A stretch of DNA of 64,000 nt, taken from contig JAHLLG010000006.1 of the NCBI GenBank assembly GCA_020444275.1, forward strand, positions 76,316 through 140,315. The letters are read 5' to 3'. Made by a program: the position numbers and the translations under genes. This stretch comes from Bacteroidota bacterium. Lineage in GTDB: Bacteria; Bacteroidota; Bacteroidia; Bacteroidales; UBA12077. Positions within the stretch are counted from its first letter, which is position 1; every line of letters begins with the position of its first letter. The notes under the pieces were generated by a model. It had not been told where the DNA came from. It ran no database searches and was given only the letters and a program-made list of their open reading frames with translations. Of this stretch, positions 1 through 64,000 are shown piece by piece.

Positions 1-474
1 GAAACCGCCTATAAACGGACCTAATGTTAATCCGGCATATACTGCAGCTACAACAATACCTAATGCTTTTCCTCTGGTTTCACGTGGAAAAACAGAGGTG
101 ATTATTGCCATAGCAACACCAAAAATTAGTGCACCACCCATTCCCTGCAAAACACGCCACAATATTAATATTTCGATAGAAGGGGCAAAAGCACATAACA
201 GCGAAGAAATTGTAAAGATGATTAATCCGATATGAAAGATTTTTTTTCGACCGATAATATCTGCTAATCTTCCAACAGGAGCAAGAAATACCGCTGCAGA
301 CAAAAGAATTGATGTGGCAACCCAACTTAAAGCTACTGCATTGGCCGAAAACTGTTTTCCAATAGCCGGTAATGCAATGTTTATTGCAGAACCCATGAAT
401 GGAGTCAGAAAGGAAGCAAAAGAAGTTACAATTAAGGTAACTCTTTCTAAAGATTTACCGGATTCTTTTTTCAT
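1..474 (-). CDS. MFS drug-type exporter (3' part outside window)
   Basis: About 158 N-terminal residues of a major facilitator transporter are visible; the gene runs off the left edge. Translation gives several hydrophobic helices, the MFS motif A (GRLADIIGRKK) after the second helix and a motif-C-like GLTLGPFIGG in the fifth, which is typical of the drug:proton antiporter subfamilies (EmrB/QacA-like). The ATG lies three bases downstream of the dtd stop codon, so the two genes are probably co-transcribed, with dtd first. The substrate cannot be told. The family assignment is firm; the drug-efflux role is inference from motif C. Confidence 0.85.
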   Translation of the reverse strand, partial: MKKESGKSLERVTLIVTSFASFLTPFMGSAINIALPAIGKQFSANAVALSWVATSILLSAAVFLAPVGRLADIIGRKKIFHIGLIIFTISSLLCAFAPSIEILILWRVLQGMGGALIFGVAMAIITSVFPRETRGKALGIVVAAVYAGLTLGPFIGGF

Positions 475-477
475 GCT

Positions 478-930
478 TTATGCTTTGTTTTTAGTATCGA
501 TAATAATAGTCACAGGTCCGTCGTTCTCTAAAGCTACCTTCATATACGCTCCAAATTCGCCTGTTTTTATTTCTCTTCCCAAGTCAGAACCTAATTGCTG
601 AACAAATTGTTCATAAAGAGGAACCGAAATCTCTGGTTTTGCTGCTTGTTGATACGAAGGTCTGTTTCCCTTTTTGGTTTTGGCATGCAGTGTAAACTGA
701 CTGATAGTTAAAATTTCTCCGTTAATATCTTTTACCGAAAGGTTCATAACTCCTTCATCATCATCAAAAATACGAAGTTGGGTAATTTTATTACTTAACC
801 AGCTAATATCATCAGAGTTGTCCGCATCCTCAATGCCAACAAGAATTAACAGACCTTTATGAATTTCCGATTTTAAAGTTCCGTTAACGACAACCGAAGC
901 CTGGTTTACTCTTTGTATTACTGCTTTCAT
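478..930 (-). CDS. dtd: D-aminoacyl-tRNA deacylase
   Basis: 150 residues, the usual length for DTD. The enzyme hydrolyses the ester bond of D-aminoacyl-tRNAs (and glycyl-tRNA-Ala) in the cytoplasm, which protects translation from D-amino acids. The two signature motifs are present: SQFTL in the middle and NDGPVT near the C-terminus, which together form the cross-dimer active site. The N-terminus MKAVIQRV is standard. It is the first gene of a two-gene unit with the MFS exporter, with 3 bp between them. No promoter box was recognised upstream. Confidence 0.97.
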   Translation of the reverse strand: MKAVIQRVNQASVVVNGTLKSEIHKGLLILVGIEDADNSDDISWLSNKITQLRIFDDDEGVMNLSVKDINGEILTISQFTLHAKTKKGNRPSYQQAAKPEISVPLYEQFVQQLGSDLGREIKTGEFGAYMKVALENDGPVTIIIDTKNKA

Positions 931-1090
931 TCTAGCTGAATTTCTGCTTTTTACATTAAATAATAGTAACTTTTTCTAATATTTAACGAATGTATAAAAT
1001 AGAACCAAATTTATCGTTGTTTTGGTGAATTTTTTGTAACATTAAACCCTTTTTTCAAAAAACGGAAAAACATTCTAATTTATCAGATTT

Positions 1091-4000
1091 ATGAAGAGAT
1101 TTTTACTTTTAGCAGCAATAACATTTTGCTTTCAATTTACTTTTTCGCAAATACCGGATGGGTATTATGATAGTGCAACAGGAACAGGATATACGTTAAA
1201 AACACAGTTGCATAATATTATTAAGGATCATACAGAATTATCCTATACGCCAGGTTTATGGGATGCGTATTATACAACTGATGTTGATATTTATTATGAA
1301 AATGATGGGAGTGTACTGGATATTTATTCCGAAAATCCAACAGGTGCAGATCCTTATAATTTTGTATTAGGGGATGATCAGGATGATGGAAGTAATGTTT
1401 CAGAAGGAGTTCATTATAACAGAGAACATTCCTTTCCGAGAAATTGGTTTGGAGGCGAAGTAGCACCAATGAATACTGACATTTTCCATATATATCCAAC
1501 AGATAAGGTGGTAAATAATGAAAGATCTAATTGGCCATATGGCGAAGTGGATTCTCCAATTTGGACATCTGCTAATGGTACCAAAAAGGGTCCTTGTTCA
1601 TATCCTGGCTATACGGGAACTGTATTTGAACCGATTGACGAATTTAAAGGTGATATTGCTAGAACGTATTTTTATATGGCAACTTGCTATGAAGATGTTA
1701 TTTCCTCTTGGCCAGGGTCTGATATGTTAGACGGATCAAGTGATCAATGTTTTACAGAATGGGCTTTAAATATGCTAATAGAATGGCACAGTAATGATCC
1801 AGTAAGTCAAAAAGAAATTGATAGAAATAATGAAATATATAATAATTATCAATATAATCGAAACCCTTTTATCGATCATCCGGAATATGTAGCACAAATC
1901 TGGGGTGGATCTGGAGTTTTTATCAGTGAAGTACAACATTCACCGGTGAGTCCTAAATCTACAGATGTGGTTACTGTAACAGCAACAATAACATCTGCAG
2001 GAGGAATTATTACTAATGTTGATTTAAAATGGGGAACATCAACAGGAAATTACCCCAATACGGTTACGATGAGTTCATCAAAAGGAAGTTATACTGGCAA
2101 TATTCCTGCACAAACAGATGGCACAACAGTTTATTATATGATTGAAGCAAGCGATGATAATGCTCAGTCGGCAACATCATCGGAGTATGATTATTTGGTA
2201 AGTGATAATGTAACAACAACTATTTTTGAAGAAGACTTTGAAACTTCTACAGCAGAATCACCAATAAGTATAAATGGTTGGACACGTTATGAAGAATCTG
2301 GCACATATACCTGGGTAGGAAAAGACTATAATTCCAATAAATATGCTCAAATGACAGCATATGGCACCGGACAAATATCTAATATATCCTGGTTAATTAC
2401 TCCGGAAATTGATCTTTCAAACATTTCAGAAGCAACGTTAAATTTCATGAGTAAAGACGGTTACAACAATGGTGATCCGGTTGAGGTTTTCATTTCAACA
2501 GATTTTGTGGGAACAGGCAATCCAAATGCGGCAAACTGGACTAATTTAAATCCAACTTTAGCAACTGGTTCTATTGGAGGATATGCAGCCAGTTTTACTG
2601 AATCGGGCGATGTTGATTTAACAAGTTACTGTGGTAATACGGTGTATATTGCTTATAAATATAGTGGTGGTGATCCTTCGCTTACCACAACCATGCAAAT
2701 TGATGATATCGTTATTACCGGAACTCAAACAATGAATGTTGCTCCGGAAATATCAGAAATAGAAAACTTACCTATATCTCCAACTGAAGGAGATGATGTA
2801 ACAGTGTCAGCTAAAATTACCGATTCTGATGGAACTATTGCAACAGCCGAAATTAAATGGGGAACAACTGCCGGAAGTTACACCAATACAGTTTCCATGA
2901 CAGAAAACGTAGATGATTATTCAGGTATCATTCCTTCACAATCTGGTGGAACCATTGTTTTTTATGTTATAGAAGCAACAGATGATGATGATGCATCGAC
3001 TCGGTCTTCGGAAAAAGAATTTTCTTTTAATACGCCAGGAAACAGTGTTCCGGAGATTACAAATATTGTTCTTACGCCGGAAAACCCTGAAAGTGATGAT
3101 GAAATTGTTGTTTCAGCAACAATTACCGATTCAGATGGCACTGTTGACACAGCATTTGTTAAATGGAGAACAGGAACCGATGATTATATTAAAGCTCCAA
3201 TGACCAGATTAGACAACGATCTGTTTCAAGGATTAATACCTGCACAACCAGAAGGCACTAATGTTTATTTTTTGATTTATACTACAGATAATGATGGAGG
3301 TTCAACTCAGACGACAGAACAAAGTTATGTTGTTAATATTATTCCTGAAATCAGTAATATTAATATTACTCCAACAAATCCTGAAAGCACTGAAAATGTT
3401 ACTGTTTCTGCAAATATTGAAGATAATGACGGAACAATTGATGTTGCACAAATTAAATGGGGAACATTTTCCGGCTCATATACAAATACAGAAACAATGA
3501 CCAATAGCAAGGGTTCTTATTCAGGAATAATTCCGGCACAAAGCGATAATGCTACGATATATTTTGTGGTTTATGCAGAAGACAATAATGGAGCTGCAAT
3601 TGAATCATCAGAGCAAAGTTATACGGTAGATGATCCAAACGTACTGCCCGAAATTACCAATATTGTTATTGATCCGGCAGATCCGGAAAGTACAGAAGAC
3701 GTAAGAGTATCTGCAACAATTATCGATTCCGATGGAAGAGTGGAAACGGCAACGTTGAAGTGGGGAACATCTGCAGGTAATTATACAACTAACATCAGTA
3801 TGTCGGGTACAGGCGATTCATATTTGGGAACTATTCCTGCACAGGCAGATGGAACAGAGGTTTTCTTTGTAATTGTGGCCGAAGATGATGAATCAGCGAC
3901 CACTACGAGTAACGAACAAAGCTATATCATAGATGATCAGGTTAATGAAGCACCAGTAATTTCAGAAGTTACTTATGACCCTACCAATCCAACTCCAACC

Positions 4001-4504
4001 GATAATGTGGTAGTCTCTTGTGTCGCGGAAGACAATGATGGTTCAGTAGCATCTGTACTATTACAATGGAAAATGGGTTCATCTGCTTACACAGATGTAA
4101 ATATGAACCTTTCAGGAGGGAAATATTATGGCCAAATTCTGCCACAAAGCAATGGAACTACCATTGATTTTAAAATTATTGCCGAGGATAATGAGGGATT
4201 ACAAGGCACTTATGAAGGTAGTTATCAGGTTTCAGAGGCTAATGGAATAGGAGATATGAGCGAAGAAAACATACGCGTTTATCCAAATCCTGCCAAAGAA
4301 TTTGTTACAGTACAAATCGATAATTACAACCAACAACTGGAATTAATTATTTATGATGTAATTGGAAGTCAGGTTTATAGAGAACAAGTTGACTTTAATG
4401 ATCGACATAAAATCTATATAGAGGATTTGGAATCTGGGTTATATTTCATTAGTTTTGCTATTGATAAAACATTAGTAACCAAAAAAATACTTCTTAAGAA
4501 ATAA
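1091..4504 (+). CDS. Secreted endonuclease I family protein with Ig-like repeats and T9SS sorting domain
   Basis: 1137 residues. A signal peptide (to about residue 20, FSQ) precedes an endonuclease I/NucM-type nuclease domain (about 21-275) with the HYNREHSFPR motif at 108-117 and a following DIFHIYPTD segment, as expected for a secreted non-specific DNase. One Ig-like repeat (about 278-373), a choice-of-anchor-J-like jelly-roll domain (about 376-547) and five more Ig-like repeats of roughly 97 residues (about 552-1047) follow; each repeat carries VSATI..D.DG and KWGT-type blocks. The C-terminal 80 residues begin with IRVYPNPAKE and end in KKILLKK, a type-A T9SS sorting domain. It is probably exported across the outer membrane for extracellular DNA degradation. 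A second nuclease of this family lies at 17283-18581. Confidence 0.9.
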   Translation: MKRFLLLAAITFCFQFTFSQIPDGYYDSATGTGYTLKTQLHNIIKDHTELSYTPGLWDAYYTTDVDIYYENDGSVLDIYSENPTGADPYNFVLGDDQDDGSNVSEGVHYNREHSFPRNWFGGEVAPMNTDIFHIYPTDKVVNNERSNWPYGEVDSPIWTSANGTKKGPCSYPGYTGTVFEPIDEFKGDIARTYFYMATCYEDVISSWPGSDMLDGSSDQCFTEWALNMLIEWHSNDPVSQKEIDRNNEIYNNYQYNRNPFIDHPEYVAQIWGGSGVFISEVQHSPVSPKSTDVVTVTATITSAGGIITNVDLKWGTSTGNYPNTVTMSSSKGSYTGNIPAQTDGTTVYYMIEASDDNAQSATSSEYDYLVSDNVTTTIFEEDFETSTAESPISINGWTRYEESGTYTWVGKDYNSNKYAQMTAYGTGQISNISWLITPEIDLSNISEATLNFMSKDGYNNGDPVEVFISTDFVGTGNPNAANWTNLNPTLATGSIGGYAASFTESGDVDLTSYCGNTVYIAYKYSGGDPSLTTTMQIDDIVITGTQTMNVAPEISEIENLPISPTEGDDVTVSAKITDSDGTIATAEIKWGTTAGSYTNTVSMTENVDDYSGIIPSQSGGTIVFYVIEATDDDDASTRSSEKEFSFNTPGNSVPEITNIVLTPENPESDDEIVVSATITDSDGTVDTAFVKWRTGTDDYIKAPMTRLDNDLFQGLIPAQPEGTNVYFLIYTTDNDGGSTQTTEQSYVVNIIPEISNINITPTNPESTENVTVSANIEDNDGTIDVAQIKWGTFSGSYTNTETMTNSKGSYSGIIPAQSDNATIYFVVYAEDNNGAAIESSEQSYTVDDPNVLPEITNIVIDPADPESTEDVRVSATIIDSDGRVETATLKWGTSAGNYTTNISMSGTGDSYLGTIPAQADGTEVFFVIVAEDDESATTTSNEQSYIIDDQVNEAPVISEVTYDPTNPTPTDNVVVSCVAEDNDGSVASVLLQWKMGSSAYTDVNMNLSGGKYYGQILPQSNGTTIDFKIIAEDNEGLQGTYEGSYQVSEANGIGDMSEENIRVYPNPAKEFVTVQIDNYNQQLELIIYDVIGSQVYREQVDFNDRHKIYIEDLESGLYFISFAIDKTLVTKKILLKK

Positions 4505-4608
4505 CAAATAAGTTCAGATTAAATTAAATGGTTACTTTAAATAAAATTATCTAAGATCATTAGATCTTTAATGGTAAAAGAAAAAAGATTATACATATAA
4601 CCACATAG

Positions 4609-4651
4609 AAAATGTTCTGTTTAGTGATATCATTAGGCAGAACATTTTTTT
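4609..4651 (+). terminator. Intrinsic terminator after the secreted nuclease
   Basis: Inverted repeat with arms AAATGTTCTG and CAGAACATTT around an 18-nt loop, followed by a T run. It lies about 105 bp after the nuclease stop and before the symporter gene. Confidence 0.75.
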
Positions 4652-4693
4652 GTTGCAATAAAAAGACGTATTAACTACTAAAAAAGGCGAGAT

Positions 4694-6142
4694 ATGCATT
4701 TTGTTGACTTAATTATTTTCATTGTGTACATGATTGTTATGTTAGGTGTTGGATTTTTCTTTCTAAAAAAGAATAAAAACGCAGATGATTATTACGTTGG
4801 AGGAAGGAAAATGAGCAGCTTTCATGTAGGACTATCGGTAGTTGCAACAGATGTTGGTGGTGGATTTTCAATTGGTTTAGGAGGTTTAGGTTTTGTTATG
4901 GGTATTGCCGGATCGTGGATGTTGTTTACCGGACTCATTGGGGCGTGGTTAACTGCTGTTATTCTTATTCCCAAAGTAAGTAAGTTAGCAGGTGATCTAA
5001 AGCTTTTCACGTTCCCACAAATATTTGGACACTTTTATAATGGGAAGGTGGCATTAATTGCAGGTATAATCTCTGCTATTGGTTACATTGGATTTACAAG
5101 TTCGCAGATTTTAGCAGGAGCAAAACTGGCATCTGCTTCGTTCGTTGGACTTGATATGAAAACCGCACTGATTATAATGGGAGCTATTGCTGTTATCTAT
5201 ACCGTAATGGGAGGCTTAAAAGCGGTAATCTATACCGATACGATTCAGTGGATTATCCTGATGGGAGGATTAATTTTTATTGGTATTCCATTGTGTTACT
5301 ATGCAATTGGAGGAATGGAGGCGTTAAGAAATTCTGTTCATCCTGAATTCTTTTCCATAGGAAATGTGACCTGGCAACAACTGGTAAATTGGGGTGTAAC
5401 GATTATTCCAATTTGGTTTGTCGGAATGACCTTATATCAGCGAATTTATTCAACCAAAGGGAAAAAAGAGGCACAAAGAGCCTGGTTTATTGCTGGGATA
5501 TTTGAATGGCCATTTATGGCATTTATGGGTGTTATTTTGGGTCTGTTTTCAAGGGTTGCTGTCGATAATGGAATGTTTGCCTCCATGGGATTTGAAACCA
5601 TTGCCGGATTGGATGCCGAAATGGGTTTACCACTATTACTCAGAACCGTATTACCGGTTGGTTTAATGGGGTTGATGATGTCTGCCTATTTTTCTGCAAT
5701 TATGTCTACTGCAGATAGTTGTTTAATGGCGGCATCTGGAAATGTGCTTACTGATATTATGGACAGAATAAAACCCATAAAAAGATCGGATAAATCAACC
5801 TTAAAGTTATCTCAGATTTTAACATTTATTATTGGAGCAATGGCTTTGCTATTAGCGCTGAAAATGGAGAATGTACTTGAACTAATGCTTTATTCGTATG
5901 CATTTATGGTATCAGGACTGTTTATTCCGCTGCTGGGTGCATTTTTTGGCAAACGAAAAAACACAGTAGCAGCAATTGGTTCAATGGTTGTTGGTGGTAT
6001 TACAACCCTGGCCTTAACTGAACTAAATGTTCATTTACCCTTGGGTTTAGATCCTAATATTTTTGGTATTTCAGCTTCACTGGTTGTTTTTATGCTATTA
6101 ACTTATATGTTCCCGAAATACTCAACATATACAAAATTATAG
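4694..6142 (+). CDS. Sodium:solute symporter family protein
   Basis: 482 residues, almost wholly hydrophobic, with the SSS-family N-terminus (short first helix, then DDYYVGGRKM, the segment that precedes helix 2) and the YTVMGGLKAVIYTD block with the conserved GG and D of the family. About 12-13 membrane helices are expected. It takes up a small solute using the inward Na+ gradient. The solute is not evident: nearest relatives are pantothenate/proline/sugar-type carriers, and the neighbours give no hint. It stands alone between two terminators, so is probably monocistronic. Confidence 0.88.
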   Translation: MHFVDLIIFIVYMIVMLGVGFFFLKKNKNADDYYVGGRKMSSFHVGLSVVATDVGGGFSIGLGGLGFVMGIAGSWMLFTGLIGAWLTAVILIPKVSKLAGDLKLFTFPQIFGHFYNGKVALIAGIISAIGYIGFTSSQILAGAKLASASFVGLDMKTALIIMGAIAVIYTVMGGLKAVIYTDTIQWIILMGGLIFIGIPLCYYAIGGMEALRNSVHPEFFSIGNVTWQQLVNWGVTIIPIWFVGMTLYQRIYSTKGKKEAQRAWFIAGIFEWPFMAFMGVILGLFSRVAVDNGMFASMGFETIAGLDAEMGLPLLLRTVLPVGLMGLMMSAYFSAIMSTADSCLMAASGNVLTDIMDRIKPIKRSDKSTLKLSQILTFIIGAMALLLALKMENVLELMLYSYAFMVSGLFIPLLGAFFGKRKNTVAAIGSMVVGGITTLALTELNVHLPLGLDPNIFGISASLVVFMLLTYMFPKYSTYTKL

Positions 6143-6162
6143 TAGCAATAATTGATCGTAAC

Positions 6163-6197
6163 AAAAAAGGGTTGAACAGCAAGTTCAACCCTTTTTT
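6163..6197. terminator. Bidirectional terminator between convergent genes
   Basis: Perfect 15-bp arms (AAAAAAGGGTTGAAC / GTTCAACCCTTTTTT) with a 5-nt loop. A and T tails on both sides make it usable for the symporter gene on the plus strand and the M16 operon on the minus strand. Confidence 0.88.
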
Positions 6198-6210
6198 ATT
6201 TTTTTATTTT

Positions 6211-8292
6211 TTAATTTTTAAAAAGATCATCACTTAATTCAGTATTTATTTTAACTGAATCAACTTTTAATTCCATATTTTGCATTCCTGAGATTTTAAT
6301 TAAAAAAGGAAACTTAACCCCTTCAACTTCTTGATAGTCGTAATAATTTTGCTTTTGAGTTAATTCTCCTTGAGGTGTTTCAATAGATTGTTTAGTTTGT
6401 ATTTTTAAACCAGTTTCGGCATCAAAATAATTGTAAGTTGTTTTACCTGTCGGGTTTACTATTTTCACTTTATAGGCATCTTTTTCATTAATTTTTTCTA
6501 TTCCTTCCAACTCAACGGAAACTCCCAGTTCATCATATTTTAATTCGGAATTCAATGTTGCATCAATTTTAAGATTTTCCAGATCATCTCCAATAATTTC
6601 TTTTTCTCCCTGGAAACCTTTCATGATTGCACGCTCTCCATTGAAAACTTGTTGCATCATGGTATTTCCGTTCATGGAGGTAATCATGGCATATTTATTT
6701 GGTGCTTTTTGATAGGTCTTCTGGGTTATTTCCATACCATTCATTTCGGTTGTAGCTACAATAGTTAGATCTTCAATATTTTGAAGGTTTTCTTCACCTC
6801 CTATTGATTCTATATATTGATTAAGAACCGATTGAGCAGTTACACCTTCCGGCACAGATATTTTGGCTTTTTCTTTCACCGGATTACCATATATATCGTA
6901 AAGTTCTACTACACCTTTGGCGCTATATTTTTTCAACGAATCCAGAAGTTTTGTTTTATCACCTACCACAACAACAATAGCCTGATTAGGATCAATATAC
7001 CTTTTAGAAACCGATTGGATTTGTTCTTTAGTAACAGCTTCAACCTTTTCTAAATACGTTGGATAATAATTTTCAGGCAAATTGTATTTTAATGTATTAT
7101 ATGCTAAACGAGCAATGGTTTGTGGTTTTTCCAGAGAACGCGCAAAACTTCCGTTCCGAACGGTTTTAAATAAATCCAGTGTTTCCTGATCAACTAACTC
7201 GTTTTTCATTCGGTTCATTTCAAAAATGAACTGATGAACAGCATCATCAGTTACTTCTGTTCCTACCTGGGCATAAGCACTAAAATAACCCACTAATTCG
7301 TCTTTTTGTAAATCAGAATAAGCACCATAGGTGTATCCTTTATCTTCGCGCAAATTGGCAATCAATCGTGCCGAAAAAACACCACTTCCTAAAATATCAT
7401 TAGCCAGGGCAGCCGAAATAGAGTTTTTATCGCCTACTTTCAAATTTACCGGGTATGTAATGTTGATGTAGGATTGAACGGCATTTTCTTTATGTATTAA
7501 AGCTACCCGTGTTCCAACATTTTTATTCGGGAATTGATACTCATGTTTTGGCACTTCTGCTTTTTGCCAGTTACCAAAATATTTTTGAGCATCTTCTTTA
7601 GCTTGATTGAGAGTAATATCCCCTACAATTACAAGATATGAAACATTCGGTTTAAAGTAGGTATTGTAATAATTTACCAGGTAATCTCTTGAAATATTTT
7701 CAATGGTTTCTTCTGTTGATATCTCGCCGTAGGGATGATCCTGATTTCGCAACTTTTGCCCAACCCGATTTGCAATAAAACCGGGATTTGTTTTTGAGGA
7801 CACCAGGCCTGAAATTCGTTGTTTCTTTTCTTTTTCCAGTTCATCTTCAGGAAATGTTGGATTGAATAAAACATCGGTATAAAGATCTAAAAATGCTGTT
7901 TTATGTTTAGTTAGTGTTAATCCATACATGCCATTCTGATACGTATTTAAATCTGCTCCAATGAAATCAACCAACTCATCAATTTCTGCTTTTGATTTAT
8001 TGGTTGTTCCTGATCTCAGTAAACTGCCTGTCAATGAAACATATCCGATGGCTTCTTTTTCCATGATTGGGTCAACATCAACAGTTAACTGGTATGAAAT
8101 TCTTGGTACTTTGTGGTTTTCAACTACAATAACCTGTAAACCATTATCAAGTGTGAAATGCTGATATTCTCCTATTTCGAACTGTGGAGCAGGTCCTGGA
8201 TTGGGTTGAACGCTTCTGTCAAGTTGCGCAAAAAGTGAATTTGACACAACTAAAATTACGATAAGTGCTATATATGATTTTATATTTTTCAT
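6211..8292 (-). CDS. M16 peptidase-like protein lacking the zinc site, with C-terminal LolA-like extension
   Basis: 693 residues with a signal peptide ending SLFAQ. The first roughly 450 residues have the two-lobe M16 fold signature (FTLDNGLQVIVVENHKVPR) but the HxxEH zinc motif is absent at its expected place after the first strand pair, so this half should not bind zinc. It keeps the substrate-binding-side LREDKGYTYGAYS segment (about 312-324) that carries the Arg/Tyr pair of the family. Roughly 250 further residues resemble outer-membrane lipoprotein-sorting/LolA-like beta domains, which is uncommon in stand-alone M16 partners. It lies directly downstream of the active subunit (20 bp), so the pair probably forms a periplasmic heterodimer in which one subunit supplies the metal and this one the R/Y pair. 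Confidence 0.88.
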   Translation of the reverse strand: MKNIKSYIALIVILVVSNSLFAQLDRSVQPNPGPAPQFEIGEYQHFTLDNGLQVIVVENHKVPRISYQLTVDVDPIMEKEAIGYVSLTGSLLRSGTTNKSKAEIDELVDFIGADLNTYQNGMYGLTLTKHKTAFLDLYTDVLFNPTFPEDELEKEKKQRISGLVSSKTNPGFIANRVGQKLRNQDHPYGEISTEETIENISRDYLVNYYNTYFKPNVSYLVIVGDITLNQAKEDAQKYFGNWQKAEVPKHEYQFPNKNVGTRVALIHKENAVQSYINITYPVNLKVGDKNSISAALANDILGSGVFSARLIANLREDKGYTYGAYSDLQKDELVGYFSAYAQVGTEVTDDAVHQFIFEMNRMKNELVDQETLDLFKTVRNGSFARSLEKPQTIARLAYNTLKYNLPENYYPTYLEKVEAVTKEQIQSVSKRYIDPNQAIVVVVGDKTKLLDSLKKYSAKGVVELYDIYGNPVKEKAKISVPEGVTAQSVLNQYIESIGGEENLQNIEDLTIVATTEMNGMEITQKTYQKAPNKYAMITSMNGNTMMQQVFNGERAIMKGFQGEKEIIGDDLENLKIDATLNSELKYDELGVSVELEGIEKINEKDAYKVKIVNPTGKTTYNYFDAETGLKIQTKQSIETPQGELTQKQNYYDYQEVEGVKFPFLIKISGMQNMELKVDSVKINTELSDDLFKN

Positions 8293-8312
8293 ATTCGTTC
8301 TATTTCAAAGGA

Positions 8313-9635
8313 TTAATTTTGTGATTTAGGTAAATAGTATAAAACTACACGATTATCTTTTCTAAAATAAGCTTTTGCAACGCGCATTAAATCTTCTTTT
8401 GTAACGGCAAGATAGTTATCAATCTCCGTATTAATCAGGTTAGCGTCTTTATGAAACGTATAGTTTATTGCCAGGTTATAAGCTCTGCTTTCCAAAGTTG
8501 CATTGCTATTTACATAGTTAGCTTCATACTGGTTTTTCAATTTTTCTAATTCACGATCAGAAATTGGTGTAGTTTGTAACTTTTCAATTTCAGCATCAAT
8601 GGCTTTTTCCAAATCAGCCAGATCAACACCTATATTCGGTAAAGCAAGAACATAAGCTAATCCGGGATCTTCATAAGGAAACGGAAAAGACATGATTTGC
8701 ATAGCTAATTGCTTTTCATCTACAAGGGTTTTATACAGTCTGGAGCTTTCACCTCCGGAAAGCAGCGTTGAAAGCATATCCACTGCGTAAAAATCTTTGG
8801 TACCGTTTTTTGGTGTATGATAAGCCTGAAATACTGCAGGTAACTGAATGTTATCGTAAATGGTATCTCTCACTTCTTTTTCTTTGACAGGCTCAACAGC
8901 TTGTGGTCTGTATATCTCTTCTTTTCTTGCAGGAATATCAGCAAAGTATTTTTCAATGAGTTGTTTCGCTTCATCAAATTTAATATCACCAACAATAGTT
9001 AAAACAGCATTATTAGGAACATAAAACTCATTATAAAATGCTTTATAATCTGCTTCTGTTGCTGCCATAATATGTTCAGCTTTACCTAAAACAGTCCATT
9101 GGTATGGATGAACCTTAAAAGCTCTTTTGGAAATTTCGCGTTGAAAACTCATGTAAGGCTGGTTATCCTCTCGCTCTTTGATTTCTTCGGCAACTACCTT
9201 TTTTTGTGTTGCTACACCAATTGAATCTACTTTTAAATGGAGCATTCGCTCTGATTCGAGCCATAAACCTAATTCAAGCTGGTTCGAAGATAATACCTCG
9301 TAAAAATAGGTTCTGTCCCAGGTTGTATTCGCATTTAATGTTCCGCCGGCTTTATCAACAATTTTAGAATACTCACCGCGTTCGATATTCTCTGATCCTT
9401 CGAACATTAAATGTTCAAAGAAATGAGCAAAACCCGTTCTGTCAGGCCTCTCGTTTTTCGAACCTACGTGGTAGGTTATGGTTACAACAACCAACGGGAA
9501 ACTTTTATCCTGATGAAGGATAACATGCAACCCATTGTCTAAATCGTATTCCTTAAAATCAATTTTGTCTGGTTGTGCAAATAGTGTATTTGCAAAAAAC
9601 ATTAATAGCAAGGTCAACAAATGTGTCTTTTTCAT
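8313..9635 (-). CDS. M16 family zinc peptidase (active subunit)
   Basis: 440 residues with a signal peptide (TLFAQ near residue 21). The inverted zinc motif HFFEH is at residues 71-75 and the distal glutamate lies in VVAEEIKERED near 150-151, so catalytic residues of the pitrilysin family are intact. The YGAYS-type R/Y segment is missing here and present in the next gene. Bacterial M16B enzymes of this length commonly work as heterodimers of an HxxEH subunit and an R/Y subunit, degrading short peptides in the periplasm. The ATG is only 2 bp after the stop of the upstream HTH gene, so it belongs to that operon. Confidence 0.93.
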   Translation of the reverse strand: MKKTHLLTLLLMFFANTLFAQPDKIDFKEYDLDNGLHVILHQDKSFPLVVVTITYHVGSKNERPDRTGFAHFFEHLMFEGSENIERGEYSKIVDKAGGTLNANTTWDRTYFYEVLSSNQLELGLWLESERMLHLKVDSIGVATQKKVVAEEIKEREDNQPYMSFQREISKRAFKVHPYQWTVLGKAEHIMAATEADYKAFYNEFYVPNNAVLTIVGDIKFDEAKQLIEKYFADIPARKEEIYRPQAVEPVKEKEVRDTIYDNIQLPAVFQAYHTPKNGTKDFYAVDMLSTLLSGGESSRLYKTLVDEKQLAMQIMSFPFPYEDPGLAYVLALPNIGVDLADLEKAIDAEIEKLQTTPISDRELEKLKNQYEANYVNSNATLESRAYNLAINYTFHKDANLINTEIDNYLAVTKEDLMRVAKAYFRKDNRVVLYYLPKSQN

Positions 9636-9637
9636 TT

Positions 9638-9850
9638 TTATTCGTGTTTATTATTAAAATCTAAAATATCTCCGGGTTTACAGTTTAATTCTTTACAGAT
9701 GGCTTCCAATGTTGAAAAACGAATAGCTTTTGCTTTTCCGCTTTTTAAGATAGAAAGGTTTGCTATAGTAATATCAACTCTTTCAGAAAGCTCAGTAAGT
9801 GACATTTTTCGCTTTGAAAGCATTAGGTCAAGTTTGGTAATTATAGGCAT
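9638..9850 (-). CDS. Small Cro/C1-type HTH regulator (YozG-like)
   Basis: 70 residues starting at MPIITKLD; an earlier in-frame ATG would run back into the DUF2975 gene and is not credible. The whole protein is one helix-turn-helix domain: MSLTELSERVDITIANLSILKSGKAKAIRF, then LEAICKELNCKPGDILDF, the pattern of YozG/XRE-like small regulators. Such regulators commonly sit beside DUF2975 membrane proteins (yoaS-yozG in Bacillus), exactly as here, 11 bp after the DUF2975 stop. Likely role: transcriptional control of its own operon. The coupling to M16 peptidases downstream is unusual. Confidence 0.88.
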   Translation of the reverse strand: MPIITKLDLMLSKRKMSLTELSERVDITIANLSILKSGKAKAIRFSTLEAICKELNCKPGDILDFNNKHE

Positions 9851-9861
9851 ATCTGAAAGTA

Positions 9862-10497
9862 TTATATGGTTAAATCTTGTTCTTTTTTCATTTCCAGTCC
9901 AATACGATATATTTCGGCAACAACAAAAATTATTAAAGCCCAAAAAATATCTTGAACATAGTGAAAACTTAATCTAATTGGATAAGAGTGTTCTAATATC
10001 GTAATTTTATCTATCCATAAACACTTTAGAACAATGGGATATAGAATGTTTAGCAGTGCTGAAAAGATAACAGCAAAAGCAATTTTCCTTATTCTCCAGA
10101 TATTTTTGTAATGAAATGGGTTTTCGTTTTTAATAGACTTAATTATTTTCCAGAGCATAACAACGATATAAAATGCAATGCATAGAATAGCGATGAAAAA
10201 CAAGTAATTGACAACTCCGGCAAAACCATATTGGTTATTTACATTGAAAGAAATAAAAGCTTCATCAATAATAACATTTAATATGTTGCCATTATTTAAT
10301 TCTAATGTTGCATTTTCGTAGATTTCCAAAGGGATCTCAACTACAGGGAAAAAGGGCTCAAAATTTGGATTAAACAGTGTTAGAAAGAAAAACAACACAG
10401 AGAAAAATAAGGAAAGAACACCGACTCCAAGTAAAACAGTTAGAATTCCGTAGATTAATCGAATTACTTTTTTGTTTTTAATTTTTTGTGTTTGCAT
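9862..10497 (-). CDS. DUF2975 membrane protein (YoaS-like)
   Basis: 211 residues with about four membrane helices (near 10-45, 90-120, 140-165 and 180-200) and a periplasmic or extracellular loop between the first two. The C-terminal half, with KNENPFHYKNIWRIRKIA, matches the DUF2975 family pattern. The function of this family is unknown; its repeated pairing with a YozG-type HTH gene suggests a membrane-linked signalling or regulatory pair. First gene of the minus-strand run leading to the two M16 peptidases. Confidence 0.8.
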   Translation of the reverse strand: MQTQKIKNKKVIRLIYGILTVLLGVGVLSLFFSVLFFFLTLFNPNFEPFFPVVEIPLEIYENATLELNNGNILNVIIDEAFISFNVNNQYGFAGVVNYLFFIAILCIAFYIVVMLWKIIKSIKNENPFHYKNIWRIRKIAFAVIFSALLNILYPIVLKCLWIDKITILEHSYPIRLSFHYVQDIFWALIIFVVAEIYRIGLEMKKEQDLTI

Positions 10498-10774
10498 CTT
10501 GATTATAATTAGAGTGATAACAAAAGAATAAAAAAATATTGAAAAACAACAAACTAAAAATCAAAAGCCGTTGGTTTTTATGTGTAATAACCAGTCAATC
10601 AAAACTATATGTTGGTTTGTGAGAGTTTGTAAAAATGAGGATCTCAATTGGCATAATTGTATTGAAACTGGAAATCAGATTAATTTATTAAAAAGTTTTG
10701 CAAATCATTTAAGTTTTGTTTAACTTTTCCATTCTAAAAAATGCATTGTTAGTCATCTTGTAAAGTATTAAATT

Positions 10775-11608
10775 ATGGAAAAAGACATCTTATTAGTTCC
10801 CTGGGATTTTACCGAAATTGCAGAAGCGGCACTTCAACATGCTATAAAAATTGCTAATAAGCTAAATAATAACATTACTCTTATACATGTGGTAAAATCT
10901 CTAAAGAAAGGCGAGGAAGCCCTTGAAGAGTTAAATAAGGATATCGAGAAATTAAACGAGAAATATGGGGTAGAGTTATCGCCTCTTGTTCTTGAAGGAA
11001 GCTTATTCCATGTAATTTCTGATTATGCCTCAGAGAATAATGTGAGCATGGTTGTTATGGGCACGCACGGCATAAAAGGGATGCAAAAATTTACAGGCAG
11101 TTACGCGTTGAAAGTAATTGTTGGTTCTAAAATACCGTTTATTGTTATTCAAGGCCCACCAACAAAGAAAGATATGTTCAAACATGTGGTCTTTCCTCTT
11201 GATTACAGAAGTGAAGCAAAACAAAAACTGCAGTGGGCGCTGTTTTTAGTTAAATATTTCGATGTTAAGATTAATATAATCGTTCCAACGATAAAAGATA
11301 AGTCATTGAATGCAAAATTAATGGGAAATGTTCATTTTGCTGAGAAAATTCTTGACAAGTACGATTGTGAATATGAACTCCATAAGATTGAAGGAAGCAA
11401 TTCTGCCGAAGAGTCCATTGCATATGCAAAAAAGGTCGATGCTGATATGATCTTAATAATGACAACCAAAGGAATTGGTCTAACAGATTATGTGTTGGGA
11501 GCTCAGGAACAATATATTATTGCCAATACCGAAAAAATACCGGTAATGGTTGTCAATCCTCGTACCGATTTAAGCAGGTATGGTTCATTTAGTGCTACTG
11601 GTGGATAA
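10775..11608 (+). CDS. Universal stress protein, tandem UspA domains
   Basis: 277 residues made of two Usp domains (about 1-140 and 145-270). The first starts KDILLVPWDFTEIAEAALQHA and carries VVMGTHGIKGMQKFTGSYA, close to the GxxGx(9)G(S/T) nucleotide-binding motif. The second has the equivalent MTTKGIGLTDYVLGAQEQ, with the glycine motif weakened, so only the first domain may bind ATP. Cytoplasmic stress or dormancy protein; its partner is unknown. Monocistronic, ending at a clear terminator. The 277 bp upstream hold no gene. Confidence 0.92.
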   Translation: MEKDILLVPWDFTEIAEAALQHAIKIANKLNNNITLIHVVKSLKKGEEALEELNKDIEKLNEKYGVELSPLVLEGSLFHVISDYASENNVSMVVMGTHGIKGMQKFTGSYALKVIVGSKIPFIVIQGPPTKKDMFKHVVFPLDYRSEAKQKLQWALFLVKYFDVKINIIVPTIKDKSLNAKLMGNVHFAEKILDKYDCEYELHKIEGSNSAEESIAYAKKVDADMILIMTTKGIGLTDYVLGAQEQYIIANTEKIPVMVVNPRTDLSRYGSFSATGG

Positions 11609-11640
11609 ACTAAAGACAAAAATAAAATAATATACTATTG

Positions 11641-11670
11641 AACAAGGAGTTAAGCTCCTTGTTTTTTTAT
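11641..11670 (+). terminator. Intrinsic terminator of the usp gene
   Basis: Arms AACAAGGAG and CTCCTTGTT with a 5-nt loop and a run of seven Ts. Confidence 0.87.
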
Positions 11671-11689
11671 GCGAATAATTTATGTGAAT

Positions 11690-11734
11690 CTTAATTTTTC
11701 GGTAAAAAAGATATATTTTTGCCGAAAAATTAAG
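11690..11734. repeat. 13-bp perfect inverted repeat flanking the yitT promoter box
   Basis: Arms CTTAATTTTTCGG (11690-11702) and CCGAAAAATTAAG (11722-11734) match perfectly across a 19-nt spacer. The spacer ends with the promoter-like box at 11714-11721. It could be an operator, or a hairpin in the transcript leader. No T run follows, so it is not a standard terminator. Confidence 0.7.
11714..11721 (+). promoter_or_regulatory. Candidate Bacteroidota -7 box for the YitT-like gene
   Basis: TATTTTTG fits the TAnnTTTG consensus and lies 38 bp before the ATG, between the arms of the inverted repeat. No clear -33 TTG was seen at the right distance. Confidence 0.45.
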
Positions 11735-11759
11735 GGGTTAATCATTTAAAACTATCGCA

Positions 11760-12698
11760 ATGACATTTGTTAAAAAGGAAAAATTTCTTTCGAAAGAGTG
11801 GTTTTATAGCTACACGCTGATAGCTATTGGTTCTTTTATTTTAGCTGCAGGATTTGTTTACTTTATCGATCCGCATAAGATTGTTCCCGGAGGTGTTTAT
11901 GGTATTGGTATTGTTGTGAAGAATATCACTTCTGAAATTATGGGTGAAGGAATTAAGATACCATTCTTAAAAGACCCTATTTTTCATGATGGACTTGGGA
12001 TTGGTTTTGTGGGATTAATGTTAAATATTCCACTTACAATTATTGGAATAAAAGTATTAGGACCGCGTTTTGGTGTTAAAACCGTTGTTGGTTTTGTTCT
12101 TTCATCCATATTTATCGATTTTTTAGATGAAAGATTTGATGGCGCTTTAGTCGATGATGTGCTATTATCTTGTATTTTCGGTGGTGTTTTAATTGGTTTT
12201 GGCCTGGCATTAATTTTTAAAACACGTGCTACGTCCGGAGGTTCTGATATTATTGCCATGATCGCAGCGAAATATACCAGAATGTCGTTGGGCTTGTTGT
12301 TAATTGCCGTGGATTCAGTCATTGTTTTATTAGGGCTAATTGTGTTTAAAGATTGGAAAATTCCATTATACTCCTGGATTGTTATCTATATTACCGGTAA
12401 GGTTATTGATGCTACGATGCAAGGGGTTAGTTATGATAAAGCGTTATTTATTATTTCTGATAAGTACGAAGAAATTAGAGATAAAATTATAAAAGATCTT
12501 AATCGGGGAGGAACATTAATTAATGGTGTTGGAATGTACAAAGGTTTGGATAAGAAGATTATTTTTACGAATGTAAACCGAAGAGAGCAAGGTATATTGC
12601 AAGACTTTATTAAAGAGATTGATCCGTATGCTTTTATGACGGTTATTGATGCACATGAGGTACTCGGAAATGGTTTTAAACCCATACGAGAAGTATAA
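11760..12698 (+). CDS. YitT family membrane protein (DUF161/DUF2179)
   Basis: 312 residues. Five or six membrane helices fill residues about 18-220, including the family blocks FIDPHKIVPGGVYGIGIV and ATSGGSDIIAMI. A soluble C-terminal DUF2179 domain (about 225-312) has the typical GGTLINGVGMYKG and IKEIDPYAFMTVIDAHEV segments. The family is widespread and of unproven function; a transporter role is assumed. Slightly longer than usual because of an extra segment (IMGEGIKIPFLKDPIFHDG) between helices 1 and 2. Single gene with a candidate promoter and palindrome in front and a terminator behind. Confidence 0.9.
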   Translation: MTFVKKEKFLSKEWFYSYTLIAIGSFILAAGFVYFIDPHKIVPGGVYGIGIVVKNITSEIMGEGIKIPFLKDPIFHDGLGIGFVGLMLNIPLTIIGIKVLGPRFGVKTVVGFVLSSIFIDFLDERFDGALVDDVLLSCIFGGVLIGFGLALIFKTRATSGGSDIIAMIAAKYTRMSLGLLLIAVDSVIVLLGLIVFKDWKIPLYSWIVIYITGKVIDATMQGVSYDKALFIISDKYEEIRDKIIKDLNRGGTLINGVGMYKGLDKKIIFTNVNRREQGILQDFIKEIDPYAFMTVIDAHEVLGNGFKPIREV

Positions 12699-12704
12699 TA
12701 TAAC

Positions 12705-12732
12705 AAAAAGAGAGGCTTTAACCTCTCTTTTT
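12705..12732. terminator. Bidirectional terminator between yitT-like and zinc-ribbon genes
   Basis: Arms AAAAAGAGAGG and CCTCTCTTTTT with a 6-nt loop; the minus-strand gene ends at its edge, so both convergent genes use it. Confidence 0.88.
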
Positions 12733-13130
12733 TATTTAGTATGACTTAAATTGATAAAGTCAATGTAATTAGAATGGTGATCGCCATAAATTTCTGCTGA
12801 TTCTCCTACAATCTTATACGTACTTTTTTCTCCGGCTATTTTACTAAAAAGTATCTGATATTCATTCTTATCTTCATCAATCATAATAATGTGTGATAAA
12901 TTGTCGTGGATATCAGCTGCCAGTTTTTGCTGGCATAACGGACAATAAAATTCGTATTTTTCTCCTTCTGTTGTTTTAAACTCAGGATTTTTCATTGTGG
13001 TATAGTTTCCAAGCTCCGGATTAAAAAGAATTAATCCTGGCTCACCATTTTTACTTTCTGCGGCTAAAATAATGTGTTCACCCACATTTAAATAGCCTTT
13101 ACAACGGGGACATATAAAACTTTGTTTCAT
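12732..13130 (-). CDS. Zinc-ribbon protein of unknown function
   Basis: 132 residues, no signal peptide or membrane segment. Two CxxC pairs, CPRC at residues 8-11 and CPLC near 64-67, would bind one zinc; the rest has predicted beta content (EYQILFSKIAGEKSTYKIVG). I do not recognise a family. It has a striking Shine-Dalgarno (AAGGAGGTG, five bases before the ATG), rare in this phylum, which suggests strong translation. Stand-alone gene between a terminator and a 134-bp spacer. A nucleic-acid or metal-linked role is only a guess from the ribbon. Confidence 0.72.
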   Translation of the reverse strand: MKQSFICPRCKGYLNVGEHIILAAESKNGEPGLILFNPELGNYTTMKNPEFKTTEGEKYEFYCPLCQQKLAADIHDNLSHIIMIDEDKNEYQILFSKIAGEKSTYKIVGESAEIYGDHHSNYIDFINLSHTK

Positions 13131-13135
13131 AATAA

Positions 13136-13144
13136 CACCTCCTT
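13136..13144 (-). promoter_or_regulatory. Unusually strong Shine-Dalgarno
   Basis: On the minus strand AAGGAGGTG precedes the zinc-ribbon ATG by 5 nt, a near-complete anti-SD match. Most genes in the window have no purine-rich site of this strength. It supports the chosen start. Confidence 0.8.
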
Positions 13145-13264
13145 AGGTTAGATTGGGTTAAGGTTTATTTGGTTAATATGCTTTTCTATATATTTTATAC
13201 GTATCAGAATGAGTATAGTTTACAAGTTAAGCAATTAATACCACTTTTAAAACCAAAAGGAGTG

Positions 13265-15196
13265 TTATTGTTTTATAAATTTATAAGTATAGGTCTTGTT
13301 ATCCGAGGTTCCTCTTATAAAATAGATGCCTTTTGAAAGATATGAAACATTCATACGAATTATATTTGTTCGATCAGTATAGGTTAGTATCCTTTTACCT
13401 GTTAAATCAAGAATTTCAACCTTTTTATCAAACCGGTATAGTTTATCATTAAAACGAATATGAAGTGTTTCTTTGGCAGGATTTGGATAAATACTAAACA
13501 GTGATTTATCGCTGCCAGGCGAAACAACCGAGTCGATCGTTCCAGTTGTATTTAGAATCCAGTTATCCGGATCAACAATAATGTTTGAAACGGTCTCTGA
13601 TATTGGTATTTCAAATGTTTCCACATTTTCTGATTGATATAACCGGATAGTAGTATCGCCATTTTCATGAACAATTTTGTAATCTACACACATTTGAAAA
13701 ATTTCAGGTTCATTTGATGATGTGGTTTCGGTTACAGTCATAAACAAGGTGTCGTTCATTTGGTTATACCCAATACTAAATTTTGGAAATCCTTTACCAT
13801 AGTACCATTGTTCAAAAAAAGGATCAAAATCTATACCTGTGCTAAGTTCAATCGAGCTTTTAAAATCTTCTCCTGTTGCTACACTGTCGGCATATTCTGA
13901 TAAATAAGTTTGTAGAGAGCTAAAGAATAGTTCATCATCATTGATCTCATGTCGCAACATATGCAACAAAATGGCACCTTTATCATACGACAAGCTGCCA
14001 CTAAATATCCTTCCTTCATTAAATGCCTGGTCAAATGGAATATAAACACTTCCGTGTGTTTCATCCAGTGCACTAGCCATGGTGTTGTTCATCCAGTTTT
14101 GAGCTTCTTGTTCCGATTTGAGGTTTTCCAAAGCAATATATTCAGTATAAGAAGCAAACCCTTCATTTATCCAGATATCCTGCCAGGTAGCACATGTAAC
14201 GTAATCACCAAACCACATATGACCCAATTCGTGGGCAACCAGTGTATAATTAAAAGTGTTTAAAGTTGTCATGGTTTGATGTTCCATACCTCCCCAGATA
14301 TCGGTAACACAATGGCCGTATTTTTCTTCAGCAAACGGATATAATCCAAACTTCTCACTGTATAACTCTATTAAGTCAATAGTTTCGTCTATTGCTTCCT
14401 TATTTTCAGTTAAATAATTGGAGTTATCAAACACATAATTTTGGATTAGAACAGAATCAACACCCTCTGGTTTTGCATAAATGGAATAATCCTGGTATTC
14501 AGCTACAGAGAATGCTATTAGATAATAATTAATCGGATAGTAACTTTTCCATTCAAACCGATGCTTATTATCCGGTAAATCAACAATATTTTTTAACAAT
14601 CCGTTCGAGCCGACCATACAATCATTATCGCAAGTAAAATTCAGATAAACAGAATCAATTTTATCTGACATAACCTGTTTACAAGGCCACCATTCCATAG
14701 CATGAAACGATTCAGACAATGTCCAGGTAACATCTTTATTCCAATAAGAATAATTACGATTCGTAACACCACCTCCGTAATAATCCGGAGTTCCATGATA
14801 GAATACCTGTACTTTTATCTCTTCACCCGTGTTAACAGGAGGATTAAAAATATAACGTAGAGTATTTTCAGAATGTTCCGCCGTTACTTTCTTATTGTTA
14901 ATATACACTGAATCTGTTGTCATATAATCACTAAAATCAAATAGTAAAGTGTCCAGTGATTCTTTAGCTTTTAATTGTAATATTGCATTACCTTCTATGT
15001 AAGTTGATTTATCAGAAATGGCAAGGTCAAGATTAACAAAATAGATATCATACTTATCCATTACTGGATCATAATAAAGGATAATATCTCCCTTAAAATC
15101 AGTTTGTCTTAAACTTTTTGCTAATTCCGGGTGTGTTTTTTGACTATAACTAATTACAGACAAAAAAATGAATAAAATAATTAGAGTGTTTTTCAT
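13265..15196 (-). CDS. Secreted M1 family aminopeptidase with T9SS sorting domain
   Basis: 643 residues: signal peptide (to about 18), M1 N-terminal beta domain, then the catalytic domain with GGMEH (a GxMEN variant), HELGH at residues 322-326 and the third zinc ligand E345 in NEGFA, the exact 18-residue spacing of gluzincins. The C-terminal roughly 75 residues (FSIYPNPAKETLHIRF ... KFIKQ) are a T9SS sorting domain, so the enzyme is expected to be exported to the surface or medium, trimming N-terminal residues from peptides. The usual long C-terminal helical domain of M1 enzymes is absent, as in other compact secreted members. Single gene, read away from the hydrolase gene at 15346. Confidence 0.93.
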   Translation of the reverse strand: MKNTLIILFIFLSVISYSQKTHPELAKSLRQTDFKGDIILYYDPVMDKYDIYFVNLDLAISDKSTYIEGNAILQLKAKESLDTLLFDFSDYMTTDSVYINNKKVTAEHSENTLRYIFNPPVNTGEEIKVQVFYHGTPDYYGGGVTNRNYSYWNKDVTWTLSESFHAMEWWPCKQVMSDKIDSVYLNFTCDNDCMVGSNGLLKNIVDLPDNKHRFEWKSYYPINYYLIAFSVAEYQDYSIYAKPEGVDSVLIQNYVFDNSNYLTENKEAIDETIDLIELYSEKFGLYPFAEEKYGHCVTDIWGGMEHQTMTTLNTFNYTLVAHELGHMWFGDYVTCATWQDIWINEGFASYTEYIALENLKSEQEAQNWMNNTMASALDETHGSVYIPFDQAFNEGRIFSGSLSYDKGAILLHMLRHEINDDELFFSSLQTYLSEYADSVATGEDFKSSIELSTGIDFDPFFEQWYYGKGFPKFSIGYNQMNDTLFMTVTETTSSNEPEIFQMCVDYKIVHENGDTTIRLYQSENVETFEIPISETVSNIIVDPDNWILNTTGTIDSVVSPGSDKSLFSIYPNPAKETLHIRFNDKLYRFDKKVEILDLTGKRILTYTDRTNIIRMNVSYLSKGIYFIRGTSDNKTYTYKFIKQ

Positions 15197-15345
15197 TGGT
15201 AAATAGTTTTGGGTAAAATTAAATAATATAATAGACTATAATTGTAATAAAAGGATTAATTAGCTTAATTATACCCTAATAAAACACTCAATATTTGACT
15301 CTGGTGTTAAGATTTCATAAATTTATATAAATTAAAACCACTAAG

Positions 15346-16164
15346 ATGAGACAAAAAAGAATAACCATTCATGGGAAAGAAATATCCTATTATGAATCGC
15401 GGGATAATGGCCATCCGGTTGTTATGGTTCATGGATTTTCTTCATCGTCGGCAATTTTTATTCGGCAATTAATCGACTCTGTTTTATCTTATCAGTTCAG
15501 GTTTATTGCTGTTGACTTAATTGGTCACGGAAATTCGGAATATCCAGATAACCCTGAAAAAGCGTATACATTAAAAGGGTTAAGTAAATTTCTGATTGAT
15601 TTTACCAATGAACTTAAACTGGAAAATGCCGTGTATGTTGGTCATAATATTGGTGCAAATATAATACTGGAATCGTTTAAAGAGTTAAATAACCCCAAGG
15701 GGTTTGTGATGCTGGGCTCTGCCCCTCTTTCAAATCCTATGGATGAACAGACTTTTCAGAGCACAGCATTAATTAAGTTATTCTCAAAAGCAGGTTTGGA
15801 TTCCAGTGAAGTGCATCAGTTAGCAAGCTATTTTGTGGAAAAAAACACAAAATACCCCGATTTCATTCCGGAAATTATACGTAAAGCCGACTTAAAAACC
15901 AGAGAATTCTTTTTTGAATCAATACGAAACGGTGACTATGATGATCAGCACAGTATTATAAAATCTTTAAAAATTCCTGTTGCAGTTTATTATGGAGAAA
16001 ATGATCAGATTATAAACTTTGATTATTTAAATTCTATTGAAATACCTACCTTATGGAGAACTATTATCCAGGTAATACGAGAAGCAGGGCATATTTTCTT
16101 TTATGAAAATCCTGCAGATTTCAATGTAAGTTTTGAAGCATATTTAATTACAGCGTTTAACTAA
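15346..16164 (+). CDS. Alpha/beta hydrolase-fold protein with Asn at the nucleophile position
   Basis: 272 residues, no signal peptide. Oxyanion segment VMVHGFSSSS, DLIGHGNSEYP, the nucleophile elbow VGHNIGAN, an acid candidate in YGENDQI and a His in EAGHIFFYENP all fall in the order of the alpha/beta hydrolase family. The elbow normally reads GHSxG; here codon AAT gives Asn, so classical Ser (or dehalogenase Asp) catalysis should be lost unless the residue is modified or another one acts. It is followed after 9 bp by a small membrane protein gene and is probably co-transcribed with it. The fold is certain, the activity unknown. Confidence 0.87.
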   Translation: MRQKRITIHGKEISYYESRDNGHPVVMVHGFSSSSAIFIRQLIDSVLSYQFRFIAVDLIGHGNSEYPDNPEKAYTLKGLSKFLIDFTNELKLENAVYVGHNIGANIILESFKELNNPKGFVMLGSAPLSNPMDEQTFQSTALIKLFSKAGLDSSEVHQLASYFVEKNTKYPDFIPEIIRKADLKTREFFFESIRNGDYDDQHSIIKSLKIPVAVYYGENDQIINFDYLNSIEIPTLWRTIIQVIREAGHIFFYENPADFNVSFEAYLITAFN

Positions 16165-16173
16165 AAAAATACT

Positions 16174-16419
16174 ATGAAAAAGTACATTACATTTATTTTG
16201 ATTTTTGCCATTATTGGCCTTCTTTTTGGATATCTTATATTTGGCAAGTTTGCAGGCGAATACATTAGTTTGAACACCATATTTAGTTCGTCTGCAAACG
16301 CTATTGAACAGTTCGGTCGTAATATATCAGGTTTAAATTCTATAAAACAGAACATTTTAATTTCTGGTGGCGTAGGAGCTATTTTAGGTTTTATTATTGT
16401 ATTTATTCGTCGAAAGTAA
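16174..16419 (+). CDS. Small two-helix membrane protein
   Basis: 81 residues. Hydrophobic segments at about 4-24 and 57-77, with a polar, Ser/Asn-rich middle and a basic end (RRK). No family recognised. It starts 9 bp after the hydrolase stop, so the two form a small operon and may work together at the inner membrane. Confidence 0.7.
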   Translation: MKKYITFILIFAIIGLLFGYLIFGKFAGEYISLNTIFSSSANAIEQFGRNISGLNSIKQNILISGGVGAILGFIIVFIRRK

Positions 16420-16498
16420 ATTTTGTACGAATACAATTATTATTCCTTGATAGTAGTAAAGTTTTACGTTTAGTATTAACTCTTATATCCATTAAATC

Positions 16499-17179
16499 AT
16501 GAAAAAAGTATTTATCTTATTTTTTGTGTTTACACAAATTGGCATATTAAGTGCCCAAAATTGTACGCTTTATTATCCTGAAGAAACCGGAACAAAACTA
16601 AAGTATACAACCTACGATGCAAAAGATAGAATAACAGCCAGTAGTACACAGGTTATTAAAGACATATATGAGAATGAAGGGGTGTTATCTATACTTATTG
16701 AAACACAATCCTTTGACAAAAAAGGAAAAGATCTTGGAACAAATGAGTATAATGTCATTTGCGAAAACGGAGTTTTTAAAGTGGATATGAAAAGTTATAT
16801 GGATGCAGCAACCATGGCAGCATATGAAGACAATGAAATAGAAATAAGTGGTAATAATTTAGAAATTCCGGCTAACTTAAATGTAGGAGATGAATTACCT
16901 AGTGGAAGGTTAAATATTTCAATTTATTCAAACGGAACTCGAATTATGGGAATGAGCACTGCTCTGACAGAAAGAAAAGTAGAAGCAAAAGAAGAAGTTA
17001 CAACCGAAGCAGGAACCTTCGATTGTTATAAGATATCTTATACTATGACAGTTAGTACTATGTTTAGTGTACGTGTTGAAGCCATAGATTGGATAAGCGA
17101 AGGAGTTGGAAACGTTAAAAGCGAAACATATTCGCGAGGGAAATTAATGGGATATACTGTTCTTACAGGGATAGAATAA
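16499..17179 (+). CDS. Secreted/periplasmic TapB- or DUF3108-like protein
   Basis: 226 residues with a signal peptide (to LSAQ, about residue 20). The body is beta-rich and carries GTKLKYTTYDAKDR near the start, then a TEAGTFDCYKISYT block and WISEGVGNVKSETY near the end, the pattern of TapB/DUF3108-like proteins found in Bacteroidota. Function unknown; a periplasmic or outer-membrane lipid-associated role is possible. It faces the second endonuclease gene across a perfect palindrome. Confidence 0.72.
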   Translation: MKKVFILFFVFTQIGILSAQNCTLYYPEETGTKLKYTTYDAKDRITASSTQVIKDIYENEGVLSILIETQSFDKKGKDLGTNEYNVICENGVFKVDMKSYMDAATMAAYEDNEIEISGNNLEIPANLNVGDELPSGRLNISIYSNGTRIMGMSTALTERKVEAKEEVTTEAGTFDCYKISYTMTVSTMFSVRVEAIDWISEGVGNVKSETYSRGKLMGYTVLTGIE

Positions 17180-17219
17180 TAGCTTAAACAATTATTTTTT
17201 GTTAGGAAGCCGACAACTT

Positions 17220-17265
17220 TGAACTGCACCCCAAATGTTGGACACAATATTTGGGGTGCAGTTCA
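17220..17265. repeat. 46-bp palindromic element resembling fused IS3/IS150-type ends
   Basis: Perfect 17-bp arms, TGAACTGCACCCCAAAT at 17220-17236 and its complement at 17249-17265, with loop GTTGGACACAAT. The element starts TG and ends CA and its left half continues into GTTGGAC, like the terminal repeats of IS150-group insertion sequences as I remember them. It is flanked by TTT on both sides. It may also serve as a terminator for the two converging genes. Confidence 0.65.
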
Positions 17266-17282
17266 TTTTGCCTGCTTCATTT

Positions 17283-18581
17283 TTATCTCTTAAGCAATTT
17301 TATACTCTTCACACTATTTCCAAAATCATCTTTGATCAAAACAAAATAGACTCCCGGATCAGCAAAACTCAAATCAATTTTCTGAGTTGTTGTTTCCATT
17401 ATTTTGCTCCCTATTATAGAATATACTTCAACAGAATAGTTATTTGGAATTTTTGCATAAGTTATATCGCTTGTAGGATTTGGATAAACTTTAATTTCTG
17501 CGTTCGAAGCAATTGGAACGACTGCATTTGTCTGGTCAACATTAACCATAATAGTTGCACTGGCACTTGCCCAACCATCGTTTGCTTCAACAATTAAACT
17601 AAAACTTGGATTGGTATCGTAAACTAGAGCATCGGAATTATTTACAGTTAAAACCCCTGTTGTTGTGCCTAAGACAAAGGCATCATCTGTATTTCCTGAA
17701 ATAATGCTGTACGAGATTTCGTCATTGTCCGGATCAGAAGAAGTAATAGTTCCTACCTCAGTTCCGTTTTCACTGTTTTCGGCAATGGTAAATTCCTGAT
17801 CATCTATTTCAGGAGCGTTATTTTCAGGATTATAAATTGTATTTACATACTCTGGATGATCAATAAATGGATTTCGGTTTCCTTGGTATGAGTAGACCAC
17901 TTCGTTTCGATTTCGTTCAAATTCATCCACCGGATCTTCGGTATTCCATTGTATTAACGTAGAGAGTTTTCCGAAAAATGGACCATCGGTACCGGTGTAG
18001 TCAACCAGTTCCAGGTCGGGTTCTCCCGAAACATCCCCTTCGTATCGTGTTGCCATGTAAAACATCATACGAGCAACATCACCTTTTACAGCTGGGCGTG
18101 GTTCCCAAGAGTCAGCGTCGGTATAACATTCTGTTGCTTCTGCATGTTGAGTTCCACCATTATCAAAATCTTTATTTCCGCGTGCTGAATTTACCGAGAT
18201 ATCGCAGGGGCGCAAGTGATGAGCATCTGTTCCGGCAGGAGGATCATTGTCAAAATCACCATGCGATTTGGCCCACACATGTTCTCTGCTCCAACCTGAA
18301 CCTCCATCATATTCTAACGGGCCATTAACCGACCAACCTGTGTACAATAAAATGACATTATTTGCATTATTTGGATCGCGATCAGATTCTTTTAAGATAT
18401 CCCAGACATCGGTTCCAGAATCTGTATAAGGATAGGTGGTATGATTATCAATAATATTATGCAGTGCTGCTTTTAGCTCATCGCCGGTTAATCCTTCGGC
18501 CGAATCGTAATATCCGTTAGGGATTTGGGCAAATGAACCCATAGCAAATGCTACTAGAAGAATTGCAATAAGATTTTTCAT
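17283..18581 (-). CDS. Secreted endonuclease I with cadherin-like domain and T9SS sorting domain
   Basis: 432 residues from the ATG that begins a good signal peptide (MKNLIAILLVAFAMGSFAQ); an earlier in-frame ATG adds 19 residues that spoil it. The nuclease domain (about 20-255) has WSREHVWAKSHG, then DAHHLRPCDISVNSARGN, the His/Asn metal-site motifs of the NucM/EndA family. A cadherin-like domain (about 262-355) and a T9SS sorting domain (IKVYPNPTSD ... IKLLKR) follow. It should be an extracellular DNase, for nutrient or biofilm DNA use. It is a distant paralogue of the 1137-residue nuclease at 1091-4504, with far fewer accessory domains. Confidence 0.92.
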   Translation of the reverse strand: MKNLIAILLVAFAMGSFAQIPNGYYDSAEGLTGDELKAALHNIIDNHTTYPYTDSGTDVWDILKESDRDPNNANNVILLYTGWSVNGPLEYDGGSGWSREHVWAKSHGDFDNDPPAGTDAHHLRPCDISVNSARGNKDFDNGGTQHAEATECYTDADSWEPRPAVKGDVARMMFYMATRYEGDVSGEPDLELVDYTGTDGPFFGKLSTLIQWNTEDPVDEFERNRNEVVYSYQGNRNPFIDHPEYVNTIYNPENNAPEIDDQEFTIAENSENGTEVGTITSSDPDNDEISYSIISGNTDDAFVLGTTTGVLTVNNSDALVYDTNPSFSLIVEANDGWASASATIMVNVDQTNAVVPIASNAEIKVYPNPTSDITYAKIPNNYSVEVYSIIGSKIMETTTQKIDLSFADPGVYFVLIKDDFGNSVKSIKLLKR

Positions 18582-18649
18582 GATAAGATGGTTTTGGTGC
18601 AAATTTAACGTAAAATAGCGCACGAAGGTTTCTTTCATCTTGAATTAAG

Positions 18650-18678
18650 AAAAAACACGAACAATATATGTGTTTTTT
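18650..18678 (-). terminator. Terminator of the glucokinase gene
   Basis: Arms AAAAAACAC and GTGTTTTTT around an 11-nt loop lie just after the stop of the minus-strand glucokinase gene and give a T run on that strand. Confidence 0.7.
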
Positions 18679-18684
18679 AGAGGA

Positions 18685-19413
18685 TTATGCTAGTAATGCT
18701 GCTCCAATAATTCCGGCGTGGTTTAAAAGTTGTGCCGGCTCAACAGGAGTTTTTATGGTTAGTTGTTCAGAAAATTTATCGAATTTTTTACTGGTTCCAC
18801 CGCCCAGGATAATTAATTCGGGTGATAGAATCTTTTCAAGCTGTTTTAAATATTGATTAAAACGTTTTCCCCATACTTTCCACTTAAGGTCTTCTTTTTT
18901 TCGAACAGCATCGGAGGCAAAGTGTTCGGCAATTAGTTTATTGTGCATATAAACATGTCCGAACTCACTATTCGGAATGAGTTTACCATTGTAGAATAGT
19001 GCAGAACCAATACCGGTTCCAATGGTTAAAAAAAGTGCTAATCCTTTAAAAGCTTTTACTTTTCCAAATTTTAGTTCGGCAAAACCAGCTACATCAGCAT
19101 CGTTATAAACCTTTACATCACATCCGGTGTGTTGACTAAACAATTTGTTAGCATTTACTCCTATGCATGATTTATCGATATTTGATGCGGTTTTGATCAC
19201 TCCATTTTGAATAACAGCCGGGAAACCACAACCAATTTTACCGTTATAATTAAAATGCTTTACAATTTTGGCCAAGGTTTCAGCAATAACTTCTGGAGTA
19301 GCTGGTTGTGGTGTTTCAATGCGATGGCGTTCGGTAACATACTCGCCGGTTTTTGTATTCACAATGGCTCCTTTAATTCCCGAACCTCCTATATCTATTC
19401 CGAGTATTTCCAT
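18685..19413 (-). CDS. ppgK: ROK-family polyphosphate glucokinase-like kinase
   Basis: 242 residues, cytoplasmic. N-terminal phosphate motif [14 protein letters not shown], a catalytic-Asp region [12 protein letters not shown], and the block [20 protein letters not shown] followed by EFGH, which is characteristic of strictly or partly polyphosphate-dependent glucokinases. The length also fits PPGK rather than the longer ROK repressors. It would phosphorylate glucose using polyphosphate and/or ATP. Single gene, divergent from the helicase gene. The phosphoryl donor cannot be proved from sequence. Confidence 0.85.
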
Positions 19414-19529
19414 TTTGATTCGAATTTGTATAACATAAAATTACTCATATTTATTTTAGAATGAAAGTAGAATCATTTTATAGATTTATGTTAGCTTTAT
19501 TGATATTTTTGAATAAACAGTGCAACAAA

Positions 19530-21755
19530 ATGAATATTTCCGATTATGTATCCAAATTTATTAATGGCACCAACCAGTCGTTGTTTTTAACGGGTAAAGC
19601 AGGTACCGGGAAAACCACATTATTGAAGGAAATCGTTGAAACCACGCATAAAAAAACTGTTATTGCAGCACCAACCGGAATAGCAGCCATAAATGCCGGG
19701 GGAGTAACTTTGCACTCTCTATTTCATTTGCCTTTTGGATCATTTATTCCCGATCAGGAAATACCGCAGGTAGAGAATCTCTCTTTTCAGGTAACAAACC
19801 CGAAAATGTTGCTTCGTAATCTAAAAATGAATTCGCAGAAAAAGGCATTGATACGCGAAATGGAATTGCTCATTATTGATGAGGTAAGTATGCTGCGTGC
19901 CGATTTGCTGGATGCAATCGATACGATTCTTCGTTACGTGAGAAGAGACAATAAAGTGTTTGGGGGATTGCAAATTTTGTTTATTGGAGACCTTTGGCAG
20001 TTACCTCCTGTTGTTAAAAACGAGGAGTGGAATGTTTTAAAAAGTTATTATTCCAACATTTTCTTTTTTAATGCAACAACATTAAAAAAAACAGAGCTGG
20101 TTTATTTGGAACTGGATAAGATATTTCGCCAAACAGACTCAAAATTTATCGAGTTATTAAATCATTTTAGGTTAAATACTATCAATCAATCGGATATTGA
20201 TTTGTTAAATCAGTGTTATAAAAAACAGTTCAATTTATTGGATAACGAGGGATATATTTATTTAACAACCCATAATCACAAGGCTGATAAGATAAACAAA
20301 GAAGCTCTTGACCAATTACCGGGGAAAACATATCGTTTTGAAGCTGATCTGGATGGTGAGTTTAGCGAATATTCTTTTCCTGTTGATCCTGTTTTGGAGC
20401 TGAAAGAGGGAGCTCAGGCAATGTTTATTAAAAATGATTATTCCGGCAATCAAGCTTATTTTAATGGGAAAATAGGGAAAATCGATGCTGTTTCTGAAGA
20501 TCACATTGTGGTATCTTTCCCGGATGGTTCGGAACCGGCAGAAGTAGAACGCTATACCTGGGAAAACAAGAAGTTTGCATTAAATCAGGAAACCAGGGAA
20601 GTTGAAGAACGCATTGTGGGTACATATAGTCATTTTCCTTTAAAACTGGCATGGGCTATTACAATACATAAGAGCCAGGGGCTCACGTTTGAAAAGGCTG
20701 TAATTGATATTTCTCAGGCATTTGCTGCCGGTCAAACATATGTGGCTTTATCAAGGCTTACATCGCTCGAAGGGCTGGTGCTGGCTTCACCTGTGCATTG
20801 GTCAGGCCCTGAAATTGATAATGATTTGGCTGCTTTTGCTAAATCAAAAATAACCGAAGAGCGAGCAAATGAAAAATACCGCATTGCATCGAAACAATAC
20901 ATTAATCAACAGGTATCTGATGCTTTTAATTTTAGTGAACTCATACAAAATTTAAACGAGCATATTGCCACCTACAACAAAGATTCTGTAAAATCAGCAA
21001 AGCAAAAGCATTTAACATGGGCACTTAATCTGAAGAAAGATTTAGAAGAAATTATAAAGGTTTCAGGTAAATTTCAAAATCAGCTTAAGTCAATTATGCT
21101 TTCGGATAGCGAAAATCATCTTGTAAAATTGAAAAGCAGAGTAATAGCAGCAAAAGATTATTTTATTCCTTTATTGAAAGAAAAGCAAGATTTGATAGAA
21201 TCGCATATGCAGGTGGTTCAAAAAGAAAAAGGAATTAAAAAATATCTTAAAGAATTGATGTTTCTGCAGGGGTTGTTTTACGGGCAAATTATTCTGATTC
21301 ATAAAGCAGAGGCGTTATGCATAGCTGTTTTAAACAACGAGGAAATAAACAAAGAAACGTTTAACACTTTTACTGAATCGATAAAAAAACCAGAAGAAGA
21401 TAAGAGTGCTAAAAAGGAGAAGAAAAAGAAAGAAAAAGGCAAACCGAAGATTAAAACAACAGAGGTTACTTATGATCTGTATAGAAAAGGATATTCGGTT
21501 CAGAACATTGCAAAAGAAAGATCGTTAAGTGTAATTACAATTGAAAAACACCTGAGCGATTGCATAGAACAAGGAAAAATCGATATTTCCGAATTGATGG
21601 ATTCAAAAAGAATAAAAGAAATTTTACGTGCAATAGAAACGGAGGATACATCGCTACTAAAACCGGTAAAAGAGTATTTGGGCGATAACTACTCGTACGC
21701 CGAAATAAAATATGTGATGTCGTGGTTGAAATTTGAGCGTGTGGTTGGCAAGTAA
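19530..21755 (+). CDS. PIF1-like superfamily 1 helicase with C-terminal HTH domain
   Basis: 741 residues from ATG 19530; an in-frame ATG 69 bp upstream adds a hydrophobic stretch not seen in the family. Walker A GKAGTGKTT is at about 22-30, Walker B IIDEVSM at about 110-120, and KLAWAITIHKSQGLTFE plus YVALSRLTSLEGL are the C-terminal SF1 motifs (V and VI). A linker and coiled region lead to a basic Lys-rich stretch and a helicase-associated HTH domain near 640-700 (YRKGYSVQNIAKERSLS). It is likely a DNA helicase acting in replication or recombination. Common in Bacteroidota. A hairpin terminator follows. Confidence 0.9.
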   Translation: MNISDYVSKFINGTNQSLFLTGKAGTGKTTLLKEIVETTHKKTVIAAPTGIAAINAGGVTLHSLFHLPFGSFIPDQEIPQVENLSFQVTNPKMLLRNLKMNSQKKALIREMELLIIDEVSMLRADLLDAIDTILRYVRRDNKVFGGLQILFIGDLWQLPPVVKNEEWNVLKSYYSNIFFFNATTLKKTELVYLELDKIFRQTDSKFIELLNHFRLNTINQSDIDLLNQCYKKQFNLLDNEGYIYLTTHNHKADKINKEALDQLPGKTYRFEADLDGEFSEYSFPVDPVLELKEGAQAMFIKNDYSGNQAYFNGKIGKIDAVSEDHIVVSFPDGSEPAEVERYTWENKKFALNQETREVEERIVGTYSHFPLKLAWAITIHKSQGLTFEKAVIDISQAFAAGQTYVALSRLTSLEGLVLASPVHWSGPEIDNDLAAFAKSKITEERANEKYRIASKQYINQQVSDAFNFSELIQNLNEHIATYNKDSVKSAKQKHLTWALNLKKDLEEIIKVSGKFQNQLKSIMLSDSENHLVKLKSRVIAAKDYFIPLLKEKQDLIESHMQVVQKEKGIKKYLKELMFLQGLFYGQIILIHKAEALCIAVLNNEEINKETFNTFTESIKKPEEDKSAKKEKKKKEKGKPKIKTTEVTYDLYRKGYSVQNIAKERSLSVITIEKHLSDCIEQGKIDISELMDSKRIKEILRAIETEDTSLLKPVKEYLGDNYSYAEIKYVMSWLKFERVVGK

Positions 21756-21770
21756 GTTCTTAAAACAAAA

Positions 21771-21819
21771 TGAGTAACTTTTATTGTTTGAAATTAAAGT
21801 TACTCAAAGTGATTTTTTT
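21771..21819 (+). terminator. Terminator after the helicase gene
   Basis: Arms TGAGTAACTTT (21771-21781) and AAAGTTACTCA (21796-21806), followed after a few bases by a run of Ts that abuts the tRNA 3' end. Confidence 0.65.
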
Positions 21820-21820
21820 G

Positions 21821-21892
21821 TAGCCCCACCGGGACTCGAACCCAGATCTACAGTTTAGGAAACTGCTATTCTATCCCTTGAACTATGGGGCC
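21821..21892 (-). tRNA. tRNA-Arg (anticodon CCU)
   Basis: All arms fold: 7-bp acceptor stem (with a terminal G-U), D stem GTTC/GAAT with an 8-nt loop, anticodon stem GCAGT/ACTGT with loop TTCCTAA (anticodon CCT at 34-36), a 4-nt variable region, and T arm CTGGG-TTCGAGT-CCCGG. The discriminator is A and CCA is not encoded. It reads AGG. Confidence 0.95.
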
Positions 21893-21968
21893 AATTTTGC
21901 AAATGTACTATTTTTTAGCTTTTTAATGGTTAAAGGAAAGTTTAGACAACTACTATTCTCTGCCTGCC

Positions 21969-22012
21969 GATATCCCTTAAACCCTGACCGCCTGTGGCGG
22001 TTATGAGGCCAA
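21969..22012. repeat. tRNA 5'-half-like remnant carrying a hairpin insert
   Basis: On the minus strand this stretch begins TTGGCCTCATA, like the tRNA-Arg start TTGGCCCCATA next door, and later has TTTAAGGGATA, like the D-arm segment TTCAAGGGATA. Between them sits an insert with a perfect hairpin, ACCGCC-TGT-GGCGGT on the plus strand (21987-22001). The rest of the 417-bp gap from 21756 to 22172 holds the terminator, the tRNA and otherwise nothing recognised. Confidence 0.5.
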
Positions 22013-22172
22013 AATTTCAAGTGTCAAAATTAGATAAATTAATTTCATATACAAAATTGATTTTCGAAGCCTTTATGTTTGTTTTGCACAAGATTTGCTA
22101 ATTATGCTGTAACTTTATAATCAGTTAATCGTCTGAAAGATAATTTAAACAGAATTTATTAAACCTAAAATT

Positions 22173-24791
22173 ATGAGAAAAATATTTTTAGCTGCTGTTT
22201 TTACAATAATATCTTTGTACTCTTATTCACAGTGTATTTATGGTAAAATAACAGATCCTTCGGGCGATCCAATATCCTATGCAACAATATATGCTGCCGA
22301 TGTTTCTTCAGGCACTACATCAAATATTGAAGGCGATTATAAGTTGGAATTACCTCAGGGTAATCACCAATTAGCAGTTCGGTATTTAGGTTATAAAACA
22401 AAAGAAATAGAAGTTACCTGTGATGGGAGTAGTCATGAACTGAATATTATTCTTGAAGAACAACTTTATAAAATTCCCGAAGTAAGAATTCTTGCCAGTG
22501 GAGAAGATCCCGCTTATCCCATAATGCGAAAAGCCATTGCGATGAGTTACTACTATCTTAATCAAGTTGAGGAATATCGTTGCAGAATCTATCTGAAAGG
22601 TTCGGGAAAAGCATTGGAAATTCCTCGATTGCTTAAAAAGACCTTAAAAAAGGAGGGCATCGAAGAGGGCAAACCCATAGTAATTGAAAACATTACCGAT
22701 CTTCATTTTAAGCTTCCCGATATTGTTGAAGAAAACACCATCTCGATGCGGAGTTCAATGGAAACCGGCGATGTTTCTCCAATGAGTTATATTACACTTT
22801 CTCTATACAATGATATTGATGGTATAATCTCACCATTAAGTCGCGATGCATTTACCTATTACAAATTTCAACTGGATGCATCTTTTTATGATCAGGATTA
22901 TCTGGTTCATAAAATACGAGTAATTCCCCGACGTGAGGGGTTCGACCTGTACTCCGGTCACATTTATATTGTAGAAGGTTTCTGGCATTTACACAGTGCC
23001 GAGCTCAAGCTGGAACAAAAAATGTTTAATATAACTATCAACCAGGTGTATACTCCGGTCGAAAAGGATGTGTGGATGCCCATTAGTCACGATTTTGATA
23101 TCGACGTAAAAATGATGGGTATTGAGTTTTCGTTTAAATATGTGGCATCGGTTTCTAATTATGATGTTGAGCTAAATTCTAATCTGGATCATAGCTTATA
23201 CCGAAACTTGTTGGCAGATTCCAAAGAATATGTTCAGGAAGTAAACGAGGTTATTAATGAACAGCAAAAGAAGATTCAGGAGTTGGTTCAAAAACATGAG
23301 TTAACCAAGAAAGAATCCAGAAAGCTTAAAAAGCTGGTACGTGAAGATGTAAAAAAATCCATTCCGGAAAAAGAATTGGAGATTACAGACCAGAATCATG
23401 TTGAGGACAGTGCAGAATTGCGCTCTGTTGCATATTGGGATTCTATACGCCCTATCCCGCTTACTGTCGATGAAATGGAAAGTTATGAGGTTAAAGATTC
23501 TATTCAGCTTAGAATGGAAACAGATTCAACATTTAAAGATTCTATAGAACGCAAAGATTCTAAACTTACGTGGGGTAAATTTTTTATGGGAGGAACCTTA
23601 AGCTACGGTGATGGCAAACATCGCTTTAGTTATGGTGGCTTGCTAGATTTTGAGCACATCGATTATAATACCGTAGAGGGTTGGAAATACGGCATGGAAT
23701 TTACCTATTCTTATCGTAACGATAGTGGTAAATACTTTCGATTGAATCATGAAATAGATTACGCTTTTGGACGTGAACGAATGACCAACGATTTTGGATT
23801 ATTGTATAGATATAATGGATTAAAAAGAGGCTATCTTTATATTGATGGTGGACGAAAAACCAGCGATTTTGATCAACAAACAGGAATTACAAAAAGTTTA
23901 AATTTTATTACTACTCTTTTCTTAAAAGAGAACTGGTTAAAGCTTTATCAAAAGGATTATGCAAAATTGGGGCATAAATTCGATATTACAAACGGTCTTT
24001 CTCTATATACAGGTGTTGAATACGCAGAAAGAAAAAAACTCATTAATCATGATGATTTCTATTTTTATGATCCTTTTGATAATGAATTTACCTCAAATAC
24101 TCCACCAAACGTTAGTGAAAACCTCATTGATGATAATATTGCTGTTCTTGCCGATATTAAAATACAATATACTCCACGATATTATTACAGAATTAATGAT
24201 GGAGTGAAACGATATCAGTATTCAAATTATCCAACATTTTCGTTGTATTACAAGAAAGGAATTCAAAATATAGCGGAAAGCGATGTGGATTTTGATTTCC
24301 TGGAATTTTCTGTTTTTGATAATACATCCATTCGAAAATTAGGAACGCTGCATTACAATGTAACCGCAGGAGCATTTTTAAACACCTCAGAAATGTATTT
24401 CGCAGATTATAAGCATTTTGGAGCAAACACTCCGTTTTTTATCAGTGCCAACGAAAGCAGCGAAATATTCAGATTAATGGATTATTACGATTATAGCACG
24501 AATAAAAGCTACCTGGAAGCTCATATAAGTTTAACAAACGATCCTATTTTATTAAAACGACTGCCGGGGTTAAATAAAACATTAATGAACGAAACATTAT
24601 ACTTTAATTATCTTTCGTCAGAAGGCAATAACCCATATTATGAGGTAGGGTATGGATTAAATCAGATTTTTTTAATGTTTAATGTTGAGGTTTTTGCTGG
24701 TTTCAAAGGTCAATCGCACGAATACACCGGAGTAAAAATCGGAATACCTTTCGTAGGTCGTAATGGTGATGAAATCAGAATCGGAGGGTAG
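22173..24791 (+). CDS. DUF5686 family outer-membrane protein with carboxypeptidase-regulatory-like domain
   Basis: 872 residues. Signal peptide to about 20, then a CarboxypepD_reg-like beta-sandwich (about 20-105, with YGKITDPSGDPISYATIYA and NIEGDYKLELPQG), followed by a long region typical of DUF5686: a periplasmic domain, a Lys/Glu-rich stretch near 360-410, and a C-terminal half of alternating beta strands that should form an outer-membrane barrel, ending IRIGG. Proteins of this architecture are common in Bacteroidota; function unproven, possibly TonB-independent envelope biogenesis. Single gene; the 195 bp after it contain no feature I can name. Confidence 0.87.
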   Translation: MRKIFLAAVFTIISLYSYSQCIYGKITDPSGDPISYATIYAADVSSGTTSNIEGDYKLELPQGNHQLAVRYLGYKTKEIEVTCDGSSHELNIILEEQLYKIPEVRILASGEDPAYPIMRKAIAMSYYYLNQVEEYRCRIYLKGSGKALEIPRLLKKTLKKEGIEEGKPIVIENITDLHFKLPDIVEENTISMRSSMETGDVSPMSYITLSLYNDIDGIISPLSRDAFTYYKFQLDASFYDQDYLVHKIRVIPRREGFDLYSGHIYIVEGFWHLHSAELKLEQKMFNITINQVYTPVEKDVWMPISHDFDIDVKMMGIEFSFKYVASVSNYDVELNSNLDHSLYRNLLADSKEYVQEVNEVINEQQKKIQELVQKHELTKKESRKLKKLVREDVKKSIPEKELEITDQNHVEDSAELRSVAYWDSIRPIPLTVDEMESYEVKDSIQLRMETDSTFKDSIERKDSKLTWGKFFMGGTLSYGDGKHRFSYGGLLDFEHIDYNTVEGWKYGMEFTYSYRNDSGKYFRLNHEIDYAFGRERMTNDFGLLYRYNGLKRGYLYIDGGRKTSDFDQQTGITKSLNFITTLFLKENWLKLYQKDYAKLGHKFDITNGLSLYTGVEYAERKKLINHDDFYFYDPFDNEFTSNTPPNVSENLIDDNIAVLADIKIQYTPRYYYRINDGVKRYQYSNYPTFSLYYKKGIQNIAESDVDFDFLEFSVFDNTSIRKLGTLHYNVTAGAFLNTSEMYFADYKHFGANTPFFISANESSEIFRLMDYYDYSTNKSYLEAHISLTNDPILLKRLPGLNKTLMNETLYFNYLSSEGNNPYYEVGYGLNQIFLMFNVEVFAGFKGQSHEYTGVKIGIPFVGRNGDEIRIGG

Positions 24792-24986
24792 CAACTACTA
24801 ATATAATTTGCACTTCCGAAGTTTTTAACACTTAGGGAGTCTGCGAATTCTCCAAAACTTATGTAGAGAAGAGATTTCAACAATTAATTCTACAAACAGT
24901 TCTCTTTTGCTATAAACCATTTAACCAATTTACTGCGAAGCCGAATCTTTTTATTATTTTTACAAATTCTTTAACAGAGCGTTTGT

Positions 24987-25520
24987 ATGAATACAATTGA
25001 TTTGGTTTTTGCAATTTTACTTTTGTGGGCAGCATACAGAGGATATTCCAAAGGATTTATTGTTCAGTTGGCTACCTTGGCTGCGCTGCTTTTGGGTATT
25101 TTAGGCGCGGTAATGTTTTCTGATTTTACGTCAAGTCTAATTATTAAAAAGTTTGAGGTATCGGGTCAATATTTGCCCATAATATCATTTGCACTAACCT
25201 TTATTGCGATTGTTATTGCAGTTCACATTTTAGCCAAAGCCTTAAATAAATTAATTGATGCAATTGCTCTGGGAATAATTAATCGTTTATTAGGTGTTCT
25301 GTTCTCAGTATTAAAAATTGCGTTTATTGTGAGTATTATTTTGGTTTTAATTAATAAAGCTGATAATAAATACAATTTCATTCCAGATGAAACAAAAGAA
25401 AAATCATTATTATATAAACCCTTATCGAATTTTGCTCCTATGATTTTTCCTTATCTAAACTTTGATAAACTTAAAGAATCATTTGAAGAAGAGCAGAAAA
25501 AGCAAGGCATTAACATATAA
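24987..25520 (+). CDS. CvpA family membrane protein
   Basis: 177 residues with four membrane helices (about 4-20, 28-48, 63-88 and 103-125) and a polar C-terminus rich in Lys/Glu. The opening NTIDLVFAILLLWAAYRGYSKGFIVQLATL is the CvpA signature. CvpA is needed for colicin V production in E. coli and for envelope-stress tolerance in others; the exact activity is unknown. It is 26 bp upstream of the PLP-lyase gene, probably one operon. Confidence 0.9.
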   Translation: MNTIDLVFAILLLWAAYRGYSKGFIVQLATLAALLLGILGAVMFSDFTSSLIIKKFEVSGQYLPIISFALTFIAIVIAVHILAKALNKLIDAIALGIINRLLGVLFSVLKIAFIVSIILVLINKADNKYNFIPDETKEKSLLYKPLSNFAPMIFPYLNFDKLKESFEEEQKKQGINI

Positions 25521-25546
25521 AATAACAGATAATAAAAAGAGATAAA

Positions 25547-26728
25547 ATGGACACAAAAAATTTAGGATTCGATTCGAAATTAATTCACGCAGGAGATTAT
25601 GAAGATGCAATGGGTAGTGCGGTAACCCCAATATATCAAACATCTACTTTTGCTTTTAGAAATGCAAAACACGGGGCTGATCTGTTTGCAGGACGCGAAA
25701 AAGGATTTATCTATACCAGAATTGGTAACCCAACCATTGAGGCTTTAGAAAACAAATTAGCTGAGCTTGAAAATGGAGTTGGCGGTATTGCTTTAGCTTC
25801 CGGCATGGCAGCAGTAACAACGGTGTATATGGCATTTTTAGGTCAGGGAGAACATATTGTTTGCACAAGTGCAGTTTATGGTCCAAGCAGAGCTGTTCTG
25901 GAATCACATTTTTCAAGATTTGGCGTTGAATCTACTTTTGTTGATTCATCTAATCTACAGGAAATCGAAAATGCTATTAAACCAAATACTAAACTTTTAT
26001 ATCTTGAAACACCAGCTAATCCGACAATCGCTTTGACAGATATAAAGAAAGCATCAGAGATTGCACACAAGCACGGAATTCTTGTGGTTGTAGACAATAC
26101 TTTTAGTAGCCCATATTTACAAAAACCATTAGATTTAGGTGCTGATGTTGCGTTACATTCTTTAACAAAATTTATTAACGGGCATGCTGATATCGTTGGA
26201 GGAGCTTTAGTTGCAAAAGATCCTGAAGTTTATCAAAAACTTAGAAAGACAATGGTGTTTATGGGTGGTAATATGGATCCGCACCAGGCTTATATGGTAA
26301 TCCGTGGCGTTAAAACCCTTAGTTTACGTGTTGATCGTGCTCAGGAAAATGCCATGAAGGTTGCTGAATTCCTTGAAAATCATCCAAAAGTAGCTTGGGT
26401 AAAATATCCCGGATTAAAATCATTTCCACAGTATGAACTAGCCAAAGAACAAATGGCAGGTCCTGGTGCCATGATTAGTTTTGAATTAAAAGGAGGTTAC
26501 GATGCTGGTGTAACTTTAATGAACAACGTTCACTTAGCATTACTGGCAGTTTCATTGGGTGGTGTTGAATCGTTAATTCAGCATCCGGCATCAATGACTC
26601 ATGCTGGAGTACCTAAAGAAGCAAGAGAAGAAGCTCATATTACAGAAGGATTAGTGCGCTATGCAGTAGGTATCGAGAATGTAGATGATATTATTGCTGA
26701 TTTAGATCAGGCATTAGCAAAAATATAA
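25547..26728 (+). CDS. Cys/Met metabolism PLP enzyme, methionine gamma-lyase-like
   Basis: 393 residues, cytoplasmic, fold-type I PLP enzyme of the trans-sulfuration family. The PLP lysine is K208 in SLTKFINGHADIVGG; FAGREKGFIYTRIGNPT near 45-60 contains the Tyr-x-Arg that contacts the neighbouring subunit's PLP phosphate. Length and the VESLIQHPASMTHAGV block match methionine gamma-lyases and O-acetylhomoserine-type enzymes. The MGL-specific Cys is replaced here (VYGPS instead of the usual YGC), so the reaction (methionine to methanethiol, ammonia and 2-oxobutyrate) is probable, not certain. It ends just before the 38-bp palindrome. Confidence 0.85.
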   Translation: MDTKNLGFDSKLIHAGDYEDAMGSAVTPIYQTSTFAFRNAKHGADLFAGREKGFIYTRIGNPTIEALENKLAELENGVGGIALASGMAAVTTVYMAFLGQGEHIVCTSAVYGPSRAVLESHFSRFGVESTFVDSSNLQEIENAIKPNTKLLYLETPANPTIALTDIKKASEIAHKHGILVVVDNTFSSPYLQKPLDLGADVALHSLTKFINGHADIVGGALVAKDPEVYQKLRKTMVFMGGNMDPHQAYMVIRGVKTLSLRVDRAQENAMKVAEFLENHPKVAWVKYPGLKSFPQYELAKEQMAGPGAMISFELKGGYDAGVTLMNNVHLALLAVSLGGVESLIQHPASMTHAGVPKEAREEAHITEGLVRYAVGIENVDDIIADLDQALAKI

Positions 26729-26745
26729 TAAATCAGGATTTTACG

Positions 26746-26783
26746 TTATAATAGAGACACAATGCATTGTGTCTCTATTATAA
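26746..26783. repeat. 38-bp perfect palindrome
   Basis: Two 19-bp arms (TTATAATAGAGACACAATG and its complement) meet with no spacer at 26764/26765; the centre is ATGCAT. No T run follows on the plus strand. It resembles GAGACNCAATGCATTGNGTCTC-type dispersed palindromes known from many genomes. It lies between the PLP-lyase gene and tyrS. Confidence 0.85.
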
Positions 26784-26815
26784 ACAATAAAACATTCAAA
26801 AAGAAGATTATAAAA

Positions 26816-28108
26816 ATGAATTTCGTTGAGGAACTAAAATGGAGAGGCATGCTGCATGATATCATGCCCGGAACAGAAGAGCAATTGCAGAAAGAGATGA
26901 CAACAGCTTATGTTGGGATTGATCCAACAGCTAACTCGTTGCACATTGGGCACTTAGTTGGTGTAATGATGTTAAAACATTTTCAGGCTGCAGGGCATAA
27001 ACCCCTTGTTTTGGTTGGTGGTGCAACAGGTATGATTGGTGACCCTTCCGGGAAATCGCAGGAAAGAAACTTACTTGACGAAGAAACGTTAAGATATAAC
27101 CAGGATTGTTTACAGAAACAGCTGGAGAAGTTGTTAACTTTTGATTCAAGTATTGAGAATGGTGCCGAAATGGTAAACAATTACGACTGGATGAAAGAAT
27201 ACTCATTTCTGGATTTTATTCGTGATATTGGCAAGCACATTACGGTAAATTACATGATGGCTAAAGATTCCGTTAAAAAACGTATTGGCGAAGAAGCAAA
27301 AGCAGGAATGTCGTTTACAGAGTTTTCTTATCAATTGGTGCAAGGAACAGATTTTTATCATCTCTATAAAGAAAAGAATTGTAAGCTGCAGATGGGTGGT
27401 TCCGATCAGTGGGGAAATATTACTACCGGAACAGAATTGATTCGTCGTAAAGTAGGAGGTGAAGCGTTTGCTTTAACCTGTCCATTAATTACGAAGGCTG
27501 ATGGTAACAAATTCGGAAAAACAGAGGAAGGAAATGTATGGCTCGATCCGGAACTAACATCGCCCTATAAATTTTACCAGTTTTGGTTAAATGTTTCTGA
27601 TGAGGATGCTGAAAAGTACATCAAGATTTTTACCATGCTATCAAAAGATGAAGTTGATTCTTTAATCGAGAAACATCGTGAAGAGCCACATATGAGATCG
27701 TTACAACAACGATTAGCAAAAGAGCTGACTGTAATGGTACATTCAGAAGATGACTATAATACGGCAGTTGCAGCTTCGAAAATTTTATTCGGAAAAGCCA
27801 CAACCGAAGAACTGAAAAATCTGGATGAAAAAACATTTTTATCCGTATTCGAAGGAGTTCCAATGTTCGATGTGGAAAAAGCTAAAATTGAAACAGGAAT
27901 GAATGTGTTGGATTTATTGGCAGAAGAAACACAAATATTCCCTTCAAAAGGAGAGTTGAGAAGAACAATAAAAGGTGGTGGCGCAAGCATAAATAAGGAA
28001 AAGATTCAGTCTGAAGAAATAACTGTAGGTTCTGATCGTTTATTGAATAATAAATATATTCTTGTTCAGAAAGGGAAAAAGAATTATTTCTTGATTAGGA
28101 CAGTTTAA
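26816..28108 (+). CDS. tyrS: Tyrosyl-tRNA synthetase
   Basis: 430 residues from ATG 26816 ([19 protein letters not shown]); a start at 26762 would lie inside the palindrome and add an alien N-terminus. Class I synthetase: HIGH as LHIGHLVG, the tyrosine pocket in [12 protein letters not shown] and [10 protein letters not shown], and the KMSKS loop as KFGKT. A C-terminal S4-like RNA-binding domain ends the protein. It charges tRNA-Tyr with tyrosine in the cytoplasm. The leader contains a large palindrome; no T-box is expected in this phylum and none was seen. Confidence 0.97.
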
Positions 28109-28109
28109 C

Positions 28110-28161
28110 AAGTTGTCTGTATTTCGACATCCCGATACATATCGGGACAATATGACAACTT
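28110..28161. repeat. Nested hairpin repeat after tyrS
   Basis: Outer stem AAGTTGTC/GACAACTT (28110-28117, 28154-28161) encloses an inner perfect stem TCCCGATA/TATCGGGA (28130-28137, 28140-28147). No T run follows. It looks like an intergenic dispersed repeat. Confidence 0.6.
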
Positions 28162-28185
28162 ACCTTTTGATCGATTAAAACAGTT

Positions 28186-28208
28186 GTCATCCTGAGCTTG
28201 TCGAAGGG
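28186..28208. repeat. GTCATCCTGAGCTTGTCGAA-type dispersed repeat
   Basis: The core GTCATCCTGAGCTTGTCGAA, followed by GGG, is a repeat unit I recognise from intergenic regions of many Bacteroidota and other genomes. It ends 13 bp before the wzz ATG, which argues against the alternative TTG start at 28198 that would translate part of it. Confidence 0.6.
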
Positions 28209-28221
28209 TGCCAAAATTTAT

Positions 28222-29142
28222 ATGTCAACAAATTTGGATATGCCAACTAATAATGATTATAACTTCAACTCTATGGACCTTATTCGATTTATGTTTAAGC
28301 ATAAATGGCCAATTATTATCGTAACTTTAATTGCGGCCATTGCTTCGGTGATTGTTTCTTATATGATAACACCAAAGTTTAAATCTTCAGTAATTCTTTA
28401 TCCTAAAACGCAGGTTGCTGTCTCACATGCATTAACCACTGCAGAGTTAATCGATCCGGATGACCATATTATGAATTTTGGCGATGAAGAAGCTACCGAG
28501 CAGTTAATTCAAACACTTTATTCTGAAGATATTCGGTTAACCATTATTGAAAAATTTAATCTTTTCGAGCATTATGATATTAATGCCCAAGGAGAATATC
28601 CAATGACTGCCCTACACGAGGAATTTTCTGAAAACATACGATTTAAGAAAACAGAATACCAGGCAGTACAGATCGAAGTGATGGATACAGATCCGCAAAT
28701 GGCAGCCGATATTGCCAACGAAATAGCTTCGCTTCTGGATAAAACCTTAAACAGAATGCAAAATGAAGTGGCTGTTGAGATACTAAAAGTTGTAGAGAAC
28801 GAATACCAAACGTTAACAAAGGAAATTGATCAGCTGGAAAAAGATCTAAAAAGTTTGGGTAACAAAACAACTGATCCGAAATATATCTCATTATCTGAGC
28901 AACTTTTAAATGAGAACAAACGATTAAGCAACCTTAAGTCAAAACTGGTAGAGGCTCGTGTAAATGCCAATCAGGATTTACCTCGAAAATTTACGGTTGC
29001 TAAAGCTTATCCTGCTGAAAAAAAGGCATATCCGATACGTTGGCTAATTTGCGTTGTATCAACATTTTCGGCTTTTGTTTTTGCCATTTTAATGATGTTG
29101 TTTATTGAACGATATAAAGATCTTTTAAAACTTAAATCGTAG
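28222..29142 (+). CDS. Wzz/GumC-type polysaccharide chain-length protein
   Basis: 306 residues from ATG 28222. Two membrane helices (about 33-53 and 272-295) bracket a periplasmic coiled-coil region with VENEYQTLTKEIDQLEKDLKSL, the layout of Wzz/PCP proteins; the proline before the second helix (AYPIRW) is family-typical. There is no cytoplasmic kinase domain, so it is the short PCP type. It controls the length of surface polysaccharide or O-antigen chains. It abuts an O-antigen ligase-like gene (4 bp), so the two form an operon. Confidence 0.85.
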   Translation: MSTNLDMPTNNDYNFNSMDLIRFMFKHKWPIIIVTLIAAIASVIVSYMITPKFKSSVILYPKTQVAVSHALTTAELIDPDDHIMNFGDEEATEQLIQTLYSEDIRLTIIEKFNLFEHYDINAQGEYPMTALHEEFSENIRFKKTEYQAVQIEVMDTDPQMAADIANEIASLLDKTLNRMQNEVAVEILKVVENEYQTLTKEIDQLEKDLKSLGNKTTDPKYISLSEQLLNENKRLSNLKSKLVEARVNANQDLPRKFTVAKAYPAEKKAYPIRWLICVVSTFSAFVFAILMMLFIERYKDLLKLKS

Positions 29143-29146
29143 AACA

Positions 29147-30583
29147 TTGGATAAGAATAAAATTCTCTTTTATTCTGTTTCACTACTTTTTGTGGCTATC
29201 AATATCGCTTTTATAGCCTACAATGCTTATTATGTTGCCTTTTTGCCGGTAATTCTGCTGTTTGTTTTTGCCAGCCTGGTTTCCCTGGACAAAGTTTTAC
29301 TTGCAGTTGCATTTTTTACTCCTTTATCTATCCGGTTAGATTACATTATTCCTGAAATACCCGTTAATCTCTATTTACCAACAGAGCCTTTACTTCTTGG
29401 AATGTTGTTCCTTTTTCTATCAAAATTACTATTAGATGGTAAGTTCGACAGAAAAATTCTGCTTCATCCGGTTTCCATTGCGATTTACATCAACTTGTTT
29501 TGGATATTTTTAACAAGCATAACCAGTACCATGGTTGGGGTATCATTTAAATTTTTATTATCGAGACTCTGGTTTGTTGTAGCCATGTACTTTCTGGCCA
29601 CGCAGGTTTTTAAGAGGTATCAAAACATTGAAAAATTTCAGTGGTTATACATTGCAGCATTGGTTATTGTTATTTTATATACCAATATCAGGTTATCCGC
29701 TTATGGATTAACAAACCAAAATGCCTCTAATTGGGTTGTATTGCCCTTTTTTAGCGATCACACTTCATATGGAGCCATGTTGGTGATGTTCGTTTTTCCG
29801 CTTTTCTATTTTATGATTCGAAAAGATACAAATCTATTTTTTAAAGTATTAACCACTTTAGCATTTGTCATTTTTTGTTTTGGTATAGCTCTTTCGTATA
29901 CCCGGGCTGCCTGGCTAAGCCTGTTTGCTGCAGTTGGTTTATTAGTACTTATAAAACTTAGAATAAAAATTTGGGTTGTTTTGGTGGGAATGGTAAGTGT
30001 TGTTTTGCTGGTTTTTGCTTTGCAAAACACAATTTTGGATTCGCTGGAAAGCAATGAGGCTGAATCATCAGGTAAATTTTCTGAGCATATTGAATCGATG
30101 GCTAATATTACTTCCGATCCTTCGAATACCGAAAGAATAAACCGGTGGAAATGCGCAATTAGAATGTTTAAAGAAAAACCAATTTTCGGTTGGGGGCCTG
30201 GCACATATAAGTTTCAGTATGCGCCTTTTCAGTTTTCATACGATCGCACCAAAATCAGCACGAACTTTGGCGACGTGGGTAATGCACATAGCGAATACCT
30301 GGGTGCTCTTTCCGAATCGGGTATTATTGGAATGTTATCGTTAATATTGGTTGTGTTTATGGCTTTTCGAACTGGATACCGAGTATATCATCAAACAAAT
30401 TCCAGGCAGATAAAACATTTCACTCTTTTTCTCATTTTGGGATTAGCTACCTATTTTATTCATGGTTTTTTGAATAACTTTCTGGATACCGACAAAGCTT
30501 CTGTGCCTGTTTGGGGATTTATTGCAATGCTCGTTGCGCTAGAGGTTTATCATAAAGAAAATATTTCTGGTCAGGTAGAATAA
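29147..30583 (+). CDS. O-antigen ligase/polymerase-like membrane protein
   Basis: 478 residues, about 11-12 membrane helices. A large periplasmic loop near 290-390 carries NRWKCAIRMFKEKPIFGWGP and NAHSEYLGALSESGIIG, the Wzy_C signature shared by O-antigen ligases (WaaL) and some polymerases. No ATG precedes the first helix; the reading frame suggests a TTG start at 29147, 4 bp after the wzz stop, so translation is likely coupled. It would join or polymerise polysaccharide at the outer face of the inner membrane. Ligase or polymerase cannot be decided from sequence. Confidence 0.85.
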   Translation: MDKNKILFYSVSLLFVAINIAFIAYNAYYVAFLPVILLFVFASLVSLDKVLLAVAFFTPLSIRLDYIIPEIPVNLYLPTEPLLLGMLFLFLSKLLLDGKFDRKILLHPVSIAIYINLFWIFLTSITSTMVGVSFKFLLSRLWFVVAMYFLATQVFKRYQNIEKFQWLYIAALVIVILYTNIRLSAYGLTNQNASNWVVLPFFSDHTSYGAMLVMFVFPLFYFMIRKDTNLFFKVLTTLAFVIFCFGIALSYTRAAWLSLFAAVGLLVLIKLRIKIWVVLVGMVSVVLLVFALQNTILDSLESNEAESSGKFSEHIESMANITSDPSNTERINRWKCAIRMFKEKPIFGWGPGTYKFQYAPFQFSYDRTKISTNFGDVGNAHSEYLGALSESGIIGMLSLILVVFMAFRTGYRVYHQTNSRQIKHFTLFLILGLATYFIHGFLNNFLDTDKASVPVWGFIAMLVALEVYHKENISGQVE

Positions 30584-30600
30584 TCAATGTAATTATTATG

Positions 30601-30608
30601 TAATTTTG
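30601..30608 (+). promoter_or_regulatory. Candidate -7 box for the RimK-like gene
   Basis: TAATTTTG fits TAnnTTTG, 20 bp before the ATG at 30629 and after the O-antigen ligase stop. Confidence 0.4.
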
Positions 30609-30628
30609 GTGCATATATAAAAATCAAT

Positions 30629-32095
30629 ATGCACGCTTCATTGATTATTTTGGATTCGCTTGATGAGTGGAATCCGTTTTATGATACACAGAGTATCATT
30701 ACTGCGAAAGATTATCTTCAAAATGAATATCTAAGCAACCAGTCGCACTTAGTCATTAATTTAAGTAATAATTTATCTTATAATTCCGAAGGATATTATT
30801 GCTCATTGCTTGCAAAAGCAAGGGGACATAAGATTATCCCAAGTGTTGAAACAATAAACAAACTCAATTCCGAAGCGTTAAACCGCCTGGATAAATCGTT
30901 GCAAAAAACATGTTATCAGCACATAAAAAAGAATAACCTGGAAGGATTCTGGAATCTTGATATTTACTTTGGTACATGTAAGGAAGAAGGCCTTGAAAAA
31001 GTAGCCCGGTTTATTTTTGAACAGTTTCATTGTCCGGTTTTAAGAGTTACGTTTAATTCCAATGAGCGTAATCAAATAGAGTCAGTCAAAGCGCTATCCA
31101 TATCCGAGTTAAGCGATCGTCAGCAAGATGATTTTGCCGAAGCACTCGATAATTTTAGCAAAAAAGTTTGGCGCGAACCACGCGCAAAGAAACCATACCG
31201 TTACGATTTGGCTATTTTATATGATCCTGAAGAGCAATTTCCTCCGAGCGACAAACGAGCGTTAAATAAATTTATTGATATTGCCAAAAAGATGAATATC
31301 AACGCTGAGCTGATTACAGGCGAAGAGAGTAATAGATTAATGGAATTTGATGCGCTTTTTATTCGTCAAACAACTGAACTAAATCATGTTACCTATCAGT
31401 TGGCACAAAAAGCGGCTCAGGCAGATATGGTGGTTATTGACGATCCCGTATCAATTATCCGGTGCACCAATAAAGTTTACTTAAAGGAGTTGCTTGATAA
31501 AGAGCAAATAACAACTCCCAATTCAATGTTGTTGTTTAATTCAAACGAAAACACTTTTGAGCAAATTTCCAAGCAGTTGGGATTACCTATAGTAATAAAA
31601 ATACCGGATGGATCATTTTCTCATGGTGTTAAAAAAGTTAACACGAAGGAAGAATTTACTGAAACTATAGATACGCTGTTTAAACAATCGGCTATTTTAT
31701 TAGCACAAGAGTATATTCCTACCGATTATGATTGGAGAATAGGTATTTTGAATAAAGAACCGATTTATGCTTGCAAATACTACATGGCAAAGGGCCATTG
31801 GCAAATTTACAATCACAAAGTATCAGGTAAAGCAAGTTCTGGTAATCATGAAACAGTTCCTATTTATCAGGTTCCCAAAAATGTTTTAAGAACGGCATTA
31901 AAGGCAACTTCATTAATAGGTAAAGGTTTGTACGGTGTAGATATGAAGCTGGTTAATGACAAGGCATTTATCATTGAAATTAATGATAATCCAAATATTG
32001 ATTTTGGAGTAGAAGATGCGATTTTAGGTGATGAGTTATATGGAAAAATTCTACGGGAATTTGTGATTCGTTTAGAACAAAAACATGCACAATGA
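30629..32095 (+). CDS. RimK-like ATP-grasp ligase with RLAN N-terminal domain
   Basis: 488 residues, cytoplasmic. The N-terminal half (about 1-190; LVINLSNNLSYNSEGYYCSL, ARGHKIIPSVETI) matches the RimK-like ATP-grasp N-terminal (RLAN) domain. The C-terminal half is an ATP-grasp ligase: VIKIPDGSFSHGVKKV, LLAQEYIPTDYDWRIGILN and YGVDMKLVNDKAFIIEINDNPNID, with the metal-binding E-x-N motif. Such enzymes ligate amino acids to peptides or small molecules using ATP; the substrate is unknown. Its stop overlaps the next gene (GNAT) by 4 bp, a linkage reported for RLAN ATP-grasp systems, so the two probably act on one product. Confidence 0.88.
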   Translation: MHASLIILDSLDEWNPFYDTQSIITAKDYLQNEYLSNQSHLVINLSNNLSYNSEGYYCSLLAKARGHKIIPSVETINKLNSEALNRLDKSLQKTCYQHIKKNNLEGFWNLDIYFGTCKEEGLEKVARFIFEQFHCPVLRVTFNSNERNQIESVKALSISELSDRQQDDFAEALDNFSKKVWREPRAKKPYRYDLAILYDPEEQFPPSDKRALNKFIDIAKKMNINAELITGEESNRLMEFDALFIRQTTELNHVTYQLAQKAAQADMVVIDDPVSIIRCTNKVYLKELLDKEQITTPNSMLLFNSNENTFEQISKQLGLPIVIKIPDGSFSHGVKKVNTKEEFTETIDTLFKQSAILLAQEYIPTDYDWRIGILNKEPIYACKYYMAKGHWQIYNHKVSGKASSGNHETVPIYQVPKNVLRTALKATSLIGKGLYGVDMKLVNDKAFIIEINDNPNIDFGVEDAILGDELYGKILREFVIRLEQKHAQ

Positions 32096-32550
32096 AAACT
32101 CTCCATGATATAAAGATTGAGAAAGCAAAAATAGAAGATATTGATGAGATTTTTGCTTTGGAACAGGTATGTTTTAACGAAGATGCCTTTTCTAAAAGGC
32201 AATTTAAATATTTAGTATCAAAGGCTAATGGTGTGTTTGTGTTGGTAAGAAGAAACCGGAAAATCATCGCCTATTTAATTATGCTTAAACGAAAAAACAG
32301 CAGGCATTACCGGATCTATTCGATCGCCATATTACCCGAAGAAAGAGGACTTGGAATTGCCATAAAGTTACTTGAATTTGCAGAGAAAACTGCGCTCAAG
32401 AGCAGTACACATAAAATATCTTTAGAAGTAGGTGAAAATAATATCGCTGCCATAAATCTATATCTAAAACTGGGTTATCAAAAGGTGGGTAATCGATCCT
32501 ATTATTACGCCGATGGCTCAGATGCTCTAATCATGACAAAGGAATTCTAA
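32092..32550 (+). CDS. GNAT family N-acetyltransferase (RimI-like)
   Basis: 152 residues. The acetyl-CoA motif is IAILPEERGLGIAIKLLEFA (near 75-97, with the R/Q-x-x-G-x-G/A element) and the C-terminal block LEVGENNIAAINLYLKLGYQKVG is the RimI-like pattern. It overlaps the ATP-grasp gene by ATGA, indicating translational coupling. It probably acetylates an amine on the ligase product or substrate, although general RimI-type protein N-acetylation is also possible. Confidence 0.88.
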   Translation: MKTLHDIKIEKAKIEDIDEIFALEQVCFNEDAFSKRQFKYLVSKANGVFVLVRRNRKIIAYLIMLKRKNSRHYRIYSIAILPEERGLGIAIKLLEFAEKTALKSSTHKISLEVGENNIAAINLYLKLGYQKVGNRSYYYADGSDALIMTKEF

Positions 32551-32579
32551 ATTTAAACTCTATTTTCGTATTAGTATCT

Positions 32580-32587
32580 TATATTTG
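32580..32587 (+). promoter_or_regulatory. Candidate -7 box for the RdhA-like gene
   Basis: TATATTTG fits TAnnTTTG and lies 17 bp before the ATG at 32605, in the 54-bp gap after the GNAT gene. Transcription may therefore restart here. Confidence 0.4.
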
Positions 32588-32604
32588 TTTCAAACAAATT
32601 TGAG

Positions 32605-33984
32605 ATGATAAATTTTTTTGTTTTAAATCAGGATTTGATCAGCTTTCTATTCCTATTAACAGGAGTCGCTTTTACAGGAATGCTAATTTATGTTGGAGTT
32701 ATATCAATTTTTGAAAGAGAATATCGGGCAGTAAGGGTTTCTTTGATTTTATCCATGTTAATCTTGGTTGTATTTCTGGCAATTTATTTAATAGATTTTC
32801 CATTAAAAGAAGTTGCTGAAATAAGCATATTGGTATTCATTAGTTTAAGCTTACTTATATTGTTTATTCCTTTTGATTCTAAGAGAAAACATTCATATCA
32901 AATCCCCACAGAAAAGCATGATGAGCGAAATATCATGTTTTCGAGAAACGAACTGAAAGAAGGTACGGAGCAGTATAACAATTATTATACAAGCTATCCT
33001 AACCATAAAGATTTAGATGATAAATTCAGACAAAAGCCCGGATTATTGTCTCCGAATGCTTCTCTGTATCATCCATTTGCATTTGCATCTGCTCATGCCA
33101 ATTTAGAAGTTATTGAAAGGCTAAAAACACAAGTGAATGGTCCGGTTAAAGAAAAAAGAACCGAAGTAGAGGCATCTGAAATTACCAATTACCTAAAAAC
33201 ATGGAGTAAAAAACTGGGTGCTCATTCATTTGGTGTAACAAAACTCCAAAATTATCATTTGTATTCTCATAAGGGACGAGGAGATTTATATGGTAAACCA
33301 GTTGAGAATAAACAGAATTATGCAATTGCTATAACGGTTGAAATGGACCATGAAATCATGCAGACAGCGCCTAAGAGTACTGTAATCATGGAGTCGACAC
33401 AGCAATATTTAAACTCGGGAACTGTTGCTGTACAACTAGCCTCTTTTATTAGGGAGTTAGGTTATGAAGCCAGAGCGCATATCGATGGTAATTACGAAGT
33501 TATTTGTCCGCTGGTTGCAAGAGATGCCGGCTTAGGTGAAATTGGCCGTATGGGTTTATTAATGACTCCTAAGCTAGGACCACGAGTTCGCATTGCTGTT
33601 ATAACAACAGATATTCCTTTACAGATTGAAAAAAGAAAAAATCACTCTTCTGTTATCGATTTTTGTGAGATCTGTAAAAAATGTGCCGACATATGCCCTT
33701 CCCGGTCTATTCCATTTGAAAAAAGAAGAGCGGAAATCGAAGGGGTTCTGCGATGGAAAATAAATTCAGAAAGTTGTTTTACCTACTGGTGCACAGTGGG
33801 TACCGACTGTGGTCGCTGTATGGCGGTTTGTCCTTATGCTCATTCAAACAATACTATGCATAACTTTATTCGTTGGGGAATTCATAACTCGTATATTTTC
33901 AGAAGGTTTGCACTACTTATGGACGATCTGTTTTATGGACGAAAGCCGAAATCAAGAAAACTTCCTTCCTGGATTGATAACTAA
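32605..33984 (+). CDS. Reductive-dehalogenase-like corrinoid/Fe-S protein with N-terminal membrane anchor
   Basis: 459 residues. Three membrane helices (about 8-32, 42-62 and 66-88) come first, and there is no Tat RR motif. The catalytic part (about 190-459) has the RdhA-type corrinoid domain block DAGLGEIGRMGLLMTPKLGP and two [4Fe-4S] motifs: CEICKKCADICP and the Cys-rich CFTYWC...CGRCMAVCP. Helices plus catalytic domain look like an RdhB-type anchor fused to an RdhA-type enzyme. RdhA homologues with N-terminal membrane helices have been noted in genome surveys; none has a proven substrate that I know of. The enzyme could reduce an organohalide or another compound. It follows the RimK-GNAT pair and precedes a TPR-phosphatase by 43 bp. 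Confidence 0.82.
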   Translation: MINFFVLNQDLISFLFLLTGVAFTGMLIYVGVISIFEREYRAVRVSLILSMLILVVFLAIYLIDFPLKEVAEISILVFISLSLLILFIPFDSKRKHSYQIPTEKHDERNIMFSRNELKEGTEQYNNYYTSYPNHKDLDDKFRQKPGLLSPNASLYHPFAFASAHANLEVIERLKTQVNGPVKEKRTEVEASEITNYLKTWSKKLGAHSFGVTKLQNYHLYSHKGRGDLYGKPVENKQNYAIAITVEMDHEIMQTAPKSTVIMESTQQYLNSGTVAVQLASFIRELGYEARAHIDGNYEVICPLVARDAGLGEIGRMGLLMTPKLGPRVRIAVITTDIPLQIEKRKNHSSVIDFCEICKKCADICPSRSIPFEKRRAEIEGVLRWKINSESCFTYWCTVGTDCGRCMAVCPYAHSNNTMHNFIRWGIHNSYIFRRFALLMDDLFYGRKPKSRKLPSWIDN

Positions 33985-34027
33985 TCAAAAGTGTTATACT
34001 TTTATAAAGAAATTTAATTCTTCGGTA

Positions 34028-36295
34028 ATGAAAAAATGGTGTGTAATAATTTTTATAAGCTTAGCGAGCATTCATAATGTAATTGGTTCTATTTCTATAA
34101 ATGACACATTATCAACGTATAGTTCTGTTGATGAGGGTGTTCAAAAGGCAAAAAAACTCATTGAACTGTCAGAGGAAATTCGAGCTATGGATCCTCAAAA
34201 GGCCGCAGAATATGGACTTGAGGCAATCCGTATTAGTAAAGAAATTACTAATAGCGAATTACAGCAAATGGCAGAGTTTACAGCGGGCTTCGCATTCTAC
34301 ATTCAGAATGATTTTGAAAAGGCGCTACATCACCTTGATAATTCATTGGAAATCAGCAGAAACATAGAAAATAAACCGGGAGAGGCAGCTTCTCTAAACC
34401 GCATTGGTAATACATTTCAGTTAATGGGCGAATATGGAAAGGCGTTGGATTATTATAACATGGCAATGACTATAAATAAAGAGCTTGAAGACGATCAGGA
34501 GATTGCCAGGACGTTAACCAATTTGGGCAGCGTATACCGACTTCATGGAAACTATGAACTCGCAATAAATCAACACCTTAAAGCTTTGGGGATATACGAA
34601 GGGCTAAAAAATAACGAAGGAATAGCGTGGTCGGCCTTAAATATTGCACGTTTATTTAAAATGATGAAAAACTATCCTAAAAGTTTAGATTACGTTAATC
34701 AGTCGCTGGAGATTTATCAGAATATCGAAGACAAACAAGATTTAAGTATCGGTGTAACCCTTTGTTTAAAGGAGTTTGCGAGTATTTATTATGAAATGGG
34801 CAACTTGAATTTTGCTGTTGTTTATGGAGAGCGGGTGCTGGAAAGAAACAGGAGAACCAACAATATGCTGGGTGTGGCAAATTCGCTTAGCACTTTGGGT
34901 AAAATATATTTTGATGTTAAAAATTATGATCAATCGGAGCAATATTTAATACAAGCCAAAAACTTAAAAGATTCATTAAATGATAATACGGAAAATGCTG
35001 CTATTTTAAGATATTTAGGCAAAATACATTTAAATAGAGGAGAAACATTAAAAGCCAAAAATTATTTTAATAATAGCCTCGATTTTGCCAAAAATCAGAA
35101 TTTAAAGCAGGAAATTAAAGAGGCATATCTCGACTTGTCGAAATTATACGAAAACACGCATAATTCTGACCAGGCACTAAGATATTATAAGAAGTACATT
35201 GCTCTAAAAGATAGTTTGAATAATCAAAAAATTAACGAGCTGGCATTACAATATGAATTCGATAAGGAACAACGAAAACGAGAGTTTGAGGAGATGCAAA
35301 AAGATATCAGACAAGAAGCGAAGCTGCAACGTGAAAAGATATTTAAATGGGCATTTGCATCCGGATTTCTTCTCATGCTGGTTTTAGCATTTGTTATTTT
35401 TAATAGCTATCAGCGCAAGAAAAAAACGAATATCTTATTAACAAAACAGAAAAACGAAATTGCTGAACAAAAAGATGAGATTGAAGCTCAGCGTGATTTT
35501 GTGACAAAACAACGCGACCAAATTGCACATCAGAATACAATAATTACAGATAGCATTGAGTACGCAAAACGAATTCAGTCGGCACTATTTCCACAGAAAA
35601 AGTTTTTAGACAGAGTTTTGGGTGAGTATTTTATTTACATGAAACCTAAAAATATTGTAAGTGGTGATTTTTATTGGGTGGCCGAAAAAGGGAACAAGTT
35701 AATTATTACAGTTTCTGATTGCACAGGGCATGGTGTTCCGGGTGCGTTTATGAGCATGTTGGGTATTGCATTTCTTAACGAAATAGTAAATAAAAATAAA
35801 ATATTGAAGGCAGGTAAAATCTTAGATCAGCTTCGAGAAAATATTATCGATTCGTTACACCAGGAATATGGTGTTAAAGGTTCGAAGGATGGCATGGATA
35901 TGGCGTTGTGTATTCTTGATAAAAAAACGCTGGAAATGCAATTTGCAGGTGCATATAATTCAGCTTTTGTTATCCGTGGGAATGAGTTTAATGAGTTAAA
36001 AGCCGATAAAATGCCCATTGGGATTCACGCTATCAAAGTAGATAAACCATTCTCCAATCAGGAATTTAAGCTCGAAAAACAGGATATGTTATATCTGTTT
36101 TCTGATGGTTATGCCGATCAGTTTGGAGGCGAAAAAGGAATGAAGTTTAAGCAGAGTGCATTTAAAGAACTTCTGAGCCAGATTGCAGGACTATCAGTAA
36201 CAGAACAACAGGAAAAAATAGCATCAAAAATGCTTGAATGGCAGGGCGATTTTTCACAGTTAGACGATATGATGATCATGGGAATTAGAATATAA
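34028..36295 (+). CDS. TPR-containing SpoIIE-type PP2C phosphatase
   Basis: 755 residues from ATG 34028, which opens a signal-anchor sequence; the longer frame overlaps the previous gene and is not credible. TPR repeats fill about 45-405 (periplasmic sensor), a membrane helix lies near 440-460, a coiled coil rich in Q/K/E follows (about 465-505), and the C-terminal SpoIIE/PP2C domain (about 505-755) has GDFYWV, DCTGHGVPGAFMSMLG and the final SQLDDMMIMGIRI. It dephosphorylates Ser/Thr on an unknown partner, classically an anti-anti-sigma STAS protein. Paralogue of the gene at 58531. Preceded by the RdhA-like gene and followed by a terminator. Confidence 0.92.
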   Translation: MKKWCVIIFISLASIHNVIGSISINDTLSTYSSVDEGVQKAKKLIELSEEIRAMDPQKAAEYGLEAIRISKEITNSELQQMAEFTAGFAFYIQNDFEKALHHLDNSLEISRNIENKPGEAASLNRIGNTFQLMGEYGKALDYYNMAMTINKELEDDQEIARTLTNLGSVYRLHGNYELAINQHLKALGIYEGLKNNEGIAWSALNIARLFKMMKNYPKSLDYVNQSLEIYQNIEDKQDLSIGVTLCLKEFASIYYEMGNLNFAVVYGERVLERNRRTNNMLGVANSLSTLGKIYFDVKNYDQSEQYLIQAKNLKDSLNDNTENAAILRYLGKIHLNRGETLKAKNYFNNSLDFAKNQNLKQEIKEAYLDLSKLYENTHNSDQALRYYKKYIALKDSLNNQKINELALQYEFDKEQRKREFEEMQKDIRQEAKLQREKIFKWAFASGFLLMLVLAFVIFNSYQRKKKTNILLTKQKNEIAEQKDEIEAQRDFVTKQRDQIAHQNTIITDSIEYAKRIQSALFPQKKFLDRVLGEYFIYMKPKNIVSGDFYWVAEKGNKLIITVSDCTGHGVPGAFMSMLGIAFLNEIVNKNKILKAGKILDQLRENIIDSLHQEYGVKGSKDGMDMALCILDKKTLEMQFAGAYNSAFVIRGNEFNELKADKMPIGIHAIKVDKPFSNQEFKLEKQDMLYLFSDGYADQFGGEKGMKFKQSAFKELLSQIAGLSVTEQQEKIASKMLEWQGDFSQLDDMMIMGIRI

Positions 36296-36313
36296 GCAGC
36301 AATCATATGCTTT

Positions 36314-36354
36314 AAAAAAAGACGCTGACAATTAAATTATTAGCGTCTTTTTTT
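36314..36354. terminator. Bidirectional terminator between phosphatase and Na/Pi genes
   Basis: Arms AAAAAAAGACGCT and AGCGTCTTTTTTT (13 bp, perfect), with an A run on one side and a T run on the other; it serves both convergent genes. Confidence 0.87.
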
Positions 36355-36371
36355 GTGCGATATATTGTTAT

Positions 36372-38060
36372 TTAATGATTAACCTCTTCGATAGCTTCTG
36401 AAACATTAATGATATAATCTCCCAGCTTCTCATTTTCGCAAAAAAGATCGTTATAAATAATGCCTACCTGGTAGCTATACTCTTTTTTCTCAACACTTTT
36501 AAGGTGAGATTTTTTAAGTTTTGTTCTGAAATGATTAATTTTTTCTTCAATCTCTTCTGCTACGGTAATATTTATGTTTTTATATCCTGAGTCTAGGTTT
36601 TTATGCATCTCATCAAAAGCTTTTTTCACCAACTCCATTATTTGAATGATGTTTTCATCCAAACTGGAAGGGAATTTAATTTTTTTATCTCTTTTACGCG
36701 CTAATGTTTTAGCCAGGTTATAACAACTATCACCTATACTTTCAATATCCGAAACTACGTTTAACATAGCTTTTATCCGCTTCGAACCTAAAATACTCAA
36801 TTCTCCTTCCGAGATTTTAGTTAAATAATTAGCGATCTCTTCTTCCATACGGTCACTAATACCTTCGTATTTTTCAACCTTATTAAATAGTTTATAGAAT
36901 TTTTTATCCTGCTTTTCTGAATACATAGATTCAACATAATGAAACATTTTATCCATGCGCTGAGCATAAACAATAATTTCCTTTTTAGCCTGGTGAATAG
37001 AAAGTTCTGATGTTGAAAGCAAACCTGTGTTGATGTGTTTTAATCGGAATTCTTCTGTATCATCTGTCATTGGTACCATTTTGGTCACAATAAGCTGGAT
37101 TAGTTTTGTAAACCAGATAAATACAAGCACGTTGGTAATATTAAAAGTAGTGTGGAAAATGGATAGAGCTACAGGAATAGCATGTGGTGAATCATATGGA
37201 GATACTCCTCCCGATTTTACTATAAACCAGTTAATTGCTGATAAAAAGTAGCCAAAAATTAACGAAACCCAAATTACACCTAAGATATTGAAAATCAAAT
37301 GTGCTCGTGCAGCCCGTTTAGCCGAAACATTGGCAACTGCTGCTGCAATATTAGCTGTAACGGCGGTACCCACATTTTCACCAAGCACCATAGCTGCAGC
37401 TAAATCAAAAGGAATCCATCCATTGTTGCACATTACCAAAGTTAAAGCCATCGTGGCACTCGACGATTGAATAACCATCGTTAATATAGTACCAATAAGC
37501 AAGAATAATATATGCGAAAAAGCACCGTGCGAGGTGTAATCCGAAAGGAAAGATAGAATTTCGGGATTCTCTTTGATGTTTGGAACAGAATCTTTTAAGA
37601 ATGTCAATCCTAAAAAAACCATGGCAAATCCAATGATAAATTCACCCCACGATTTTCGTTTATTGGTTTTTGAAAACAACAACGGAAATCCAAGTCCGAT
37701 TAAGGGCAGTGAAATAACACTAATATCGACTTTAAACCCCAGGAGAGAAATTAACCATGCGGTTACTGTGGTACCTATGTTAGCACCAAATATTACGCCG
37801 ATTGATTCTGTAAGAGATAGCAGTCCGGCATTTACAAAACTTACCATCATTACCGTTGTGGCCGATGATGATTGGATAATAGCTGTAATTAAAAAACCGG
37901 TAAATACGCCTTTAACCGGATTGGAAGTCATTTTAGCTAAAATACTTCTCATCTTATCTCCGGCGACCTTTTGCAAGGCTTCGCTCATTAACTTCATTCC
38001 GTAAAGAAAGAAGCCTAACGAACCAACTAAGGTTAAGAAATCTAACAGAGTGTAGTTCAT
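36372..38060 (-). CDS. Na/Pi cotransporter family protein with PhoU-like domain
   Basis: 562 residues. Two copies of the QSSSAT signature (TAIIQSSSATTVMM and TMVIQSSSATMALT) mark the NptA/SLC34-like repeat, within about 8-10 membrane helices over residues 1-330. A helical PhoU-like domain fills about 350-550. It probably takes up phosphate with sodium; the PhoU part suggests phosphate-linked control. Single gene, divergent from the prenyl-transferase gene. Confidence 0.92.
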   Translation of the reverse strand: MNYTLLDFLTLVGSLGFFLYGMKLMSEALQKVAGDKMRSILAKMTSNPVKGVFTGFLITAIIQSSSATTVMMVSFVNAGLLSLTESIGVIFGANIGTTVTAWLISLLGFKVDISVISLPLIGLGFPLLFSKTNKRKSWGEFIIGFAMVFLGLTFLKDSVPNIKENPEILSFLSDYTSHGAFSHILFLLIGTILTMVIQSSSATMALTLVMCNNGWIPFDLAAAMVLGENVGTAVTANIAAAVANVSAKRAARAHLIFNILGVIWVSLIFGYFLSAINWFIVKSGGVSPYDSPHAIPVALSIFHTTFNITNVLVFIWFTKLIQLIVTKMVPMTDDTEEFRLKHINTGLLSTSELSIHQAKKEIIVYAQRMDKMFHYVESMYSEKQDKKFYKLFNKVEKYEGISDRMEEEIANYLTKISEGELSILGSKRIKAMLNVVSDIESIGDSCYNLAKTLARKRDKKIKFPSSLDENIIQIMELVKKAFDEMHKNLDSGYKNINITVAEEIEEKINHFRTKLKKSHLKSVEKKEYSYQVGIIYNDLFCENEKLGDYIINVSEAIEEVNH

Positions 38061-38163
38061 TGGTATAAATGATTAATTAGGTATGCAAAACTAAAAAAAA
38101 AGTCAAATCATCATAGCTTTACCATCATATTTAATTAACAATAAAATAACATAATACGATTTA

Positions 38164-38194
38164 TTGGTCGTTTGGAGATATAATCCTAATTTTG
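38164..38194 (+). promoter_or_regulatory. Candidate promoter of the polyprenyl synthetase gene
   Basis: A TTG at 38164-38166 and TAATTTTG at 38187-38194, 20 nt apart, fit the Bacteroidota -33/-7 pattern. The box lies inside the longer open frame, which supports the downstream ATG at 38218. Confidence 0.5.
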
Positions 38195-38217
38195 GGAATC
38201 AATTTAAATCATATGAA

Positions 38218-39192
38218 ATGTATGCACTAACTGAACTTCAGGAAATCATAAATAAAAGAATATCAGAAGAAAATTTGGGCCGGGAGCCTTATGCGCTTTA
38301 CGATCCAATTAAATATACATTAGATTCCGGAGGAAAGCGAATTCGACCTGTACTTGTTTTAATGGCTTGTAATATGTTTTCTGAACAGGTTGATCATGCC
38401 ATAAAACCAGCTATCGGATTGGAGATTTTTCATAATTTTACTTTGTTGCACGACGATATTATGGATCATGCAGATATCCGACGCGGAAAACCAACCGTAC
38501 ATAAAAAGTGGGACGAAAACACTGCCATTCTTTCAGGCGATGCCATGTTTATTAAAGCCTACGAATACTTTTTAGATATTGATTCTCCTAATTTTAGAGA
38601 GATTCTAAAAGTCTTTAATAATACAGCACTTGAAGTATGCGAAGGGCAGCAGTATGATATGGAATTTGAACAACGCACCAATGTAACCGAGCAGGAGTAT
38701 CTTCGAATGATCGAACTTAAAACATCGGTATTACTGGCTGCAGCTCTTAAAATTGGAGCATTATTAGGTGGTGCAAAAAGTAAAGATGCAGATCTTTTAT
38801 ATGAGTTTGGACGAAATATTGGCCTGGCTTTTCAGTTACAGGATGATTATCTCGATGTTTATGGTGATACCGAAGTGTTTGGTAAGCAGATTGGCGGTGA
38901 TATTGTGGCCAATAAAAAAACTTTTATGTTAATTAAGGCCTTACAACTAGCTGATAATAATAACAAAAACAAATTGGAAAAACTAATTCATTTAGAGAAG
39001 TTCGATAGAGAAACGAAAGTTTCAAAAGTTACACAGGTATATAATGATTTAAATATAAAAGAGTTAGTTGTTGCTGAAATATCCAAACTGAACAAAAATG
39101 CACATGACTACCTGGATAAGGTGTCGGTTCCTGATCAGAAAAAAGAAGAACTCAAAGCGTTATCTGTAAAACTAATACAACGGGTTAATTAA
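38218..39192 (+). CDS. Polyprenyl diphosphate synthase (FPP/GGPP/octaprenyl type)
   Basis: 324 residues from ATG 38218. Trans-prenyltransferase with the first Asp-rich motif in LLHDDIMDHADIRRGKPTVH, the second in FQLQDDYLDVYGD, and GGKRIRPVLVL early on. It condenses IPP with allylic diphosphates in the cytoplasm. Residues before the first motif (HNFTL) suggest neither a bulky nor a clearly short chain product; in Bacteroidota this family makes FPP/GGPP or the menaquinone side chain. Its stop shares bases with the stop of the convergent barrel gene. Confidence 0.92.
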   Translation: MYALTELQEIINKRISEENLGREPYALYDPIKYTLDSGGKRIRPVLVLMACNMFSEQVDHAIKPAIGLEIFHNFTLLHDDIMDHADIRRGKPTVHKKWDENTAILSGDAMFIKAYEYFLDIDSPNFREILKVFNNTALEVCEGQQYDMEFEQRTNVTEQEYLRMIELKTSVLLAAALKIGALLGGAKSKDADLLYEFGRNIGLAFQLQDDYLDVYGDTEVFGKQIGGDIVANKKTFMLIKALQLADNNNKNKLEKLIHLEKFDRETKVSKVTQVYNDLNIKELVVAEISKLNKNAHDYLDKVSVPDQKKEELKALSVKLIQRVN

Positions 39193-39758
39193 AGATAAAA
39201 TAAAAATCCCGGAGTAAAAACCAGTTGATTGGTTTTGGCTAGTACATATTTTGCTTCTGCAAAAAACATAAAGCGATCATTAAATGAAAGCTGCATGCCT
39301 GCTCCCACATTAGCACCGGGGAAAAATTTAAATTCGTTTATATCATAAAAGCTATTGTACACATCTGAATAATGATCATCTTTTATCTGCCACATGCCAA
39401 CATGTGCACCTCCTAAAATATAAACACGATAGTTATCTCTGCTCCGTGGATTTAGTATATAATGTAAATTTAAATTAAATGCAAATGCTGTTACCTTATC
39501 GCTACCGTTGTTATATTCTGTTTTGTTTGGTAAATAGAACTTAATATCAGGCACAATATCCAGCTTTTTGTTGAAGTCATATACGGCTCTTAAATCAAAT
39601 CCAAACGATTTATTAGAATAATCAAGACCATCATCATATTCGTATTTTCCTCCTGTAGCTAATGCAATACCTCCTCCGAACGATTCAAATTGTGCTCTTA
39701 CAGGTTTAGATCCAATAATAGCAGTAAGTACAATAAGTGTTATTAAAATCTTTTTCAT
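39189..39758 (-). CDS. Outer-membrane beta-barrel protein
   Basis: 189 residues with a signal peptide (to VRAQ, about 22). The remainder consists of alternating amphipathic strands with aromatic residues, ending FTPGFLFYL with a terminal hydrophobic residue, as in 8-stranded OmpA/OmpX-like barrels. No specific family can be named. It shares the TTAA stop overlap with the prenyl synthase gene. A similar barrel gene lies immediately upstream at 39901. Confidence 0.75.
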   Translation of the reverse strand: MKKILITLIVLTAIIGSKPVRAQFESFGGGIALATGGKYEYDDGLDYSNKSFGFDLRAVYDFNKKLDIVPDIKFYLPNKTEYNNGSDKVTAFAFNLNLHYILNPRSRDNYRVYILGGAHVGMWQIKDDHYSDVYNSFYDINEFKFFPGANVGAGMQLSFNDRFMFFAEAKYVLAKTNQLVFTPGFLFYL

Positions 39759-39852
39759 TTGTAATCAATAGTTTAAAACGGGTGGTAAATATCTGGTAAT
39801 TTTCTATTTCATACAAACAATTTTGATAAAAGAAACATAAAATAACTAAAAA

Positions 39853-39875
39853 GGGATATTCTGTCAGAATATCCC
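39853..39875 (-). terminator. Terminator after the second small barrel gene
   Basis: GGGATATTCTG and CAGAATATCCC are perfect 11-bp arms with a 1-nt centre; on the minus strand the stem is followed by TTTTTAG. Confidence 0.75.
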
Positions 39876-39900
39876 CTGTATAATTATTTTTGATTTGACA

Positions 39901-40416
39901 TTACAGTGCAAATAAAACTCCAAAATTAATGGTTGTCTGATTATACCTGCTTAATGTATACTTAATTTCACTAAAAGCACTTAAATTTGAACTAAATTCG
40001 TAATTAGCACCGGCTCCGGCATTTAATCCAACTTTAGTTCCAATTTCGTCATTGTTTCGAATGGCAATGTCGTCAACTCGGCTATAGTGAGTAATATTTA
40101 AACCACCAATTCCATAAAAATTAAATCCGGCAGTACTCCAAAATGTGTAGTTTCCATCCACATCTATTGACCACCGATTATACTTATAACTATTTTGAGT
40201 TAAAGGGAAAAATATTCCAAACTCAAGAGATCCTGACAAATTTTCAAGAACCATATCCATTCCGTATGTGCCTTTAAATTGAAGACCAAACGAAGGCCGG
40301 TCTGTTCCCAGTAGCAAACCACCACCAAGGTTTATTTCCTGTGCATTTGATTTTATCGAAAACAAGCTACTAATGAGAACTGTAGCTACAATTAATTTAA
40401 ATACTCTATTTTTCAT
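39901..40416 (-). CDS. Outer-membrane beta-barrel protein
   Basis: 171 residues; signal peptide to SNAQ (about 25), then repeated strands ending TTINFGVLFAL, a barrel C-terminus. It resembles its neighbour at 39189 in size and layout and may be a diverged duplicate, but it has its own terminator. Family and ligand unknown. Confidence 0.74.
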   Translation of the reverse strand: MKNRVFKLIVATVLISSLFSIKSNAQEINLGGGLLLGTDRPSFGLQFKGTYGMDMVLENLSGSLEFGIFFPLTQNSYKYNRWSIDVDGNYTFWSTAGFNFYGIGGLNITHYSRVDDIAIRNNDEIGTKVGLNAGAGANYEFSSNLSAFSEIKYTLSRYNQTTINFGVLFAL

Positions 40417-40550
40417 ACGTTCTTCTTTTTTAGTTTTACATATTCAACATTTACGCATGTATCAAAAATCATGCAACAAAATAACGAATCAAAACAGGAA
40501 AAAGTTCGTAAGCATGTATCTAAAAGATGATAAAATCGTATAAAAAACGT

Positions 40551-40558
40551 AAATTTGT
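40551..40558 (+). promoter_or_regulatory. Candidate -7 box for atpD
   Basis: TAAATTTG fits TAnnTTTG and lies 35 bp before the atpD ATG. Confidence 0.45.
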
Positions 40559-40560
40559 AA

Positions 40561-42114
<1,554 letters not shown>

Positions 42115-42143
42115 CTTACAAAATAATAAGCTGTTGATTCTAT

Positions 42144-42389
42144 ATGTATTTAGAAATCATTACACCGGATAAAAAGATTTTTTCAGGAAAAGTAAATGCA
42201 GTTCAGGTACCCGGAACAAAGGGGTTATTTGAGATTCTGGAGTATCACGCTCCAATTATTTCTACACTTGAACAAGGAAGGGTTAAGGTTGTTGAAGGAT
42301 CAGCAGAGTCTTTTTTTTCAATTAGTGGTGGCATCGTTGAAGTTAAAGATAATGATGTGATAATTCTTGCAGAATCTGTACAAGTATAA
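42144..42389 (+). CDS. atpC: F1 ATP synthase epsilon subunit (short form)
   Basis: 81 residues, the short form lacking the C-terminal helical hairpin. The N-terminal beta-sandwich is clear: LEIITPDKKIFSGKVNAVQVPGTKG, then LEYHAPIISTLEQG and FSISGGIVEVKDNDVIIL. Without the hairpin, the usual epsilon-mediated inhibition of ATP hydrolysis is not expected. Its TAA overlaps the ATG of the next gene (TAATG). Confidence 0.94.
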   Translation: MYLEIITPDKKIFSGKVNAVQVPGTKGLFEILEYHAPIISTLEQGRVKVVEGSAESFFSISGGIVEVKDNDVIILAESVQV

Positions 42390-43129
42390 TGTTTATGAGG
42401 CTATTTCTGATATTCGTTTTTATACATATCTTTTTATTCCTTGAGGCTCAGGAGAAAGTTACTTTTCATGCTGAAGATGGCTTGGAAATTACCGCCGATC
42501 TGTACGAGGTTGACAACGAAGATCCATACGTAATTTTGCTTCATCAGGCAGGTTCAAGCCGAGGAGAATACCGGCCAATTGCCGACAAAATATTAAAGTT
42601 TGGATACAACTGTTTAGCCGTTGACTTGCGATCGGGTGGCGAAGCGAATTATATTCAAAATCACACAGCATTACTGGCCATAGAGCAAGGATATTCGTCG
42701 GATTATTTAAGTTCTACAAAGGACATTGAGGCCGCTATTCAATGGGTTAAAGAACGTAGTGAGAAGCCTGTTGTTCTTTTTGGCAGTTCGTTTTCGGCTT
42801 CTTTAAGTCTTCTTGTTGCTAAAAACAATCCGGATGTAAAAGCGGTTGTTGCGTTTAGTCCGGGAGAGTTTTTTACTCCCGAACTTACCATTCAGAATTC
42901 TATTAAAAACCTCGAAAAACCAATATTTGTAGCCTCTTCACACAGAGAAAGTCCATATATTGACACGCTACTTTCTTATGTTGACGATCAATATAAATCC
43001 ACCTATGCTCCAAGCGAAGGAGGTGAACATGGTGCTAAATCATTGTGGAAAAGTAATCCAAATGCACAGCAATACTGGTTGTCGCTGACCATGTTTTTTA
43101 GTAAAATAAACAGAATGCACAGGAGATAA
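42389..43129 (+). CDS. Secreted/periplasmic alpha/beta hydrolase
   Basis: 246 residues with an N-terminal signal segment (to about 20). The hydrolase fold shows in VILLHQAGSSRGEY (oxyanion), CLAVDLRSGG, the nucleophile elbow FGSSFSAS (Ser) and a His in GGEHGAKSLW. Closest general type: dienelactone-hydrolase or acyl-esterase-like. It begins on the TAATG junction with atpC, so is co-translated with the ATP synthase genes although the function seems unrelated. Substrate unknown. Confidence 0.82.
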   Translation: MFMRLFLIFVFIHIFLFLEAQEKVTFHAEDGLEITADLYEVDNEDPYVILLHQAGSSRGEYRPIADKILKFGYNCLAVDLRSGGEANYIQNHTALLAIEQGYSSDYLSSTKDIEAAIQWVKERSEKPVVLFGSSFSASLSLLVAKNNPDVKAVVAFSPGEFFTPELTIQNSIKNLEKPIFVASSHRESPYIDTLLSYVDDQYKSTYAPSEGGEHGAKSLWKSNPNAQQYWLSLTMFFSKINRMHRR

Positions 43130-43170
43130 CTTTACTTCCTAATTCTCAACAATTTCCTAAATGCTTTTTT

Positions 43171-43178
43171 TATCTTTG
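43171..43178 (+). promoter_or_regulatory. Candidate -7 box for the GT9 gene
   Basis: TATCTTTG, one of the commonest TAnnTTTG forms, 32 bp before the ATG at 43211. Confidence 0.5.
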
Positions 43179-43210
43179 CAGCTTAAATAATAAGTGTACT
43201 CAAATCAGTT

Positions 43211-44197
43211 ATGCAAAAGATAAAATTTTTAGTACTTCGATTCAGCTCTATTGGCGATATTGTACTTACAACTCCTGTAATTCGAAATTTAAAAAATCAG
43301 GTTGAAGGAGCAGAAATACATTACCTTACAAAACCACAGTTTGCTTCTATTTTAGAACATAATCCAAATATCGATAAAGTTCATATTTTGAAGAAATCTT
43401 TTAAAGAAACGTTACATGAATTAAAGCATGAACACTTTGATTATATTATTGATTTACATAAGAATATCCGTACTGCACGATTTAAAAACCGATTAAAAAT
43501 CATCTCATTTTCTTTTAATAAATTAAATCGAGAAAAGTGGTTACTGGTCAATTTTAAGAAGAATAAACTACCTGATGTTCACATTGTCGACCGGTATTTG
43601 GATACACTAAAAGCTTTTGATGTTAAAAATGATAATCAGGGACTGGATTATTTTATTCCGAAAGAAGATGAGGTTGATATAAATACGATATCTGGTAATC
43701 TGGCAACAGGGTATGTTGGAGTTGTTGTGGGAGCTTACCATAACACCAAAAAACTGACCAAAGAAAAGCTGATCTCTATCTGCAAAAAAATAGATAAACC
43801 CATTGTATTACTTGGTGGGCCAGGTAATAAGGATGAAGCTGAACAAGTTAAGAACGCTATAAATAAAGATATTTATAATGCCTGTGGAGCATATAACATT
43901 AATCAATCGGCATCATTGGTAAAACAGGCCAATGTAATTTTAACACCCGACACAGGCTTGATGCATATTGCCAGTGCATTTAAAAAGAAAATTATTTCCG
44001 TTTGGGGTAATACTGTTCCGGAGTTTGGAATGTATCCATATTTACCTGATGCTAATTCGGAAATAGTTGAAGTAAAAGGCTTAAGCTGTCGTCCCTGTTC
44101 AAAAATTGGTTTTACGGAATGTCCTAAAAAGCATTTTAAATGTATTAATGATTTGGATGAGGCTTATATTGCAGCAAGAATAAAGGAGTTATTTTAA
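43211..44197 (+). CDS. Glycosyltransferase family 9 (heptosyltransferase-like)
   Basis: 328 residues, cytoplasmic or peripheral. LVLRFSSIGDIVLTTPVIRNLK at the start, IVLLGGPGNKDEAEQV and the donor-site TPDTGLMHIASAFKKKIISVWG are GT9/WaaF-WaaC hallmarks. A Cys-rich tail (LSCRPCSKIGFTECPKKHFKC) is common in this family. It adds a sugar, often heptose, to lipid A-linked core. It has its own candidate promoter; the RAYT remnant region follows. Confidence 0.92.
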   Translation: MQKIKFLVLRFSSIGDIVLTTPVIRNLKNQVEGAEIHYLTKPQFASILEHNPNIDKVHILKKSFKETLHELKHEHFDYIIDLHKNIRTARFKNRLKIISFSFNKLNREKWLLVNFKKNKLPDVHIVDRYLDTLKAFDVKNDNQGLDYFIPKEDEVDINTISGNLATGYVGVVVGAYHNTKKLTKEKLISICKKIDKPIVLLGGPGNKDEAEQVKNAINKDIYNACGAYNINQSASLVKQANVILTPDTGLMHIASAFKKKIISVWGNTVPEFGMYPYLPDANSEIVEVKGLSCRPCSKIGFTECPKKHFKCINDLDEAYIAARIKELF

Positions 44198-44223
44198 AAT
44201 AGATGATTTTAATCTGCTAAGGG

Positions 44224-44256
44224 ACCTTTTCCAAAGTTTCAAACCTTGGGAAAGGT
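44224..44256. repeat. REP-like palindrome upstream of the RAYT pseudogene
   Basis: 33-bp hairpin: ACCTTTTCCAAAGTTT, a single C, and AAACCTTGGGAAAGGT. The two mismatches are G-U pairs in RNA. The same 33-bp unit appears in frame inside the RAYT gene. Confidence 0.75.
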
Positions 44257-44280
44257 GAGAAAAGCCATAATAAAATCAAT

Positions 44281-44880
44281 ATGGAAATATTAGAGCCTGA
44301 ATTTTTTTAGCATATTTATAATCATGCTAATGGGAGTGAGAATCTATTCTGCTCCAATGAGAATTATAGGTTTTTTCTTTCCAGATATAAGAAACATATT
44401 GCTCCAATAGCTGACACATTTGCTTATTGTTTGATGACAAACCACATTCACTTTTTAGTAAGAGTAAAAGAAGAGTATTTTTTATCAGAATCTTTTCCAA
44501 AGTTTCAAACTTTGGAAAAGGTAAAAAAGAGTTATTTTATTAGTAAACAATTTGCAAATTTGTTTAGTTCTTATACACAATCGTATAATAAAATGTATCA
44601 AAGAAATGGTTCGTTGTTTTTAAAGAATTTTAGAAGAATAAGGATAAATACAGAACAATACCTAAAACAAGCCATTATTTATATTCACTTAAATCCTGTA
44701 AAACATGAGTTTGTTGATTCATTAGAGGAGTGGAAATACCCGTCATAAAAATCTATTTTAAGTTCTAAACAAACATTAATTAGAAAAGATGAGGTTATAG
44801 AATTGTTTGGAGATAGAAATAATTTTAAAACGTATCACAATTTTAAAAACCTGGAATCTAATATAAATATTGATTTTTAA
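44281..44880 (+). pseudogene. Decayed REP-associated tyrosine transposase (RAYT, IS200/Y1 type)
   Basis: Read straight through from ATG 44281, one frame is coherent to 44880 except for two stops: TAG at 44308-44310 (after EPEFF, before HIYNHANG) and TAA at 44746-44748. In each case one base change would restore a Tyr codon, which the family consensus (FYHIYNRGN) supports at the first. The core keeps the HUH motif in TNHIHFLV and the YIHLNPVK block. The longest intact reading frame is the fragment from 44431. Residues SFPKFQTLEKV come from an embedded 33-bp REP-like palindrome. Probably inactive; a relic of a domesticated REP-mobilising enzyme. Confidence 0.82.
44490..44522. repeat. REP-like palindrome embedded in the RAYT reading frame
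   Basis: Arms CTTTTCCAAAGTTT and AAACTTTGGAAAAG (14 bp perfect, 16 with one G-U) around one C. 33 bp equals 11 codons, so the frame is kept. It is closely similar to the copy at 44224-44256. Confidence 0.8.
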
Positions 44881-44965
44881 GTTATTTAATCTTTTCCAGA
44901 TTTTAAATACTTGTAAAAGAAGTTATCACTAACTTTGTACGATATGTTTTTATTACAAAAGCAGA

Positions 44966-45346
44966 ATGATAAATAGTAAATTTGATAAAGCTGAAGGAAT
45001 TTTATTTGTTGAATTTGTCGGTGAAATTACTGCCGATGAACTGAATAATTACATTGTTTCGGTAAGAGAAAACACTGAGCTTCCGAACAAACTAAAAATT
45101 CTTTCGGATGCTTCTAATGGCAAATTTGCCAAAAAAGTTGGACGAAAAGAGCTGTTAAATTTTTTAGAAGAAAATAAGGTTACTTTATCTCAAAAAGAAG
45201 CCATTCATGATGCATTTGTGGTTTCCAATGCATTTGAAATGGCTTTAGGTATGCTCTATCGCGAATTCAATAAAATAAACAATTATAAGTTTAATGTATT
45301 TTCCACAAAAGAAGCAGCTCTTAGCTGGTTACATAGGATACCTTAA
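44966..45346 (+). CDS. STAS/SpoIIAA-like small protein
   Basis: 126 residues, no signal peptide. Alternating strands and helices, with ILFVEFVGEITADELNNYI at the start, resemble SpoIIAA-like/STAS proteins, although the phospho-acceptor Ser of classic anti-anti-sigma proteins is not evident. It could be a regulatory partner, and the two SpoIIE-type phosphatases in the window make that worth testing, but nothing links them directly. Its stop codon overlaps that of the convergent porin-like gene. Confidence 0.6.
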   Translation: MINSKFDKAEGILFVEFVGEITADELNNYIVSVRENTELPNKLKILSDASNGKFAKKVGRKELLNFLEENKVTLSQKEAIHDAFVVSNAFEMALGMLYREFNKINNYKFNVFSTKEAALSWLHRIP

Positions 45347-46512
45347 AAGCTGTATCTGAATCGTAAAAACAACATGGTCATTTTATCGTATTGTCCTCCG
45401 AACTTTCCTTCAAATCGCTGACCATAAAGAGAACATTCAAAATTATTGCTAACCGAATATGCCAGTGAAGGCATTAAAAAGTATCCATCACCTAAAGAAG
45501 GAAAATACATTGCAGCTACCGTTGCATTCAACAAAGGATGAATAGGATATGATACTTGCCCGAACCAGGAAAACTTACTATATGAAGTAGTCTTTACTGA
45601 TAAAGGCATAAAATACAGATCATCAAAACTATTTAAGTTTAGTTTTTCGAAATAACCATTGTAGTTTCCTTCAAAAGTAATGTTGAGCGAGTTGCTGAAC
45701 ATGTAACTTAACCCCACATTAATGATTACAATTCCAGTTGAATCTGAAAAGTTTTCCTGGGGATGGAAATAGCTTGCCTCTCCATTAAATCCGAAATCCC
45801 AAATACTTCCTGACCAGCCTGCACCAACAACATAATCGGTAGTATCCATTATACCTCCAATTACCTGAATATCGTAACTCCATTTGTTAAACCGGTATAA
45901 ACCAGCGGCCGTAATGTTATTGTGTTTATCGATCTTAACAGCTGCTTCGGCAACCGATGTAAAATTAGGATAATACTGAACACGCAAAGCATCACTTCCC
46001 GGTCGTTCTTCGTAGTCAAAGTCGAAAAATGAATACGAATTAAATATATCGTTTGGATTCCAGGCAAATGACTGCCCCCAGTTAATTCTTTGTCTACCTA
46101 AAGTTACAGTCCAGTTACTTGAATTATATTCGAAGTAAGCCCGGTCAAATGTAGTGGTTAATACATACGAATTTCCATCTGAAATATTATTGGTTAAAAA
46201 ATTTAAAAATCCATTATCATCTTCAAAGGAGTCTGCATATCCAGGAATAAATTTTAATAAATCACCATAAACTAATCGGTTTCTCATTCCCGCAGAAAGA
46301 GTAAGATTATCAGAGATATACCAATTATAATTTAGTCTGTTATGCACGAGATTGTCTACTAACCAAACGGAATCTATAGAATTAAACATTACGGTATTCA
46401 TGTATTTTACATAACCATTTAGTTCCATGTTGGACAAGATAGATTGTTTTTCTTGTCCAACTCCTCTTAATGAAATTATCAGTGCAGCTGTTATAACGAA
46501 TAATTTTTTCAT
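45343..46512 (-). CDS. Outer-membrane porin-like beta-barrel protein
   Basis: 389 residues from ATG 46512, which opens a signal peptide (MKKLFVITAALIISLRGVGQ); the ORF could be extended 20 residues upstream but those are not signal-like. The body contains many amphipathic strands (LTLSAGMRNRLVYGD, WTVTLGRQRINWGQSF) and ends FLRFRYSF, the aromatic C-terminus of barrels. GRQRINWGQ resembles a motif of Bacteroidota porin-like proteins. Ligand unknown. Confidence 0.78.
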   Translation of the reverse strand: MKKLFVITAALIISLRGVGQEKQSILSNMELNGYVKYMNTVMFNSIDSVWLVDNLVHNRLNYNWYISDNLTLSAGMRNRLVYGDLLKFIPGYADSFEDDNGFLNFLTNNISDGNSYVLTTTFDRAYFEYNSSNWTVTLGRQRINWGQSFAWNPNDIFNSYSFFDFDYEERPGSDALRVQYYPNFTSVAEAAVKIDKHNNITAAGLYRFNKWSYDIQVIGGIMDTTDYVVGAGWSGSIWDFGFNGEASYFHPQENFSDSTGIVIINVGLSYMFSNSLNITFEGNYNGYFEKLNLNSFDDLYFMPLSVKTTSYSKFSWFGQVSYPIHPLLNATVAAMYFPSLGDGYFLMPSLAYSVSNNFECSLYGQRFEGKFGGQYDKMTMLFLRFRYSF

Positions 46513-46560
46513 AGAATCGTGATAAAAGTTTATATAATGATTTAACAATCTCACTAATTT

Positions 46561-46605
46561 GCCAAGTCGCAAAGGATTACACGTTTTGTGTCTTTGCGTC
46601 TTGGC
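46561..46605. repeat. GCCAAGnCGCAAAG dispersed inverted repeat
   Basis: Arms GCCAAGTCGCAAAG and CTTTGCGTCTTGGC (one mismatch) with a 17-nt loop. This family of repeats is frequent between genes of Bacteroidota genomes. It lies just after the export operon and could end its transcript. Confidence 0.65.
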
Positions 46606-46616
46606 GAGATAAAATG

Positions 46617-47303
46617 CTAGTTTCTTCTTTCATCTGATTTTACGTGTCCATCTTCAACAGTTATCACACGGTGAGCTTTATTTACAACACGCTGATCGTG
46701 TGTGGAAAAAATGAAAGTAATTTTTTCTTTTTTATTTAATTCTTCCATGATATCCAGTAAGGTTTCTGTTGATTTGGAATCGAGGTTTGCAGTAGGTTCA
46801 TCGGCCAACACAAATTTTGGTTTTGAAGCTAAAGCTCTTGCAACGGCAACGCGTTGTTGCTGTCCTCCTGATAGTTTTGCCGGACGAGCATTTACGCGCT
46901 CACCCAAACCAACAGCTTTTAATAATTCAATTGCTCTGTTATCCCGTTCTATTTTATCTCGACCTTGTAAATCCATGATAAATTCTACATTTTCTTTAGC
47001 TGTCAGCACAGGAATTAAGTTATACGACTGGAAAACAAAGCCGATGTTTCTTAATCTAAAATCGATGAGTTCAGAAGATTTTAATGTTCCCATGTTGGTT
47101 CCATTTACAATTATTTCACCTTCGGTGGCATTATCCAGTCCGCCAATCATGTTTAACAAGGTAGTTTTACCTGATCCGGAAGGTCCTACAATAGCAGCAA
47201 ATTCGCCTTCTTCAAAAGATAAACTTACGTTATCTACAGCTTTAACTTTAACTTCAGACTCGTTGTATATCTTTGTCAAATTTTTAATATCAATTACTTT
47301 CAT
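46617..47303 (-). CDS. ABC transporter ATPase, LolD/MacB type
   Basis: 228 residues. Walker A GPSGSGKTT, signature LSGGQQQR, Walker B KFVLADEPTANLD and the switch His in FSTHDQRV. The LRNIGFVFQSYNLIPVLTAKENVEF block is typical of the LolD/MacB subfamily that pairs with FtsX-type permeases. It powers extraction or export of a lipoprotein or lipid from the inner membrane, with the two permease genes upstream. Last gene of the minus-strand operon. Confidence 0.94.
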   Translation of the reverse strand: MKVIDIKNLTKIYNESEVKVKAVDNVSLSFEEGEFAAIVGPSGSGKTTLLNMIGGLDNATEGEIIVNGTNMGTLKSSELIDFRLRNIGFVFQSYNLIPVLTAKENVEFIMDLQGRDKIERDNRAIELLKAVGLGERVNARPAKLSGGQQQRVAVARALASKPKFVLADEPTANLDSKSTETLLDIMEELNKKEKITFIFSTHDQRVVNKAHRVITVEDGHVKSDERRN

Positions 47304-47342
47304 GATCTTATATTTTAATATTTTCTTCTATAGTTTAATTGT

Positions 47343-48770
47343 TTACTCTGTTCGAATGGCTTCAACCGGATTTAGTTTTAATGCTTTACGAGCAGGAATG
47401 ATCGATGATAAAATAGCAATAACAATGACCATTGCTGTTACTCCGAAAAAGAAACTGATATCAATATTTGGATAAACCATTGCAGACCATCCGAAAGCTT
47501 CAAAACCTTCCTGAACGGAAGCAAAGTTTAAACCAACCTGCCCAAAAATTCCGATTAATGCTCCACCTATAATCATTCCGGCCATACTGCCTACTAATGT
47601 TAAAAAGATGGTTTCCAGCATAATCATACTAAACACTCGTTTTTTGTTCATTCCAACTGCCATAAGCATTCCAAGCTCTTTTATTCGCTCGAGAACTGCC
47701 ATTAACATGGTGTTGATTATTCCAAATGCAAGGGCAAAGAAAATTACACCCATAATCATGTAATAATACATTGACATAAAATCGGCCATCATTCCTGCAT
47801 CCGGAGCTATTTCTTTCCAGGTCATTACGCTGGCATCCGGGAATTTAGACTTTAATTTATCGCGAAAAGCGTTTACCTGTTCATCCGAATCATCTAAAAT
47901 GATATTTACTTCGTGATAATCATTGGCTTGAAATCCCGCTACATCTGCAATGCTTTCTTCTTTTACAAAAGCATTCATTTGGTCGAACATTGTATTGGCT
48001 GTCTTAAAAATACCACAAACTCTGAACGATTGATAAGACATTTCACCGTTCATCCCTGAAAAAGTAAACACAATTTTAGATCTTAACTTGTAGTTTTTAG
48101 CCAGTTTCATAATATCGGCTCCAAATTCTTTAATTTGACCGGGTTTTAGAATGGATTCCAGCTTTGCCTTAAATTTCTTTTCGGTAATAAATCGCTGATC
48201 TTTTAATGGTTCAAGATTGTTAAGTAGCTGTTCTTTTGCTCCTAATGTTTTTAAGCTGTCCAGTAATTCTTGTGAAATGATATAATTGATCAAACGCAAT
48301 TGATCTGCAGTTTTTTCACTAATTACTATCGGATTTTTGAAGCCTGACTCAAAATAGTTGCCACCATCTTTTACAATATATGTATACAGATCAGATACCG
48401 TTTTTTCTTCGTCAGGGTTTATACCTTTTAATGTAAGAGCGGTATTTCCTCTGGAAGTGCTGGCCATGGCAACAATTTTTGTGTGTTTTGTCCAGGCTTT
48501 TACTTCGTCAGACTGATTTAAAAACTCAGCAATTTCCGCATAATCAGGAACTGTATGTTTTAGCTCTTCATTATTCAGGTATTGTGGATTCTGTATTTTT
48601 ATATGCGATACTTCAGTATGGATTGCAGCGTGTGTGCGTTGATCTACCCAACCTTTCATTAATCCTGCTACAAAAATACCGGATATCGTTCCAAGTGTAA
48701 TTGCGATAATAACAACCAGGCTTCTGGACCTGTTTCGCCACACGTTTTTCCAAGATATATTCCAAATCAT
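47343..48770 (-). CDS. ABC permease, FtsX/LolC-E type
   Basis: 475 residues: N-terminal helix (about 18-40), a large periplasmic MacB-PCD-like domain, then three helices (about 340-470), the FtsX topology. Contains VLERIKELGMLMAVGMNKKRVFSMIMLE, the coupling-helix region of this family. It shares an operon, and clear homology in the MAWRNIWRN-like N-terminus, with the next gene; together they probably form a heterodimer with the ATPase. Confidence 0.9.
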   Translation of the reverse strand: MIWNISWKNVWRNRSRSLVVIIAITLGTISGIFVAGLMKGWVDQRTHAAIHTEVSHIKIQNPQYLNNEELKHTVPDYAEIAEFLNQSDEVKAWTKHTKIVAMASTSRGNTALTLKGINPDEEKTVSDLYTYIVKDGGNYFESGFKNPIVISEKTADQLRLINYIISQELLDSLKTLGAKEQLLNNLEPLKDQRFITEKKFKAKLESILKPGQIKEFGADIMKLAKNYKLRSKIVFTFSGMNGEMSYQSFRVCGIFKTANTMFDQMNAFVKEESIADVAGFQANDYHEVNIILDDSDEQVNAFRDKLKSKFPDASVMTWKEIAPDAGMMADFMSMYYYMIMGVIFFALAFGIINTMLMAVLERIKELGMLMAVGMNKKRVFSMIMLETIFLTLVGSMAGMIIGGALIGIFGQVGLNFASVQEGFEAFGWSAMVYPNIDISFFFGVTAMVIVIAILSSIIPARKALKLNPVEAIRTE

Positions 48771-48782
48771 AATTATATATTT

Positions 48783-50198
48783 TTATGCGCGTAATGCATT
48801 AACAACTTTCATTCTGCGAACTCTCCTTAAAGGCAGGTAACATGCTATCAGTACCATAATCATGATAACTAAAGCCTGCCATAAAAAGTACTGATCAAAC
48901 CAGGCCAGAGGCATAACAGGATCAAACCCCATGTCTTCGTACATTTTGGCTAGTTCTCCAGACATTTTTATTGGATTTCTATTTCCAATTATGACGATTG
49001 GTGCTGAAACTACAAGACCACTAAGCGTTCCGATGAAACCTAAGAACAGCATCTCTATAATAAGCACAAAGCTTAGTTTGATTTTCGACATACCAATGGC
49101 TACCATTACGCCCAGTTCTCTTTTTCGTTCGGCAATCATCATAAGTACAGTTCCAATGATTCCAAACAAAACAATGAAATAAAGAATACCAATAAAAATA
49201 ACTCCACCAACACTGTCTCCTTCAATCTGTTGTTTCAGGGTAGGGTTAAACTCTTCCCAGTTTTTTACAGTAAACTCATCTGAATTAATCGCTTCTTTTA
49301 TATCTTCCTGGGTTTCATACATATCGTCGGTATCGTGCAGGTTAATATTAAGCGATGTAATATTATTGCCTAAGCTAAAAAATTGCTGTGCAGTGCTTAA
49401 TGACATGTATACCAATTTATTATCCAACTCAGGTGAAAGTAATTTTACAATACCACGTACCGGAAAAATATTGGCAGCCGACATACCATGATAACCAGAT
49501 CCAATAAGTACTACTGTATCTCCAACGTTAGCTTTTAAATATTTTGCTAAACGATCCGAAATTAAAATTCCGTTATCGTTAGGTTCTAAATAGTTACCTG
49601 AAAACGAAGCTTTTTCTTTAATAACTGGCAAAATTGTTTTTTCAAGGTCTTTATTCAGATCTAAATCCAGGGAGATTCTTGAAAATGAACTATACGATTG
49701 GTTTTCGTTTGCTTTTAGCAGTTCTCTCTGTTTTTTTGGCAAATCAGTTTCATTTAAGATCGATTCTACAATTTTAGGAGTGAACCTAAACTTTACTAAT
49801 CGGTTTTCGGGATCAGAAAGAGTTTTTTCCTTTTTTGTGTCGATTCCGGTTACTAAAACTCCTTTAGACTGTGTTCCTGTTGATGCTAATGCAAATGATT
49901 CAACACGGGGAACAGCAATTTTGATATTGTCAACCTGATCAACAGATGATATTAAATCATCGTTATATTCAAAACTATGGTCCAACGTAGGATTGTAAAA
50001 AAATTCTTTATTCTGAACCTGAATGTAACCTGAAAAAGATTCAATAGCCTGATGAATCATATGGTCGTACGTGCCTAGCTGAAATGAACGCATAATAACT
50101 GCGAAAAACACGGCAAAGAAAATAGATGCAATAGTAATAAGTGTTCTTCGCTTATTGCGCCAAATATTCCTCCAGGCCATGACAAATGATCGTTTCAT
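48783..50198 (-). CDS. ABC permease, FtsX/LolC-E type (second)
   Basis: 471 residues, same layout as its neighbour: N-terminal helix, periplasmic domain, three C-terminal helices, with MIAERKRELGVMVAIGMSKIKLSFVLIIEMLF as the coupling region. 12 bp separate the two permease genes and 19 bp lie between the LolA-like gene and this one. The two permeases are paralogues and could form a LolCE-like pair. Confidence 0.9.
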   Translation of the reverse strand: MKRSFVMAWRNIWRNKRRTLITIASIFFAVFFAVIMRSFQLGTYDHMIHQAIESFSGYIQVQNKEFFYNPTLDHSFEYNDDLISSVDQVDNIKIAVPRVESFALASTGTQSKGVLVTGIDTKKEKTLSDPENRLVKFRFTPKIVESILNETDLPKKQRELLKANENQSYSSFSRISLDLDLNKDLEKTILPVIKEKASFSGNYLEPNDNGILISDRLAKYLKANVGDTVVLIGSGYHGMSAANIFPVRGIVKLLSPELDNKLVYMSLSTAQQFFSLGNNITSLNINLHDTDDMYETQEDIKEAINSDEFTVKNWEEFNPTLKQQIEGDSVGGVIFIGILYFIVLFGIIGTVLMMIAERKRELGVMVAIGMSKIKLSFVLIIEMLFLGFIGTLSGLVVSAPIVIIGNRNPIKMSGELAKMYEDMGFDPVMPLAWFDQYFLWQALVIMIMVLIACYLPLRRVRRMKVVNALRA

Positions 50199-50217
50199 AT
50201 CTTTTATCTTTTTTATG

Positions 50218-50964
50218 TTATCTTAATCGTTTCATGTTTTGTTGAGAGAAAAAAGAGTTTTGAATATCTATATTAAACTCCATCTCGTTAATTTCAACAA
50301 TGGTTTTTTGATCTTCTTTATCTGCTGGGATAATTTCAATCTTTGAAGGAATCTTTCTGTCGTCCATTGTTTTAACTTCCTTTCCCAGTTCTGTTTTTAC
50401 CAGGTATTCATCTTCATCATAGTACTCCGATTTCATGATCAGATACTCATCCTTACTTACCCAACGGATTACTTTTCCCCACACAACAGCCGATTCTGGT
50501 TTTGGTAACATTTCTATTTTCCAGCAATCCCAGCCATCAATTGTTTCGGAACCAACTATCTTATGATTGAAGTCTACCACCATGGAAGATTCTTTGAGTA
50601 TATCATCATTGGTGTAGTCTGAACCCATCCAACCTTCCGACATCATTGATGGAGGAAGCTTAATCATTCTGCTGATATTCGGAATCCAGTTCCACATTTC
50701 AGTTTCACGTTTTAAAAATGCCTGTCCTTTTTCTTTTGCCGGAGCAGTAATTAATGTCATGGAGTAATCTCTTCCTAAAGTCCATATTTTAAACTGAATG
50801 GTTCGCTCCCAGGTCGGTCGCACAATAGTCATGGTCATTGTTCCACGACTTGATTTTTCTCCATTCCATTTTTCATCCGCTTTTTTAATAATCTCCGTTG
50901 CATTTTGCGCGTTTGCAAATGCAAAAGAGAAAATCAGTCCAAGTAGTAATACACTTTTTTTCAT
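50218..50964 (-). CDS. LolA-like outer-membrane lipoprotein-sorting protein
   Basis: 248 residues with a signal peptide (to FANAQ, about 20). The body is a half-open beta-barrel fold: SSRGTMTMTIVRPTWERTIQF, FLKRETEMWNWIPNISRMIKLPPSMMSEGWMGSDYTNDD, the characteristic block of this family. It would carry a lipid or lipoprotein across the periplasm. Position in the operon suggests it receives cargo from the FtsX permeases. The cargo is unknown. Confidence 0.88.
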   Translation of the reverse strand: MKKSVLLLGLIFSFAFANAQNATEIIKKADEKWNGEKSSRGTMTMTIVRPTWERTIQFKIWTLGRDYSMTLITAPAKEKGQAFLKRETEMWNWIPNISRMIKLPPSMMSEGWMGSDYTNDDILKESSMVVDFNHKIVGSETIDGWDCWKIEMLPKPESAVVWGKVIRWVSKDEYLIMKSEYYDEDEYLVKTELGKEVKTMDDRKIPSKIEIIPADKEDQKTIVEINEMEFNIDIQNSFFSQQNMKRLR

Positions 50965-51008
50965 AACTTTAATTTTTATTTAATCTGCATATTGGCAGAT
51001 AGTTCGTA

Positions 51009-51662
51009 TTATAACAGAAAGTATCCTAGTTTTTCGTCTAATTCAATGGGGTTGTCTGTAGTCTTAAAGTCTTTATTAACAAACAGTTCTTTCATTTTAT
51101 CTTTCATCTTTTGAATTAACTCGTTGGAGAACATTTCAGGTGCAAAAGCATACATTAATGTAAAACCTTTAAAAATTGATGAGAAAAGCACAACAGTAAG
51201 TTCAGGATCCTTAAAATTTTGCTTTGCAAAGTAATTAAGAATTAATTGCTGGCTGTTTTGCACTTTGTTATTATGAGTCTCTTTCATGAGCAGAGCCATA
51301 ACATCTTGTTGTACCGATAACTGATAAAATAGTCTCCACTCTTGTGGATTATTGGTTAAAACATCGAAAAACCGATCGAAAAAATTTTCTGCTTCTTCTG
51401 TCGTAATATTATCATCATGGTTCGGATCTAACATATCCATTGTTCTATTGATAATATCATTAAAGATTTTTGATAACAAATCTTCTTTGCTGTCAAAATA
51501 GTTATAAACTAATCCTTTAGATATTCCTGCTTTTTTTGCTATTTTACTTATTGAAGTACTATGATAACCATCATTAGCAAAAAGCTCAAGGGCAACCTGT
51601 GTAATTAACTTCTTCTTTTCTTCCCTTATTTCTTCAAATTGTTCTGCTGTTCTTGGCGACAT
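51009..51662 (-). CDS. TetR/AcrR family regulator
   Basis: 217 residues. Typical N-terminal HTH: IREEKKKLITQVALELFANDGYHSTSISKIAKKAGISKGLVYNYFDSKEDLL, then a helical ligand domain. It is the first gene of the operon, with 44 bp before the LolA-like gene. Two near-identical 18-bp operator-like sites lie directly upstream, so it most likely represses its own operon, relieved by an unknown ligand. Confidence 0.93.
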   Translation of the reverse strand: MSPRTAEQFEEIREEKKKLITQVALELFANDGYHSTSISKIAKKAGISKGLVYNYFDSKEDLLSKIFNDIINRTMDMLDPNHDDNITTEEAENFFDRFFDVLTNNPQEWRLFYQLSVQQDVMALLMKETHNNKVQNSQQLILNYFAKQNFKDPELTVVLFSSIFKGFTLMYAFAPEMFSNELIQKMKDKMKELFVNKDFKTTDNPIELDEKLGYFLL

Positions 51663-51669
51663 AATATTA

Positions 51670-51687
51670 TGATTGAACGGTTAGTCA
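51670..51687. promoter_or_regulatory. Candidate TetR operator, copy 1
   Basis: TGATTGAACGGTTAGTCA, imperfectly symmetric, 8 bp upstream of the tetR ATG. 14 of 18 positions match copy 2. Confidence 0.6.
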
Positions 51688-51715
51688 AAAATTATTTCTT
51701 TTAAAAGCCGTTTTA

Positions 51716-51733
51716 TGACTGAACGGCTGGTCA
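51716..51733. promoter_or_regulatory. Candidate TetR operator, copy 2
   Basis: TGACTGAACGGCTGGTCA, with TGAC...GTCA ends, 46 bp from copy 1 start to start. An AGCCGTT/AACGGCT pair overlaps it. The site also faces the divergent histidine-kinase gene. Confidence 0.6.
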
Positions 51734-51850
51734 AAGATAAAAACTTATTTATGTTTCATGCAAATTTTTTTGGAACTTTTTTTAATAAATTTAGTTTTCA
51801 AAGAAATAATTCATTAATTTTCAGATGATTATTTTTTGATTCTTAATAGT

Positions 51851-54691
51851 ATGTTTAAACGTATCTTCATATTTTTCAGCTTATTATTAATCGTAAACCA
51901 TTATCTATTTGCAGATTATATTGATAAAACATACTCAGATACTTTAAACCCAAATTCTTCATCTGTTTATGAGCTGGTACAAACAGTAAAGGATCAAAGA
52001 ATACATAGCTTCGATTCAGCCGAATCGATACTTCTTAAAGCAAATCAGCTTGCCGATAGTCTGGAAGAATCGGACAATCAAATTAACGCTTTAATCTTGC
52101 TAGGCCATCTATACTTCGATAATGGATATTTTGAAAATGTCGAAGAAGTATTTAATAACCTGTTGAATGAATTTGGTTCTGAACTATCTGAACAACAATA
52201 TGCCAACATTAAACACACACTCGGATTAAATCATATTCGATTTAATAATTATGATAAAGCCATTAATTATATTCAGGAGGCATTATTATATTATGAAAGA
52301 GAAGGAATTAAAGATGAAATAGCACGTGCACTTAAAGATATCGGAGCTGTTTATTACTATTTGGGAAATGAAAATAATGCATTAGATAATTACCAAAAAG
52401 CATTACTTATTTATCGAGAATTAAATGATAGCGATGGTATTGCCAGATCCTACAATAATATAGGGATGATTTTTCGTGACAAAGGGAATAATAAGCTGGC
52501 GCTGGAATATATGAATCGTTCTTTAAATATAAAGAGAGAACAAAAAAACACATATGGAATAGCCAACACATTAGGTAATATTGGCGATGCTTATGTAAGA
52601 TCCGGGCAATATGAAAAAGCCATTGAGTATTTTAACGAAGCATTGGAAATTTGGATAAACTTAAATTATCTGCACGGAGTAACAGAAGTATACAATTATT
52701 TGGGTGATGTTTACATTAAAATGGGTAGATATGAAGAGGCTATAGAAAATCTCTTAACAGGACAGGAGATTTCGTTAAAAAATAATTTTAAACAACGATT
52801 GCTGGTAAACTATCAACTATTATCCGAAGCGTACTTTGAAGTTGATAATTATAAAGCGGCTTATACTAATTTTAAAGAATATAACAACTTGCAAGATTCT
52901 GTTTACAATGCATTAACCAGTCAGCGTATTGAAGAGTACATTGCCAAGTATGAAAACATGAAGGCAGAGAAGGAGCTGGTAGATCAGGAAAGAAAAATCA
53001 CCGTTCAAAAATATCAGATCATCTTAACACTTATTGTATTAAGCGCTGTGATTATTTTCTTGATACTACTTATTCGACAGAATCGTCTAATACGAAGAAA
53101 AAGCCGGAAAATATTAAAGATAAACAAAGAGCTGGATTCCAGAGTTAATGAGAAAACCTCCGAATTAAGGGTTGCTCAATTTTCAATTGAAATAGCTGCT
53201 GATGCAATTTTCTGGATGAATAAACACGGTGGATTTATTTATGTGAATAATGCTGCGTGCAATTTGCTGGGATACCCCAAAAATGAGCTCATACACATGT
53301 CGATTTTTGATGTGGTTACTGAGTTTTCACAGGATGTGTGGGTGGAATACTGGAATCAGCTTAAACGCAAGGGTTCTTATGTTATACAACTCTATTATAA
53401 AACCAGAATGGGAAATGAAATTCCTGTTGAGGCAGCTTTCAATTTTAGAGAATTTGAAGGTGAAGAGTTTAATTTTGTGTTTAGCAGAAATATTACCGAA
53501 AGAAAAATTTCTGAAGAAAAGTTAAAAAACGCCAAAGATAAAGCCGAAAAATCTGACAAATTGAAATCTGCTTTTCTGGCTAATATGTCTCATGAGATTC
53601 GGACACCAATGAATGCTATTAATGGGTTTATTAATTTGCTTGGCGATCCGGATATTACGCAAGATCAAAAAGATGAAATTATTGAGCTGGCACAATCAAG
53701 TAGTAACGATTTGTTAAATATTATTAATGATATTATTGATATTTCTAAAATTGAAGCCGATGAGCTGGTCGTGAATAAGTCTCTTAATTATGTGAATGGC
53801 TTATTGCAAGGAATTTATAAAACCTATTTAAATGATATTACCTATATCCAAAAGGAGAACGTAAAGTTAAAGTTGGAGTTAGAATCTAACAGCGATAAAA
53901 TTGCTGTTTTTACTGATTCGCTTCGTTTCAAGCAAGTTCTGAATAATCTGGTAAGTAATGCCATTAAATTTACCGATAACGGTGAGGTGGTTATTGGTTA
54001 TAACCAAATCAATCAGGGCGGAAGAAAATTACTCCGGTTTTATATAAAAGATACCGGTATTGGTATTCCGGATGAACGAATTGATCTAATTTTTAATCGT
54101 TTTAACCAGTTAGTAGATGACCGAAAAAAATCCTATAAAGGAACAGGATTGGGGCTATCTATTTCAAAAAAATTGGTTGATTTATTGGGTGGTCAGTTAG
54201 ATGTAGATTCAGAAGAAGGCATAGGATCAGTATTCTATTTTTCGTTACCCTATCAAATTCTGGATGAACCCGACGCAGAAATTGACGAAAAATCAGTTCG
54301 AATGGCAAAAATTGATTGGACAGGAAAAACAATTTTAATTGTAGAAGATACACCATCAAACTATTATCTTATTGAAAACTATTTGAAAGCTACAGGCATT
54401 AAAATATATTGGGCGAAATCGGGCAGAGAAGCGCTGGATCTGTTCAAAACAGAAGGCAATTTTGATGTCGTTTTAATGGATATTCAGCTACCTGGAATTA
54501 ATGGATATGAGGCTACTAAACTAATTAAAGCGCACAATAGGCATGTACCTGTAATTGCGCAAACAGCTTACGCCCTGGCAGGAGAAAGAGAACACAGTAT
54601 TAGTGAGGGCTGCGACGACTATATCGCCAAACCCATAAAAAAAGAATCTCTCCTGGAATTAATAAACAAGCATTTAAAAAGTAAACCTTAG
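51851..54691 (+). CDS. Hybrid sensor histidine kinase with TPR sensor
   Basis: 946 residues from ATG 51851 (signal-type N-terminus; an earlier non-ATG start is not needed). Order: TPR repeats (about 30-350), membrane helix (about 391-412), coiled coil, PAS (about 443-550), HisKA with phospho-acceptor H581 in NMSHEIRTPMN, HATPase (DTGIGIP, GTGLGLSIS) and a C-terminal receiver domain (about 824-946) with the phosphorylation Asp at 877 (VVLMDIQLPG). A phosphorelay needs an external HPt, not found here. Periplasmic TPRs suggest protein or peptide sensing. Its stop codon overlaps that of the convergent phosphatase gene. Confidence 0.94.
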   Translation: MFKRIFIFFSLLLIVNHYLFADYIDKTYSDTLNPNSSSVYELVQTVKDQRIHSFDSAESILLKANQLADSLEESDNQINALILLGHLYFDNGYFENVEEVFNNLLNEFGSELSEQQYANIKHTLGLNHIRFNNYDKAINYIQEALLYYEREGIKDEIARALKDIGAVYYYLGNENNALDNYQKALLIYRELNDSDGIARSYNNIGMIFRDKGNNKLALEYMNRSLNIKREQKNTYGIANTLGNIGDAYVRSGQYEKAIEYFNEALEIWINLNYLHGVTEVYNYLGDVYIKMGRYEEAIENLLTGQEISLKNNFKQRLLVNYQLLSEAYFEVDNYKAAYTNFKEYNNLQDSVYNALTSQRIEEYIAKYENMKAEKELVDQERKITVQKYQIILTLIVLSAVIIFLILLIRQNRLIRRKSRKILKINKELDSRVNEKTSELRVAQFSIEIAADAIFWMNKHGGFIYVNNAACNLLGYPKNELIHMSIFDVVTEFSQDVWVEYWNQLKRKGSYVIQLYYKTRMGNEIPVEAAFNFREFEGEEFNFVFSRNITERKISEEKLKNAKDKAEKSDKLKSAFLANMSHEIRTPMNAINGFINLLGDPDITQDQKDEIIELAQSSSNDLLNIINDIIDISKIEADELVVNKSLNYVNGLLQGIYKTYLNDITYIQKENVKLKLELESNSDKIAVFTDSLRFKQVLNNLVSNAIKFTDNGEVVIGYNQINQGGRKLLRFYIKDTGIGIPDERIDLIFNRFNQLVDDRKKSYKGTGLGLSISKKLVDLLGGQLDVDSEEGIGSVFYFSLPYQILDEPDAEIDEKSVRMAKIDWTGKTILIVEDTPSNYYLIENYLKATGIKIYWAKSGREALDLFKTEGNFDVVLMDIQLPGINGYEATKLIKAHNRHVPVIAQTAYALAGEREHSISEGCDDYIAKPIKKESLLELINKHLKSKP

Positions 54692-55476
54692 TATCCGATC
54701 AGATTTTCTTTCCTTAACTGGTATTTTTCCTGGTCGCTTAAACCCCTTTGATTATTAAATACAGCATTTTCCCAGCTTCCGTACATGGGATTAGGCAACA
54801 TAATGAAAAGATCACCAAATTTATCTTTGTTTTCCTCAACAGTTTCAAAACCATAATTTGTTGACCTGTCTTCAAATATCTCAGAAAAGTCACCAAGGTT
54901 ATCTCCAATTAATAAAATAATCTCATAGTTTTCTTTTACAAGATCTCTTCTGGCTTTTTTACTGCTTGTATTTGTTTTTAGCAGTAAATGAGAGCTGTCG
55001 GCAAATGCAAATCCTACTTGCTGGAGATTTTTAAGTGTTACATCAAAATCATCAACACTTCGGTTTGAAATGTAAAAAACCTCAACTCCTTTAGATTGCG
55101 CATATTTAGAAAATTCTAATGCGCCTGGCAATGCTGTTGCCGAAATCTTTGAGGTCCACTCGCTCCATGTTTCTTTTGTATATCCAATACCAGTTCGAAT
55201 GCAATTTGTTTCAAACGGACTGTTATCCAGCATGGTTTCGTCAATATCTACAACAACCGCTTTCGGTAAATCTATTTGATCATCTAACTTCATATCAATC
55301 CTCATTTTAGCCCAATTAAAGCACTGGTAATACATGGCTTTCATTTCTGCCGACTTTTGATACCACAAAACCGACATAATTAAATGGTCTTGTGTGTTTT
55401 GATTGTCAGCATTTTGTGTGTTGCACGACTCTAAAATAAATGATAAACCAACGAAAAGGATTAAAAGCTTTTTCAT
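54688..55476 (-). CDS. 5'-nucleotidase, lipoprotein e(P4) family
   Basis: 262 residues. Signal peptide with a lipobox-like LESC (Cys near residue 18), so probably a lipoprotein. HAD-superfamily motif I is VVVDIDETMLDNSP and motif III lies in LLIGDNLGDFSE. In Haemophilus the e(P4) protein dephosphorylates nicotinamide riboside/NMN and other phosphomonoesters at the outer membrane. It likely salvages phosphate or nucleosides. Gene shares stop-codon bases with the histidine-kinase gene. Confidence 0.92.
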   Translation of the reverse strand: MKKLLILFVGLSFILESCNTQNADNQNTQDHLIMSVLWYQKSAEMKAMYYQCFNWAKMRIDMKLDDQIDLPKAVVVDIDETMLDNSPFETNCIRTGIGYTKETWSEWTSKISATALPGALEFSKYAQSKGVEVFYISNRSVDDFDVTLKNLQQVGFAFADSSHLLLKTNTSSKKARRDLVKENYEIILLIGDNLGDFSEIFEDRSTNYGFETVEENKDKFGDLFIMLPNPMYGSWENAVFNNQRGLSDQEKYQLRKENLIGY

Positions 55477-55598
55477 AATTCAATTTTTACAGTTTATTTT
55501 GCTGTAAATTTAATCATTAAAACGGAGAGAATAAATTAATTAATGCCTGTAACTTTTTGATAAGTTAATCGTCATACCAACGAAATAGAGTAAAACGA

Positions 55599-56084
55599 AT
55601 GACTGTAGAGGAATATAATAAGAGTGTTGACATGTATTCGGATGGCGTGTATCGCTTTATCCTTAAGAATATTAAGGATGACGACGATGCAAAGGATATT
55701 GTGCAGGATACGTTTGAAAAGTTGTGGATTAGAGCAGGTGATGTTTCGTACGGAAAAGTTAAATCGTACCTGTTTTCAACTGCTTATCACACGATGATCG
55801 ATAAGATCAGAAAAAACAAACGAATTACGCAGCTAAACGAGTATAATGATGATATCGGAACATATACAGGAGTTTATAGCGGATTATCTGAAGTGTTGGA
55901 TGAAGCATTAAAGCAATTGCCTGATGTACAACGTTCAGTTATTTTACTTCGGGATTACGAAGGATATGCATACAACGAAATTGCTGAAATAACCAATTTA
56001 TCTGAATCGCAAGTGAAAGTTTATATATACAGGGGACGTTTAGCTCTTAAGAAATACATTGGAAGTGTTGAAGCGATAGTTTAG
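55599..56084 (+). CDS. ECF-type RNA polymerase sigma factor
   Basis: 161 residues. Region 2 (DGVYRFILKNIKDDDDAKDIVQDTFEKLW) and region 4 (LPDVQRSVILLRDYEGYAYNEIAEITNLSESQVKVYIYRGRLALKKY) are complete. It directs RNA polymerase to a small regulon, probably of envelope-stress type. It is followed after 14 bp by a membrane anti-sigma-like gene. Confidence 0.94.
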   Translation: MTVEEYNKSVDMYSDGVYRFILKNIKDDDDAKDIVQDTFEKLWIRAGDVSYGKVKSYLFSTAYHTMIDKIRKNKRITQLNEYNDDIGTYTGVYSGLSEVLDEALKQLPDVQRSVILLRDYEGYAYNEIAEITNLSESQVKVYIYRGRLALKKYIGSVEAIV

Positions 56085-56087
56085 AAC

Positions 56088-56093
56088 AGGAGG
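56088..56093 (+). promoter_or_regulatory. Strong Shine-Dalgarno of the anti-sigma-like gene
   Basis: AGGAGG five bases before ATG 56099; one of only two such strong sites noted in the window. Confidence 0.7.
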
Positions 56094-56098
56094 ATTAA

Positions 56099-57199
56099 AT
56101 GATTAATATTAACAGAAATAACTACGAAGAATATTTTATTGATTACCTGGATGGAAATTTATCTCGTTCAGATAAACAACATTTATTCTTATTTCTGGAA
56201 CAAAATCCTGACCTGAAAGAGGAACTTGAAATGTTCCACGAAGAGTCTTTGGTGGCTGATGAGGTTTATTTTGAGGGTAAACAAGGTTTAAAAAGAGAAC
56301 AGATTCTTCATTCCGATAATCACATTGACGAACTTTGCATTGCAAGTATAGAAGGGGATTTAACAGAAAAACAACAAGCTGATTTTGATCGCTATTTAAA
56401 AGAGAATGCTGAAAAGCAACAAGAGTTTGTAGTTTATACAAAGACAAAGCTTAAAGCGAATGAAGCGATTGTATTCTCCGATAAATACAAGCTCAAAAAG
56501 AATGAAAGTAAGTTATTTTCACGTAAGGTTGTTTCCATAATTTCTGCTGCCGCATCTGTCGTTCTTTTAGTTAGTTTGTACTTTTTACTACCTGAAAAAA
56601 CAGAGTATTTAAACAATCAGCACATTTCACAGCAGATTAAGGTTGACGATGATGCTGTTAAAACAAAGGAAATCAAACAAAGTTCTACTTATGCGGAGGG
56701 TGAAAATAAGAACGCAATTAAAAGCTTGAAATCAATAGAAAATAAATTATTACCTGAAGTAAAAGTTGAAGAAAATTTTATAGTTGCTTTAACTAAAAGT
56801 AAAGATGACAAGAAAAATCCTGAAGAGAAAAGGATAGTGGTTCCGAAAAAGCTCAAATCAGTTAAAATAAAGTATGCGCATACCGCGGAAATAGGAGTTC
56901 CTTATTTAGCTGATGTAGCTTTGCCTGAAATAGAGATAGAAAACAGAACAGAACAAATGGAGAATTATCATACCTTAAAAACTTTTCTGGCATCGGCTTT
57001 TAACAAGCGGATGTTGAATAAAGAAGACAAAGATAAAATAGAATTTTTTGATATCGCTCAAGCCGGTGTCAAAGGAATAAACAAACTAACCGGAAGTAAT
57101 ATGAAACTTGAGCGCAGATATGATCAAAATGGCAACCTCGACAAAACTGAGTTTAACTCGCGCCTTGTGGCTTTTTCAGCTCCGGTTAAGAAAAAATAA
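56099..57199 (+). CDS. Anti-sigma-factor-like membrane protein
   Basis: 366 residues. The N-terminal cytoplasmic part (about 1-140) has two copies of an anti-sigma-like helical pattern (YEEYFIDYLDGNLSRSDKQHL and IDELCIASIEGDLTEKQQADF). A membrane helix is at about 144-164, followed by a charged periplasmic part with a TEFNSRLVAFSAPVKKK end. The gene follows the ECF sigma gene with a strong ribosome site, so it most likely binds and silences that sigma factor. Confidence 0.8.
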   Translation: MININRNNYEEYFIDYLDGNLSRSDKQHLFLFLEQNPDLKEELEMFHEESLVADEVYFEGKQGLKREQILHSDNHIDELCIASIEGDLTEKQQADFDRYLKENAEKQQEFVVYTKTKLKANEAIVFSDKYKLKKNESKLFSRKVVSIISAAASVVLLVSLYFLLPEKTEYLNNQHISQQIKVDDDAVKTKEIKQSSTYAEGENKNAIKSLKSIENKLLPEVKVEENFIVALTKSKDDKKNPEEKRIVVPKKLKSVKIKYAHTAEIGVPYLADVALPEIEIENRTEQMENYHTLKTFLASAFNKRMLNKEDKDKIEFFDIAQAGVKGINKLTGSNMKLERRYDQNGNLDKTEFNSRLVAFSAPVKKK

Positions 57200-57282
57200 A
57201 AATCAATTGTAACAAATAGATGGGGTTAAACGTCATAAGTACAAATGAAGTTTAACAAAAACAATTTAAAAGGGATAAAATC

Positions 57283-58161
57283 ATGAAAAAAATAGCATTA
57301 GTATTAGTTACCTTAATAATTACATTAGGCGTATTCGGACAAAATGATCCGGACATTGATGAAATGAAGGAAGAGCTACAAAAACAAAAGGATGATACAA
57401 CAAACATCCGGTTTAAAAGAAAAACAGTAAAAATCGTTGAAGATGGCGACGAAACGCAAATTTTTGTAAAAAAACACAAAAAAGAGGATTGGGACTGGTT
57501 TTGGGATGATAACGATCGTTTTAAAGGTTCTTGGTCTGGATTTTCTATGGGTTATAGCAATTTTGTTGACAACAGTTTTCAACTAACTGATGGTGGAGCA
57601 TCATATATGGATTTAAATACTGGTAAATCATGGAATATGAACATTAACTTTGCACAGTATTCGATCAATTTCGTAAATGATAAGTTTGGGTTGGTAACTG
57701 GTTTAGGAATAGAATGGAACTATTATCGTTTCGATGATGATTACTCTATTCAGGAAAGTCCTGTTGATGGGACCATAGAACCGGTAGATTTAAGTGTGGA
57801 ACATCCAACGTGGAATATTGAAAAATCGAAACTTTCTACTACGTATGCAACATTACCTGTTCTACTTGAAGTCCACACATCTTCATCACAAAGCAGAGGT
57901 CTGGTTTTTTCAGCAGGAGCTATAGGAGGTGTTAAGCTGGGATCAAACACAAAAATTGTGTATAAGGAAAACGGTGATAAAAACAAAGACAAATCAAAAG
58001 ATGATTACAACCTTTCACCATTCAGATATGGATTGCATGCCCGAATTGGTGTGGGCGACTGGTTAATATACGGAACGTATTATTTAACGCCACTCTTTGA
58101 AAAAGACAAAGGTCCTGAGTTGTATCCTATTTCAGTAGGTATTGCCTTGTCGTTTGAATAA
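57283..58161 (+). CDS. Outer-membrane beta-barrel protein of the sigma operon
   Basis: 292 residues with signal peptide (to VFGQ, about 20), then a charged, mixed segment (about 25-70) rich in Lys/Asp (KKEDWDWFWDDND), then barrel-like strands ending ISVGIALSFE. Similar PorT/OMP-type proteins end ECF sigma operons in many Bacteroidota. It may be the effector or the signal-giver of the sigma/anti-sigma pair. Function unknown. Confidence 0.75.
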   Translation: MKKIALVLVTLIITLGVFGQNDPDIDEMKEELQKQKDDTTNIRFKRKTVKIVEDGDETQIFVKKHKKEDWDWFWDDNDRFKGSWSGFSMGYSNFVDNSFQLTDGGASYMDLNTGKSWNMNINFAQYSINFVNDKFGLVTGLGIEWNYYRFDDDYSIQESPVDGTIEPVDLSVEHPTWNIEKSKLSTTYATLPVLLEVHTSSSQSRGLVFSAGAIGGVKLGSNTKIVYKENGDKNKDKSKDDYNLSPFRYGLHARIGVGDWLIYGTYYLTPLFEKDKGPELYPISVGIALSFE

Positions 58162-58168
58162 AAAAATG

Positions 58169-58195
58169 AAACCCGGTTTTAAACCGGGTTTTTTA
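58169..58195. terminator. Bidirectional terminator
   Basis: AACCCGGTTT / AAACCGGGTT with a 1-nt centre (loop in practice 4-5 nt), T run after it on the plus strand and T-rich tail on the minus strand. It ends the barrel gene and the small peptide gene. Confidence 0.82.
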
Positions 58196-58205
58196 ATGAT
58201 AGTAT

Positions 58206-58334
58206 TTAAGATACTTCATCTGCTAAATCATTGCCTGCTTTAAATTTTACTACTTTCTTTGGAGTAGTACCTGAGTCATCTCCGCCTTTAATTTTCTGCA
58301 ATTGAGCAATTGTTAATTTTTTGAATTTTTTCAT
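58206..58334 (-). CDS. Double-glycine-leader peptide (natural-product/bacteriocin-type precursor)
   Basis: 42 residues: MKKFKKLTIAQLQKIKGG, then a 24-residue hydrophilic core rich in Asp, Lys, Thr, Ser and Val with no Cys or aromatic cluster apart from one Phe. The leader pattern K-L-T-x-x-Q-L-x-K-I-K-G-G matches the GG-type leaders cut by C39 peptidase-ABC exporters in Bacteroidota. No maturation enzyme or C39 transporter is visible within the window. A TATATTCG box (58367-58374, minus) lies 32 bp before the ATG, and the terminator follows the stop. Could alternatively be a small regulatory peptide. Confidence 0.7.
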   Translation of the reverse strand: MKKFKKLTIAQLQKIKGGDDSGTTPKKVVKFKAGNDLADEVS

Positions 58335-58366
58335 AAGAATACTTTTTAGATTAATAAATTAGATTT

Positions 58367-58374
58367 CGAATATA
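58367..58374 (-). promoter_or_regulatory. Candidate -7 box of the GG-peptide gene
   Basis: TATATTCG on the minus strand, one base off TAnnTTTG, 32 bp before the peptide ATG. Confidence 0.35.
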
Positions 58375-58530
58375 ATCATTTTCAGAATTAGAAAGAAACT
58401 CTTATTACTATTCTATTTTTAAAAACCGTTTATCAATAATAATTAGATATTAATGGATTTATAATATGAAAAGTTTATAAATAACTTCGAAATATCGTAC
58501 ATTGCAGGTAAAACAATTATACCGAATCGA

Positions 58531-60582
58531 ATGAAAAGAATTTTACTTCTACTACTATTTTATCCCCTGATTTCATTTCCTCAGTCAAGCAAACTGGACA
58601 GCTTAAACCAAATTTTGCAGAACACCGATAATGATTCTATTAAGGTTTCTGTACTTCTTGAAACTTATCTGGTTTACCAAAAAGGTAAGATAAACGAAGG
58701 GAAAGTCTTTTTAGATCAGGCGCTGGAAACTGCTAATGAAAGTAAAAACAATTTTTTGATAACCAGTGTACGCATGAAATTAGGCAATTATTATAATATT
58801 ACCGGCGATTATGAAAAATCGCTGGAGAATAACCTGGCGGCAAAACAAATTTGCGAAAAAGGGAATAATCATCGAGGATTAGGTACGGTATACAACAACT
58901 TAGGAGCAACATATGAAAAGATGGGCAGGTACGATGAGGCTATGGATTGCCTGATTAAGTCCTTAAGCATCTCGGAAAGTCTAAACGATTCAATAAATAC
59001 GGCTAAAACTCTCTTAAATATTGGACTGCTTTACTCCAGACAAGAAGATTACAAAAAAAGCCTGGAGTTTTACAACAAATCATTGGCTATAAGGAGAAAA
59101 TTAAAAGATGATGAAGGGATTGCACTCCTGTATAATAACATTGCCATCGTAAATTATTATCTCGAAGATTATGATAATGTCCGAAACTATTTTGAAAAAG
59201 CATACAAGGTGTATGTAAAAACGGGCAATTTAAGACGACAACTAATGGCTTTATCAAACATTGCCGAAGTTGATAAAATGATCGGGCAAAAAGAGAAAGC
59301 CCTGAAAACCTATTTTGAAATTCTTGAAATTGAAAAAGAGCTTGGACAAAAAGGAGAACAGGTAAGAACCTTTTTTGCCATTGCAGAAATTTACTATTCC
59401 CGGGAACATTTTATAACAGCAAAAAAATACTGTTACCTAGGACTTGAACTGGCCAATAAAATTGGCGCAAAAAGTGAAACCCTTGACTTTTATGTGCTGC
59501 TAACAAATATTTATAAATCGGAATCGAATTATAAAAAGGCACTGGAATATTCCGAATTATTAATATCATTAAATGATTCTTTGTATAATGCCGAAAAAGC
59601 AAAGCAAATTCAGGAGCTTGAAACTCAATACGAAACCAAGAAGAAGGAGCAGGAAATTATCAACTTAAAAAACGAAAAAGAAATTCGTGAATTAAAAATA
59701 AAAAAACAGCGACACTTTACTTTCTTTTTGCTTTCCGGATTTATCTCTATTTTCATATTTCTACTGGTTCTTTTCCGGCAAAATAAAAGAATACGAAAAG
59801 CCAATAAATTGCTAGCGTATCAAAAAAGGCAAATTACCGACAGCATTGAATATGCAAGTAGAATCCAAACTGCTATTTTACCGCCGGGAGATTATATTTC
59901 TCGTGTAATTCCGGATCATTTTATATTATACAAACCACGAGATATTGTAAGTGGCGATTTTTACTGGATTACACATAAAGATGGAAAAGTTGTGGTTGCC
60001 GTAGTAGACTGCACAGGGCATGGTGTTCCGGGGGCATTTATGAGCATGTTAGGATTTGCTTTTCTAAACGAAATTGTAAATAAAGAAGCTGATCTTAAAG
60101 CAAGTAATATCCTTAATCATTTGCGCAATTATGTCAAAGAGTCATTGCACCAAACCGGAAAGGAGAACGAAGCAAAGGATGGAATGGATATCGCATTATG
60201 TATAATTGATCCTGAGCACAAAAAATTACAATACTCAGGAGCCTATAATCCTCTGTATTTAATACGAAACGATGAATTTATCTCGTTAAAAGCCGACAGA
60301 ATGCCAATAGGTATTCATATTGTTGAAAAAGAATCGTTTACAAACCACGAAATAGACATACAAAAAGATGACATCATATACATATTTACCGATGGTTATA
60401 TTGATCAGTTTGGTGGCCCCAATGCCAGTAAATTTAAAATAGGTCCGTTTAAAGATAAATTGGTGTCTATTAAAGATAAAGAAATGAAGGAACAGAAGGA
60501 GATATTGGAATCCGAGTTTAATAGCTGGAAAGGAGAAAGAGACCAAATTGACGACGTTTTAGTCATGGGAATTAAGATATAA
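58531..60582 (+). CDS. TPR-containing SpoIIE-type PP2C phosphatase (second)
   Basis: 683 residues. Signal peptide, about seven TPR units (YNNLGATYEKMGRYDEAMDC and similar) over about 75-370, membrane helix about 396-416, short linker, SpoIIE domain about 434-683 with SGDFYWI, VVDCTGHGVPGAFMSMLGFAFLNE and DQIDDVLVMGIKI. Paralogue of the protein at 34028; the shorter linker lacks most of the coiled coil. Likely a periplasm-sensing phosphatase that dephosphorylates a Ser/Thr-phosphorylated partner in the cytoplasm. Confidence 0.93.
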   Translation: MKRILLLLLFYPLISFPQSSKLDSLNQILQNTDNDSIKVSVLLETYLVYQKGKINEGKVFLDQALETANESKNNFLITSVRMKLGNYYNITGDYEKSLENNLAAKQICEKGNNHRGLGTVYNNLGATYEKMGRYDEAMDCLIKSLSISESLNDSINTAKTLLNIGLLYSRQEDYKKSLEFYNKSLAIRRKLKDDEGIALLYNNIAIVNYYLEDYDNVRNYFEKAYKVYVKTGNLRRQLMALSNIAEVDKMIGQKEKALKTYFEILEIEKELGQKGEQVRTFFAIAEIYYSREHFITAKKYCYLGLELANKIGAKSETLDFYVLLTNIYKSESNYKKALEYSELLISLNDSLYNAEKAKQIQELETQYETKKKEQEIINLKNEKEIRELKIKKQRHFTFFLLSGFISIFIFLLVLFRQNKRIRKANKLLAYQKRQITDSIEYASRIQTAILPPGDYISRVIPDHFILYKPRDIVSGDFYWITHKDGKVVVAVVDCTGHGVPGAFMSMLGFAFLNEIVNKEADLKASNILNHLRNYVKESLHQTGKENEAKDGMDIALCIIDPEHKKLQYSGAYNPLYLIRNDEFISLKADRMPIGIHIVEKESFTNHEIDIQKDDIIYIFTDGYIDQFGGPNASKFKIGPFKDKLVSIKDKEMKEQKEILESEFNSWKGERDQIDDVLVMGIKI

Positions 60583-60595
60583 TAACTCATTTTAT

Positions 60596-60603
60596 TATAT
60601 TTG
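60596..60603 (+). promoter_or_regulatory. Candidate -7 box for the peptidase E gene
   Basis: TATATTTG, 42 bp before ATG 60646, just after the phosphatase stop. Confidence 0.4.
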
Positions 60604-60645
60604 AAAACCTTAAACTGATTTATTAATAGTAAAACTGATATAAAA

Positions 60646-61359
60646 ATGAGACTACTTTTAATTAGTAATTCAACAAACGCAGGCGAAGCCTATTTAGATT
60701 ACCCAAAGCATGAAATACAAAAGTTTTTGGGCGAAGGAGTTAAAAAAGTGTTGTTTATTCCTTATGCTGCGATAACTTTTTCATTCGACGAGTATCAGCA
60801 AAAAGTACAAGAGCGCTTTTCTGAAATTGGATATGAGGTTGATTCTATTCATCATTACGATCATGTAAAAAAGAAAGAAGCTATAAAAAATGCAGAAGCT
60901 ATAGTAGTGGGTGGAGGAAACACATTTCATTTATTAAAACTAATGCAGCAGCAGGATTTATTGGAAACAATCCGATACGAATGTTTAAAAGGTAAACCAT
61001 ATGTAGGCTGGAGTGCAGGAAGCAATGTAACGTGTCCTACCATTTGCACTACCAACGATATGCCAATTGTTGAACCAGACAGCTTTCATGCAATCAATTT
61101 AATTCGTTTTCAGATTAACCCTCACTATTTAGATGCAAATCCTGACGGACATGCTGGGGAAACCAGAGAACAAAGAATAAGCGAATATATTGTTGCTAAT
61201 CCATATTCGTATGTGGTAGGTTTGCGTGAAGGAACAATGCTAAGAATTGATAATGCAGAATGCAAACTAATTGGACCAAGAAAAGCAAGAATCTTTAAGC
61301 ATGGTGAAGAGCCAAGAGAATTGGGTCCGGAAGATGATTTTGACTTTTTATTTGAATAA
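60646..61359 (+). CDS. pepE: Dipeptidase E (peptidase family S51)
   Basis: 237 residues, cytoplasmic. The class-I glutamine-amidotransferase-like fold carries IVVGGGNTFHLL and the nucleophile in YVGWSAGSNVTCPTICTTNDMPI, the family signature; SHxP-type residues follow (NPHYLDANP). It cleaves N-terminal aspartyl dipeptides (Asp-X). Length matches E. coli PepE (about 229). Monocistronic, with a terminator after it. Confidence 0.93.
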   Translation: MRLLLISNSTNAGEAYLDYPKHEIQKFLGEGVKKVLFIPYAAITFSFDEYQQKVQERFSEIGYEVDSIHHYDHVKKKEAIKNAEAIVVGGGNTFHLLKLMQQQDLLETIRYECLKGKPYVGWSAGSNVTCPTICTTNDMPIVEPDSFHAINLIRFQINPHYLDANPDGHAGETREQRISEYIVANPYSYVVGLREGTMLRIDNAECKLIGPRKARIFKHGEEPRELGPEDDFDFLFE

Positions 61360-61380
61360 AAGAACAACTATTAAAAAAAG

Positions 61381-61415
61381 AAAAGCTGCTCCGGAAAAAT
61401 TGAGCAGCTTTTTTT
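61381..61415 (+). terminator. Terminator of pepE
   Basis: Arms AAAAGCTGCTC and GAGCAGCTTTT, 11 bp perfect, followed by further Ts. Confidence 0.87.
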
Positions 61416-61521
61416 TATGCATCAAATAATATTTTTAATCGTCTTTTATTGAAAATGAAATTTCAATATTGTAACTTTTGCGTTCAATTGGGCGTCATAT
61501 TCAAAATATAAAACCAAAAAG

Positions 61522-63942
61522 ATGATTAAAAACTTTTTTCTTACCGCATTCCGCAATGTATTTAAAAACTGGAGTTACTCATTCATAAATATCTTAGGAC
61601 TTTCAACCGGATTAGCAGCCGTTATTTATATATTTTTATTTGTACAGTTTGAATTGGGATACGACAAGTTTCACGAAAAGGGAGAAAACATTTATCGTGT
61701 AGGTGTATATGGCATGATGATGAATAATGAAATCAACCAGGCTGTTACAGCAGCACCTATGGCAGGTGCCATGAAGAATGATTATCCTGAAGTTGTTAAT
61801 ACCTGCAGATTAAGAGAAGCGGGAGACTGGTTAATTCGTTATGGAGATTCAAAATTTAATGAGAAAGAATGGCTTTTTGCTGATTCTACTTTTTTCGACA
61901 TGTTTTCTTTTAAACTTCTAAAAGGCGATCCGAAAACAGTATTAACAGATGCCAATAATATTGTGATGACTGAAACCGGCGCTAAAAAATATTTTGGCGA
62001 CGACGAACCGATTGGTAAATTATTAAAAGTGGAGGATGATACCACATTATACGAAGTGGTAGGATTAATGGAAGATCCACCGGAAAATTCACACTTTCAC
62101 TTTGATTTGTTAGGTTCAATGGCAAGAATTGGACAAAGCAGAAGCACATTCTGGGTTTCACATAATTTTTATACATATATTCAACTAAAACCAGGTACTG
62201 ATCCTGTAGCATTTACCGAAAAAATGCAGTTGATGGTTGAAAAATATGTGGGACCACAAATTGAGCAAGCTTTAGGAATTAATATGGAAGAATTTGCCAC
62301 ATCGGGAAATTCTTTCTCCTATTTTATTCAACCACTGTATGACATTCATTTGCATTCGGACTTACAATATGAGATTGAAACAAACGGCAATATGCTGTAT
62401 GTTTATATTTTTATATCCGTAGCGATCTTTATTCTTGTAATTGCAAGTATTAATTTTACTAACTTGGCCACTGCTAGAGCTTCTAATCGATCAAAGGAAG
62501 TTGGAATTCGAAAAGTTGTAGGTGCAATGAAAGAACAGTTGGTTCTTCAGTTTTTAACAGAATCTTTTATTATCACACTTTTTTCTTTAGGTTTTGCAGT
62601 TGTTATTCTGGAGCTGTTCATGCCCTTTTTAAATAACTTAACACAAATTCCATTAAGTATTGATTATTTTAGTTGTTGGTATATTGTACCATCATTAGTA
62701 CTTCTTATTTTATTAGTAAGTTTAATGGCAGGAAGTTATCCTGCATTTTTCCTGGCATCCTTCAGGCCCGTAGCTGTATTAAAAGGGAAGCTTAAACTGG
62801 GAGCAAAGAGCGGAACATTAAGATCAGTTCTGGTAATTACGCAATTTGTAGTATCTGTTTTTATATTACTATCTACATATACAGTTTCCAGTCAGTTAAA
62901 CTATATGCTTAATAAAGATCTAGGATTCGATAAAGAAAATATTTTGATGATTCGCAGATCTGATGCACTAGATAATCAGATGGAAACATTTAAATCAGAG
63001 TTAAATAAGATTCCTGCTGTAGAGGCCGTTACGAATTCCAACTCCTATCCGGGAGTGAATTTTTCAAATAACGCTTTTTTTAAAGAAGGAGAATCAACCA
63101 GCAATACCTATTTGCTGCATCAATCCTGGGTAAGTTTCGATTTGGGAAAAACCTTTGGTTATGAACTTGTAGAAGGAAGGTTTTTCTCGCGTCAATTTCC
63201 TACCGACTCAAATGCAGTTGTAATAAACGAAGCTGCTGTTAAATCTTTAGGGTTGAATGATCCAATTGGAAAAGCTTTGCTTCGTCCAAGCGGACCTAAT
63301 GAAGTAACCAGAATGCCTATTATTGGAGTTGTAAAAGATTTTAACTTTAAATCGTTGCATACTAAAATTGAACCAGCAGTGTTCACAATAATGCCGGGTA
63401 ATTGGGAGGGTGTAGTTAGTGTTAAGTTAAAACCCGAAAATATGACTAACACAATAAGTCAGATTCAGAGTGTTTGGGAAAGCTTTAATACCGGATATCC
63501 GTTTGAGTATTTCTTTTTTGATGATCATCTGGCAGATCTTTATAAAGCCGAACAAAGAACAAATAGTATTTTTATTTTATTTTCTGCTTTATCTATTCTT
63601 ATAGCGTTTATGGGATTGTTAGGGTTAATATCATTTATTGCAGAGCAACGGAAAAAAGAAATTGGAGTGCGCAAAACATTTGGTTCTACTTCGTTAAATA
63701 TTGTGATATTAATTAGCAAAGATATTTTGAAATTAATCGTAATTGCGTCAATTATTTCATGGCCAATTACATATTATGTTATGGACAACTGGCTCCAAGA
63801 TTTTTCATACAGAGTTGGTATTAATTATGTGATGTTTATTGTTATACCAATACTTACTATAATCTTATCCTTACTAACTGTCATTTATCAAACGGTTAAA
63901 GCAGCCAGGAAAAATCCTGCTGAAACCTTACGATACGAATAA
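61522..63942 (+). CDS. MacB-type ABC permease (FtsX/MacB-PCD, double domain)
   Basis: 806 residues with two FtsX-like membrane blocks, one in the middle (about 290-450) and one at the C-terminus (about 680-800), each next to a periplasmic MacB-PCD-like segment; N-terminal helix at about 20-45. Contains ASNRSKEVGIRKVVGAMKEQLVLQFLTESFI and AEQRKKEIGVRKTFGSTSLN, the paired coupling regions of this Bacteroidota permease family. It is followed 21 bp later by the start of an ATPase gene. Substrate unknown (often lipoprotein, peptide or antibiotic). Confidence 0.9.
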   Translation: MIKNFFLTAFRNVFKNWSYSFINILGLSTGLAAVIYIFLFVQFELGYDKFHEKGENIYRVGVYGMMMNNEINQAVTAAPMAGAMKNDYPEVVNTCRLREAGDWLIRYGDSKFNEKEWLFADSTFFDMFSFKLLKGDPKTVLTDANNIVMTETGAKKYFGDDEPIGKLLKVEDDTTLYEVVGLMEDPPENSHFHFDLLGSMARIGQSRSTFWVSHNFYTYIQLKPGTDPVAFTEKMQLMVEKYVGPQIEQALGINMEEFATSGNSFSYFIQPLYDIHLHSDLQYEIETNGNMLYVYIFISVAIFILVIASINFTNLATARASNRSKEVGIRKVVGAMKEQLVLQFLTESFIITLFSLGFAVVILELFMPFLNNLTQIPLSIDYFSCWYIVPSLVLLILLVSLMAGSYPAFFLASFRPVAVLKGKLKLGAKSGTLRSVLVITQFVVSVFILLSTYTVSSQLNYMLNKDLGFDKENILMIRRSDALDNQMETFKSELNKIPAVEAVTNSNSYPGVNFSNNAFFKEGESTSNTYLLHQSWVSFDLGKTFGYELVEGRFFSRQFPTDSNAVVINEAAVKSLGLNDPIGKALLRPSGPNEVTRMPIIGVVKDFNFKSLHTKIEPAVFTIMPGNWEGVVSVKLKPENMTNTISQIQSVWESFNTGYPFEYFFFDDHLADLYKAEQRTNSIFILFSALSILIAFMGLLGLISFIAEQRKKEIGVRKTFGSTSLNIVILISKDILKLIVIASIISWPITYYVMDNWLQDFSYRVGINYVMFIVIPILTIILSLLTVIYQTVKAARKNPAETLRYE

Positions 63943-63963
63943 TATGAACTAAAAAATACAATT

Positions 63964-64000
63964 ATGCTTAAGACGAAAGAACTAGTTAAAATTTTCAGAA
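63964..64000 (+). CDS. ABC ATPase, MacB-like (start only; runs off the window)
   Basis: Only 12 codons are visible: MLKTKELVKIFR. This matches the usual opening of MacB/LolD-type ATPases (I-K-x-x-x-L-V-K-x-F-R) that follow such permease genes. The right edge cuts the gene. Confidence 0.55.
   Translation, partial: MLKTKELVKIFR

Follow-up and report, generated by a model that had tools for sequence, protein, structure and literature searches.

Double-glycine leader peptides with cores resembling segments of the DNA-packing protein HU in an uncultured Bacteroidales lineage

The window analyzed here, a 64,000-nucleotide stretch of DNA from a Bacteroidota bacterium of the order Bacteroidales, carries a short gene that, judged from its sequence, encodes a double-glycine (GG) leader peptide with a core that mimics a segment of HU. 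Six genes for such HU-type GG peptides were found in 5 of 20 genomes of the genus (G000, which holds the window, and G001, G008, G012 and G017); five of them carry a core resembling the HU tail, and the sixth, G008a, one that copies HU helix alpha2. The leader is ordinary, the core is unusual and the gene is real. We tentatively favor an explanation in which the peptide is an exported HU mimic with HU itself as its partner, ahead of one in which it is a signal for a TPR receptor.

Results

A GG-Leader Peptide Gene beside a TPR-SpoIIE Phosphatase Gene

The peptide gene converges on an outer-membrane barrel gene on one side and diverges from a gene for a TPR-SpoIIE phosphatase on the other, in the following arrangement:

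55599..56084, plus strand: ECF-type sigma factor (context)
56099..57199, plus strand: 366-aa protein downstream of the sigma factor, with no Pfam family over cut-off (context)
57283..58161, plus strand: outer-membrane beta-barrel protein (PF13568), with a relative in 16 of 20 genus genomes
58169..58191, unstranded: terminator-like hairpin between the converging peptide and barrel genes
58206..58334, minus strand: GG-leader peptide gene, 42 aa plus stop, ATG to TAA, called from its translation, TIGR01847 and its relatives
58209..58280, minus strand: predicted mature core DDSGTTPKKVVKFKAGNDLADEVS, 24 residues, assuming a cut after GG
58212..58259, minus strand: HU-mimic segment KKVVKFKAGNDLADEV, corresponding to residues 74-89 (beta3-alpha3) of the genome's own HU; 0 of 10,000 shuffles as good
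58281..58334, minus strand: leader MKKFKKLTIAQLQKIKGG, with L-12, L-7, I-4, G-2 and G-1 (residues L7, L12, I15, G17 and G18)
58367..58374, minus strand: TATATTCG, candidate -7 box lying 33 bp upstream of the start codon
58531..60582, plus strand: TPR and SpoIIE phosphatase, 683 aa, divergent neighbor of the peptide gene

The initial annotation had called a 42-residue minus-strand frame with a GG leader and a Cys-free core; its coordinates and translation (MKKFKKLTIAQLQKIKGGDDSGTTPKKVVKFKAGNDLADEVS) are exact, the core indeed contains no Cys, and the leader passes the NCBIfam model for bacteriocin GG signals (TIGR01847; 16.9 bits, cut-off 15.7). The glycine pair and the hydrophobic residues at -4, -7 and -12 conform to the C39 pattern, for which PMC6363468 describes protease recognition of Val-4, Leu-7 and Leu-12, seated in a hydrophobic groove. 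A loose scan of the window returned four short frames with GG, this one alone being GG-leader-like by eye. Its proposed place in a Bacteroidales precursor family did not survive: like the rSAM-modified precursors of TIGR04149 the peptide comes from Bacteroidota and has a GG leader, but membership was rejected at 8.4 bits against a cut-off of 25; no radical-SAM gene is among the adjacent genes. The leader_Chryseo model NF047798 also fails (19.2 bits, cut-off 23.5). As to the flanking signals claimed at the outset, the upstream box TATATTCG is present and resembles the Bacteroidota -7 box TAnnTTTG, but no clear -33 box was seen by eye upstream of the gene; the downstream hairpin also exists, but it sits between converging genes and 1.4 such hairpins are expected by chance in the 3 kb scanned.

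The phosphatase has an N-terminal signal and one transmembrane segment by eye, and its TPR domain is therefore probably periplasmic; the product of 56099-57199 is, from its position, perhaps an anti-sigma factor. PADLOC, run on four neighbor proteins, named only a TPR model. The AlphaFold model of the peptide, which has a mean pLDDT of 66.5 and short helices at residues 9-16 and 36-40, is not strong enough to rely on, and a PDB search with the peptide gave no match at E 10.

The Core Resembles the Tail of HU

The charged, 24-residue core had been described correctly as far as the description went, its likeness to HU having been missed. Searched against its own genome, the window peptide returned itself and one place only, the C-terminus of the genome's HU (E 0.046), a protein that matches PF00216 at 119.5 bits; there, KKVVKFKAGNDLADEV of the peptide is identical to KNVVKFKAGSDLADAV of HU at 13 of 16 positions. 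PF00216 scores the peptide itself at 13.7 bits (cut-off 22.4), matching only profile positions 63-89 of 90. The Pfam HU model was returned, below cut-off, for the window peptide only and was unlisted for the G008, G012 and G017 peptides; the best Pfam match of the G012 HU-type core was Flagellin_IN (17.4 bits, cut-off 22.7, E 0.0052). Taken alone, the window match to HU is only suggestive, and it is the family that makes it firm at the level of sequence.

Compared with the HU of their own genomes, five of the six cores exceed all 10,000 shuffles and the tail-type core of G008 (G008b) has one shuffle in 10,000 as good, within a set whose tail-type members were found by likeness to the window peptide and are hence a biased sample. 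G008a is free of this bias, having been picked up by its leader and gene order with its HU likeness unused: behind leader MEILTIKQMQYVKGG, its core ADAKKAMDAFIYSTTDDDDVPPKKD copies HU residues 19-33, with 13 of 15 residues identical to ADAKKALDAFITSTT of its own HU. As a comparison, 39 other GG cores (44 non-HU GG cores minus near-duplicates) were scored against the HU of G000; the best reached 22, near the shuffle means of 19-21 and thus background.

Several further candidates were rejected. The core GKVGGFAVSGRSPS and its two variants (G012, G016) had 685, 598 and 929 of 5000 shuffles as good when taken as a third HU fragment, and the core DDPQLDSAIKALEND.. (G001, L101) had 1648 of 5000 when taken as HU alpha2. 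GG cores as mimics of other proteins gained no support from Pfam on 30 GG peptides, which returned leader-type families (ComC, Bacteriocin_IIc) and weak single matches, the strongest of the non-leader ones being Flagellin_IN in the G012 HU-type peptide. That the genes are HU pseudogenes was likewise discarded, their leaders not deriving from HU and their frames being intact.

Distribution within and outside the Genus

The search set comprised 59 relatives and the 20 genus genomes, several of which are 70-90% complete, so the five genomes with HU-type peptides are a lower bound. The HU-tail peptides share the pattern FKAGxDLxxxV and differ in their leaders (MKKFKKLTIAQLQKIKGG, MKNFEQLSACQMQQIKGG, MKLEILTSDELRKIKGG, MKTKKTKKDPKKNKKEIDVKDLENVTGG and MKVKKLKKELLKRFEINSKQLHLIRGG), the same core standing behind at least three leader types by eye.

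The barrel-gene relative marks a gene-order site in 16 genus genomes. Conservation of the frame among relatives, proposed initially as a check, holds in part: a GG-peptide frame is found at 4 of the 16 loci (G000, G001, G008 and G012), intact where present, and no GG peptide is found at the other 12. The peptide at the site is of the HU-tail type in G000, G001 and G012 and is G008a in G008; G008b and the G017 gene lie at two other places. At ten of the 12 sites without a peptide the barrel gene still adjoins the phosphatase gene; G010 retains only the last 67 phosphatase residues, and none of the phosphatase was seen within the G015 locus. The named relatives closest to the barrel gene, 11 with at least 62% identity, belong to metagenome bins of uncultured Bacteroidales, Marinilabiliales or Bacteroidetes.

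Outside the genus, no HU-type GG peptide was found with a genus-tuned profile in samples of 393 genomes of the order and 395 of the phylum. At E 1e-6 the tail-type profile gave matches in 12 of the order genomes, namely G000, three HUs of the genus and eight others that all proved to be HU on reading, a 62-aa frame in G176 being an HU cut by the contig start. In the phylum sample it matched G000 only; the HU tails of other lineages fell below threshold there, so peptides copying a different HU could escape this profile. The alpha2-type query (E 0.02, order sample) returned the HU of G000 and a 92-aa frame in G207; it did not return G008 itself, and the sample is thus partial.

Interchangeable Leaders and Cores in G012

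Nucleotide comparison in G012 indicates that leader and core are exchangeable modules. The leader DNA of its HU peptide is identical at 79, 76 and 76 of 84 positions to that of three GG genes, two in G012 and one in G016, and the first 45 core nucleotides of the same comparison are identical at only 13-16 positions (ungapped), the switch in identity falling directly after the GG codons. The 79-of-84 match is to a gene beside a C39 exporter, and two G012 paralogues follow a gene run whose products are a 536-aa protein that looks HlyD-like by eye, a C39-ABC protein and one of 970 aa. In the corresponding region (L230:1446-8829), this run is followed by two peptides with VTGG leaders and a core G(K/S)VGGFAVSGR... 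In G012 (L041, about 360-450), the DNA of the HU-tail core is also repeated over a short stretch, the second copy being out of frame after the stop.

Exporters and Comparison with Known Systems

The genome search for a C39 peptidase-ABC exporter that had been recommended found one copy in the window genome (G000:C10:221582); it is on a different contig, and no exporter adjoins the window peptide gene. C39 exporters were found in 18 of the 20 genus genomes, including all five with HU-type peptides, and in G001 the two share a contig at a distance of about 20 kb. No immunity gene was recognized near the window peptide. Other GG precursors were seen in the window genome: at L044:13555-18778, a Cys-bearing precursor is followed by two proteins, both with radical-SAM/SPASM-like Cys motifs by eye, and then by the sole C39 exporter found; at L102:2115-2568, two tandem precursors with CSC-bearing cores lie upstream of a 491-aa protein.

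The window peptide shares with C39-exported peptides of the class II bacteriocin type the leader pattern, the TIGR01847 match and an exporter in the genome; unlike them, it has a Cys-less core copying a housekeeping protein, with neither an exporter nor a recognized immunity gene alongside. Its core resembles the beta3-alpha3 tail of HU (PF00216), but at 42 aa with a GG leader, against a full fold of about 90 aa, the peptide is not an HU. Bacteroidetocins, as described in PMC6671954, are likewise Bacteroidota GG-leader peptides served by a double-glycine peptidase ABC transporter, but they contain four Cys, and their four-gene region includes a thiol oxidoreductase and the transporter; the window peptide has no Cys, and its neighbors are the barrel and TPR-SpoIIE genes. 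Among the matches listed in literature searches on HU with GG precursors or on HU-interface peptides (two of the lists giving the best 10 of 18 and the best 10 of 315), none described HU-mimic GG peptides; among the matches listed on GG peptides with TPR, CHAT or C39 (one of the lists giving the best 12 of 500), none described such peptides. Both statements refer to titles and abstract starts from a literature with few subscription journals and no preprints.

TPR Neighbors and the Possibility of a Signal

The initial annotation had left a bacteriocin and a signal as options, which they still are. Read as a signal, the exported core would be sensed by the periplasmic TPR domain of the divergent phosphatase, which would relay to a sigma or anti-sigma switch, the likeness to HU being incidental or a signal that mimics lysis. 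We compiled 50 GG peptides from the family-level group, dropping weak, unfetched and ATG-less matches; among these rows, which are not independent, a TPR gene is the nearest gene of at least 120 aa on one side for 25 of 32 Cys-less non-HU peptides, 1 of 12 Cys-bearing and 3 of 6 HU-type peptides, compared with 3 TPR genes of 48 in the window. A position beside a TPR gene, which had been thought unusual, is therefore common among such peptides. All ten neighbor proteins scanned, that of the window included, contain TPR domains, and in eight a CHAT, HATPase/HisKA or SpoIIE domain also exceeds its cut-off; of the remaining two, both from loci cut short, the L096 protein has CHAT below cut-off and the L039 protein none of these. 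This adjacency suggests peptide-sensor pairing in the genus and to that extent supports a signaling role for the window peptide, as does the TPR-SpoIIE phosphatase that adjoins three of the six HU-type genes, a fourth (G012) being cut by the contig end. Even so, we consider this role somewhat unlikely: in ten genomes of the genus the phosphatase stands beside the barrel gene with no peptide, so that retention of the sensor is not tied to the peptide; G008b and G017 have no TPR neighbor; and the match to HU is left unexplained. A gene for a small peptide adjoining one for a TPR sensor is also a feature of RRNPP systems, in which peptide pheromones are read by TPR receptors; those receptors are cytoplasmic and their peptides re-imported, unlike the TPR domain of the window's neighbor, which looks periplasmic by eye.

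Short Cys-less GG peptides beside TPR genes, often divergent, were seen at L044:10231-10401 (with L044:7239-10022) and also at L039, L088, L089, L094-L098, L159-L162, L164, L166, L167, L169, L171-L173 and L175, with cores such as DGDPDDDLWPP.. or DGDPTSRDNDFD. The combination looks like a peptide-sensor arrangement.

HU Tails on Other Proteins

An improbable alternative is that the HU tail is a portable tag recognized not by HU but by, for instance, a protease, a chaperone, or a factor for anchoring or secretion, GG peptides being one of several carriers. It draws on two further genomes of the order, in which proteins of 148-151 aa, unrelated to the GG peptides, also terminate in an HU tail, in one of these genomes beside a DUF6266 gene, and it leaves the alpha2-type core of G008a unexplained; we know of no recognizer of such a tag. 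The HU-tail-ending proteins (L224:2248-3169, L225:2943-3864, L226:1853-2308 and L227:1181-1636, in genomes G036 and G051) have the tail AKKVVKFKAGNDLAGKVR and similar, those of L224 lying near the DUF6266 gene, and no Pfam family was found in the three 148-151-aa proteins tested.

Codon Differences and Scattered Presence

More improbable still is that fragments of the HU gene were captured behind GG leaders by chance and have since drifted without function. Scattered presence speaks for it: on a barrel-protein tree of 15 genus genomes and 4 outgroups, the peptide label needs 4 changes, at least 3 of them forced by well-supported branches, and is unclustered, 181 of 500 shuffled labels needing as few; moreover, G016, the closest relative of G012, has no peptide at the site. 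The codons tell in both directions. Over the best ungapped stretch against the own HU, synonymous and nonsynonymous differences number 7 and 3 of 16 codons in G000, 7 and 3 of 18 in G012, 6 and 0 of 14 in G017, 6 and 2 of 15 in G008a, 4 and 5 of 16 in G008b, and 6 and 12 of 23 in G001; as a whole, G001 and G008b thus show little constraint toward HU, as expected of drift. Against drift, all six nucleotide differences within the 14-residue stretches of identity in G012 and G017 are third-position and synonymous, and all five codon differences between the two copies of a unit AGSDLSNTVQ in G008b are synonymous, with P values of about 1e-4 for each of the former and 1e-3 for the latter that are overstated, the stretches having been picked because they are identical. 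The intact frames and the recurrence of one core behind several leader types also count against it. Amino-acid constraint on the core is, on these sequence comparisons, supported but not proven in G012, G017 and G008b; it is weaker in G000 and G008a and absent from the G001 evidence.

Discussion

Returning to the exported HU mimic, we propose that the gene would give rise to a GG-leader precursor, that the C39 peptidase-ABC exporter, whose gene lies at a different place in the genome, would cut the leader and export the 24-residue peptide, and that the functional part of this peptide would imitate the beta3-alpha3 segment of HU, a relative imitating alpha2. The partner would then be HU itself, which the mimic may compete for or cap, either as HU released onto extracellular DNA or as HU in closely related neighboring cells. 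In favor of this explanation we count the HU likeness of the six cores against the background of other GG cores, the use of two different HU segments, the codon differences, the shared leader DNA of G012 and the C39 exporters in all five genomes, and also that the Phe of KFKAG and the Phe of LDAFI fall in the two copied HU segments. Specific beta3-alpha3 hydrogen bonds are reported in PMC5093408; since they are said there to be absent from other HUs, we give them no weight. As HU is cytosolic, the proposal requires either that the peptide enter cells or that HU be present outside them, and the missing adjacent exporter and immunity gene, the absence of a peptide at most gene-order sites, the divergence of G001 and G008b, the Pfam HU match below cut-off and the weak structure model all weigh against this explanation.

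In its broadest form, the proposal is that an uncultured Bacteroidales lineage exports short peptides imitating two different dimer-interface segments of HU, that HU, extracellular or in kin cells, is the target of this bacteriocin-like or matrix-modulating class, and that cores and GG leaders are exchanged at the cleavage site. We advance this whole more guardedly than the identification of HU as partner, as possible rather than probable.

Exported bacterial peptides are usually classified by leader, with the core regarded as free-form; in the present case, parts of a single DNA-packing protein stand behind several different leaders. Should HU prove to be their target, the peptides would represent molecular mimicry of the nucleoid by exported peptides and would offer HU-interface inhibitors of natural origin. 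What orphan GG peptides do next to TPR genes in Bacteroidota also becomes directly testable. The HU-mimic GG peptide suggests that a bacterium exports imitations of a core component of the cell.
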